Positions 1 to 37,391 of a stretch of DNA of 37,391 nt are shown here, one piece after another. How positions within the stretch are numbered: position 1 is the first letter of the stretch; each line of letters starts with the position of its first letter. The stretch is from an uncultured Chitinophagales bacterium (GTDB lineage Bacteria > Bacteroidota > Bacteroidia > Chitinophagales > JAHDHT01), in NCBI GenBank assembly GCA_938023075.1, contig CALHDG010000020.1, positions 1 through 37,391 on the forward strand, given 5' to 3'. Under the pieces are notes generated by a model that saw nothing but the letters and a program-made list of their open reading frames with translations, did no database searches and was not told where the DNA came from. Made by a program: the position numbers and the translations under genes.

Positions 1-2069
1 CTAAAACAAGAGCCATCATCTTCGGTAGCCGCCGCATCATAATTACAAGCATTTGGATCGGTACAACCGGGCACTGGATTCATAGAACCCATACAAGTGG
101 TGCAATCTACATATACATCTCCACCGGTATTTGGGTCGCCATCATCACAGGCATCACCAACGTTAAAACAAGAGCCATCATCAACTGTAGCATCCATATT
201 ATAGTTACAGGCATTTGGATCGGTACAACCTGGTATATCAGATACACAAGTGGTAAGATCATTCGCCATTCCAGGATCGGCAGTACAGTTAGTGAAGTAT
301 GTGCCAGAGCCATCGCACATTATTGATTGCGTATCGGTTGTTGCACTTGTTTCCTCTACCCCAACATCGGTGCCCATCACTCCGGCAAAGGGACCGTCAG
401 TTGCCATAAAGGCACCTTCATAAGTTATAAATTGATATTGAGTTCCGTCTAAGCAACTAACCGCTATTCCATCTGGTCCATTTTGAGGTACTACATTCCA
501 CACGTAATAATCAAAAGTGCCATCGCTGCTTACAAAGTCGCCACTACTTAAAACAACCGAGTCGTAAACTGTACCATTACTTCCATTATATAAATCAACC
601 TGAACAGAACTTGGGTCGGAACCGGCAGTTAAAATAATTTCTACAAATTCGTTAACGTCCGTACCGCCATTATCATAATGAAATTCATTGATTTTTGCAG
701 AGGCTGGACAACTGCCACCGATCATAGTACCTGCACACTCACAGGCAGCATTTATCATATCATTTACGGTAGTAGCATCTCCATCATCACAGGCATCGCC
801 AATATTTGCCATAATTGCCGGACAATCGAAGGTTGGAGTTATTTCAGTACAAGTACAATCGGCGGCTATGGTTGAGGCATCACCATCACTATCTGTACAG
901 GCATCCCCTATATTTGCCATAATTGCCGGGCAGTCAAAAGTTGGCGTATCCAACACACTTGATGGACAAGCGGAAACTGTACCGCTGGCATCAAAACAAC
1001 TAGCCATACAATCGCCATCACCAATGGTGCCATCATACATTACAGAACTTACTAAGTTACCGTATGCATCTAAAATTTCTATGGTTTCATCATTAGAATT
1101 GCTCATAGCACCGTTCCAGCCTCCACTTAAATTGAAAGAACCGGCAGCGCAATTGCCTGAAATACCCAATGAAATACTTCCACCTGCTGGTATGGTTGTT
1201 CCTGCCGGAAAAGTATAGCCAAAGCCATTACTAATGGAGTAATTAGAGATATCAGCCGCAGTTGCTCCATTATTGGTAATTACAATATATTCACAATCTC
1301 CATCATTACCTTGATCGGTGCAAGGGTTAAAACTTAACTCAGAAATATAAATATCAGCTGGAGGAGGTGGAGTTACTTCGGTACAAGTACAATCAACTGC
1401 TATGGTTGAATTATCCCCATCACTATCGGTACACGCATCACCAATATTTGCCATTATTGCCGGGCAATCAAAAGTTGGCGTTACCTCCGTGCAAGTACAA
1501 TCCGCTGCTATGGTTGAAGCATCGCCATCACTATCCGTACATGCATCACCAATATTTGCCATTATTGCCGGGCAATCGAAAGTTGGCGTCGTTAAAACAC
1601 TTGAGGTACAAGCAGATGCTGTACCGGCTACATCAAAGCAACTCGCCATACAATCGCCATCGCCTATAGTACCTACGTACATTACTGAACTAACTAATGC
1701 TCCGCCGGCATCTAATATTTCGATGGTTTCGTCGTTTGAATTACTCATACTGCCAGTCCAACCGCCGCTTAAATCGAAAGTACCAGCCGGGCAAGTTCCC
1801 GAAATACCCAGTGAGATGCTTCCACCTGCCGGTATAGTTGTTCCGACAGGAAAGGTATAGCTAAAACCATTACCAATTGAATAACCTGAAATGTCTACCG
1901 CACTTGCATCATTATTGCTGATTACCAAATACTCACAATCTGAATCATTACCTTGATCAGTACAAGGGTTAAAACTCAACTCCGAAATGTAAATTGATTG
2001 AGCCTGAAGACACGAGCTTACTATCAAAAAGACTAAAGAAAGAGAAAATAACGTGTTGAAAATTTTCAT
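1..2069 (-). CDS. Secreted multi-lamin-tail-domain (LTD) protein, C-terminus beyond left edge
   Basis: The reading frame is open from ATG at 2069 to the left edge, about 689 codons with no stop (I checked the frame base by base over much of its length), so this is the N-terminal part of a larger exported protein. Residues 1-24 form a signal peptide; VSSC at 17-20 could be a lipobox, though the following QAQ also suits signal peptidase I. Two LTD-like modules (beginning IYISELSFNPCTDQ near residue 26 and again near 240) are each followed by two Cys-rich linkers of the type TFDCPAIMANIGDACTDSDG. A third, different LTD (KINEFHYDNGG) starts near residue 456. Two 'GCTD…NY…DDGSC' repeats follow (near 612 and 667 onward). 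LTDs in secreted bacterial proteins are usually thought to bind surfaces or other proteins. Function is unknown. Any C-terminal sorting signal is outside the window. Confidence 0.85.
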   Translation of the reverse strand, partial: MKIFNTLFSLSLVFLIVSSCLQAQSIYISELSFNPCTDQGNDSDCEYLVISNNDASAVDISGYSIGNGFSYTFPVGTTIPAGGSISLGISGTCPAGTFDLSGGWTGSMSNSNDETIEILDAGGALVSSVMYVGTIGDGDCMASCFDVAGTASACTSSVLTTPTFDCPAIMANIGDACTDSDGDASTIAADCTCTEVTPTFDCPAIMANIGDACTDSDGDNSTIAVDCTCTEVTPPPPADIYISELSFNPCTDQGNDGDCEYIVITNNGATAADISNYSISNGFGYTFPAGTTIPAGGSISLGISGNCAAGSFNLSGGWNGAMSNSNDETIEILDAYGNLVSSVMYDGTIGDGDCMASCFDASGTVSACPSSVLDTPTFDCPAIMANIGDACTDSDGDASTIAADCTCTEITPTFDCPAIMANIGDACDDGDATTVNDMINAACECAGTMIGGSCPASAKINEFHYDNGGTDVNEFVEIILTAGSDPSSVQVDLYNGSNGTVYDSVVLSSGDFVSSDGTFDYYVWNVVPQNGPDGIAVSCLDGTQYQFITYEGAFMATDGPFAGVMGTDVGVEETSATTDTQSIMCDGSGTYFTNCTADPGMANDLTTCVSDIPGCTDPNACNYNMDATVDDGSCFNVGDACDDGDPNTGGDVYVDCTTCMGSMNPVPGCTDPNACNYDAAATEDDGSCF
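700..1983 (-). repeat. 642-bp tandem duplication encoding LTD plus Cys-rich linkers
   Basis: The block encoding one LTD and its two TFDCPAIMAN linkers occurs twice in direct succession within the partial LTD gene. The same bases recur at an offset of 642 nt (for example 1342 versus 1984), which is exactly 214 codons. The two copies are highly similar but not identical. Confidence 0.8.
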
Positions 2070-2149
2070 AATTTTAATTAAGTTGTATAGTTTACTTTAT
2101 TTTTTTAGGTAAGATGTCTTTCAGGTTTTCAAAGTCAAGTTAAGGAGAA

Positions 2150-2177
2150 ACTTTGTGTTTTTTCAATATCACAAAGT
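2150..2177. other. Inverted repeat between two secreted-protein genes
   Basis: ACTTTGTG (2150-2157) and CACAAAGT (2170-2177) form a perfect 8-bp stem with a 12-nt loop. It lies downstream of the 831-residue gene and upstream of the LTD gene, both on the minus strand. No clear T-run follows on the minus strand, so a terminator role is uncertain. Confidence 0.35.
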
Positions 2178-2247
2178 ACAAGTTTTTTTCTGACTTAGCC
2201 AAATTATGACCTAAGGAAAAAGTCTTTATCACCAAAATGCTCTTGGG

Positions 2248-4743
2248 CTAATTTGTTTTAACTTTAGGTAAAGATACTTCATGATTTAAGTGTTGAAAAC
2301 CCAATTTTAAAGCACCAAAGGTCATTAATAATAATACTAAGATTAGTAAACCCCATTGCGATAAGGTTGGTATAGCTGGATTAGCATAGAAAAAAGGTCC
2401 GTCATCGCCATCTCCTGCACCATCAACTTCAAATTGAACAGGACCGATATTACCGGTTTCGGTAAAGCAAGCGGGCACATTGGCATCTGTAATAGTGGCG
2501 CTATAAGTTCCGCATATGAAAGGTCCGCCGGGAACGGTAAAGTTACCGTTACTATCAGTAACAACAGTAATTGATGTTCCATCCGTTGCCATAATCATAA
2601 CTTCTAAACCAGATACATCGCAACCTTCGTCGGGTACAATTATACTTCCAGCAATCTCTTCCTCACAGGTGGTAATACAACTGCCATCATCACAGTTAGC
2701 AGTTGGTTCGTAGTTAGATGCCATCGAATTGGTACAACCATTAACCGGAGTAGTTTCATTTACGCAAGCACAAGTTAGCAGATCCCAAATTCCTCCGAAA
2801 GGTCCCGCATTACAATCCGTATTACATGTGTTATCATATGGATTACATGAACCATCATCGGTATCAGCTGACGGATCATAGTTATCTGCACAAAGATCAG
2901 TACATCCCGGATTTGAATAAACACAAGAACCATCATCACAGTTCACATTTACATCATAATTAATTGCCATAGGATCAGTACAACCCAGTATGCTTAGAAC
3001 ATCAACTACACAAGAACATGAAACTGTGTCCCAAATTTCAATATCACCCAAAATACAATCTACATTGCAAGTCATATCATATGGATTACATGAACCATCA
3101 TCTGAATCGGCAGTAGCATCATAATTGTCCGCACAAAGGTCGGTACAACCCGGGTTACAAGGTGGTGCCTGACAAGAGCCATCATCTACACAAGCATTGG
3201 GATTAAAATTACAAGCGGTGGCATCCATACAACCTGCTATTGGATTACATGGATCTGAACAATCGGCGTTTCCGAAATCGCAAGTAGCATCATCACAATT
3301 GGCACTGGCATCGTAATTACAAGCGGTATTATCAGTACAGCCATTTATAGGTATGGTTTCATTGATGCAAGAACAAGTAGTAGCATCCCAAATTCCACCA
3401 AATGGTCCGGTTGTACAATCTACATTACAGGTCATATCATATGGATTACAAGAACCATCATCTGCATCGGCAGTAGCATCATAATTGTCCGCACAAAGGT
3501 CGGTACAACCCGGGTTACAAGGAGGAGCTTCGCATGAACCATCATCTACACAAGCAGCTGGATTATAATTACAAGCAATTGCATCGGTACAACCAAGCAC
3601 TTCATTACAAGGGTTTGAACAAGCTGAGTTACTGAGATCGCAAGAACCATCGTCCACGCAAGCATTCGGATCATAATTACACGCTATTGCATCGGTGCAA
3701 CCAAATATTTCATTACAGGGATTGGCACAAGCTGAGTTACCAAAATCGCAGCTATTATCATCACAGTTTGCATTGGGATCGAAATTACAAGCAGTATTAT
3801 CCGTACATCCGGTAATAGAAGCAGTTGTAATGCATTCGCAGCCATCCCAAGCTTCAACACCATTATCGCAATTGTTATCATCACAGCCGCCAACCGGTTC
3901 TTCGGGTGTAAAACAAGTATTCCAATAATCATCCAAAACCGTATCTGCACATACAATTATGATTCGATTAGCGAAGTTGTAAAAATCAGAATTTATATTG
4001 GGACAAGTAGATAAGTCTTCTCCGTTGGTTAAAAATGATTCTACATTACTAAAATTTGGTGACATATATAAGTATTGCATGGAAACACAGCCATATTCAT
4101 CTGGAGGAAAAGGGAGTGTGGTAGTCCAAATGTCATCACCCTCCGGATCTTGTAAATTGAATGGACAACAAAAACCATTAAATTCTCCAAACATAGCTAC
4201 TTGTGTTCCTGGTGGCACATCACTGCAATTCATATTGATATTGAAGGTTACATTGATAGGAGGATTATCACAGGTTCCACAAATGCCGTAGGTATCGATA
4301 GGTAAAGCACCACCACCTGCTGGAATGGTGACTAAGCGATTGGAAAAATCGAAAAAATTGGTATTATACGAACAGGGAGCTCCACCTATAGCATCGTCTA
4401 CCAAATTCTCTTGGTCTGCAAAGTTTAAAATGGCGTACTTGTATTCAAAAGTAGAACCTGGTACAGCACATATAATAGCTTCCCAAATATCATCTCCATC
4501 TGGATCTATCATAATATTGCCATCGCCAGAGAAACCATTGAAAGGACCGGTTACAACCGGTGGGCGCAAATCTGTATCAGCGCAAGTCATATCTAAAGTG
4601 AAAATTACTTCAACTTCACCTGCCGGGCAGGGAGGGAGCGCAAGAACATTATTAGAAAATGAAAAATTAGATAAGAATAGAAAAAACAGTAATACCAATG
4701 CAAGATTGGTTGTTTTGATTAAGATAGTTTTCATAAAATACAT
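2248..4743 (-). CDS. Secreted Cys-rich repeat protein with two starch-binding-like domains and IPTL-CTERM anchor
   Basis: 831 residues. ATG at 4743 or, better placed before the signal peptide, ATG at 4734 (MKTILIKTTNLALVLLFF). Two tandem E-set/CBM20-CBM48-like modules follow (about 45-125 and 165-250), recognisable by FNGF, DP(D/E)GDDIW and YKYAI-like strands; this fold often binds glycans. About ten 'GCTD…NY…DDGSC' repeats fill the middle. A carboxypeptidase-regulatory-like beta domain (GSIIVPDEGCDVSGLEVMIM) precedes the C-terminal IPTLSQWG, a hydrophobic helix and a short basic tail. This is the IPTL-CTERM arrangement, predicted to be processed by exosortase H and held at or released from the cell surface. 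The exact role is unknown. The C-terminal module is nearly the same as in the next gene upstream. Confidence 0.9.
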   Translation of the reverse strand: MYFMKTILIKTTNLALVLLFFLFLSNFSFSNNVLALPPCPAGEVEVIFTLDMTCADTDLRPPVVTGPFNGFSGDGNIMIDPDGDDIWEAIICAVPGSTFEYKYAILNFADQENLVDDAIGGAPCSYNTNFFDFSNRLVTIPAGGGALPIDTYGICGTCDNPPINVTFNINMNCSDVPPGTQVAMFGEFNGFCCPFNLQDPEGDDIWTTTLPFPPDEYGCVSMQYLYMSPNFSNVESFLTNGEDLSTCPNINSDFYNFANRIIIVCADTVLDDYWNTCFTPEEPVGGCDDNNCDNGVEAWDGCECITTASITGCTDNTACNFDPNANCDDNSCDFGNSACANPCNEIFGCTDAIACNYDPNACVDDGSCDLSNSACSNPCNEVLGCTDAIACNYNPAACVDDGSCEAPPCNPGCTDLCADNYDATADADDGSCNPYDMTCNVDCTTGPFGGIWDATTCSCINETIPINGCTDNTACNYDASANCDDATCDFGNADCSDPCNPIAGCMDATACNFNPNACVDDGSCQAPPCNPGCTDLCADNYDATADSDDGSCNPYDMTCNVDCILGDIEIWDTVSCSCVVDVLSILGCTDPMAINYDVNVNCDDGSCVYSNPGCTDLCADNYDPSADTDDGSCNPYDNTCNTDCNAGPFGGIWDLLTCACVNETTPVNGCTNSMASNYEPTANCDDGSCITTCEEEIAGSIIVPDEGCDVSGLEVMIMATDGTSITVVTDSNGNFTVPGGPFICGTYSATITDANVPACFTETGNIGPVQFEVDGAGDGDDGPFFYANPAIPTLSQWGLLILVLLLMTFGALKLGFQHLNHEVSLPKVKTN

Positions 4744-4782
4744 AGTTATATAAACTTCTTGATAAAAATAACTATAATTTTT

Positions 4783-4818
4783 TAATAAAAAAAAAGCAAC
4801 CAGAAAACTGATTGCTTT
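4783..4818 (-). terminator. Rho-independent terminator of the 1305-residue gene
   Basis: On the minus strand AAAGCAATCAG, loop TTTT, CTGGTTGCTTT forms a stem of about 10 bp (one mismatch), immediately followed by a run of T. It starts about 27 nt after the stop codon of the gene ending at 4845. Confidence 0.8.
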
Positions 4819-4844
4819 ATTTATTACTTATGTAAATAATAATA

Positions 4845-7800
4845 CTATTTTTTAGGATATAAATTCAAGTTTATGGTGTTCCCAGAAATTTTCAAGGCTC
4901 CAAAAGTCATTAACAACAAAACCAGAATCATTAAACCCCATTGCGATAAAGTTGGTACAGCAGGATTGGCAAAGAAAAACGGACCATCATCTCCACTACC
5001 GGTTCCATCAACTACAAATTGAATTGGACCAATATCGCCAGTTTCTGTATAACATGCAGGTACATTTGCATCTGTAATAGTTGCAGTATAAGTTCCACAA
5101 GGAAATGGTCCTCCGGGAACTGTAAAGCTGCCATCAGCGGCTGTTGTTACCGAAATTGAAGTGCCATCAGGAGCCATAATCATCACTTCTAAACCAGCAA
5201 CATCGCAACCGTCATCGGGAACTACAATTCCACCAACAATTGCTTCTTCACAAACGGTAAAGCAACTTCCATCATCACAATTAGCTGCCGGATCGTAATT
5301 GGTTGCCATTGAATCAGTACAACCATTAATAGGTGTAGTTTCGTTTATGCAAGCACACGTTGTTGTATCCCAAGTTCCACCAAATGCACCTGCGGTACAA
5401 TCATCATTGCAAGTCATATTATAGGGTTCACAAGCTTCGGCGGTGCCAAAATTCGGTGCACAAGGGTCATCACACATGATGAATATACACGAACCATCCT
5501 CGCAGTTAGCTGAAGGATCGTAATTTGAAGCTGTTGAATCCGTACATCCATTAACCGGAGTGGTTTCATTGATACAAGTACAAGTTGTAGCATCCCAAGT
5601 TCCACCAAATGCACCTGCAGTACAATCATCATTACAGGTCATATTATAGGGTTCACAAGCTTCGGCAGCACCAAAGTTTGGTGCACAAGGATCATCACAC
5701 ATGGCGAACATACAAGAACCATCGTCGCAGTTTGCCGCCGCATCGTAATTGGTAGCTGTTGAATCCGTACATCCATTAACTGGTGTCGTTTCATTGATAC
5801 AAGTACAAGTTGATGGATCCCAAGTTCCACCAAATGCACCTGCGGTACAATCATCATTACAAGTCATATTATAGGGTTCACAAGCTTCGGCAGCACCAAA
5901 GTTTGGTGCGCACGGATCAGCACACATCTCAAACATACAAGAACCATCATCGCAGTTTGCCGCCGCATCATAGTTAGTGGCACCTATATCGGTACAACCC
6001 AATACCTGTGCTTGATCTATTATACAAGAACAAGCATCAGCAGGGTCAACTATTTCTGTATCTCCAACACAAGGATCGGTATTACAAACCGGAGCTTGTA
6101 AACAAGAGCCATCCTCACAAGTGGCATTAGCATTGTAATTACAAGCTACAGGATCGGTACAACCCAACACTGTTGGAACATCAACTATACAAGAACATGT
6201 TGTAGCGTCCCAAATTTCAAGATCACCCATGGTACAATCGGTATTGCAAGTCATATTATAAGGTTCACAGGCTTCAGCAGCACCAAAGTTTGGCGCACAA
6301 GGATCGGTACACATTTCAACAATACAGGAGCCATCATCGCAATTCGCGTTCATGTTATAATTGGTAGCACTTGGGTCGGTACAACCCAACACTTGTACTT
6401 GATCTATTATACAAGAACAAGCATCAGCTGGGTCAACTATTTCTATATCACCTGCACAAGGATCAGTATTGCAAATTGGAGCGGGTTGGCAACTTCCATC
6501 ATCGCAATTAGCCGTTGGTTCATAATTACAAGCTGATAGATCTGTACAACCAAAAACTTGTGGTTGATCTATTATGCATGAACAAGCATCAGCAGGGTCA
6601 ACTATTTCAACATCGCCTGCACAAGGATCGGTATTACAAGTTGGAGCCGGCAGGCAAGGATTTGCCGGATCATCACAAACGGCATTTGGGTTGTAATTAC
6701 AAGCAGCAGCATCGGTACAGCCGGCAATTCCACCACAAGCTGCATCGGTAATGGGTAAAATTTGTGTGCCTAACCAAATTGAACCGGCTAATAAATCATT
6801 ACCGTCACAAATAGCGGTTGCAACAAAATCGATAGCAGCACCATTACATGGATCAACAGGAGGCGTAAATGGAACATCAATACAAATTTGCATTCCACCA
6901 CCAGAACCATCGACTGAAATTCCTTCTATTGTTACCACTGTATTAGCATCCAAAACCACATCGAAAGTAACACAAAATTGAATGGTTCCAGCATCTGGAC
7001 AAACACTAGGTTCTTGCTCTGCAGAAACAACAGTTGGACAGATAATACATTGATCTTGACAAGCAATGGTTTGTTCTGGTATAGTGATACTTACGGCACA
7101 TGGGTTGGGTTGTTCCATCCCGTCTGCATCCGTAAAAGTTGTATAATTTTCGTATAAGGTTTCGGGTAAGATGGCATCGCTTACCGGACAGCCGTCCATT
7201 CCTGCAGTTCCCACATTCGTTAAGGTTTCACATACTGTTGCCCCATCGGCAGCAATAATTTCAATAATACCTAAAGTTGTACCATCACAGGCAGGAGTTT
7301 GTGTAACATTTGCCGTCCAATTGGGGTTTGGAAAAATTTGAACCAAGATTGGATTTAAACCTCCAATTGTTAATAATGGAATAAGATCATTTAAGTTATC
7401 ACCTGTTTGCATCACTGCAATTGGAGTTGTAATATTTAAATCATAAGCCACAAAATTATCAGGACATCCCGGATCGTTGTAAAATACTGACATAATCTCC
7501 AATGAAAGTTCATAAGGAGCGCAAGGGTTGGTTCCGGCAGGAACAATGGCTTCAAAACAAAGCTGTCCGGTTGCAGCGGGGTCAATACCGCCACCACTAA
7601 GGTAAGAAGTATTTAAGGTAACCGTTGAAGGAGCACCATCAATAGTTAAATTGTAATTAAATTGAACGAGCGTCGGATCGAAAGTTGCCTCATCAACAGA
7701 TACATCAAAACATAATGATAACAACTCATCGGCGCATACTGCGGGAGGAAGCGTTGGCAAATTATTATCATTTAAAATTACAAGTGGACAGGTAGTTGGA

Positions 7801-8762
7801 CCACAATCAACTACAGTTAAGCAAACAGCCGCAGAAGAAGCATAACAAACATTACCTAATAAAGCACCTATTTGGGCGTTTAAAGCATCTAAGGTTGCCC
7901 CTGCCGTTTGAACAGAGCCGATTGGATTACCAAAAGAACCCGCAAAATCAAGTGCCTCCTGTAAATCGTTTAAGCCGGGCATGCCATCATTTACGCCATT
8001 GACTAAATCGTCTATCGCCTGATTGACACCCATTATTCCAAAAGTATTGTCACAATCTAAAATTGGACATAATTGACTTGCTGTTGTTAACAAAGTATTA
8101 ATAGCAGCTAAATCAAAAGTAAAGGCAGTATAACATATCTCATCACCATCCATTAATGTTGATGTATCAAAACTTCCATCATCAGAAATTGTGCTAATAA
8201 CCCCATTGATTTCTACCACAATTTGTACATCTGGCAGAGAGGCGGTTGGCAATGCAAATGTTACGGCATCACTGCCATCGCTGCACAAGGTGGTTTGACC
8301 AGGATCAGCCAAACTACCAATAGTTGATGGTGTAACGCACACTCCGTCATCTAATGGTGTGCCTGGACAAAACTCAAAAGAACCTTCATCAATATATGCT
8401 TGAATAGTAGCGATATCTGCTGCTGACATGGTGTTTCCTGTATTGTTATTCATTGCATTGGTTACTGTACCATTAGCACAAACTACACCACCTACCTGTA
8501 TAATGTCCACTAAAGTAGTACCCGATTGTATTTCAGTACCACATTTTGTACCACCGGTATTAAAACCATCAAACGTGGTTAAATCTAAGCCGCCGGCTGC
8601 TCCACCATGGCAAGTAGCAGTATTACATCCATTATTTTGAAATATAGTAACAACATCGCTCCATTGATAAGAACCATCGGCACAAGAACCTTGAGCTTTG
8701 GTATTTACATTACATAAAACTAACGTTGAAAGGATGCCTAGTAAGAAGAATACGTTTCTCAT
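4845..8762 (-). CDS. Secreted CX4CH cytochrome-c-like, Cys-repeat protein with IPTL-CTERM anchor
   Basis: 1305 residues. Signal peptide 1-24 (…NVNTKAQ). Residues about 30-132 look like a cytochrome c domain of the type common in Planctomycetes and Bacteroidota: C46-N-T-A-T-C51-H52-GG supplies a CX4CH heme-attachment motif, and M112 in GNTMSAADIATIQAYIDEG is a plausible distal ligand. A long region of Ig-like beta domains follows (about 140-670), then eight 'GCTD…DDGSC' units interleaved with four MC(T/A/D)DPCAPNFG units (about 680-1180), a carboxypeptidase-regulatory-like domain, and VPTLSQWG plus a hydrophobic helix and KK tail (IPTL-CTERM). Location is inferred to be the cell surface. Heme binding and any electron-transfer or oxidase role are inference. 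The first 660 or so residues are closely similar to the gene at 8973-12437. Confidence 0.9.
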   Translation of the reverse strand: MRNVFFLLGILSTLVLCNVNTKAQGSCADGSYQWSDVVTIFQNNGCNTATCHGGAAGGLDLTTFDGFNTGGTKCGTEIQSGTTLVDIIQVGGVVCANGTVTNAMNNNTGNTMSAADIATIQAYIDEGSFEFCPGTPLDDGVCVTPSTIGSLADPGQTTLCSDGSDAVTFALPTASLPDVQIVVEINGVISTISDDGSFDTSTLMDGDEICYTAFTFDLAAINTLLTTASQLCPILDCDNTFGIMGVNQAIDDLVNGVNDGMPGLNDLQEALDFAGSFGNPIGSVQTAGATLDALNAQIGALLGNVCYASSAAVCLTVVDCGPTTCPLVILNDNNLPTLPPAVCADELLSLCFDVSVDEATFDPTLVQFNYNLTIDGAPSTVTLNTSYLSGGGIDPAATGQLCFEAIVPAGTNPCAPYELSLEIMSVFYNDPGCPDNFVAYDLNITTPIAVMQTGDNLNDLIPLLTIGGLNPILVQIFPNPNWTANVTQTPACDGTTLGIIEIIAADGATVCETLTNVGTAGMDGCPVSDAILPETLYENYTTFTDADGMEQPNPCAVSITIPEQTIACQDQCIICPTVVSAEQEPSVCPDAGTIQFCVTFDVVLDANTVVTIEGISVDGSGGGMQICIDVPFTPPVDPCNGAAIDFVATAICDGNDLLAGSIWLGTQILPITDAACGGIAGCTDAAACNYNPNAVCDDPANPCLPAPTCNTDPCAGDVEIVDPADACSCIIDQPQVFGCTDLSACNYEPTANCDDGSCQPAPICNTDPCAGDIEIVDPADACSCIIDQVQVLGCTDPSATNYNMNANCDDGSCIVEMCTDPCAPNFGAAEACEPYNMTCNTDCTMGDLEIWDATTCSCIVDVPTVLGCTDPVACNYNANATCEDGSCLQAPVCNTDPCVGDTEIVDPADACSCIIDQAQVLGCTDIGATNYDAAANCDDGSCMFEMCADPCAPNFGAAEACEPYNMTCNDDCTAGAFGGTWDPSTCTCINETTPVNGCTDSTATNYDAAANCDDGSCMFAMCDDPCAPNFGAAEACEPYNMTCNDDCTAGAFGGTWDATTCTCINETTPVNGCTDSTASNYDPSANCEDGSCIFIMCDDPCAPNFGTAEACEPYNMTCNDDCTAGAFGGTWDTTTCACINETTPINGCTDSMATNYDPAANCDDGSCFTVCEEAIVGGIVVPDDGCDVAGLEVMIMAPDGTSISVTTAADGSFTVPGGPFPCGTYTATITDANVPACYTETGDIGPIQFVVDGTGSGDDGPFFFANPAVPTLSQWGLMILVLLLMTFGALKISGNTINLNLYPKK
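5290..5960 (-). repeat. 225-bp in-frame tandem repeat, about three units
   Basis: Units of exactly 75 codons (same bases at an offset of 225 nt, for example 5414 and 5639) encode NETTPVNGCTDS, ANCDDGSC, DPCAPNFGAAEACEPY and TCNDDCTAGAFGGTWD blocks. The near identity of neighbouring units indicates recent expansion. Confidence 0.8.
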
Positions 8763-8898
8763 ACTACAAAAGGTTTTAAATTTCTGCTAAAGTAAGGTTT
8801 TGATTTATTTTATAGTAAATAGATAATTGAAATTTTTCAGATCAGATGCATAAAAACGGTCATTTGTAAAACAATTTGGCAGTTTCACTTCATACCAC

Positions 8899-8928
8899 TA
8901 AAAAAGCCCTCATAAAATGAAGGCTTTG
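8899..8928 (-). terminator. Rho-independent terminator of the 1154-residue gene
   Basis: On the minus strand AAAGCCTTCAT, loop TTT, ATGAGGGCTTT forms an 11-bp stem with one G·T pair, followed by TTTTT. It lies about 45 nt after the stop codon at 8973. Confidence 0.8.
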
Positions 8929-8972
8929 TATAATTTAATCTTGGTATTGAAAATAAGCTATACCGGATTTCT

Positions 8973-11900
8973 CTAATTTACTGATTCGGTATATATCAAC
9001 TGCCTAATGGTTAAACGCAATGCTCCAAAGCTCATCATTAATAAAGCCAGAATAATTAACCCCCATTGAGACAAAGTTGGCACTTGTGGATTTTCGGTGA
9101 AATTTACCCCATCGGCAGTGCCATCGCCATTTACAGTAAAAGCGATTGGTCCGGTAATTCCACCAGAATCGCTATAGCAACTTGGCACGTTAGCCGTTAA
9201 TTCAGCGGTGTAGTTACCACAAGGATATAGACCCATCAAGCTATAATTTCCATCAGCATCTGTAGTAGCAGTGCCCAGAATAGCACCTGTTGAATCGTAA
9301 ATAGTTACTTCAATTCCTGCCGGAGAGCAACCGGTTTCTTCAACTACTACGGAGCCTGTGATCATGTCTTCACATGGTCCTGTTGTGCAAGTACTATCAT
9401 CACAATTAGCAGCAGGATCATAATTATCTGCAGTACTATCGGTACAACCAAGTACAGTAACAACATCTACCACACAAGAACAAGTGGAAGCATCCCAAAT
9501 AGTTAAATCACCCATTAAGCAATCGGTATTACAAGTGGTATCGTAACCTGCACATAAAGACGGATCATCCATGGTTGCATTTTCATCGAAATTGGGATCG
9601 CAAGGATCTAAACAACCGGGTGTTCCACCAATAATACAGGCACAATTAGCGGCATCAAAAGTTTCACCTGCCGCACAGCTTGGTGTATTGGTTATCATAC
9701 AAGTAGCAGCATCAAAAGCATCGGTAGTTAAGTCACAGCCATCATCTGGATTAGGAGCTTCATTAATTACCACACAATTTACATCATCATATGAATCTAC
9801 GGTTAAATCACAACCATCATCTGGATTTGGAAACATACAACTGCCATCGTCAGTTGTTGCATCAGGATTATAGTTATCGGCACAAGCATTGGTACAACCC
9901 GGTACAGGGTCGGTTGTGCATAAACAATTAACCGAATCAAAAGTTTCCCCTGCGGCACAGTTTGGTGTATTCGTTATGGTACAAGTTGCCGCATCAAAAA
10001 CATCAGTCGTTAAATCACAAGCATCATCCGGGTCTGGCGGTGTGTTGGTAACGGTACAGGTAGCCGCATCAAAAGTATCGGTGGTTAAATCGCAGCCGTC
10101 ATCGGGGTTTGGCGGGTTACACGAATCAGGACACATCGTATTTCCTAAATCGCAAGTGGCGTCATCACAATTGGCAGCCATATTATAATTGCACGCATTT
10201 ACATCAGTACAACCTAATACCTGTGGTTGGTCAACTATACATTGGCAAGGGTCAGCGGGGTCAACTATTTCAGTATCGCCAATGCAAGGATTAGTATTAC
10301 AAACCGGAGCCGATATACAAGGATTTTCCGGATCATCACATACAGCCATCGGATTAAAATTGCATGCTGTAGCATCCATACAACCGGCAATACCACCACA
10401 AGCTGGGTCGGTAATTGGCAAAATTTGAGTACTAAGCCAAGTAGTACCAGCTAGTAAATCAATTCCATTACAAATGGCGGTGGCAGTATAATCAATGGCT
10501 ACTCCATTACAAGGGTCGAATGGTGCGGTAAAAGGAATATCTACACAAATTTGCATACCGCCAGCCGAACCATCAACCGAAACACCTTCCACCGTTAAAA
10601 CAGTGTTGGCATCAACCACCATATCAAACTCAACACAAAAAATTACCGCACCCGCATCGGGGCAAATATTATTAGGTGGAATTACGTTAACCACAGCCGG
10701 ACACATAATACATTGATCTTCGCAGGCAACGGTTTGCTCAGGTATAGTAATACTTACCGCACATGGGTTTGGTTGTTCCATTCCATTAGCATCGGTAAAG
10801 GTTGTATTATTTTCGTATAAGGTTTCTGGTAAGATGGCATCTGTTGGTGGACAAGCATCCATACCAGCAGTACCAACATCAGTTAGCGTTTCGCAAAGTG
10901 TTCCATCTGCTGCATAAATTTCAATAATACCTAGTGTTGCTCCATCGCAAGCAGGTGCTTGGGTAACGGTTGCCGTCCAATTTGGGTTTGGATAAATTTG
11001 TACAAGAATTGGATTTAAACCGGCAATACCTAATAAAGGTATCAAAGCATTTAAATCGTCACCCATTTGCATTATCGGTGCGGGGTTAGTAATATTTAAA
11101 TCGTAAGCTACAAAGTTGTTTGGACAGCCAGGATCGTTATAAAATACCTCTACAATTTCTAATGAAAGTTCGTAGGGTACGCAAGGGTCTGTTCCAACCG
11201 GCACTGTTGCTTCAAAACAAAGTTGACCGGTTGCATTAGGGTCAATAGCAGCACCACTATTATATATGGTGTTTAACACTACCGTTGAAGGAGCTCCATC
11301 AATAGTTAAGTCATACCCAAATTGTATAAGAGTAGGGTCGAAGGTGTCTTCATCTACATTTACATCAAAACACAATGAGAGTAAATCCTCGGCACAAACG
11401 GCAGGCGGTAAATTGGGTAAATTAGCATCATTTAAAATTACTGTTGGGCAGGTGCTTGGTCCACATTCAACTACAGCTAAGCAAACAGCCGCAGAAGTAG
11501 CATAACAAACATTACCTAATAAGCCACCTATTTGGGCATTTAAAGCATCTAAGGTAGCACCCGCCGATTGAACAGAGCCAATTGGATTGCCAAAGGAACC
11601 TGCAAAATCAAGTGCCTCCTGTAAATCGTTTAAACCGGGCATGCCATCATTTGCGCCAGTCACCAAATCATCTATCGCCTGATTAACGCCAGGAATCCCA
11701 AAAGTATTATCACAATCTAAAATTGGACATAATTGACTTGCTGTTGTAAGCAAGGAATTGATAGCAGCTAAATCAAAAGTAAAGGCTGTATAACATACCT
11801 CATCACCATCCATTAATGTCGATGTATCAAAACTTCCATCATCAGAAATTGTGCTAATAACACCATTAATTTCAACCACAATTTGTACATCTGGTAGAGA

Positions 11901-12437
11901 GGCAGCTGGCATCGCAAATGTTACCGCATCACTGCCATCGCTACATAAAGTAGTTTGACCAGGATCCGTCAGACTTCCAATAGTTGATGGTGGAACACAA
12001 ACCCCATCATCTAATGGTGTACCAGGACAAAATTCGAAAGCTCCTCCGTCAACATATGCCTGAATTGTTGCAATATCTGCTGCGGACATAGTATTTCCGG
12101 TATTGTTATTCATCGCATTGCTTACTGTACCATTCGCACAAACCACTCCACCTACTTGTATAATATCTACCAAAGTAGCACCCGACTGTATTTCAGTACC
12201 ACATTTTGTGCCACCAGTATTAAAACCATTAAACGTGGTTAAATCTAAGCCACTGGCTGCACCACCATGGCAAGTAGCAGAGTTACATCCATTATTTTGA
12301 AATATAGTTGCAACATCACTCCATTGGTAAGAACCATCAGCACAAGAGCCCTGAGCATTAGCATTGATACAACAAAAAATTAGAGCAAACAATGTAGCTA
12401 CTAAAAAGTATGTTTTTTTCATGTTAATAAAATTCAT
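8973..12437 (-). CDS. Secreted CX4CH cytochrome-c-like, Cys-repeat protein with VPTL-type IPTL-CTERM anchor
   Basis: 1154 residues, paralogue of the gene at 4845-8762. The start may be ATG 12437 or ATG 12422 (MKKTYFLVATLFALIF), which sits directly before the signal peptide. C51-N-S-A-T-C56-H57 gives the CX4CH motif, followed by GNTMS as the candidate distal-ligand region. Ig-like regions follow and match the paralogue almost throughout. The repeat region is different: besides GCTD-type units it has a distinct unit, PDDGCDLTTD-FDAATC, repeated several times, and a GCLDPCDPNFDENATMDD variant. A carboxypeptidase-regulatory-like domain (GSVVVEETGCSPAGIEVTIYD) precedes VPTLSQWG, a hydrophobic helix and a basic tail. 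Surface location is inferred from the sorting signal; the function is not known. Confidence 0.9.
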   Translation of the reverse strand: MNFINMKKTYFLVATLFALIFCCINANAQGSCADGSYQWSDVATIFQNNGCNSATCHGGAASGLDLTTFNGFNTGGTKCGTEIQSGATLVDIIQVGGVVCANGTVSNAMNNNTGNTMSAADIATIQAYVDGGAFEFCPGTPLDDGVCVPPSTIGSLTDPGQTTLCSDGSDAVTFAMPAASLPDVQIVVEINGVISTISDDGSFDTSTLMDGDEVCYTAFTFDLAAINSLLTTASQLCPILDCDNTFGIPGVNQAIDDLVTGANDGMPGLNDLQEALDFAGSFGNPIGSVQSAGATLDALNAQIGGLLGNVCYATSAAVCLAVVECGPSTCPTVILNDANLPNLPPAVCAEDLLSLCFDVNVDEDTFDPTLIQFGYDLTIDGAPSTVVLNTIYNSGAAIDPNATGQLCFEATVPVGTDPCVPYELSLEIVEVFYNDPGCPNNFVAYDLNITNPAPIMQMGDDLNALIPLLGIAGLNPILVQIYPNPNWTATVTQAPACDGATLGIIEIYAADGTLCETLTDVGTAGMDACPPTDAILPETLYENNTTFTDANGMEQPNPCAVSITIPEQTVACEDQCIMCPAVVNVIPPNNICPDAGAVIFCVEFDMVVDANTVLTVEGVSVDGSAGGMQICVDIPFTAPFDPCNGVAIDYTATAICNGIDLLAGTTWLSTQILPITDPACGGIAGCMDATACNFNPMAVCDDPENPCISAPVCNTNPCIGDTEIVDPADPCQCIVDQPQVLGCTDVNACNYNMAANCDDATCDLGNTMCPDSCNPPNPDDGCDLTTDTFDAATCTVTNTPPDPDDACDLTTDVFDAATCTITNTPNCAAGETFDSVNCLCTTDPVPGCTNACADNYNPDATTDDGSCMFPNPDDGCDLTVDSYDDVNCVVINEAPNPDDGCDLTTDAFDAATCMITNTPSCAAGETFDAANCACIIGGTPGCLDPCDPNFDENATMDDPSLCAGYDTTCNTDCLMGDLTIWDASTCSCVVDVVTVLGCTDSTADNYDPAANCDDSTCTTGPCEDMITGSVVVEETGCSPAGIEVTIYDSTGAILGTATTDADGNYSLMGLYPCGNYTAELTANVPSCYSDSGGITGPIAFTVNGDGTADGVNFTENPQVPTLSQWGLIILALLMMSFGALRLTIRQLIYTESVN

Positions 12438-12607
12438 AATTCGGGCTAAATTATCATTTTTAATTTAGAGGAAAAAATTTATGCTTGATATAGAATGTGA
12501 AAATCTTACAAAAGGAATTTTTAAGCCTAATAGAATAGTTAGGAACAATCATTTATCAAAAAATTGAGGTTGTTTTTATATTGGGAATTCATTTAATACA
12601 CTTTTCT

Positions 12608-12615
12608 TATATTCG
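12608..12615 (+). promoter_or_regulatory. Candidate -7 box for the dipeptidyl peptidase gene
   Basis: TATATTCG differs by one base from the Bacteroidota consensus TAnnTTTG. It would start transcription near 12622, which argues that the true start codon is ATG 12638 rather than any upstream one. No good -33 TTTG at normal spacing was seen. Confidence 0.35.
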
Positions 12616-12637
12616 CACAATGTTAATAGTTCTACAT

Positions 12638-14884
12638 ATGATGAAATTTAATAGCGCATCAATTTTTATCTTACTCTTTTGCATTGGTATTGCTACCGCA
12701 CAGGAAGATAGAAGATTATTGACCATTGATAGAATTTATGCATCTGGCGAATTTAGACAAGACTACCATCCGCCGATAAAATGGATTGAAAAAGGAGAAG
12801 CTTATATTACAATGGATATGCAAAGCGGAGATTTTGTTCGCTATGAAACGGCTTCACAACAATCCTCAACCTACTTATCTACCCAATCATTAATACCGAA
12901 CAAAGGGGAAAAACCGCTTAGAGTTGAAGATTTTACGCTTTCGAATGACGAGAGTAAAGTACTGATACTGACTAACAGCAAAAAAGTTTGGCGAAGTAAT
13001 ACGAAAGGAGATTATTGGGTTTACGATCTCAACACAAAAAAATTGAGTAAAGTGGGTAATCAGTTTCCTGCATCGAGTTTAATGTTTGCCAAGTTTTCTG
13101 ATAATAATAAATTTATTGCTTATGTGCACGAATTTAATATCTATCAAGAAAATTTTAAAAATGGAGAAACCAAACAATTAACTAAAGATGGAACAGAAGA
13201 TATTATTAATGGCACCTTCGATTGGGTTTATGAGGAAGAATTTGGTTGCCGGGATGGTTTCAGATGGAATAAGGATGGAAAGTACATTGCCTTTTGGCAA
13301 GTAGATGCGAGTAATATTAAAGATTTTTATATGCTGAATAACACAGATGATAACTACTCAAAGGTTATACCGGTTCAGTATCCTAAAGTTGGTGAAAATC
13401 CTTCTGCGGTAAAAATTGGTGTAATACATACCAAAAAAGGAGCAATTAATTGGGTGCCGGTTCCGGGTAATTCAAAAGCCCATTTTTTACCACGTATGCA
13501 ATGGATAAATGTTAAGGAAGTATTAATTCAACAGTTGAATCGAAAACAGAATCATTTAAAGTATTTCATATATAATGTATCTACCCAAAAAATTAAAGAA
13601 GTGTATAGTGAACAAGAAGATACATGGGTAGATATTGATTATCCTGATGTGGCTTCTAATAGTTGGGGAATGACGGATGAATTAGTCATAGAGGATGGAA
13701 AAGCTGTATTGAGAATGACTGAAAATGGCAATTGGAGGCATGTTTACAAAATTGATTTAAACACTAACGATAAAACATTGATAACCAAAGGAGAATACGA
13801 TGTAGCGGACAAATATATCGCAACCGATACCGACTTATATTTTAATGCTTCACCTGACAATAGTACTCAACGATATTTATATGCTACAGACCTATATGGT
13901 AAGGGCAATTTAAGGAAAATCACCCCCACTTCATTTCAAGGAATTAACCGCTATGATATTTCGCCCAATGGTAAATTTGCGGTTCATAGTCATAGCAATT
14001 CTACCAAGCCCCGAACACAACAGTTGATTAGTTTACCCGACCATAAAACCATAAAACAGTTGGTAACTAATGAAAATTTTATAGCAAAAATGGACAGCTT
14101 AAGTTTGCCTAAAACTGAGTTTTTTAAAGTAACTACAGATGAAGGTATTGAAATAGATGGTAAAATGATGAAACCGCAAAATTTTGATCCCACAAAAAAA
14201 TACCCCGTTTTGTTTTACGTATATGGCGAACCTGCCGGACAAGTTTGTTTAGATAGATGGGAAAGTATGTGGCGTATGATGTTAGCTCAACAAGGTTATT
14301 TAGTGATTATGCTAGACAACCGCGGAACGCCATGTTTAAAAGGCAGCCAATGGCGTAAGAGTATTTACAGAAAAATTGGACAAATAAATGTAGATGATCA
14401 GGCAGCAGCGGCGAAAAAAGTGATTGAATGGGATTTTATCGATTCGAGCAGAATTGCAGTACAAGGTTGGAGTGGGGGAGGTACGATGACGCTTAATTTA
14501 TTGTTTCGATATCCAGAAATTTACACAACCGGTATTGCCGTTGCGGCGGTTGCGAATCAATTAATGTACGATAATATTTATCAGGAACGCTACATGGGTT
14601 TGCCGAGTGAAAACGAAGAAGATTTTATTGATGGTTCGCCCGTTAGTCATGCTAAAAATTTAGAAGGCGACCTATTGATTATTCACGGAACAGCTGATGA
14701 TAATGTGCATTACCAAAATACTGAAATGTTGATGAATGAATTGATTAAACACAATAAACAATTTGACGTGATGCCCTACCCAAACCGGGCACATGGTATT
14801 TATGAAGGTAAAAATACACGCAGGCATTTATATACTTTAATGACTAATTATTTAATGGAACATTGCCCGGCAGGAGGAAAGTAA
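12638..14884 (+). CDS. Dipeptidyl peptidase IV family serine peptidase (S9B)
   Basis: Cleaves X-Pro/X-Ala dipeptides from peptide N-termini in the periplasm or at the surface. The frame is open from an earlier ATG at 12581 (767 residues), but ATG 12638 (MMKFNSASIFILLFCIGIATAQ) begins directly at the signal peptide and lies after a candidate promoter; this gives 748 residues. The N-terminal beta-propeller has WVYEEEFGCRDGFRW, which contains the Glu pair that binds the substrate amino terminus. The C-terminal alpha/beta-hydrolase has GWSGGG with the nucleophile Ser, HGTADDN with Asp and NRAHG with His. Numbered from 12581 these are S631, D706 and H738, very close to human DPP4 S630, D708 and H740. 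It is convergent with the next gene, with a 38-nt gap. Confidence 0.93.
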   Translation: MMKFNSASIFILLFCIGIATAQEDRRLLTIDRIYASGEFRQDYHPPIKWIEKGEAYITMDMQSGDFVRYETASQQSSTYLSTQSLIPNKGEKPLRVEDFTLSNDESKVLILTNSKKVWRSNTKGDYWVYDLNTKKLSKVGNQFPASSLMFAKFSDNNKFIAYVHEFNIYQENFKNGETKQLTKDGTEDIINGTFDWVYEEEFGCRDGFRWNKDGKYIAFWQVDASNIKDFYMLNNTDDNYSKVIPVQYPKVGENPSAVKIGVIHTKKGAINWVPVPGNSKAHFLPRMQWINVKEVLIQQLNRKQNHLKYFIYNVSTQKIKEVYSEQEDTWVDIDYPDVASNSWGMTDELVIEDGKAVLRMTENGNWRHVYKIDLNTNDKTLITKGEYDVADKYIATDTDLYFNASPDNSTQRYLYATDLYGKGNLRKITPTSFQGINRYDISPNGKFAVHSHSNSTKPRTQQLISLPDHKTIKQLVTNENFIAKMDSLSLPKTEFFKVTTDEGIEIDGKMMKPQNFDPTKKYPVLFYVYGEPAGQVCLDRWESMWRMMLAQQGYLVIMLDNRGTPCLKGSQWRKSIYRKIGQINVDDQAAAAKKVIEWDFIDSSRIAVQGWSGGGTMTLNLLFRYPEIYTTGIAVAAVANQLMYDNIYQERYMGLPSENEEDFIDGSPVSHAKNLEGDLLIIHGTADDNVHYQNTEMLMNELIKHNKQFDVMPYPNRAHGIYEGKNTRRHLYTLMTNYLMEHCPAGGK

Positions 14885-14922
14885 TCCTTCCTATTTATTA
14901 CCTACAAATTTAAATATTTGTT

Positions 14923-16188
14923 TTAAAATAAAGTACCTGCAACGTCTTCTTCATCGGCTTCTGGTAACTCTAATTGTTTTACCGAAGGGATGGCATTGCC
15001 GGCAATACCTTTTATAGAGCCATAGAAATCGGTGGTGCTCATCAATACTTTTTCTAACTGTTTTTCCCGTTGTTTCCAAATGGTGTTCATGGCGCGTTTT
15101 TCTTTTTCAATGCCTGCTTTTAAAGCGGTGAAACCTTCAATTATGGCTTCTAACTGCATTCTAAATTCGTTACCCGTTAAATATTGATACAGCATATCCA
15201 TTTTATCGCCTTTGTTTTCTTGCGAACTTATAGATTGATAAATCTTTATCAACGACTCCCTCAATACAAAAGAAAGTCCTTTAAACTCTTCTAAAGTACA
15301 TACCCAAATGCCGTCAATTTGCCCAAGCCGTTCCATATTTTTGGGTAATACTTGAGTAACAATTACGCCAATATCGGCACCGGCGGCACGCATATCTTTT
15401 TTGAGTTTTTCAATCCAAGTTGGTTGAAAGGCTTTGGTACGCTTGCTTTCATAGTAAATTTTTCCACAATTGAGGACCTCGCGTGTATTGATAATTTGAA
15501 GGCAATCCCCGCCGGCTGCTCCTTTTTTTATTTCTTGTACCGTATCTAAACTAAAATTGTTTCTCAACCAATCTTCAATAGCTAATTCTTGCACTTCCCC
15601 TTGTAATTGCATCGATCCTTGCTCCGATTTTCGCTTCATTTCCTCTGCCAATTTCATTTGATCCTCAATTTTTTTTTGATACTCTCTTTCTTTTAAATCA
15701 AAACGTTCTCTTTCTTTTTGTTTTACTTTCTGTTCTATTTCTTCTTGTTTTTCCAGCAATTTTTTTTGTAATTCCAACTCTCTTTTTTCCCGTTCTTCTT
15801 CCATCAACTTTTTTTGCTGCATAAAAGTCACCTCTTTTTTTTGTAATTCTAACAGTAAAATACTTTTATCCTGCGCCTCTTTTTCTAAGGCTTCCATTTG
15901 CAAAGCCACTTTTTCAACTGCCTTATCGCTTTCTTTTTGTTGTAGTTCTTGCAACTTTTTGTTTAAGCGTTGTTGAAACAATTCGTTTTCCCGTTTTTTG
16001 GTTTCTTCTAAGGCTTTTTCACGTTGTTTTAAATCGTTTTCTTTGTGCGCATAACTTTGTATAGCTGCCTGCAATTTTTCTTTATATTTTTCTTGATAAG
16101 CTAATTCTACTTCTTTGTAAAAAACATCTTCTACATTAAAACGATGCCCACAATTCGGGCAGTTGATATTTTGTTTTTCAACCGGCAT
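14923..16188 (-). CDS. DUF2130 family coiled-coil protein
   Basis: 421 residues. The N-terminus has a short CPNCGHRF knuckle (only one Cys pair). Residues about 30-200 are a long Glu/Lys/Gln-rich coiled coil. The C-terminal domain carries the DUF2130 signature: GGDCLQIIN, CGKIYYESKRTKAFQPTWIEKL and IGVIVTQ. The ordered D…ExK residues and beta-rich pattern suggest a PD-(D/E)xK-like nuclease core; this is inference, as the family has no settled function. No signal peptide, so cytoplasmic. Upstream is a 690-bp repeat-rich non-coding region; downstream it is convergent with the peptidase gene. Confidence 0.85.
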   Translation of the reverse strand: MPVEKQNINCPNCGHRFNVEDVFYKEVELAYQEKYKEKLQAAIQSYAHKENDLKQREKALEETKKRENELFQQRLNKKLQELQQKESDKAVEKVALQMEALEKEAQDKSILLLELQKKEVTFMQQKKLMEEEREKRELELQKKLLEKQEEIEQKVKQKERERFDLKEREYQKKIEDQMKLAEEMKRKSEQGSMQLQGEVQELAIEDWLRNNFSLDTVQEIKKGAAGGDCLQIINTREVLNCGKIYYESKRTKAFQPTWIEKLKKDMRAAGADIGVIVTQVLPKNMERLGQIDGIWVCTLEEFKGLSFVLRESLIKIYQSISSQENKGDKMDMLYQYLTGNEFRMQLEAIIEGFTALKAGIEKEKRAMNTIWKQREKQLEKVLMSTTDFYGSIKGIAGNAIPSVKQLELPEADEEDVAGTLF

Positions 16189-16205
16189 AGCACAAAATTA
16201 TTATT

Positions 16206-16374
16206 TATCTAAGGAATGATAAAAAATAAATTTACCATCCGACTTTGCCATTTTCCGATATGCTTCCTTGAAAAGCCTCGTCTTAGCCCTACTAAGTCTG
16301 CGTTTTTCAACTCGTCTATCAAAAAATGGTTTTATCAGAGTTGATCAATTTATTTTCTCATCGTTCCTAATAAA
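16206..16374. repeat. MITE-like hairpin element, copy A
   Basis: About 165 bp bounded by imperfect terminal inverted repeats: AAGGAATGATAAAAAATAAA at the left, and the reverse complement TTAGGAACGATGAGAAAATA at the right. The whole element can fold as one long imperfect hairpin: the arm segments around TTTTTTGATA and TATCGGAAAA pair, and a CTTAG/CTAAG stem caps the centre. No ORF is present. It shares an estimated 80% identity with copy B. Confidence 0.75.
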
Positions 16375-16612
16375 CCACTATTCGGTTACAATGCCAATTT
16401 ATTTTGACTTAATTTTTTTAAGATTACCATTTTATTGATCTAAAGAAATTTTACAGAAAAGAATTGTTTTAAGTTAAGTGAGTAAGTAGACGTTAAAATG
16501 GAATCATAAAATGTACAGATTAAATATAATTTCAGATTATATTGACAATTAGGCTTCCAAAAAAAAACTTGATGGTAAGCAAGGTTACCCTTTTTATTTT
16601 TAGCTTTAATGG
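16375..16612. other. AT-rich spacer between two repeat copies
   Basis: No gene, RNA or repeat was recognised in this stretch; it is AT-rich and has stops in all frames at short intervals. Confidence 0.5.
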
Positions 16613-16782
16613 CTAATAAGGAATGAGAAAAAAGTAATTTTACATATTGACTTCGCTATTTTCTGATACACTTCGTTTAAAAGCCTCGTCTTAGCATTAC
16701 TAAGCCTGCGTTTTTCGCCTCGTCTATCAAAAAATTGTTTTATCATAGATAGTCAATTTTTTTTCTCATCATTCCTAATAAG
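16613..16782. repeat. MITE-like hairpin element, copy B
   Basis: Second full copy in the same orientation as copy A, with TAATAAGGAATGAG at the left end and CTCATCATTCCTAATAA at the right. The core AAAAGCCTCGTCTTAG … CTAAGCCTGCGTTTTTC is shared with copy A. The terminal inverted repeat is better preserved than in copy A. Confidence 0.75.
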
Positions 16783-16879
16783 AGAAATAAGTAGCGAAAA
16801 CATTTTTTATTTATTGAAAAAATAACGTTCCGAAATATTTATTTTTAAAAAGTATAATTGTTAATTCATAGTTTACGAT

Positions 16880-17806
16880 GTGCAATTCTTAAAAGCCATT
16901 TTTTTATTGTCAAGACCACTGAATCTCTTTTTTGTAGTGTTAACTATGATATTGGTTCGGCAATGTATCGTGTTGCCTGCCTTTAGCCATGTAGAAGTGC
17001 TGCCGGCTTTAAACAATTTATGGTTTGGTCTGTTAATATTATCGGTTGTTTTAATTAGCGCTGCCGGTTATTTAATTAATGATTATTTTGATGTAAAAGC
17101 AGATGAAATTAATAAACCTGATAAAATTATTGTTGGTCGATTAATTGAAAGGCGATGGGTGATGTTCACTCAAATTATGATGAATGTAACCGGGCTTTTG
17201 TTGGGCTTGGCTTGTGCAAAAGCAGTATATCGTCCGCATTTAGTAGGTTACCATATATTTGCCATTTGTTTATTGTGGTATTATTCTACCCATTTTAAAA
17301 AACAAGTATGGATTGGCAATGTTGTTATAGCGCTGTTAACTGCCTTAGTATGCTGGATAGTTATCGCATTTGAATGGTATACTTTAGCTGTTGGTAGTTT
17401 TGGCATCGAGACTTCTTCAAACATGTTAATAATTGGTTTGGTTTATACCCTCTTTGCTTTTTTAACCAATTTAATACGAGAGATTGTAAAAGACGCAGAA
17501 GATATAAGTGGAGATACCGTTTTACAAGCCAATACTATTCCGTTAAAATATGGCTTAAAAACTACCCGAAATATTATCATTGGTTTCTGTATACTTACAG
17601 CATTGGTTATATCCGTTTTCTTAATAATCCACTTTAAAATGAGCAGTCAATTGAATCTATTTCTATTTTTGATTTTACCTATATTTGTATTTTCTGTATT
17701 GATATATAAAATATGGAATGCCGATACTAAAGCAGATTACCACCAATTAAGCAGTCTGCTTAAATTAGTGATATTTTTTGGAATTTTAAGTATGTTATTT
17801 TTATGA
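16880..17806 (+). CDS. UbiA-family prenyltransferase (geranylgeranylglycerol-phosphate synthase-like)
   Basis: 308 residues, eight to nine hydrophobic helices, inner membrane. The first Asp-rich motif is NDYFDVKADEINKPDKI and the second is DAEDISGD; together they bind Mg-prenyl diphosphate. The closest annotation for this Bacteroidota type is geranylgeranylglycerol-phosphate geranylgeranyltransferase-like, but the acceptor cannot be read from sequence. The start is GTG 16880: an in-frame TAA at 16862 leaves no other candidate upstream, and the ATG at 16878 is out of frame. Its last codons overlap the start of the Maf gene by 4 nt (ATGA), so the two are translationally coupled. Confidence 0.85.
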   Translation: MQFLKAIFLLSRPLNLFFVVLTMILVRQCIVLPAFSHVEVLPALNNLWFGLLILSVVLISAAGYLINDYFDVKADEINKPDKIIVGRLIERRWVMFTQIMMNVTGLLLGLACAKAVYRPHLVGYHIFAICLLWYYSTHFKKQVWIGNVVIALLTALVCWIVIAFEWYTLAVGSFGIETSSNMLIIGLVYTLFAFLTNLIREIVKDAEDISGDTVLQANTIPLKYGLKTTRNIIIGFCILTALVISVFLIIHFKMSSQLNLFLFLILPIFVFSVLIYKIWNADTKADYHQLSSLLKLVIFFGILSMLFL

Positions 17807-18387
17807 TCGAAACCTTATCCAAGTATACCATAATCTTAGCTTCGGGCTCACCTCGAAGAAAAGAACTGTTGACTAAAGCAGGCTTTCAGTTTAAAGTGAT
17901 CTCTTCTGATATTGAAGAAACTTATCCTGATGATTTACCAACTGATCAAATAGCAGCATATATTGCCGAACAAAAAGCCATTGCAGTAGACTCAACTGTA
18001 AAAGCAAGGCAAGCCCTAATTATTGCTGCCGATACCATTGTAATTCACGAAAATACAATTTTGGGTAAACCAAAAACCAAACAAGATGCCTTTGAAACCT
18101 TGCAACGTTTATCTAACACTAAACACCAAGTCATTACAGGTGTCTGCATAAAATCAACTAATCAAACTACTAAATTTAGTGCAACCACTCAGGTTTATTT
18201 TGATAAATTATTGGATGCGGAAATTGAGTACTATGTCAATAATTATGAAGTGATGGACAAAGCCGGCTCTTACGCCATTCAAGATTGGATTGGTTTGAAT
18301 AAAATCAATAAAATTGAAGGTTGTTATTTTAATGTAATGGGTTTGCCGGTTAGCTTGTTGCGAAAAAAATTAGCTTTATTGGTATGA
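17803..18387 (+). CDS. maf: Maf family nucleotide pyrophosphatase
   Basis: 194 residues, the usual Maf length. Hydrolyses non-canonical or methylated nucleoside triphosphates to monophosphates in the cytoplasm, keeping them out of nucleic acids. Recognised by LASGSPRRKELL near the N-terminus (phosphate-binding motif), the AADTIV acidic segment, GKPKTKQDAFETLQRLS and the KAGSYAIQD segment. It overlaps the prenyltransferase gene by 4 nt, forming a two-gene operon. dTTP/UTP or other substrate preference cannot be decided. Confidence 0.93.
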   Translation: MIETLSKYTIILASGSPRRKELLTKAGFQFKVISSDIEETYPDDLPTDQIAAYIAEQKAIAVDSTVKARQALIIAADTIVIHENTILGKPKTKQDAFETLQRLSNTKHQVITGVCIKSTNQTTKFSATTQVYFDKLLDAEIEYYVNNYEVMDKAGSYAIQDWIGLNKINKIEGCYFNVMGLPVSLLRKKLALLV

Positions 18388-18465
18388 TTAATTGTATAAT
18401 TATATTTATCTTATTATGAATATCAATTAATTAATAATGAGTAATGAATAATTAATGACTCTACG

Positions 18466-18496
18466 TTGGAAATTTATACAAAGTTGACTATACTTG
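18466..18496 (+). promoter_or_regulatory. Candidate promoter of kynureninase gene
   Basis: TTG (18466-18468), 20 nt, then TATACTTG (18489-18496), one base from the Bacteroidota TTG-N19-21-TAnnTTTG promoter. Transcription would begin about at 18501-18504, on or after the possible start codons, so the mRNA may be leaderless. Confidence 0.45.
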
Positions 18497-19762
18497 GCAG
18501 TGCATCAAAATAAAATAACATACGCTAAGCAATTGGATGAACAAGATTCTTTGAAATCGTTTCGTTCTAAATTTCATATACCCTTGCAAACCAACAGCAA
18601 TCCCTTTATTTATTTAAGCGGCAACTCATTAGGACTTCAACCTATAACTGCTAAAAGCCATATTGAACAAGAATTAGAAGACTGGAAAAATTTAGGGGTT
18701 GAAGGACATTTGCACGCTAAAAACCCTTGGTTACCGTATCACGAATTTTTGACCGAATCAATGGCACGTTTGGTCGGTGCAAAACCTATTGAAACCGTCG
18801 TGATGAACACCTTATCGGTTAATTTACATTTAATGATGGTTTCTTTTTATCGCCCAACAAAAAGTCGATTTAAAATTTTAATAGAGTCCGATGCTTTTCC
18901 TTCCGACCGTTATGCTGTGGAGTCTCAAATCAAATTTCATGGTTTTTCACCGGAAACAGCTTTGTTAGAATTGAAGCCACGCCCTGATGAACACCTCATA
19001 AGAAAAGAAGATATTGAAGCGTTGATTGATCAACAAGGTGATGAAATTGCACTTATTTTAATTGGCAACACTAATTACTACAGTGGTCAATTTTTTGATA
19101 TGAAAACCATTAGTCATTTAGGGCATCAGAAAGGTTGTGTAGTTGGTTTTGATTGTGCTCATGGTGCTGGTAATGTACCCTTAAATTTACACGATAGCGG
19201 TGCCGATTTTGCCGTTTGGTGTACTTATAAATATATTAATGCTGGTCCTGGTAGTTTAGGTGGATGTTTTGTAAACGAAAGACATGTTACCAACAAAAAT
19301 CTACCTCGTTTTACGGGCTGGTGGGGTCATAATAAAATAACCCGTTTTAAAATGGGCAATACCTTCGAACCTATACCAAGTGTTGAAGCCTGGCAATTAA
19401 GTAATCCTACTATTTTTTCAATGGCAGCTATTAAAGCTTCCTTAGCCATTTTTGATGAAGCAGGTATTGAAAACCTAAGAAAAAAATCGATACAGTTAAC
19501 CGGCTATTTAGAATTTTTAATTAATGAAATTGGTTCAGAGGTGATTTCGATTATTACACCATCTAAGCCCAATGAAAGAGGTTGTCAACTTTCTATACAA
19601 TTAAAACACGCCGATAAAAATTTGTTTGAAAACCTGCTTAAAAAGGGCGTTATTGCTGATTGGAGAGAACCGGATGTTATTCGGGTAGCCCCAACACCCT
19701 TGTATAATAGTTTTGAAGATGTTTTTCGATTTGTTACTATTTTGAAAGATCAATTAGCGTAA
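18494..19762 (+). CDS. kynU: Kynureninase
   Basis: 422 residues if counted from TTG 18494. GTG 18500 is equally possible and fits family N-termini; an in-frame TGA at 18485 rules out anything earlier and there is no ATG. PLP enzyme that splits kynurenine or 3-hydroxykynurenine into (3-hydroxy)anthranilate and alanine. Seen: QLDEQDSLKSFRSKF and YLSGNSLGLQP at the N-terminus, GFDCAHGAGNVPL (PLP-binding Asp), and FAVWCTYKYINAGPG with the Schiff-base Lys (K246 from TTG). The Trp-Trp-Gly substrate-site segment GWWGH is also present. The ACMSD-like gene two positions downstream belongs to the same degradation route. Confidence 0.95.
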   Translation: MAVHQNKITYAKQLDEQDSLKSFRSKFHIPLQTNSNPFIYLSGNSLGLQPITAKSHIEQELEDWKNLGVEGHLHAKNPWLPYHEFLTESMARLVGAKPIETVVMNTLSVNLHLMMVSFYRPTKSRFKILIESDAFPSDRYAVESQIKFHGFSPETALLELKPRPDEHLIRKEDIEALIDQQGDEIALILIGNTNYYSGQFFDMKTISHLGHQKGCVVGFDCAHGAGNVPLNLHDSGADFAVWCTYKYINAGPGSLGGCFVNERHVTNKNLPRFTGWWGHNKITRFKMGNTFEPIPSVEAWQLSNPTIFSMAAIKASLAIFDEAGIENLRKKSIQLTGYLEFLINEIGSEVISIITPSKPNERGCQLSIQLKHADKNLFENLLKKGVIADWREPDVIRVAPTPLYNSFEDVFRFVTILKDQLA

Positions 19763-19817
19763 TTCATTTGTTTCGTATAGATTAGTCGCTGTGCAATAAA
19801 TGATTTTAAAATAAGAT

Positions 19818-19825
19818 TATCTTTG
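19818..19825 (+). promoter_or_regulatory. -7 box upstream of the Rpn-like gene
   Basis: TATCTTTG is a perfect match to TAnnTTTG, 12 nt before the GTG start. No -33 TTTG is seen at proper spacing, so strength is unknown. It suggests that the nuclease gene and the amidohydrolase behind it can be transcribed separately from kynU with a very short leader. Confidence 0.4.
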
Positions 19826-19837
19826 TAAAAAAAAAGT

Positions 19838-20695
19838 GTGATTATTGCCAATCCTATATACGATGTAGTTTTCAAAAGATTGATGGAAAACGAAAAGGTA
19901 GCTAAATTTTTTATAGCCACTTTATTGGATAAAGAAGTTATTTCAGTAGAAACACGACCACAAGTATTTACCTATGATGACGAGTTAATTGGTCTTCGTG
20001 TTTTTAGGTTAGATTTTATGGCTATTATTCAAACAAAGCATGGTCATCAAAAAATTCTGATTGAAATTCAAAAAGCAAAAAATGAAATTGACCTGATGCG
20101 CTTTAGAAATTATCTTGCTGAACAATATAAAAAAGAAGACAATATTGAAGAACAAGAAACCATTTTACCAATAACTACTATTTATATACTTGGTTTTAAA
20201 TTACCAGAAATAAAAACCGCCTGCCTTCAGGTTGAACGCTACTATAAAGACTTACTTAAAAAGGAAATTATTGAAGTAAAAAGTGAATTCATAGAAAAAC
20301 TAACACACGATGCTTTTGTTGTGCAAGTAGAACGAATTAAAGGTAATGTTAAAACACGGTTAGATAAACTACTGAGTTTTTTTGAGCAAAAATATTTTAT
20401 TGATGACACTGGTGTAGTAAAAGAGTACAACTTTGAACCTACTGACGAAATAACTAAACTGATGCGGGATATTTTACATCATTCTGGTGTCGATCCGGTT
20501 TCAAAAAAAGAAATAGAACAAGAACGTGAGGCTTGGCGCAGTGTTGATGCTCTTTTTGCTAAAGAAAGAAAATCTTTTAAAAAAGCACTCGATGAAAAAG
20601 ACAAAGCATTGGATGAAAAAGACAAAGCATTGGACGAAAAAGATAAAATTATTGAGGAATTATTAAAAAAATTGAAAGAAGGAGATTCTAGTTAA
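19838..20695 (+). CDS. Rpn/PDDEXK-family putative transposase-nuclease
   Basis: 285 residues. The GTG start at 19838 is forced by an in-frame TAA at 19826. The N-terminus IANPIYDVVFKRLMENEKVAKFFI is the typical opening of the PD-(D/E)xK 'transposase-like' nucleases related to E. coli Rpn proteins (RecA-independent recombination). The catalytic motif is visible as RLDF followed by ILIEIQKAK (D…ExQxK). The C-terminal 40 residues are a charged heptad coiled coil made by a 21-bp DNA repeat. Only 3 nt separate it from the amidohydrolase start, so those two are co-transcribed. It lies between two kynurenine-pathway genes and looks like an insertion there. Confidence 0.85.
   Translation: MIIANPIYDVVFKRLMENEKVAKFFIATLLDKEVISVETRPQVFTYDDELIGLRVFRLDFMAIIQTKHGHQKILIEIQKAKNEIDLMRFRNYLAEQYKKEDNIEEQETILPITTIYILGFKLPEIKTACLQVERYYKDLLKKEIIEVKSEFIEKLTHDAFVVQVERIKGNVKTRLDKLLSFFEQKYFIDDTGVVKEYNFEPTDEITKLMRDILHHSGVDPVSKKEIEQEREAWRSVDALFAKERKSFKKALDEKDKALDEKDKALDEKDKIIEELLKKLKEGDSS
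20585..20647 (+). repeat. 21-bp tandem repeat, three units, in the Rpn-like gene
   Basis: Units at 20585-20605, 20606-20626 and 20627-20647 encode A-L-D-E-K-D-K (the last reads ALDEKDK with synonymous changes) and extend a C-terminal coiled coil. Copy number is likely to vary between strains by slippage. Confidence 0.85.
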
Positions 20696-20698
20696 GCT

Positions 20699-21802
20699 AT
20701 GGAAAGAAAAATACATATCAACGGGCATTCGCACTTACTGCCATATCCTGAAGATATTCCTCCATTTATGAAGGAGAAAGAAATTTTTTGGGTTGATAAA
20801 GACCGGAAAAATATGCTGCAAAAAGGTTGGAAAAGACCGGTAACCGATTCTAGTTTCTTTTTGAATGAGAAGTTGGAGTGGATGGAGCGGAATCATATTG
20901 ATCACGCCGTAGTACTTAATTTGTCGCAATTGTATGGCAATGGGTTACGCTTAGAAGAAATGAAAAAAGTATTGCGTTTTCAAAATGATTTTAATGCGAA
21001 AGTACAACATGACCATCCAGATAAATTTACATGTGGCTTTGTAGTACATACGGGTTTTGTTAGAGGGGCACTTTGGGAAATAGAACGCTGTGTAGAAGAA
21101 TTAGGCTTGCGTGTACTTTGTTTGCCCACCCACTTTATGGATTCTATTGGTACCTGGCGCAGTATTTTTGATGAAGATATTGAACCAGTATTAGAGTTGG
21201 CAAATGAATATGGATTAGCCGTTGAAATTCATCCCTACGATGGGGAAAAATTTATAAAATTAGAGAATACCGCCTGGCGATTTCACTTAGTTTGGATGTT
21301 GGCTCAATGTGCCGATGCTTATCACTTCTATACCTTAAATGGCTATCATGAAAAGTACAAAAATATTAGAGTGTGTTTTGCCCATGGCGGTCAGTTAGCT
21401 CAAATTAATTTGGGTAGACGAATTCAAGGTTTTGATGGTAGACCCGATTTATTTGAAGGTAAATTTCATCCTCGTAAAGCGGTTGGGCATCCCAACATTT
21501 TTTTTGACACCCTGGTGCACGATACTGCTTCACTTAATTTAACGATTCAAAGACAGGGAGCCAAACAAGTTATTATGGGGTTAGATGATCCATACCCTTT
21601 AGGTGAAATGGAAAGCAAACCGCAATCATCTTACCCAGGTAAAATTTTAGATTTGGCTATTGAGGAAAAACTCATTAACCAACAAGAATATGATGAAATT
21701 TGGAAAGACAATGTTTTAACATGGTTGTTTGCAGCAAATGATGAAGCTAAAAATAGTTTATTAAGTAAAATTTTAGATGTTCGTAATTTAGTTACTAAGT
21801 AG
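20699..21802 (+). CDS. ACMSD-type amidohydrolase (aminocarboxymuconate-semialdehyde decarboxylase family)
   Basis: 367 residues. Metal-dependent amidohydrolase_2 enzyme, probably decarboxylating 2-amino-3-carboxymuconate-6-semialdehyde in kynurenine degradation. The metal ligands are in place: NGHSH (H10, H12), VEIHPYDG (H178), FAHGG (H229) and GLDDPYPLG (D296). These are within one or two positions of Pseudomonas fluorescens ACMSD H9, H11, H177, H228 and D294. Proximity to kynureninase supports the assignment. A related decarboxylase of the same superfamily (for example for resorcylate) is the main alternative. It starts 3 nt after the Rpn-like gene and probably shares its transcript. Confidence 0.8.
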   Translation: MERKIHINGHSHLLPYPEDIPPFMKEKEIFWVDKDRKNMLQKGWKRPVTDSSFFLNEKLEWMERNHIDHAVVLNLSQLYGNGLRLEEMKKVLRFQNDFNAKVQHDHPDKFTCGFVVHTGFVRGALWEIERCVEELGLRVLCLPTHFMDSIGTWRSIFDEDIEPVLELANEYGLAVEIHPYDGEKFIKLENTAWRFHLVWMLAQCADAYHFYTLNGYHEKYKNIRVCFAHGGQLAQINLGRRIQGFDGRPDLFEGKFHPRKAVGHPNIFFDTLVHDTASLNLTIQRQGAKQVIMGLDDPYPLGEMESKPQSSYPGKILDLAIEEKLINQQEYDEIWKDNVLTWLFAANDEAKNSLLSKILDVRNLVTK

Positions 21803-21855
21803 TCAGTAAAGCTTATACTGTCGGTTAATTTGGCAAAATTAAAACAATTACTTCT

Positions 21856-22413
21856 TTAGAGAACACCAATGTTAATGCCATCCCATTCTGATCGTAAAAG
21901 GCTAAAAACTACTGTATTTTGCAAAGCACCTTCAAAAGAAATGAATTGTCGCAACACCCCTTCTTGTTTAAAATTTAAACGTACCGGTATTTTAATACTT
22001 TGTATATTTTTTTCGGCAACCCGTATTTCAATACGATTAAGCTGAAACTCATTAAACCCATAATCAATTATATTTTTAGCAGCGTAAGTCATAATTCCTT
22101 TTCCTTGCCCGGTTTTACATAGCCAATAACCAATAGAAGCTTTTCTATGAATAGTGTTGATGTTATGCAAATCAATCAAACCAATCAAATCATTAAAATA
22201 CCAAATTTCGGCAACAAACATGGTACGGTCTCGCATTTTACGTAAACTTTCTTTAACAAATTGTGTGGTATCTGATACTTTGGTGGTACTTTTTACCCAT
22301 GGCAACCATTTACCAAATTCTGTTCGATTGATGTTAACCAATTCAAAAATTTTAAAAGCATTTTCTACCTTTAACGGTCTTAACTTTACTTTTTCAAAAG
22401 TTGCGCTCACCAT
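21856..22413 (-). CDS. GNAT-family N-acetyltransferase (RimJ/RimL type)
   Basis: 185 residues. The Acetyltransf_3 pattern is present: KLRPLKVENAFKIFELVN at the start, a central strand FNDLIGLIDLHNI, the YWLCKTGQGKGIMTYAAKNIIDYGF acetyl-CoA loop (Q/R-x-x-G-x-G/A form), then FQLNRIEIRVAEKNIQSI. RimL-like members acetylate protein N-termini or small amines; the substrate here is unknown. It begins 6 nt after the stop codon of the metal-receptor gene, so the two form a minus-strand operon. Confidence 0.85.
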   Translation of the reverse strand: MVSATFEKVKLRPLKVENAFKIFELVNINRTEFGKWLPWVKSTTKVSDTTQFVKESLRKMRDRTMFVAEIWYFNDLIGLIDLHNINTIHRKASIGYWLCKTGQGKGIMTYAAKNIIDYGFNEFQLNRIEIRVAEKNIQSIKIPVRLNFKQEGVLRQFISFEGALQNTVVFSLLRSEWDGINIGVL

Positions 22414-22419
22414 CCAAAA

Positions 22420-23208
22420 TTATAAATTATTTTTTAATGTTGAAAAATAAGGGAAGGCTTCGACTAAACGACTTCCATACCAGGAAAACATGGTTCCATC
22501 AATTAATAATATTTTAGTATCTGGTAAAATATCTTTGTATTTTATAAGATGCTTTTGCTTAAAGGGAAAAGGTTCTGATGATAAAAGCAAAACTTCTGGC
22601 TTATGCATAAACAATTCTTCCTTACTAACTGTCGGATATCTATTTTGTTGAGCAAATACATTGTTGAATCCAGCTAATTGCATCATAGAATTTATATAGG
22701 TATCGCCACCGGCAACCATCATCGGTTTATCCCAAATCATATAGGCGGCAGTTCTTTCAGTATTATCTATGTTATGATCTAATTTCGATAGTCTAATTTT
22801 TTGCACAATCTCATCAGCTTTGTTTTTAGTTTGTAACCGACTGCCAAGTTTAGAAATCATTGCTAAGGCATCTTCAAAAGTTTTAATGTCACTTAGCCAA
22901 ATTGGTATTTTCTCTTGTAAGCTTTCAATTTGTTCTTTATCATTCTCTTCTTTATTAGCTATAATCAAATCAGGTTTAAGATCAAACACCCTTGCCAAAT
23001 TAACGTTTTTTGTACCGCCAACTCGTGTTTTACTTCTAAACCATTTTTTTGGAAATATGCAAAATTTAGTAATTCCTATCACTTCATTATCTAAGTCAAA
23101 AGCCGACAATAATTCAGTTATTGAAGGCACTAACGAAATAATTCTACGCGGTTTTCCAATTTTATCACTATATTGCATTGAGAACAAAAGATATTTTGAA
23201 ACTTGCAA
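22420..23208 (-). CDS. Helical-backbone metal receptor (BtuF/TroA-like) without signal peptide
   Basis: 262 residues from ATG 23208; ATG 23178 (MQYSDKIGKPRRIISLVPS) fits the family start better. The PRRIISLVPSITELLSAFDL opening, VGGTKNVNLARVFDLKPDLIIANKEEN and the long helix are features of vitamin B12/metal-chelate binding ABC substrate proteins. No signal peptide or lipobox is seen, as in other Bacteroidota cytosolic members of this group whose role is unsettled. It is upstream of and coupled with the GNAT gene, and divergent from apt with a 78-bp AT-rich intergenic region that must hold both promoters. Confidence 0.85.
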   Translation of the reverse strand: MQVSKYLLFSMQYSDKIGKPRRIISLVPSITELLSAFDLDNEVIGITKFCIFPKKWFRSKTRVGGTKNVNLARVFDLKPDLIIANKEENDKEQIESLQEKIPIWLSDIKTFEDALAMISKLGSRLQTKNKADEIVQKIRLSKLDHNIDNTERTAAYMIWDKPMMVAGGDTYINSMMQLAGFNNVFAQQNRYPTVSKEELFMHKPEVLLLSSEPFPFKQKHLIKYKDILPDTKILLIDGTMFSWYGSRLVEAFPYFSTLKNNL

Positions 23209-23286
23209 TATAACCTACTTTTAACTATGTTTATAATCAAATAATTAATTTTTAATTAAAAATATAATATAATCACATATTAATAT

Positions 23287-23814
23287 ATGAACTTAACCAA
23301 AGTATTAAAAAATGAAATTAGAGATATTCCAGATTTTCCAAAAGAAGGTATTATTTTTAAAGATATAACCCCTGTTTTATTGAAACCAACTTTATGTGAG
23401 CAATTAGTTGATCATATTTTAACCAATATAAATCAACCTTTTGATTGTGTAGTTGGAGTTGAAAGTAGAGGCTTTTTATTAGGTATGCCTTTAGCCATAA
23501 AAGCAAAGGTGCCTTTTATACCGGCAAGAAAAAAGGGGAAATTGCCTGGTGAAACTGAATCATATACGTACACTTTAGAATATGGAGAAGCCACACTTGA
23601 AATACATAAAGGCCACCTTACAAAAGGTGCAAAAGTATTAATACACGACGATTTATTAGCAACTGGAGGTACCGCATTAGCAGCATCTAAAATTGTACAA
23701 AAACTTGGTGCTGAAGTTGTTGGATTTTCCTTTCTGGTTCATTTAGCTTTTTTAAATGGAGTGGATGCTTTAAAAGATATATCTCCTAATATTCATACAA
23801 TTATCAAGTATTAA
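23287..23814 (+). CDS. apt: Adenine phosphoribosyltransferase
   Basis: 175 residues, normal length. Converts adenine and PRPP to AMP in the cytoplasm (purine salvage). Seen: IRDIPDFPKEGIIFKDITP, GVESRGFLLGMPLA, FIPARKKGKLPGET and the PRPP loop VLIHDDLLATGGTA. It lies upstream of a trans-sulfuration enzyme and mtnA; adenine released when methylthioadenosine is cleaved would feed this enzyme. Start ATG 23287. Confidence 0.97.
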   Translation: MNLTKVLKNEIRDIPDFPKEGIIFKDITPVLLKPTLCEQLVDHILTNINQPFDCVVGVESRGFLLGMPLAIKAKVPFIPARKKGKLPGETESYTYTLEYGEATLEIHKGHLTKGAKVLIHDDLLATGGTALAASKIVQKLGAEVVGFSFLVHLAFLNGVDALKDISPNIHTIIKY

Positions 23815-24050
23815 TATAATTTGGAATGATTTTAGAACCATAATAACTGTAATTATAATTAATTAACCAAAATTTGCTTTAGAATAGGCTTTAAATTAAA
23901 TTGAACACTAAATGCGTTAGAGTTTAATACAGGTATTTAATTTTAGAGAATTAGCTTCAGGGATAAATGTACAAGTCTCTTTAAACTTAGCTGGTTCAAT
24001 ATTAATCTGCGGCAACTTGCTGTGTTCGGTTTGATCTTATTCTATATTTT

Positions 24051-25211
24051 ATGAATCAAACATATATAACCAACCACTTAGGCGAGGACCGTGAAAACTA
24101 TTATGGTGCGGTCTCTCCTCCAATCATAAATTCTATCAATTTTGCTTTTGACTCTGTTAATCAGATGAGAGACAATATGCGAGATGAACTAAACCACTCT
24201 ATATATTCGAGTGGCTGTAACCCAACCGTTGCCATTTTAAGAAAAAAGATAGCTGCTTTAGCCGGTGGTGAAGATGCTTTGATATTGAATAGTGGCAGCA
24301 CTGCTATGGTTACGGCAATACTTTCTAATATTGAGTATGGCGATCACATCATTTGTGTCGATAATCCATACTTTAATACCAAAAAATTATTAGACGGTAC
24401 CATTAAAAAATTTGGTGTTACTACTAGCTATATTGATGGAAAAGACGTTGCTAATTTTGAAAAAGCAATTAAACCGAATACCAAGTTAATTATATTGGAA
24501 AGCCCTACTTCCATAACTTTCGAGATGCAAGATATTGAAGCTGTTGTTAAGTTGGCAAAGGCTAATAACATCATAACTATTATGGATAATAGTTATGCTT
24601 CTCCAATTTTTCAAAAACCATTAAAACTTGGTGTAGATATAACTATACATTCTGCTACCAAATACTTAGCTGGTCATAGTGATGTAATAGCTGGCATAAT
24701 TATTAGCTCTAATAAGTATATCAAAAAAATATTTCAGAATGAATTCTCCACATTTGGAGGAGCGATTTCTGCCAATACCGCATGGCTTCTTTTGCGTTCT
24801 TTAAGAACCTTTTCACTCCGTATGAATCATATCTCACAAAATACGGAAACCGTTATTGCTTGGTTAAAAAACCATCCAAAAGTTAAACAGATTTATTACC
24901 CTTTTGACAAGAACAATTTGCAATACGATTTAGCAAAAAAACAAATGACCAAAGCTTCTGGTTTGTTCTCTTTGAAACTTAAAGTAGAAAATGCCAGAGA
25001 GGTTGAACGCTTTGTTAATGCTTTACAAACCTTCCATCTTGCTGTTTCCTGGGGTGGTCACGAATCGTTGGTTTTTCCATTATGTGTATTAGCAGCCGAT
25101 AAACACGAATTTTGTTGTAAGTTTTCTTTTGATTTAATTCGCTTTTCAATAGGTTTAGATGAACCGGATGATCTTATTGAAGATTTAGATAGAGCTTTAA
25201 GTATTATTTAA
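24051..25211 (+). CDS. Trans-sulfuration-family PLP enzyme (cystathionine gamma-synthase/lyase or methionine gamma-lyase type)
   Basis: 386 residues, the full length of the Cys/Met metabolism PLP family. The Schiff-base Lys is K204 in IHSATKYLAGHSDVIAG; the PLP-binding Asp is in TIMDNSYASP. The usual Y-x-R-G-x-NPT motif, whose Arg contacts the PLP phosphate, reads Y52-S-S-G-C-NPT here, so the Arg is Ser. Together with SYIDGKD this suggests a divergent subfamily with an unassigned reaction. Located 29 nt upstream of mtnA and likely co-transcribed. The 236-bp gap before it (23815-24050) is AT-rich; I see no SAM-I riboswitch-like core in it. Confidence 0.85.
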   Translation: MNQTYITNHLGEDRENYYGAVSPPIINSINFAFDSVNQMRDNMRDELNHSIYSSGCNPTVAILRKKIAALAGGEDALILNSGSTAMVTAILSNIEYGDHIICVDNPYFNTKKLLDGTIKKFGVTTSYIDGKDVANFEKAIKPNTKLIILESPTSITFEMQDIEAVVKLAKANNIITIMDNSYASPIFQKPLKLGVDITIHSATKYLAGHSDVIAGIIISSNKYIKKIFQNEFSTFGGAISANTAWLLLRSLRTFSLRMNHISQNTETVIAWLKNHPKVKQIYYPFDKNNLQYDLAKKQMTKASGLFSLKLKVENAREVERFVNALQTFHLAVSWGGHESLVFPLCVLAADKHEFCCKFSFDLIRFSIGLDEPDDLIEDLDRALSII

Positions 25212-25240
25212 CCCATATAAATAACAAACATTATACTGTT

Positions 25241-26368
25241 ATGAAAATAAACGGACAGTCTTATCATTCTATTTGGCTTCACCCAACCGATAAAAATATT
25301 GTTCAAATTATCGATCAACGTTTTTTGCCACATCAATTAGTTATAAAAGATTTAAAAACTGTAAACGATGCCTGCTTTGCTATTAAAGAGATGTTGGTTA
25401 GAGGTGCTCCATTAATAGGGGCAACTGCTGCCTATGGTATGTATTTCGCAAGTTTAGAAGTAAATTCAGTAAATGAATTAGAAACTTACCTAATAGAGGC
25501 GAATGAAAAATTATATGCTACCCGGCCTACTGCCATTAATTTACAGTGGGCTTTACAAAGGCAATTAAAAGCAATTGGTGCTGTATCTAGTTTAGAAGAA
25601 AAAAGAGGAACGGCTTTACAAACTGCTCAAGATATATGCAAAGAAGATATAGAAATTTGCAAGAATATTGGCTTACACGGCTTACCACTTATTGAAGAAG
25701 TGAGTCGACAAAAACAAGGGGAGCCGGTCAATATTTTAACACATTGTAATGCCGGTTGGATAGCTACTGTAGATTGGGGTACGGCAACTTCTCCAATTTA
25801 TCAGGCACATAACAAAGGCATAGCCGTGCATGTTTGGGTTGATGAAACCCGTCCCCGAAATCAAGGTGCAAAAATAACTGCTTGGGAGTTAGGTGAACAT
25901 GGTATTCCACATACCGTTATTGTTGATAACGCAGGTGGACATTTGATGCAACATGGCATGGTTGATATGTGCATTGTTGGTACAGACCGAACCACCTATA
26001 CCGGTGATGTTGCCAATAAAATTGGTACTTATTTAAAGGCACTTGCAGCAAAAGATAATAATGTACCCTTTTATGTAGCTTTACCATCAACTACTATAGA
26101 TTGGGAATTACAGGATGGATTAACGATTCCGATTGAACAACGCGACAGTAAAGAAGTAACTCATATACAGGGTTTAAGCAATAAAGAGATAACTAAAGTA
26201 CAATTAACACCAGCAAAAAGTAAAGCAGCTAACTATGCTTTTGATGTAACCCCTGCGCGATTAATAACCGCATTAATTACCGAAAAAGGGATATGCGAAT
26301 CAAGCGAAGCAGGTATTTTAAATTTATTTCCTGAAAAAAAGCAGCAGGTTTACGAGCAAGGTATATAA
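25241..26368 (+). CDS. mtnA: S-methyl-5-thioribose-1-phosphate isomerase
   Basis: 375 residues. Converts 5-methylthioribose-1-phosphate to methylthioribulose-1-phosphate in methionine salvage, cytoplasmic. Seen: the MLVRGAPLIGATAAYGMY motif, the catalytic Cys in LTHCNAGWIATVDWGTATSPIY, VWVDETRPRNQGAKITAWEL, and the catalytic Asp region GTDRTTYTGDVANKIGTY. It is 29 nt behind the trans-sulfuration gene. The later salvage enzymes (MtnB, MtnC, MtnD) are not in this window, so the fate of the product here is unknown. Confidence 0.95.
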   Translation: MKINGQSYHSIWLHPTDKNIVQIIDQRFLPHQLVIKDLKTVNDACFAIKEMLVRGAPLIGATAAYGMYFASLEVNSVNELETYLIEANEKLYATRPTAINLQWALQRQLKAIGAVSSLEEKRGTALQTAQDICKEDIEICKNIGLHGLPLIEEVSRQKQGEPVNILTHCNAGWIATVDWGTATSPIYQAHNKGIAVHVWVDETRPRNQGAKITAWELGEHGIPHTVIVDNAGGHLMQHGMVDMCIVGTDRTTYTGDVANKIGTYLKALAAKDNNVPFYVALPSTTIDWELQDGLTIPIEQRDSKEVTHIQGLSNKEITKVQLTPAKSKAANYAFDVTPARLITALITEKGICESSEAGILNLFPEKKQQVYEQGI

Positions 26369-26420
26369 TACTACTTAACTCAAGTTTCGTTAGTAATTTT
26401 ATGGACTATTAGCGAAGCCA

Positions 26421-26507
26421 TGTCATCTCTACCGTAGGGAGAAAATCAGCCTAAAGAACTGATTTACTATCTGTTAGTAGTAGGATTTCTCGTTTCACTC
26501 GAAATGA
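26421..26507. repeat. Imperfect palindromic intergenic element
   Basis: TCATCTCTACCGTAGGGAGA near the left and GGATTTCTCGTTTCACTCGA at the right are recognisable halves of a palindromic sequence that recurs between genes in many Bacteroidota genomes (from memory). Only one copy was noticed in this window, so the assignment is tentative. Confidence 0.4.
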
Positions 26508-26657
26508 AAGGCAGCATCAGAATATAATAATATTTTGATTTACTACCGAAACTTAAGTAAGTTTTAATGCTTTTCTTTTTTTTTATAAAAGCTTCGACAA
26601 GTTTATCAAAGTGGTTGATACTTTTCTATTTTCAAGTTCCGCCTATTTTTCTTTCAA

Positions 26658-26800
26658 CGAAGCACCGAAGTTTGCAAACTAGCCCCGATTGCAGCGGTTA
26701 TGCCATTTTGAGTGGCTTTTGCGGCGCAGGCAAATGGCATTTGAGCGGAAAGCGGGACTGCCTTACATAAAAAGCCTGATTGTTTCGCTTCAAAAAAAAA
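26658..26800 (+). repeat. Structured RNA-like intergenic repeat, copy 1 (Flavo-1-like)
   Basis: AGCCCCGATTGCAGCGG … AGCGGAAAGCGGGACT can fold. CCCG pairs with CGGG, then after an internal loop ATGCCATTT (26700-26708) pairs perfectly with AAATGGCAT (26732-26740). An outer CGAAGC (26658-26663) matches CGCTTC (26786-26791), followed by an A-run. A second copy lies at 35131. The CCCCGAT…AGCGG…GCGGAAAGCGGG signature resembles the Flavo-1 conserved RNA of Bacteroidota; the name is from memory. It lies between the convergent genes mtnA and dxr in a 506-bp gene-free stretch (26369-26874). Confidence 0.6.
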
Positions 26801-26874
26801 ATTGATGCAAAAGTGTAAACAGCTTTGTGAATTTGGTTGAGTGATATTAAGATTTGGAGTTCAAACAATGTACA

Positions 26875-28032
26875 CTATATTGAAACTTTGTCAACCAAAC
26901 GCTTAGCAAGGTCTCTGCTATTCTCATCAGTAGCTAACAAATCAGCAATAGAAGGCTGACCGATAAAATTAACAGCCTCCATCGTTTGTTCAATTAAGGC
27001 AGGAATGGATAAAAAGGCTAACTCATCTTTCAAAAAAGCAGCAACGGCAATTTCGTTGGCAGCATTTAAAATACAAGGAACATTGCCCCCTTTTTCCATC
27101 GCTTGGTAGGCTAAAGTTAAACAATGGAAGGTGCTTTTGTCGGGTTGCTCAAAGCTTAGTTGAGGATAATCTAAAAAATTAAATCGTTTAAAACTGTTGT
27201 GTAAGCGGTTAGGGTAGGAGAGGGCATATTGAATGGGCAGCTTCATATCGGGCAAACCTAATTGGGCTTTCATTGAGCCATCTTGAAATTGAACAATAGA
27301 ATGAATAATTGATTGTGGGTGAACGATTACATCAATTTGATTGGCTTGCAAATTGAATAACCATTTGGCTTCAATCACTTCTAAGCCTTTGTTCATTAAA
27401 GTAGCAGAATCGATGGTAATTTTTGCGCCCATTTCCCAATTAGGATGTTTAAGTGCCTGCTCTTTTTTTACGGTAGATAAAAATGTACGGTCTTTTCCTC
27501 TAAAAGGTCCACCCGATGCAGTTAAGTATATTTTTTCAATAGCATTGCCGGTTTCCAAACATTGAAAAATAGCGGAATGTTCTGAATCAACAGGATATAT
27601 ATTGACTTGATGTTTTTTGGCTAAATTCATAATTATTTCACCGGCAACCACTAAGGTTTCTTTGTTGGCAAGGGCAATATCCTTTCCGTTTTCAATGGCT
27701 GTTACTGTAGGTGCTAAACCGGCAAAGCCTACTAATGCCGAGAGCACAATATCTACATTTGAATCACTAACAATTTCGAGCAAAGCCTCTTTTCCAGATA
27801 AAACAGTTGTTTCCTTAACTGAACTTTTTACTTCTGCATATTTTTCTTTATTAGTAATAGCAATTTTGTTAGGCTTAAATTGATGGCTTTGTTTAATTAA
27901 TAAATCGGCATTATTGTTGGCGGTTAAGGCATATACCTTAAATTGATCGGGAAATTGTTGGATAACTTCTAAGGCTTGTGTACCGATAGAGCCGGTGGCA
28001 CCGAGAATAGCAATATTTTTCCTTTTTTTGAT
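26875..28032 (-). CDS. dxr: 1-deoxy-D-xylulose-5-phosphate reductoisomerase without a standard start codon
   Basis: NADPH-dependent conversion of DXP to 2-C-methylerythritol-4-phosphate, first committed step of the MEP isoprenoid pathway, cytoplasmic. In frame the protein reads (I)KKRKNIAILGATGSIGTQALEVI from 28032, then all family motifs: PVDSEHSAIFQCL, ASGGPFRG, ITIDSATLMNKGLEVIEA (metal-binding acidic residues) and VHPQSIIHS. Total 385 residues, the normal length. No ATG, GTG or TTG exists in frame from the upstream stop (TAA at 28042-28044) to TTG 27783, which is deep inside the NADPH domain. An ATC (28030-28032) sits exactly where the family has Met. Either ATC (or a nearby ATT) is used, or there is a base or indel error next to an A7 run. 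Monocistronic here. Confidence 0.85.
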   Translation of the reverse strand: MKKRKNIAILGATGSIGTQALEVIQQFPDQFKVYALTANNNADLLIKQSHQFKPNKIAITNKEKYAEVKSSVKETTVLSGKEALLEIVSDSNVDIVLSALVGFAGLAPTVTAIENGKDIALANKETLVVAGEIIMNLAKKHQVNIYPVDSEHSAIFQCLETGNAIEKIYLTASGGPFRGKDRTFLSTVKKEQALKHPNWEMGAKITIDSATLMNKGLEVIEAKWLFNLQANQIDVIVHPQSIIHSIVQFQDGSMKAQLGLPDMKLPIQYALSYPNRLHNSFKRFNFLDYPQLSFEQPDKSTFHCLTLAYQAMEKGGNVPCILNAANEIAVAAFLKDELAFLSIPALIEQTMEAVNFIGQPSIADLLATDENSRDLAKRLVDKVSI

Positions 28033-28280
28033 TTGGTAATATTAAGAAGATTTTGCGGATGTTCAAATTCAATTGCCTCATTTTATTTTGACTGGCATTT
28101 TTTATTAATATACAGATTTTGAGGTAGGGATTAAAGGTAAAAGTTAATATTTTTCTACTTAACATAATATTAATTATAGGAAAATCATTTAAAATTTAGA
28201 ATTCAAACAGAATTGACCAAAAATATAAAAGTTTAACTTTATATTAAGTTAATTAAATTATTGATAATCAAAAATTTATA

Positions 28281-28320
28281 GCAATAAAAAAGTCCAGACA
28301 AGAAATTTCTTATCTGGACT
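28281..28320 (-). terminator. Rho-independent terminator of hsp20
   Basis: On the minus strand AGTCCAGA-TAAGAAATTTCTTG-TCTGGACT is an almost perfect palindrome (28291-28320, one mismatched pair) followed by TTTTTT, 36 nt after the hsp20 stop. Apart from this, the 28033-28355 stretch shows no gene. Confidence 0.88.
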
Positions 28321-28355
28321 GAATTTACTGATCTAATTAAATTTCATTAAGTAAT

Positions 28356-28802
28356 TTAAGCTATGGTAATACTTTTCTTTACGGCTTTCGCTTCTTCTTT
28401 TTTTGGTAATACAATACTTAAAATTCCATGGCTGTTGCTGGCAGAAATCAAACTGGCATCAACGGTTTCTGGTAACGTAAAGCTTCTTTTAAAGCTACTA
28501 AAGTTAAATTCTCTTCTGGTAAACTTTAAAGTTTCTTTGTTAGTGTCTGCTTCATTTTCTGTTGTTGCAACCTCTTTGCTAATGGTTAACAAATCATCAT
28601 TTACCTCAACATTAATTTCATCTTTAGCCACTCCTGGTACGGCTACTTCCACTACAAACTGATCTTCCTTTTCTACAATGTTAACAGGTGGTACAAACTT
28701 CGAGTTTGGTAAATCGTTCATTATTTTTGGTATATCTACATTAAAAATACCATCTAATAAACTGGCAAAATCATTTCTTGAATTTCTTTTTGTCATTCTC
28801 AT
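28356..28802 (-). CDS. Small heat-shock protein, Hsp20/alpha-crystallin family
   Basis: 148 residues. ATP-independent holdase chaperone in the cytoplasm. The alpha-crystallin domain (about 40-140) is recognised by PPVNIVEKEDQFVVEVAVPGVAKDEINVEVNDDLLTISKE, REFNFSSFKRSFTLPETVDASLISASNSHGILSIVLPKKEEA, and the C-terminal I-x-I motif ITI that docks between subunits. ATG 28802 or ATG 28796 could be used. Its promoter region has a sigma-54-like element and two upstream palindromes (separate entries), and a strong terminator follows, so it is a single-gene transcript. Confidence 0.95.
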   Translation of the reverse strand: MRMTKRNSRNDFASLLDGIFNVDIPKIMNDLPNSKFVPPVNIVEKEDQFVVEVAVPGVAKDEINVEVNDDLLTISKEVATTENEADTNKETLKFTRREFNFSSFKRSFTLPETVDASLISASNSHGILSIVLPKKEEAKAVKKSITIA

Positions 28803-28850
28803 ATTAATTATCGTTTTAAATTTTAAAATTTATTGTTTGATAAGCAATAG

Positions 28851-28867
28851 TTCAAATGTCGTTCCAA
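28851..28867 (-). promoter_or_regulatory. Sigma-54-like -24/-12 promoter of hsp20
   Basis: On the minus strand TTGGAACGACATTTGAA reads as TTGG at -24 and TTGA at -12, with GG-N10-GA spacing (consensus TGGCAC-N5-TTGCW). Transcription would begin near 28840, giving a leader of about 38-44 nt. Confidence 0.5.
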
Positions 28868-28920
28868 CGCAAAAAAAGCAACAGAAATGATAAAAAACCG
28901 GTCAAAATGAGAAAAATTTA

Positions 28921-28964
28921 TGACAATTTGTCAAAAATAAGTAAAATATAATGACAAAATGTCA
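28921..28964. promoter_or_regulatory. Pair of TGACA-N3-TGTCA palindromes upstream of hsp20
   Basis: TGACAATTTGTCA (28921-28933) and TGACAAAATGTCA (28952-28964) are spaced 31 bp centre to centre, about three helical turns. They lie roughly 80-125 bp upstream of the predicted hsp20 transcription start, where sigma-54 activator sites normally sit. The second overlaps the stop codon of the upstream secreted-protein gene. Confidence 0.55.
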
Positions 28965-29597
28965 CTGCAAAACAATCGAGCAAGGTTTTACAATATCGGC
29001 GGTAAAGTTGGTTAAAATTTTTACATGAAAGCCTTCATCTAAATGAATTTCATTATTAGCCAGGTAGCTAACATTTCCATCGGGCATATCTGCCGTAGAG
29101 GTGATTTTGTTAGAAGCCTGGTAGACATCTGAAATAACAATATTAGAATTTTGTTGTGTGTGAGTAATTGTACTTTGAGCACATTTAATTGGCGCATTGC
29201 AGTTAGCAAACAAAAACAAACTTTCTAAAATGGAAATTAAATTAGCCTCCATAGCAATAGAATTTTGCTGGGTATCGGTTATCGTAAAACCGATAGACCC
29301 AAATTGAAAATCACTTTCAGTAAAAAAATAAACAAAACCTTCACCGGCTCTCAAATTATTGGGTTCTACTGCTCCATTACCATTAAAAGTAACGTTGTAA
29401 ACACCGCTTCCACCGGTAACGTTTAAAATATTAATTTTTAAGCCTTTTTCTCCATTATAATAATCGCAACCCCAAACCAGTATGTTTTCATAAATTTCAT
29501 ACTCTACGTTTATAACATTTGTGTTGTTATTTGAATATAACAAATTTGTGAAAAATGAAATTACTATTAAGCATATAATCAGGTATGTACTATTCAT
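28962..29597 (-). CDS. Small secreted protein with 3-coathanger-stack-like C-terminus
   Basis: 211 residues with a signal peptide (MNSTYLIICLIVISFFTNLLYS). The N-terminal half has a beta-sandwich-like pattern (LKINILNVTGGSGVYNVTFNG). The C-terminal 60 residues, YQASNKITSTADMPDGNVSYLANNEIHLDEGFHVKILTNFTADIVKPC, follow the pattern of the '3-coathanger stack' domain found in many secreted Bacteroidota proteins. No T9SS or IPTL sorting signal is present. Function unknown. It is convergent with nothing and lies between the hsp20 promoter and the AlkB-like gene. Confidence 0.75.
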   Translation of the reverse strand: MNSTYLIICLIVISFFTNLLYSNNNTNVINVEYEIYENILVWGCDYYNGEKGLKINILNVTGGSGVYNVTFNGNGAVEPNNLRAGEGFVYFFTESDFQFGSIGFTITDTQQNSIAMEANLISILESLFLFANCNAPIKCAQSTITHTQQNSNIVISDVYQASNKITSTADMPDGNVSYLANNEIHLDEGFHVKILTNFTADIVKPCSIVLQ

Positions 29598-29645
29598 GAG
29601 TTGATATTACGTTAATTATATTTGTTAGGTTTCATAAAAACCAAA

Positions 29646-30239
29646 TTAGAATATTTTTCTAAATGTGAGATTAATTCGTTTATCTACTTTTTGCGCCGTT
29701 TTAGATAATTGATGTTTATAATAATGTTGTGTAGCTCCTTTCATCAATAATAAACTTCCGTGGGCTAATTTAATTTTTTGTCTGATTTTTTCGTTTTGCT
29801 TATTTTTTAAATGAAAAATCCTAGCCGCCCCAAAACTTACTGAAGCAATTACAGGGTTTTCTCCCAATTCTGGTTCATCATCAGCATGCCAGCCATTGCT
29901 ATCTTGCCCATGGCGGTATAAATTTGCCAAAACACTGCTAAAGGTATGTTGACAAAAGCTCTCTACTTTAGTTTTAATGTTTAATAAAGTGGGTGTCCAT
30001 AAGTTAGTTTTAAGTTTAATGTTAGAATAGCTGTAGTCAAAACCTTCATCTCCATAAAATGCTTGCAACCTGGGTACTGCATAAACTTTACCAAACATTT
30101 TTATAGAGTCTTGTTGCCATTTAATTTCTTTATATAGCATGTTTAACAAGGTATCCGCTTCTTGTGTATTAAAAAAATTAGAAACATAGCTTACGTTTGC
30201 CTTGGGTAAATTAAATTTCAACACATCTTCAGTCATCAT
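29646..30239 (-). CDS. AlkB-like 2-oxoglutarate/Fe(II) dioxygenase
   Basis: 197 residues, full length for the ABH2/ABH3-like bacterial group. Repairs N-alkylated bases (1-methyladenine, 3-methylcytosine) by oxidative demethylation. Active-site residues are visible: GWHADDEPELG (H118, D120) and H176 in YYKHQLSK coordinate iron; R188 and R194 in KRINLTFRKI bind 2-oxoglutarate. HGSLLLMKGATQHYY is the usual family segment. Start at ATG 30239 or the second ATG 30236. Monocistronic; separated from the metalloprotease by a diverged hairpin element. Confidence 0.93.
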   Translation of the reverse strand: MMTEDVLKFNLPKANVSYVSNFFNTQEADTLLNMLYKEIKWQQDSIKMFGKVYAVPRLQAFYGDEGFDYSYSNIKLKTNLWTPTLLNIKTKVESFCQHTFSSVLANLYRHGQDSNGWHADDEPELGENPVIASVSFGAARIFHLKNKQNEKIRQKIKLAHGSLLLMKGATQHYYKHQLSKTAQKVDKRINLTFRKIF

Positions 30240-30275
30240 TTAAATTTTAAAATAAATTTGTTATCTTTATAGTAG

Positions 30276-30442
30276 CTAAGGATTGATGAAAAAATAAATT
30301 GACTATTAATGATAAAGCAATTTTTTGATAGACGGGCTGAAAAATCTTATCTTATCTTGGTTGGGTTAAGAAAAGATTTTTTAACGAATTATATCAAAAA
30401 AAGAGCGGTCAGCATGTCAATACAATCTTTTTCATTCCTTGA
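30276..30442. repeat. MITE-like hairpin element, copy C (diverged)
   Basis: In reverse orientation to copies A and B. The left end CTAAGGATTGATGAAAAAAT and the segment CAATTTTTTGATAGACGGGC match the others; the right end is TTTTTCATTCCTTG. The centre differs in sequence, yet AAAAATCTT pairs with AAGATTTTT and TTTTTTGATA pairs with TATCAAAAAA, so the hairpin form is kept. Located directly before the first metalloprotease start codon (30455). Confidence 0.6.
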
Positions 30443-30454
30443 AAAGCTAATTTA

Positions 30455-32566
30455 ATGAAATCCTTTTTTTTGCCGCATATTATTTTTTTAATTTTTGTAA
30501 CGTTGCACGCAAGTTCGGCAAACAGAATTTGTAAAACTGGGGTATACAATAGTTTGTTACAAGATAATAGATTGAATGCCATAAGTATACAAAATGTTTT
30601 AAATCAAAAACATTTTTCCGATTCTATTTGTATTCCTGTAGTGATTCATAATGTTTATCATTTGCCAGAACAAAAAATTGACTATAAAACGGTAAAAGCC
30701 CAAATTGAAAGTCTTAATCAAGATTTTAACGCTACTAATGTAGATGTGGAAAAAGTAGCCCCCAATTTTAAATCATTAATAGCCAATGTAGCTTTTCGTT
30801 TTTTTCTAGTCAATAGAGATTTAGAGGGTAACGTTTTTGATGGGATTAACTACAAGCGAAGTGAAATTGACACTTTTAATATGAATCAATACCCTAATGT
30901 GAAATTACCATTAAGTGGCATTAAGCCTTGGAAACCTCGTGAATATGTTAATATATGGGTATGCAATTTAGAGGCTGGCATTTCAGGTTATGCCTCCTAC
31001 CCTGGCACAATGCCTAATGAGGATGGTATTGTAATCCATTATCAAAATTTTGGGAAAGAAAGTCGTACAGTTAAACCGCCTTTTCACTTGGGTAGAACCT
31101 TAACTCATGAGTTCGGTCATTTTTTTGGTTTAAAGCATTTATATGGGAATGAATTGAATAGCTGTGCAGATGATGATGGATTAGCTGATACTCCAAAAAC
31201 CAATAAGGCGTATAGGGGCTGTCCTCAACTTGGTGAAAACCGTAATGTTTGCAATGATCCTTATTCAAAACAAGATATGGTGCAAAACTTTATGAATCAT
31301 GCTAATGATGATTGTATTCATATGTTCACCCAAAACCAAAAAGCATTGATGCAATATCATTTAATGCAACATAGAAATATGTTAATTCATCAAAATTGTT
31401 GGATAGAAAGCAATTATACAGCTGTTGATGCTTCTATACGAATTCATACAAAACCTATTGTAATCTGCAACCTCTCCCCTACTCTACAACTTGATATTTG
31501 TAATCATGGATTAACAGATATTCATTCATTTAAAATTGAAAATACAATAAGTAATTCTGTTTTAGAGAACATGCATATCACTCCAAATGAATGCATTACT
31601 TATGAGTTAGTGCTAAGTAACATAGCTAATCAACAAGATATTACCGTTCAATTGACACAGGTAAATGGTTTAGCTAATGAATTTAATATTAAAAACAATT
31701 CTGATACCGCTACATTTAAATTTTTATCGCAAGCAAATTTTCCCTTTAAAGAAAATTTTATGACTGACCCGCAATGGATAACTCATACTACTAATGAAGA
31801 AGATACATCCGATAAAATATGGGTTTTAGAAAACCCTGCTGATTTAAATAGTGGTTGTTATACTATAAACAAATTAGGAGTTAAATCTACTCAACAAGTT
31901 CATTTACTACACCTGCCCTATTTTAATCTTGCTGAAATTTCAGCCAATAGCAAAAATGAAAATCTGAACCTCTGCCTTGATTTTGATTATGCTTATTTTG
32001 CATCCAACATACAAGAATTCAGCCAGGTGGATGGTATGATTGTCGAATATGCTTCCGTTTGTTCACCCGATAGTTATCTCACTATCTGGGAAAAATGGGG
32101 TAAAGATTTAGAAACGACATTGTACGACTCCAATACAACTAACTTTCCAGCATCAAATAATTGGCAAACTGTTCATCAAAATCTACCTATACAAGCAGAT
32201 CAGCATGATGAATTACTCTTTAGAATTCAATTCATTTTGAATAGCAGTAATACTTTTTTTATTGATAATTTTTCATTCAAATTTTGTGAAAGTATTCCGT
32301 TAAACATTCAAAATTATTTAACCGAACATTACGCCGGTGTTTTTCCAAATCCTTCTTTTGATGGGCAGTTTCACTTATACAGTGCCAATCCTAAAAATTT
32401 ACCAATTAATGTTGAAGTATTTGATGCTTTCGGTCAAACTATTGATCAATTTCAGTTTCAAAAGCACTACCCACTTCACTTAAATCACTTTCCAAATGGC
32501 TGTTATTTTATCAAAATGCAATTTGAAGGTCAAATCTTGAGTAAAAAACTTATTTTATCAAAATAA
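30455..32566 (+). CDS. Secreted M43-type zinc metalloprotease with T9SS C-terminal sorting domain
   Basis: 703 residues. Signal peptide 1-22. The catalytic domain has HEFGHFFGLKH (H218, E219, H222, H228; HExxHxxGxxH) and the Met-turn region QNFMNHANDDC, as in the cytophagalysin/PAPP-A group (M43). A C-rich insert (NSCADDDGLADTP…CPQLG) precedes the Met-turn. Residues about 320-440 look like a CARDB-type Ig domain and 455-600 like a MAM-type jelly roll. The C-terminal 75 residues (VFPNPSFDGQFHLY … GCYFIKMQFEGQILSKKLILSK) are a T9SS type A sorting domain, so the protein is exported through the outer membrane and attached or released. Tandem with a diverged paralogue 56 nt downstream. Confidence 0.92.
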   Translation: MKSFFLPHIIFLIFVTLHASSANRICKTGVYNSLLQDNRLNAISIQNVLNQKHFSDSICIPVVIHNVYHLPEQKIDYKTVKAQIESLNQDFNATNVDVEKVAPNFKSLIANVAFRFFLVNRDLEGNVFDGINYKRSEIDTFNMNQYPNVKLPLSGIKPWKPREYVNIWVCNLEAGISGYASYPGTMPNEDGIVIHYQNFGKESRTVKPPFHLGRTLTHEFGHFFGLKHLYGNELNSCADDDGLADTPKTNKAYRGCPQLGENRNVCNDPYSKQDMVQNFMNHANDDCIHMFTQNQKALMQYHLMQHRNMLIHQNCWIESNYTAVDASIRIHTKPIVICNLSPTLQLDICNHGLTDIHSFKIENTISNSVLENMHITPNECITYELVLSNIANQQDITVQLTQVNGLANEFNIKNNSDTATFKFLSQANFPFKENFMTDPQWITHTTNEEDTSDKIWVLENPADLNSGCYTINKLGVKSTQQVHLLHLPYFNLAEISANSKNENLNLCLDFDYAYFASNIQEFSQVDGMIVEYASVCSPDSYLTIWEKWGKDLETTLYDSNTTNFPASNNWQTVHQNLPIQADQHDELLFRIQFILNSSNTFFIDNFSFKFCESIPLNIQNYLTEHYAGVFPNPSFDGQFHLYSANPKNLPINVEVFDAFGQTIDQFQFQKHYPLHLNHFPNGCYFIKMQFEGQILSKKLILSK

Positions 32567-32622
32567 AAAAGTAACTCCTTCGCTTAATAATAGGTATAAA
32601 ATTAATCAAAACAATAATCACC

Positions 32623-34800
32623 ATGTTTAGGTACATTACATATGTTTTCGTTTTCGCTTTGACATTTCAATACACTATAGTATTAGCACTGGGTGAAGTT
32701 GAAAGATGCAGTACAGAAAAATATATGCAACTTCAATTAGCTAATAATCCGAAATTACTAACAAAAATCGATGAAAATGATCAAGCTGCGAAAGATTGGC
32801 TGGTCAATCAGAAAGAAAGAGGCGCATATTTTAAAACTAATCAATCAATTATTACTATTCCGGTAGTTGTGCACATTTTATATAATGAAAATGCACCCGA
32901 AGATAATTTGTCTATGGAACAAATTTTATCTCAAATTGAGGTATTAAATCAAGATTATCAGTTGCGGAATCCGGACCGGAATAATATACCAGAAATTTTT
33001 CAAGATGTAGCCGCAAATATTGATATTGCATTTTGCCTGGCTTCTCGCGACCCTAATGGAGCTTTTACCGATGGCGTTACCCGTACGAAGTTACCCGCAG
33101 ATCTAATTACTTTTACTTTAGAGGATGATCAGATAAAACGCCCCGAATTAGGTGGGGTAGCTCCCTGGAGTAGAGATCATTATTTAAACATTTGGGTAGG
33201 CAGATTAGAAGAAGATGTATTGGGTTATTCTTCATCGCCAGGTTTTAGTGCTAGTATTGATGGTGTTGCCATTAGCACTCGTTATTTTGGTAAAGGTAGT
33301 CAATTTAACTTACATCCATCTTACAATAGAGGCAGAACAACCACACATGAAATAGGACATTGGTTAGGCTTAAGACATACTTGGGGTGCCAGCGAAGAAA
33401 ATGGCTGTAATTTTGATGATGGTATTGAAGATACGCCTAATAGTGCAGCACCCTATTATGATTGTCCTTTACTGTCTAATTCTGTAAGTTGTGATTCACA
33501 AGATATGACCATGAATTTTATGGAATACGTGAACGATGTATGTATGTATATGTTTACCAATGGACAAAAAGAACGGATATTGAGTGTACTCAATACTACA
33601 CGCAGTTCATTGTTCGATTCGAAAGCTTGCCAAAATATGAGTGCAGAGGTGGATGCCAGCATCAGTGTAAAAAGTATTGAAGAAAATTATTGCGGAAGCA
33701 GTTATCCTTTAGAAATTGATATTACCAATGTAGGGCAAAATTTAATTGAAACCATTAATATTGAGTACCGGGTAAATAATGGCAATAATTTTAGCTTTGA
33801 AAAAACACTTAGTCTTAGCCCAAGAGAAGTAGAAACTTTATTGCTTGCTACCATAAACATTGCCGGCGAAAACTTGATTGAAGTAGTGATAACCTTAGTT
33901 AACGGCACCCAAGATCAAAACATTGAAAATAACGATATTACTTTTTCAGTTGTTACGCCAGCTTTTGCAACAATACCATTAACCGAAGGTTTTGAAGGTT
34001 CTAACCGTTTTGAACAAGATGGTTGGAGAAATAATAATGTTGACCAGGATAATTTTCAATGGCAAATTTCTGACCAGTATGGTGCACCACCTAGTGGTAA
34101 CGGTAGTTTGATCTATAATAATTTTTCAGGCGATTCTATCAACAACCCTCGTAATACGCTCGATCATTTAATTACGCCTGCCTTAGATTTAGGGAATGCT
34201 GTTGCGGTTAATTTTTCGTTTGACCGGGCATATGCCAGATATGATGCTCAGTTGTTTGATGGCTTAAGTTTGTCGTACTCTACCGATTGTGGCAATTCGT
34301 GGGAACAATTTTGGTTTAAAGAAAACACCGATTTAGCTACCTTTCCTTTTGATGCAGACGATGGCAATCCTTTTTTTCCAGCAACGGAAGATTGGGAAGT
34401 AGAATCGATTGACTTAAATCAATTAGCTGGAGAAAAAGAAGTGTTGTTTAGAATTACCAATATATCTGGTTGGGGGCAACTATTGTGGCTTGATAATGTT
34501 AACATCACCGCTATGCTAACCAATGTTTCAACCTATATTATCAATCAAGGAATACAACTTTATCCCAATCCTACAAATGATGGTTTGGTAAATGTAGCCA
34601 TTGAAAATGAACAACATCAATTTGAACAACTCAACATTTACAATACGTTTGGACAAATGATTGTTGAAGAAACGCTCCATCCAACTACAAAAAATATACA
34701 TTTAAATTTAAGCGATCAGCCTAATGGAATTTATATAGTTAATATTTTGAATAAAGATGGATTTCATAGTGTGCAACGTTTGGTGATATCGAAAGATTAA
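32623..34800 (+). CDS. Secreted M43-type zinc metalloprotease with T9SS C-terminal sorting domain (paralogue)
   Basis: 725 residues with the same architecture as its upstream neighbour: signal peptide, propeptide-like segment, HEIGHWLGLRH (H242, E243, H246, H252), NFMEYVNDVCMYMF Met-turn, CARDB-like Ig (ISVKSIEENYCGSSYPLEIDITNVGQN), jelly-roll region ending LWLDNVNI, and a T9SS type A domain (LYPNPTNDGLVNVAIEN … GIYIVNILNKDGFHSVQRLVISKD). Start at ATG 32623. Probably transcribed with the upstream gene; the terminator-like hairpin after the stop closes the pair. Extracellular protein degradation is the expected role; the specific substrate is unknown. Confidence 0.93.
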   Translation: MFRYITYVFVFALTFQYTIVLALGEVERCSTEKYMQLQLANNPKLLTKIDENDQAAKDWLVNQKERGAYFKTNQSIITIPVVVHILYNENAPEDNLSMEQILSQIEVLNQDYQLRNPDRNNIPEIFQDVAANIDIAFCLASRDPNGAFTDGVTRTKLPADLITFTLEDDQIKRPELGGVAPWSRDHYLNIWVGRLEEDVLGYSSSPGFSASIDGVAISTRYFGKGSQFNLHPSYNRGRTTTHEIGHWLGLRHTWGASEENGCNFDDGIEDTPNSAAPYYDCPLLSNSVSCDSQDMTMNFMEYVNDVCMYMFTNGQKERILSVLNTTRSSLFDSKACQNMSAEVDASISVKSIEENYCGSSYPLEIDITNVGQNLIETINIEYRVNNGNNFSFEKTLSLSPREVETLLLATINIAGENLIEVVITLVNGTQDQNIENNDITFSVVTPAFATIPLTEGFEGSNRFEQDGWRNNNVDQDNFQWQISDQYGAPPSGNGSLIYNNFSGDSINNPRNTLDHLITPALDLGNAVAVNFSFDRAYARYDAQLFDGLSLSYSTDCGNSWEQFWFKENTDLATFPFDADDGNPFFPATEDWEVESIDLNQLAGEKEVLFRITNISGWGQLLWLDNVNITAMLTNVSTYIINQGIQLYPNPTNDGLVNVAIENEQHQFEQLNIYNTFGQMIVEETLHPTTKNIHLNLSDQPNGIYIVNILNKDGFHSVQRLVISKD

Positions 34801-34848
34801 GTTTTTGTTCTATTGCGGTTTTTAAACTACCCCGACCTTTTTCTTTAG

Positions 34849-34886
34849 AAAAAGCCCACCTACCGATGTGTCGGTACAGGCTTTTC
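34849..34886 (+). terminator. Two-tier hairpin after the metalloprotease pair
   Basis: AAAAGCC (34850-34856) pairs with GGCTTTT (34879-34885), and inside it TACCGA pairs with TCGGTA around a TGTG loop. The 3' arm ends in TTTT. Located 50 nt after the stop codon; it could act on both strands. Confidence 0.55.
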
Positions 34887-35130
34887 AAAATTTATAGGGG
34901 AATTATTTCGGCTTACCTTATATAATATAAATCTGCTTCCATTAAGATGGTAGGTGTTCCATTTTTTTAACTAAATGGTTTTAGAAGAAAGAATTCAATT
35001 AAACAACTTAACTATAAGTTGTTTTTTATGAAGAACTGAAGAATGCATTGGTATTTTCATCTTTTCGACATGTTTATCAGAGAAGTTAGTGTTTTCTTGT
35101 TTTTGATTGTTGGTTTTTATTGTTGTTTTA

Positions 35131-35270
35131 CGAAGAACCGAAGTTTATAAATTAGCCCCGATTGCAGCGGTTATGCCATTTCGAGTGGCTTTTTGTCGCG
35201 CAGGCAAATGGCATTTGAGCGGAAAGCGGGACCCACCTTATTATAAAGCCACAAGTTCTCGCTTCAAAAA
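35131..35270 (+). repeat. Structured RNA-like intergenic repeat, copy 2 (Flavo-1-like)
   Basis: Same element and orientation as at 26658. AGCCCCGATTGCAGCGGTTATGCCATTT (35154-35181) and AAATGGCATTTGAGCGGAAAGCGGG (35206-35230) are identical to copy 1 while the apical loop differs. CGAAG (35131) and CTTC with an A-run (35262) again frame it. Weaker similarity extends upstream (TTCGACAtGTTTATCAgAG near 35065 versus 26593). The gene-free region 34801-35339 holds only this and the two-tier hairpin. Confidence 0.6.
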
Positions 35271-35339
35271 AAATAATTCGATAGTGTTAACTAATTTATT
35301 GTTTAGATAAACTTGTGCATCTTTCTTATTGGATACTTG

Positions 35340-36314
35340 CTATAGCAAATGTTCCACTACATCGCGAATGGTTACGCCTTCGGCTTCGGCTTTGTAATTT
35401 TTAACGATTCTGTGCCGTAAAATGGATAAAGAAACTGCTTGCACATCTTCAATATCTGGAGAGTATTTACCTTGTATAGCGGCATGGCATTTGGCACCTA
35501 ATACTAAATATTGCGAGGCTCTTGGTCCTGCGCCCCACGATAAATATTCGTTAACTGCATCTGAGGCATATTCTGTATTTGGACGGGTTTTAGAAGCTAA
35601 GCCTACGGCATACTCCAACACATTATCGGCTATCGGTATTTTTCTAATTAACTGTTGGAAGGCAATAATTTGCTCTCCGTTAATAATTTTTTTCAACTGG
35701 GTTTGATTACCTGAAGTTGTATTTTTTACTACTTGAATTTCTTCCGCAAAGCTCGGATAATCTAAGGTGATGTTAAACATAAAACGGTCTAACTGCGCTT
35801 CTGGCAATGGGTAGGTTCCTTCTTGCTCAATGGGGTTTTGGGTTGCCAATACAAAAAAGGGTAAGTTTAACTTATGCATCGTTCCTGCTGTAGTAACCGA
35901 CCGTTCCTGCATCGCCTCTAACAAAGCAGCCTGTGTTTTGGGCGGGGTACGGTTAATCTCATCTGCCAAAATAATATTCGCAAAAATGGGTCCTTTGGAA
36001 AAAACAAACTTCCGGTTTTCGTCTAATAATTCGGCTCCGGTTATGTCCGATGGCATTAAATCTGGTGTAAACTGTATGCGTTTAAAAGAAAGATCCATTA
36101 CATCGGCAATGGTATTGATGAGCAAGGTTTTTGCTAATCCTGGCACCCCTACTAACAAACTATGCCCATCACAAAAAATAGAAATTAATACCTTTTCTAC
36201 TACATCGTGCTGACCAACGATTATCTTACCAATTTCTGCCTTTAAATTTTGAAACGTTGAAGCCAAGGCATCAACCGCTTGCACATCAGATTTATTTTGA
36301 ACTGTTGTATCCAC
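35340..36314 (-). CDS. MoxR-family AAA+ ATPase
   Basis: 324 residues. Walker A GVPGLAKT, Walker B IILADEINRTPPKTQAALLEAMQE, sensor ATQNPIEQEGTYPLPEAQLDRF and the C-terminal AAA lid (SWGAGPRASQYLVLGAK) are all in place. MoxR ATPases act as chaperones for maturation of metalloenzymes or of secreted/membrane complexes and normally precede DUF58 and VWA-domain (Bat) genes. Here the downstream side (lower coordinates) has no such partner and the gene stands alone before the metalloprotease pair, so the client is unknown. Start ATG 36314. Confidence 0.95.
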   Translation of the reverse strand: MDTTVQNKSDVQAVDALASTFQNLKAEIGKIIVGQHDVVEKVLISIFCDGHSLLVGVPGLAKTLLINTIADVMDLSFKRIQFTPDLMPSDITGAELLDENRKFVFSKGPIFANIILADEINRTPPKTQAALLEAMQERSVTTAGTMHKLNLPFFVLATQNPIEQEGTYPLPEAQLDRFMFNITLDYPSFAEEIQVVKNTTSGNQTQLKKIINGEQIIAFQQLIRKIPIADNVLEYAVGLASKTRPNTEYASDAVNEYLSWGAGPRASQYLVLGAKCHAAIQGKYSPDIEDVQAVSLSILRHRIVKNYKAEAEGVTIRDVVEHLL

Positions 36315-36455
36315 TATATTTATTTCGATTTATTAGAAAGCTTGAATGTTAGTAAGCGGCTGCAAAGGTAACAGATATATTTGATTCTATAGGATTTTTA
36401 ATGGAAATTAAGTGGCTGAATATTAGTTCATCGCTTACAATCTGTTTCATTAGTT

Positions 36456-36500
36456 TCGATTAGGAATGATGAGAAAATAAGTTTATCATCTATGATCTAG
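36456..36500. repeat. Half copy of the MITE-like hairpin element (copy D)
   Basis: GATTAGGAATGATGAGAAAA followed by TAAGTTTATCATCTATGAT matches the terminal 40 or so bases of copies A and B in reverse-complement orientation. Similarity stops at about 36500, exactly where coding similarity of the TPR remnant begins. Confidence 0.6.
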
Positions 36501-36501
36501 C

Positions 36502-36840
36502 CAAGAAAAGTGTTTTGAAAATGTAGATGAAGGAATTTCGCTTTACATTAAGTTGAAAAATGAAAATCCCGATCAATATGAATTTGATAATGAATTTGAC
36601 TTAAACAGACTGGGTTATGCTTTATTAGCAACAGATAAAACCAGCGATGCCATTAAAATCTTCCAATTGCTTGTTAAAGAATTTCCCGGAAAATCTAATC
36701 CTTACGATAGTTTGGGGGAAGCTTATTATGAAAACGGTCAAAATGAGTTAGCTATCAAAAATTATGAAAAATCGTTACAATTGGACAAGAATAACAGTCA
36801 TGCTGAAGATATGATAAAAAAAATAAAGCCAAGAAAATAA
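36502..36840 (+). pseudogene. 5'-truncated TPR-domain gene remnant (C-terminal tail of a larger protein)
   Basis: The open frame runs from a TGA at 36493 with no ATG; the first possible start is TTG 36553, giving 95 residues. Upstream codons already encode ECFENVDEGISLYIKLKNENPDQYEF, which belongs with the following NEFDLNRLGYALLATDKTSDAIKIFQLLVKEFP and NPYDSLGEAYYENGQNELAIKNYEKSLQLDKNNSHAEDMIKKI. This is the two-TPR tail often found at the C-terminus of Bacteroidota serine hydrolases and related secreted proteins. The missing 5' part is replaced by half a hairpin element. It could still be translated from TTG, but a decayed fragment is more likely. Confidence 0.7.
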
Positions 36841-37226
36841 CTATACCAATTTGATTATAAAAGGTGACATAAAAGTTTTGGATTTAATTTGGTGAGCTTG
36901 AGACAAAAAACGCAGGCATAGCCAGAGGCTCAATCTACCGCAAGACTTTTCGACTAGTGGAATGAAATCTTCAAGTCTTTTTGACTTGTTATGAATACCT
37001 TACCTAATCTACCACAATTCTTTTCAACTTTCCAATCGGAGCTATTTTAAAGACTTTTGTTTTTCGTGGATACAAAGGCAATTTAGTATTACACTTTGAA
37101 GCGAAAGGCTTCGGGTTAAAGGATGACCATTTTGGGTTATATAATTTTTGTTTGATAGATGCATACTATATAATTATTTTGATTTTTGGCAATAAACACT
37201 TAAATTACGTATTCAAAACAAATCGC
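36841..37226. other. Gene-free stretch with a possible degenerate hairpin-element core
   Basis: AAAAAACGCAGGCATAGCC followed by AGAGGCT near 36905-36930 resembles the centre of copies A and B (AAAACGCAGACTTAG … CGAGGCTTTT). The rest shows no gene or recognisable element. Confidence 0.35.
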
Positions 37227-37391
37227 ATGCTAACAACAATGCAAGTATCGCAAGAATTTTTACTGACCATTGATGATTATTATAAAATGGAAGAAGTGGG
37301 CATTATTCCAAACGATGCACGGGTTGAGTTAGTTTATGGCAAAATTCGATATATGAGTCCGATAAATAGTCCACACGCATACGTGACGGGC
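37227..37391 (+). CDS. Uma2 family endonuclease (DUF820), N-terminal part
   Basis: 55 codons are visible before the right edge, starting at ATG 37227 (ATG 37239 is an alternative). The sequence …LLTIDDYYKMEEVGIIPNDARVELVYGKIRYMSPINSPHAYVTG has the standard N-terminus of the Uma2/DUF820 PD-(D/E)xK-fold family: the Y-x-x-M, DARVELVYGKI (first acidic position) and MSPINSPHA segments. These proteins are common and often multi-copy in some bacteria; function is not settled. The catalytic ExK core lies beyond the window. Confidence 0.85.
   Translation, partial: MLTTMQVSQEFLLTIDDYYKMEEVGIIPNDARVELVYGKIRYMSPINSPHAYVTG

Follow-up and report, generated by a model that had tools for sequence, protein, structure and literature searches.

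A predicted enhancer-type sigma-54 promoter upstream of hsp20 in an uncultured Chitinophagales bacterium, and its counterparts before chaperone genes of Bacteroidia

Background

In E. coli, the sigma-54 promoter of glnA is preceded by an enhancer in which two sites for NtrC dimers are separated by about three helical turns. NtrC sites follow the pattern TGCACC-N5-GGTGCA, and the phosphorylated receiver of the protein is needed. PspF, another NtrC-type activator (bEBP) of E. coli, consists of an AAA+ domain and a Fis HTH without a receiver, and is a stress regulator. The hsp20 control region described here resembles the glnA enhancer in that a sigma-54 promoter is preceded by two sites with a spacing of three turns, but departs from the NtrC system in that the sites have the form TGNCA-N3-TGNCA and that the activator, most likely, has no receiver. 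The candidate activator, an orphan bEBP, is like PspF in combining AAA+ and Fis HTH with no receiver, and unlike it in its score against the pspF model (273.5, with a cut-off of 443.55), in a longer linker and in its neighbours (lptE, secG and often groES).

A link between sigma-54 and the chaperone genes of Bacteroidota is already known (PMC9723704 and PMC12316311, both as far as their accessible text goes). Specifically, the accessible text of PMC9723704 gives, for F. psychrophilum, mapped SM4 starts with a -24/-12 element before groES-groEL, dnaK, grpE-dnaJ, lon and htpG (cluster B254), and a mapped sigma-54 start also before clpB, which belongs to co-expression cluster B415. Three PF00158 proteins are proposed in that text as possible activators, none of them being assigned, and the main text contains neither 'palindrom' nor 'small heat' and describes no activator site. 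The accessible part of PMC12316311 reports that predicted sigma-54 promoters in Bacteroidota are enriched for GroEL, IbpA (COG0071), GroES, GrpE, DnaJ and DnaK, and cites other work for the sigma-54 dependence of grpE (in B. thetaiotaomicron and F. psychrophilum) and of groES (in B. thetaiotaomicron); its regulon predictions, as presented in that part, are based on the promoter element and include no chaperone-specific activator site or activator. In E. coli, the small heat-shock gene ibpB is transcribed by sigma-54 (PMC4370416, accessible part); there, sigma-54 works alongside sigma-32 control of ibpAB, whereas here a like element also stands at dnaK and groES.

Chaperone switching in Bacteroidota, which are common in guts, soils and seas, is poorly worked out, and in the literature searched, which was thin on subscription journals, no activator site, phasing or activator was found for a chaperone regulon of this phylum. 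A preliminary description of the present locus, made from its letters, had called heat-shock control in Bacteroidota poorly defined; sigma-54 at chaperone genes had in fact been published, and it is the activator that had been left open. The enhancer, its geometric rule and the candidate activator are taken to be the new part. They offer a binding site whose geometry follows a precise rule, and a single candidate for the activator left open by PMC9723704 (in its accessible text), and the TGNCA site may permit the regulon to be read from genome sequence.

The hsp20 control region

The window, i.e. the whole stretch of DNA analysed (37,391 nucleotides, contig CALHDG010000020.1 of assembly GCA_938023075.1, hereafter the source genome), contains the following features:

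28356..28802, minus strand: hsp20, the controlled gene, encoding a small heat-shock protein of the alpha-crystallin family, 148 aa (Pfam HSP20, E 2.5e-22)
28851..28867, minus strand: sigma-54 -24/-12 promoter element TTGGAACGACATTTGAA (GG-N10-GA), recognised from the sequence and from like elements at the hsp20, dnaK and groES genes of relatives
28921..28933, plus-strand letters: predicted proximal activator site TGACAATTTGTCA (TGACA-N3-TGTCA), centre 28927, 61 bp upstream of the TGG and helically phased to the promoter
28952..28964, plus-strand letters: predicted distal activator site TGACAAAATGTCA (TGACA-N3-TGTCA), centre 28958, 92 bp upstream of the TGG

The hsp20 product carries an Hsp20 alpha-crystallin domain, and the TGG of TTGGAACGACATTTGAA begins 64 bp ahead of its ATG. 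The GG-N10-GA element of the preliminary description is indeed found here on the minus strand; it keeps the GG-N10-G spacing, with A as the -12 base instead of the canonical C. If the GG is taken as -25/-24, transcription would start near 28840. The two TGACA-N3-TGTCA palindromes are likewise present, their centres 31 bp (three helical turns) apart. They had been placed about 80-125 bp upstream, which holds when counted from the predicted transcription start (centres at about -87 and -118) but not from the ATG (125 and 156 bp). The distal site overlaps the TGA stop (28962-28964) of an upstream ORF on the minus strand (28962-29597), which has a C-terminal GCX_COOH domain.

The window has two copies of TGACANNNTGTCA where 0.08 would be expected, and two copies were seen in 0 of 100 shuffles. 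Genome-wide (6.12 Mb) there are three copies, two of them being the hsp20 pair and the third lying within a repetitive ORF. The exact pair is found in one of 395 class genomes, namely the source genome, because relatives have the looser TGNCA-N3-TGNCA. The exact palindrome, nearly unique to the source genome, was dropped as a search key, the signal sitting in the looser form. Taken by itself, the promoter element does not reach significance in the window (0.68 matches expected with the fitted pattern, one mismatch allowed), and this is what would speak for a chance resemblance. The reality of the element follows, however, from its conservation among relatives and not from window statistics: it is present at hsp20 in 17 out of 19 families within the order, as well as in the named set described below, together with phased sites, and this conservation contradicts chance so clearly that the likelihood of such a resemblance is negligible. 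The sigma-54 element alone was also given up as a genome-wide key, since TGGYAY-N5-TTG has 398 matches in the source genome against 217 for the reversed pattern, too many for a regulon reading. TGG-type matches at window positions 12213 and 8553 were dropped as lying, apparently, within coding sequence.

The promoter element in relatives

The element was sought at 30 loci each of hsp20, groES, clpB/C and dnaK, nearly all of them from other families of the same order. In its strict form (TGG[CT]A[CT]-N6-TG, 140-15 bp ahead of the ATG) it is present at 28/30 dnaK, 22/30 groES and 18/30 hsp20 loci (the hsp20 set includes one locus, L030, taken from the wrong strand) and at 0/30 clpB loci, while other genes, serving as controls, have it in 9/333 and 9/535 cases. 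With a looser element the counts become 29/30 for dnaK, 29/30 for groES, 24/30 for hsp20 and 3/30 for clpB, against 24/333 for other genes; depending on the pattern, 5 to 12 of the 30 hsp20 loci are without the element. A second set consists of named hsp20 loci, mostly from Flavobacteriaceae with some from Pedobacter, Mucilaginibacter and Bacteroidales, and was reduced from 80 to 72 loci (L216 and L217 being omitted as copies, and six having no upstream ATG). The strict element is present in 63 of these 72, one locus with only 16 bases upstream (L270) being scored as a miss. At dnaK, A follows the last G in 23 of the 29 elements, where the textbook base is C; the GG-N10-GA of the window is therefore a common form here.

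Upstream sites and helical phasing

The conserved form of the upstream site is TGNCA-N3-TGNCA, of which frequently only single TGNCA half-sites are present. Palindromes of the type GNCANNNTGNC number 24 in 21 hsp20 promoters (0.32 in shuffles), 15 in 30 dnaK promoters (1.02 in shuffles) and 52 in 66 named hsp20 promoters (0.48 in shuffles). When one mismatch is allowed, their centres cluster near -19, -30, -40, -51, -61, -71, -82 and -92 from the TGG, with a period close to 10.45 bp. The exact hsp20 palindromes are phased to the TGG with R 0.96 (n=24), and the same value is obtained from one palindrome-bearing promoter per family (12 families, 19 sites).

Pooling 83 hsp20, dnaK and groES promoters gives 203 TGNCA half-sites, for which, at 10.45 bp, z is 84.8 relative to the TGG and 1.9 relative to the ATG; these z values assume independent sites, an assumption that related genomes violate and for which the family-wise and ATG controls make up in part. 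When the reference was shifted randomly by up to 5 bp per promoter, the maximum z in 1000 trials was 15.7, and in 53 control promoters, where the element is a chance match, the 37 half-sites were unphased (R 0.14). Other words are also phased in the pooled chaperone promoters: AANTT, the strongest among other 5-mers of the same build, reaches z 33.1, and phasing of this type perhaps comes from lying in or beside the sites; GCNGC is slightly phased (z 11.0). Among ten permuted palindromes tried, CNGANNNTCNG gets z 8.5 at 10.45 bp. The best period in the named hsp20 set is 10.7 bp (z 34.4, with z 27.6 at 10.45 bp), and the palindromes of this set show some phasing to the ATG as well (z 9.9) because the distance between promoter and ATG is itself conserved there.

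At hsp20 and groES of the source genome, all four half-sites of each gene lie within 1.4 bp of the phase common to the chaperone promoters. The groES region has TGGTACGGATTTGGA at -77, and its fit uses the farther TGG, the automatically picked nearer one having fitted worse; clpB of the same genome has phased half-sites with a looser element. The expectation that the motif recurs at other heat-shock genes was thus borne out in part: the element precedes the dnaK, groES and hsp20 genes of relatives, and phased half-sites accompany the other chaperone genes of the source genome just named, but among the heat-shock genes there the exact palindrome is confined to hsp20. Across relatives, clpB has a loose element in 15/30 loci, with weak phasing (z 4.0, 18 sites); the separate co-expression cluster of clpB in F. 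psychrophilum (PMC9723704, accessible text) suits this poor site.

Helical phasing to the -24 element fits an activator that is obliged to face the promoter-bound polymerase, and is hard to explain otherwise. Conservation and phasing thus support the suggestion, made in the preliminary description, that the palindrome may be the site of a heat-shock activator, though in the form TGNCA-N3-TGNCA.

Other types of heat-shock control

Symmetric sites near a promoter are typical of repressors, and the palindromes might be the operator of an HrcA- or HspR-like repressor with no connection to sigma-54. This is very improbable, given that the sites lie some 45-120 bp upstream of the predicted start in recurring arrays, that their helical phase goes with the -24 element and, for the pooled promoters, not with the ATG, and that CIRCE is absent: a search with the consensus, allowing up to 5 mismatches of 18, gave 0 matches in 191 readable upstream regions. 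The sigma-32 consensus is CTTGAAA-N11..16-CCCCAT. Its best match had 2 mismatches of 13 (in one clpB and one named hsp20 region), and the best at the hsp20 genes of relatives had 3. Both results agree with the initial impression from hsp20 that neither CIRCE nor a sigma-32 box is evident. The standard Bacteroidetes sigma-A promoter was found in 0/30 and 2/72 hsp20 regions.

Candidate activators

The source genome has one copy of rpoN (Sigma54_DBD, E 1.2e-52) and two strong NtrC-type bEBPs, its eight further PF00158 matches being weak. The first bEBP is of the receiver type, with NtrX as its best NCBIfam model at a score under the cut-off. The second is an orphan (L046:8370-9554), in which an AAA+ domain (PF00158, E 4.3e-64) and a C-terminal Fis HTH (HTH_8, E 2.9e-11) occur without a receiver. 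RpoN and an orphan NtrC-type activator, the two components for which the preliminary description had suggested checking, are both present, and most of the checks it proposed turned out to favour its reading. Against 25 listed NCBIfam models the orphan stays under all curated cut-offs (e.g. 314.9 of 558.6 for ntrC, and pspF as given above). At least two bEBPs are present in all 59 relatives searched.

The loop of the orphan reads GAFTGA in the source genome, and the 16 aligned sequences comprise 10 with GAFTGA, 5 with GSFTGA and 1 with GSFTNA. Its HTH motif GIS[ED]RTLYRK is nearly invariant among 16 orthologues, which fits a protein whose single target site is conserved. The structure model (mean pLDDT 63.8) has an ordered HTH, a disordered linker and, with low confidence (54-65), a helix at residues 260-288. 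This linker helix between AAA+ and HTH is conserved (consensus SEREILYK-LFDMK-D-NDLK) and could be an input site.

In the source genome, the orphan belongs to a cluster miaB-bEBP-lptE-X-secG (G000:C34), with two small ORFs after miaB. Three loci of relatives (L296, L297 and L299) have miaB-bEBP-(lptE-sized ORF)-X-secG followed directly by groES-groEL, and in five others (L298, L300-L303) the secG cluster is separated from groES-groEL by an ORF of about 240 aa on the opposite strand; gene labels in L296-L303 were given from sequence motif, size and place, not from family search. In at least 9 of 40 genomes the orphan precedes groES on the same strand, at a distance of 2.6-7.1 kb. The clustering with the envelope genes lptE and secG could mean that the system, though real, responds not to heat as such but to stress in the envelope or in protein folding generally. 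This appears somewhat unlikely, as the classical heat-shock genes dnaK, groES and hsp20 are its targets, and as the searches described above found no CIRCE, no sigma-32 box closer than 2 mismatches, and the sigma-A promoter at next to none of the hsp20 regions.

Both candidate clusters (L046 and L047) were inspected for autoregulation, and at neither was a phased site with a promoter found. The orphan cluster begins with miaB, and about 45 bp ahead of this gene there is one GNCANNNTGNC palindrome (L046:12459-12469); a sigma-54 element is absent there by the pattern used.

A search profile of the orphan, for which at most four candidates per genome were scored, matches at E<=1e-60 in 395 of 396 class genomes, a threshold that admits paralogues as well. 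The best match reaches E 1e-114 or better in 386 of the 396 (counted from the table). A close match is missing in 10/396 genomes, for most of which a relative from the genus or family does have one; a presence/absence test is only partly useful, because these absences are inseparable from assembly gaps. In G499, which has no bEBP match at all, the absence looks like an assembly gap, and that in G385 stays unexplained by one.

With the same promoter and enhancer, the TGNCA sites might instead be bound by the receiver-type (NtrX-like) bEBP, a histidine kinase supplying the signal. This protein is the other strong bEBP of the source genome and lies within 5.3 kb of clpB, on the same strand, in at least 8 of 40 genomes; moreover, among seven genomes without a close orphan match in which dnaK is readable, five keep the dnaK element, with 13/18 half-sites in phase. 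However, in 15 genomes of 10 families (five from one genus, six from one family) the orphan is the only bEBP matched, and the dnaK element is present in 13/15 of them, or 15/15 if CGG is allowed for TGG; taking one genome per family, 16/19 dnaK half-sites are in phase (R 0.71). For these comparisons HSP70 loci were searched in 27 genomes, with none from G453 and G484; 27 loci were found and 22 used, three having no N-terminus and two being second HSP70 copies. Furthermore, clpB, the neighbour of the receiver-type bEBP, has the weakest site, and the loop of this bEBP is G[AS]FTSA in 5/5 sequences, whereas the orphan has G at that place in 15/16, a difference that is only suggestive. Binding by the receiver-type bEBP is, on this evidence, quite unlikely.

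In several relatives (L311-L314), the NtrX-like receiver-type bEBP stands beside clpB with one or two opposite-strand genes between them. In a reduced genome of 0.5 Mb (G083, L323) there is one bEBP match, at the level of the orphan, and a clear sigma-54 element with a near-palindrome before dnaK; its sole TGNCA is 2.4 bp off phase.

Proposed mechanism and scope

RpoN, the orphan bEBP, the promoter element and the phased upstream sites, as well as the fact that several chaperone genes share this element and these sites, are all seen in the DNA, and from them the hsp20 region would probably be an enhancer-type sigma-54 promoter of a chaperone regulon, in which a bEBP acts on TGNCA-N3-TGNCA sites, the orphan of the miaB-bEBP-lptE-X-secG cluster being the most likely protein. 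RNA polymerase with RpoN would wait at GG-N10-GA as a closed complex; dimers of the bEBP would bind the two sites, on the helical face that the -24 element defines, and would then assemble an AAA+ ring (a hexamer) that opens the complex through ATP hydrolysis. As the orphan has no receiver, the stress signal, presumably heat, should enter via the N-terminus, the linker or a partner, and chaperone titration as that signal is a guess. The same element stands clearly before dnaK and groES and weakly before clpB.

Judged from sequence, the hsp20 region is one copy of an enhancer architecture common to chaperone genes across a bacterial class; the preliminary description is correct in its essentials and understates the extent. 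A wider proposal, for and against which the balance seems about even, is that in Bacteroidia, and perhaps in the whole phylum, the core heat-shock regulon (dnaK, groESL, hsp20 and part of clpB) depends on enhancer-dependent sigma-54 transcription governed by one dedicated bEBP without a receiver, which would recognise TGNCA arrays and itself be controlled by chaperones or secretion stress. If true, this would be a third general design, alongside heat-shock sigma factors and HrcA-type repressors.

Regarding gene content, the source assembly shows no intact dnaK, and only split HSP70-like stretches, one with an internal stop, lie at G000:C238:15871-19029. In two relatives hsp20 and groES are adjacent on the same strand (G029:C25:1949-2861 and G017:C34:281469-282277), and in both they probably form one operon.
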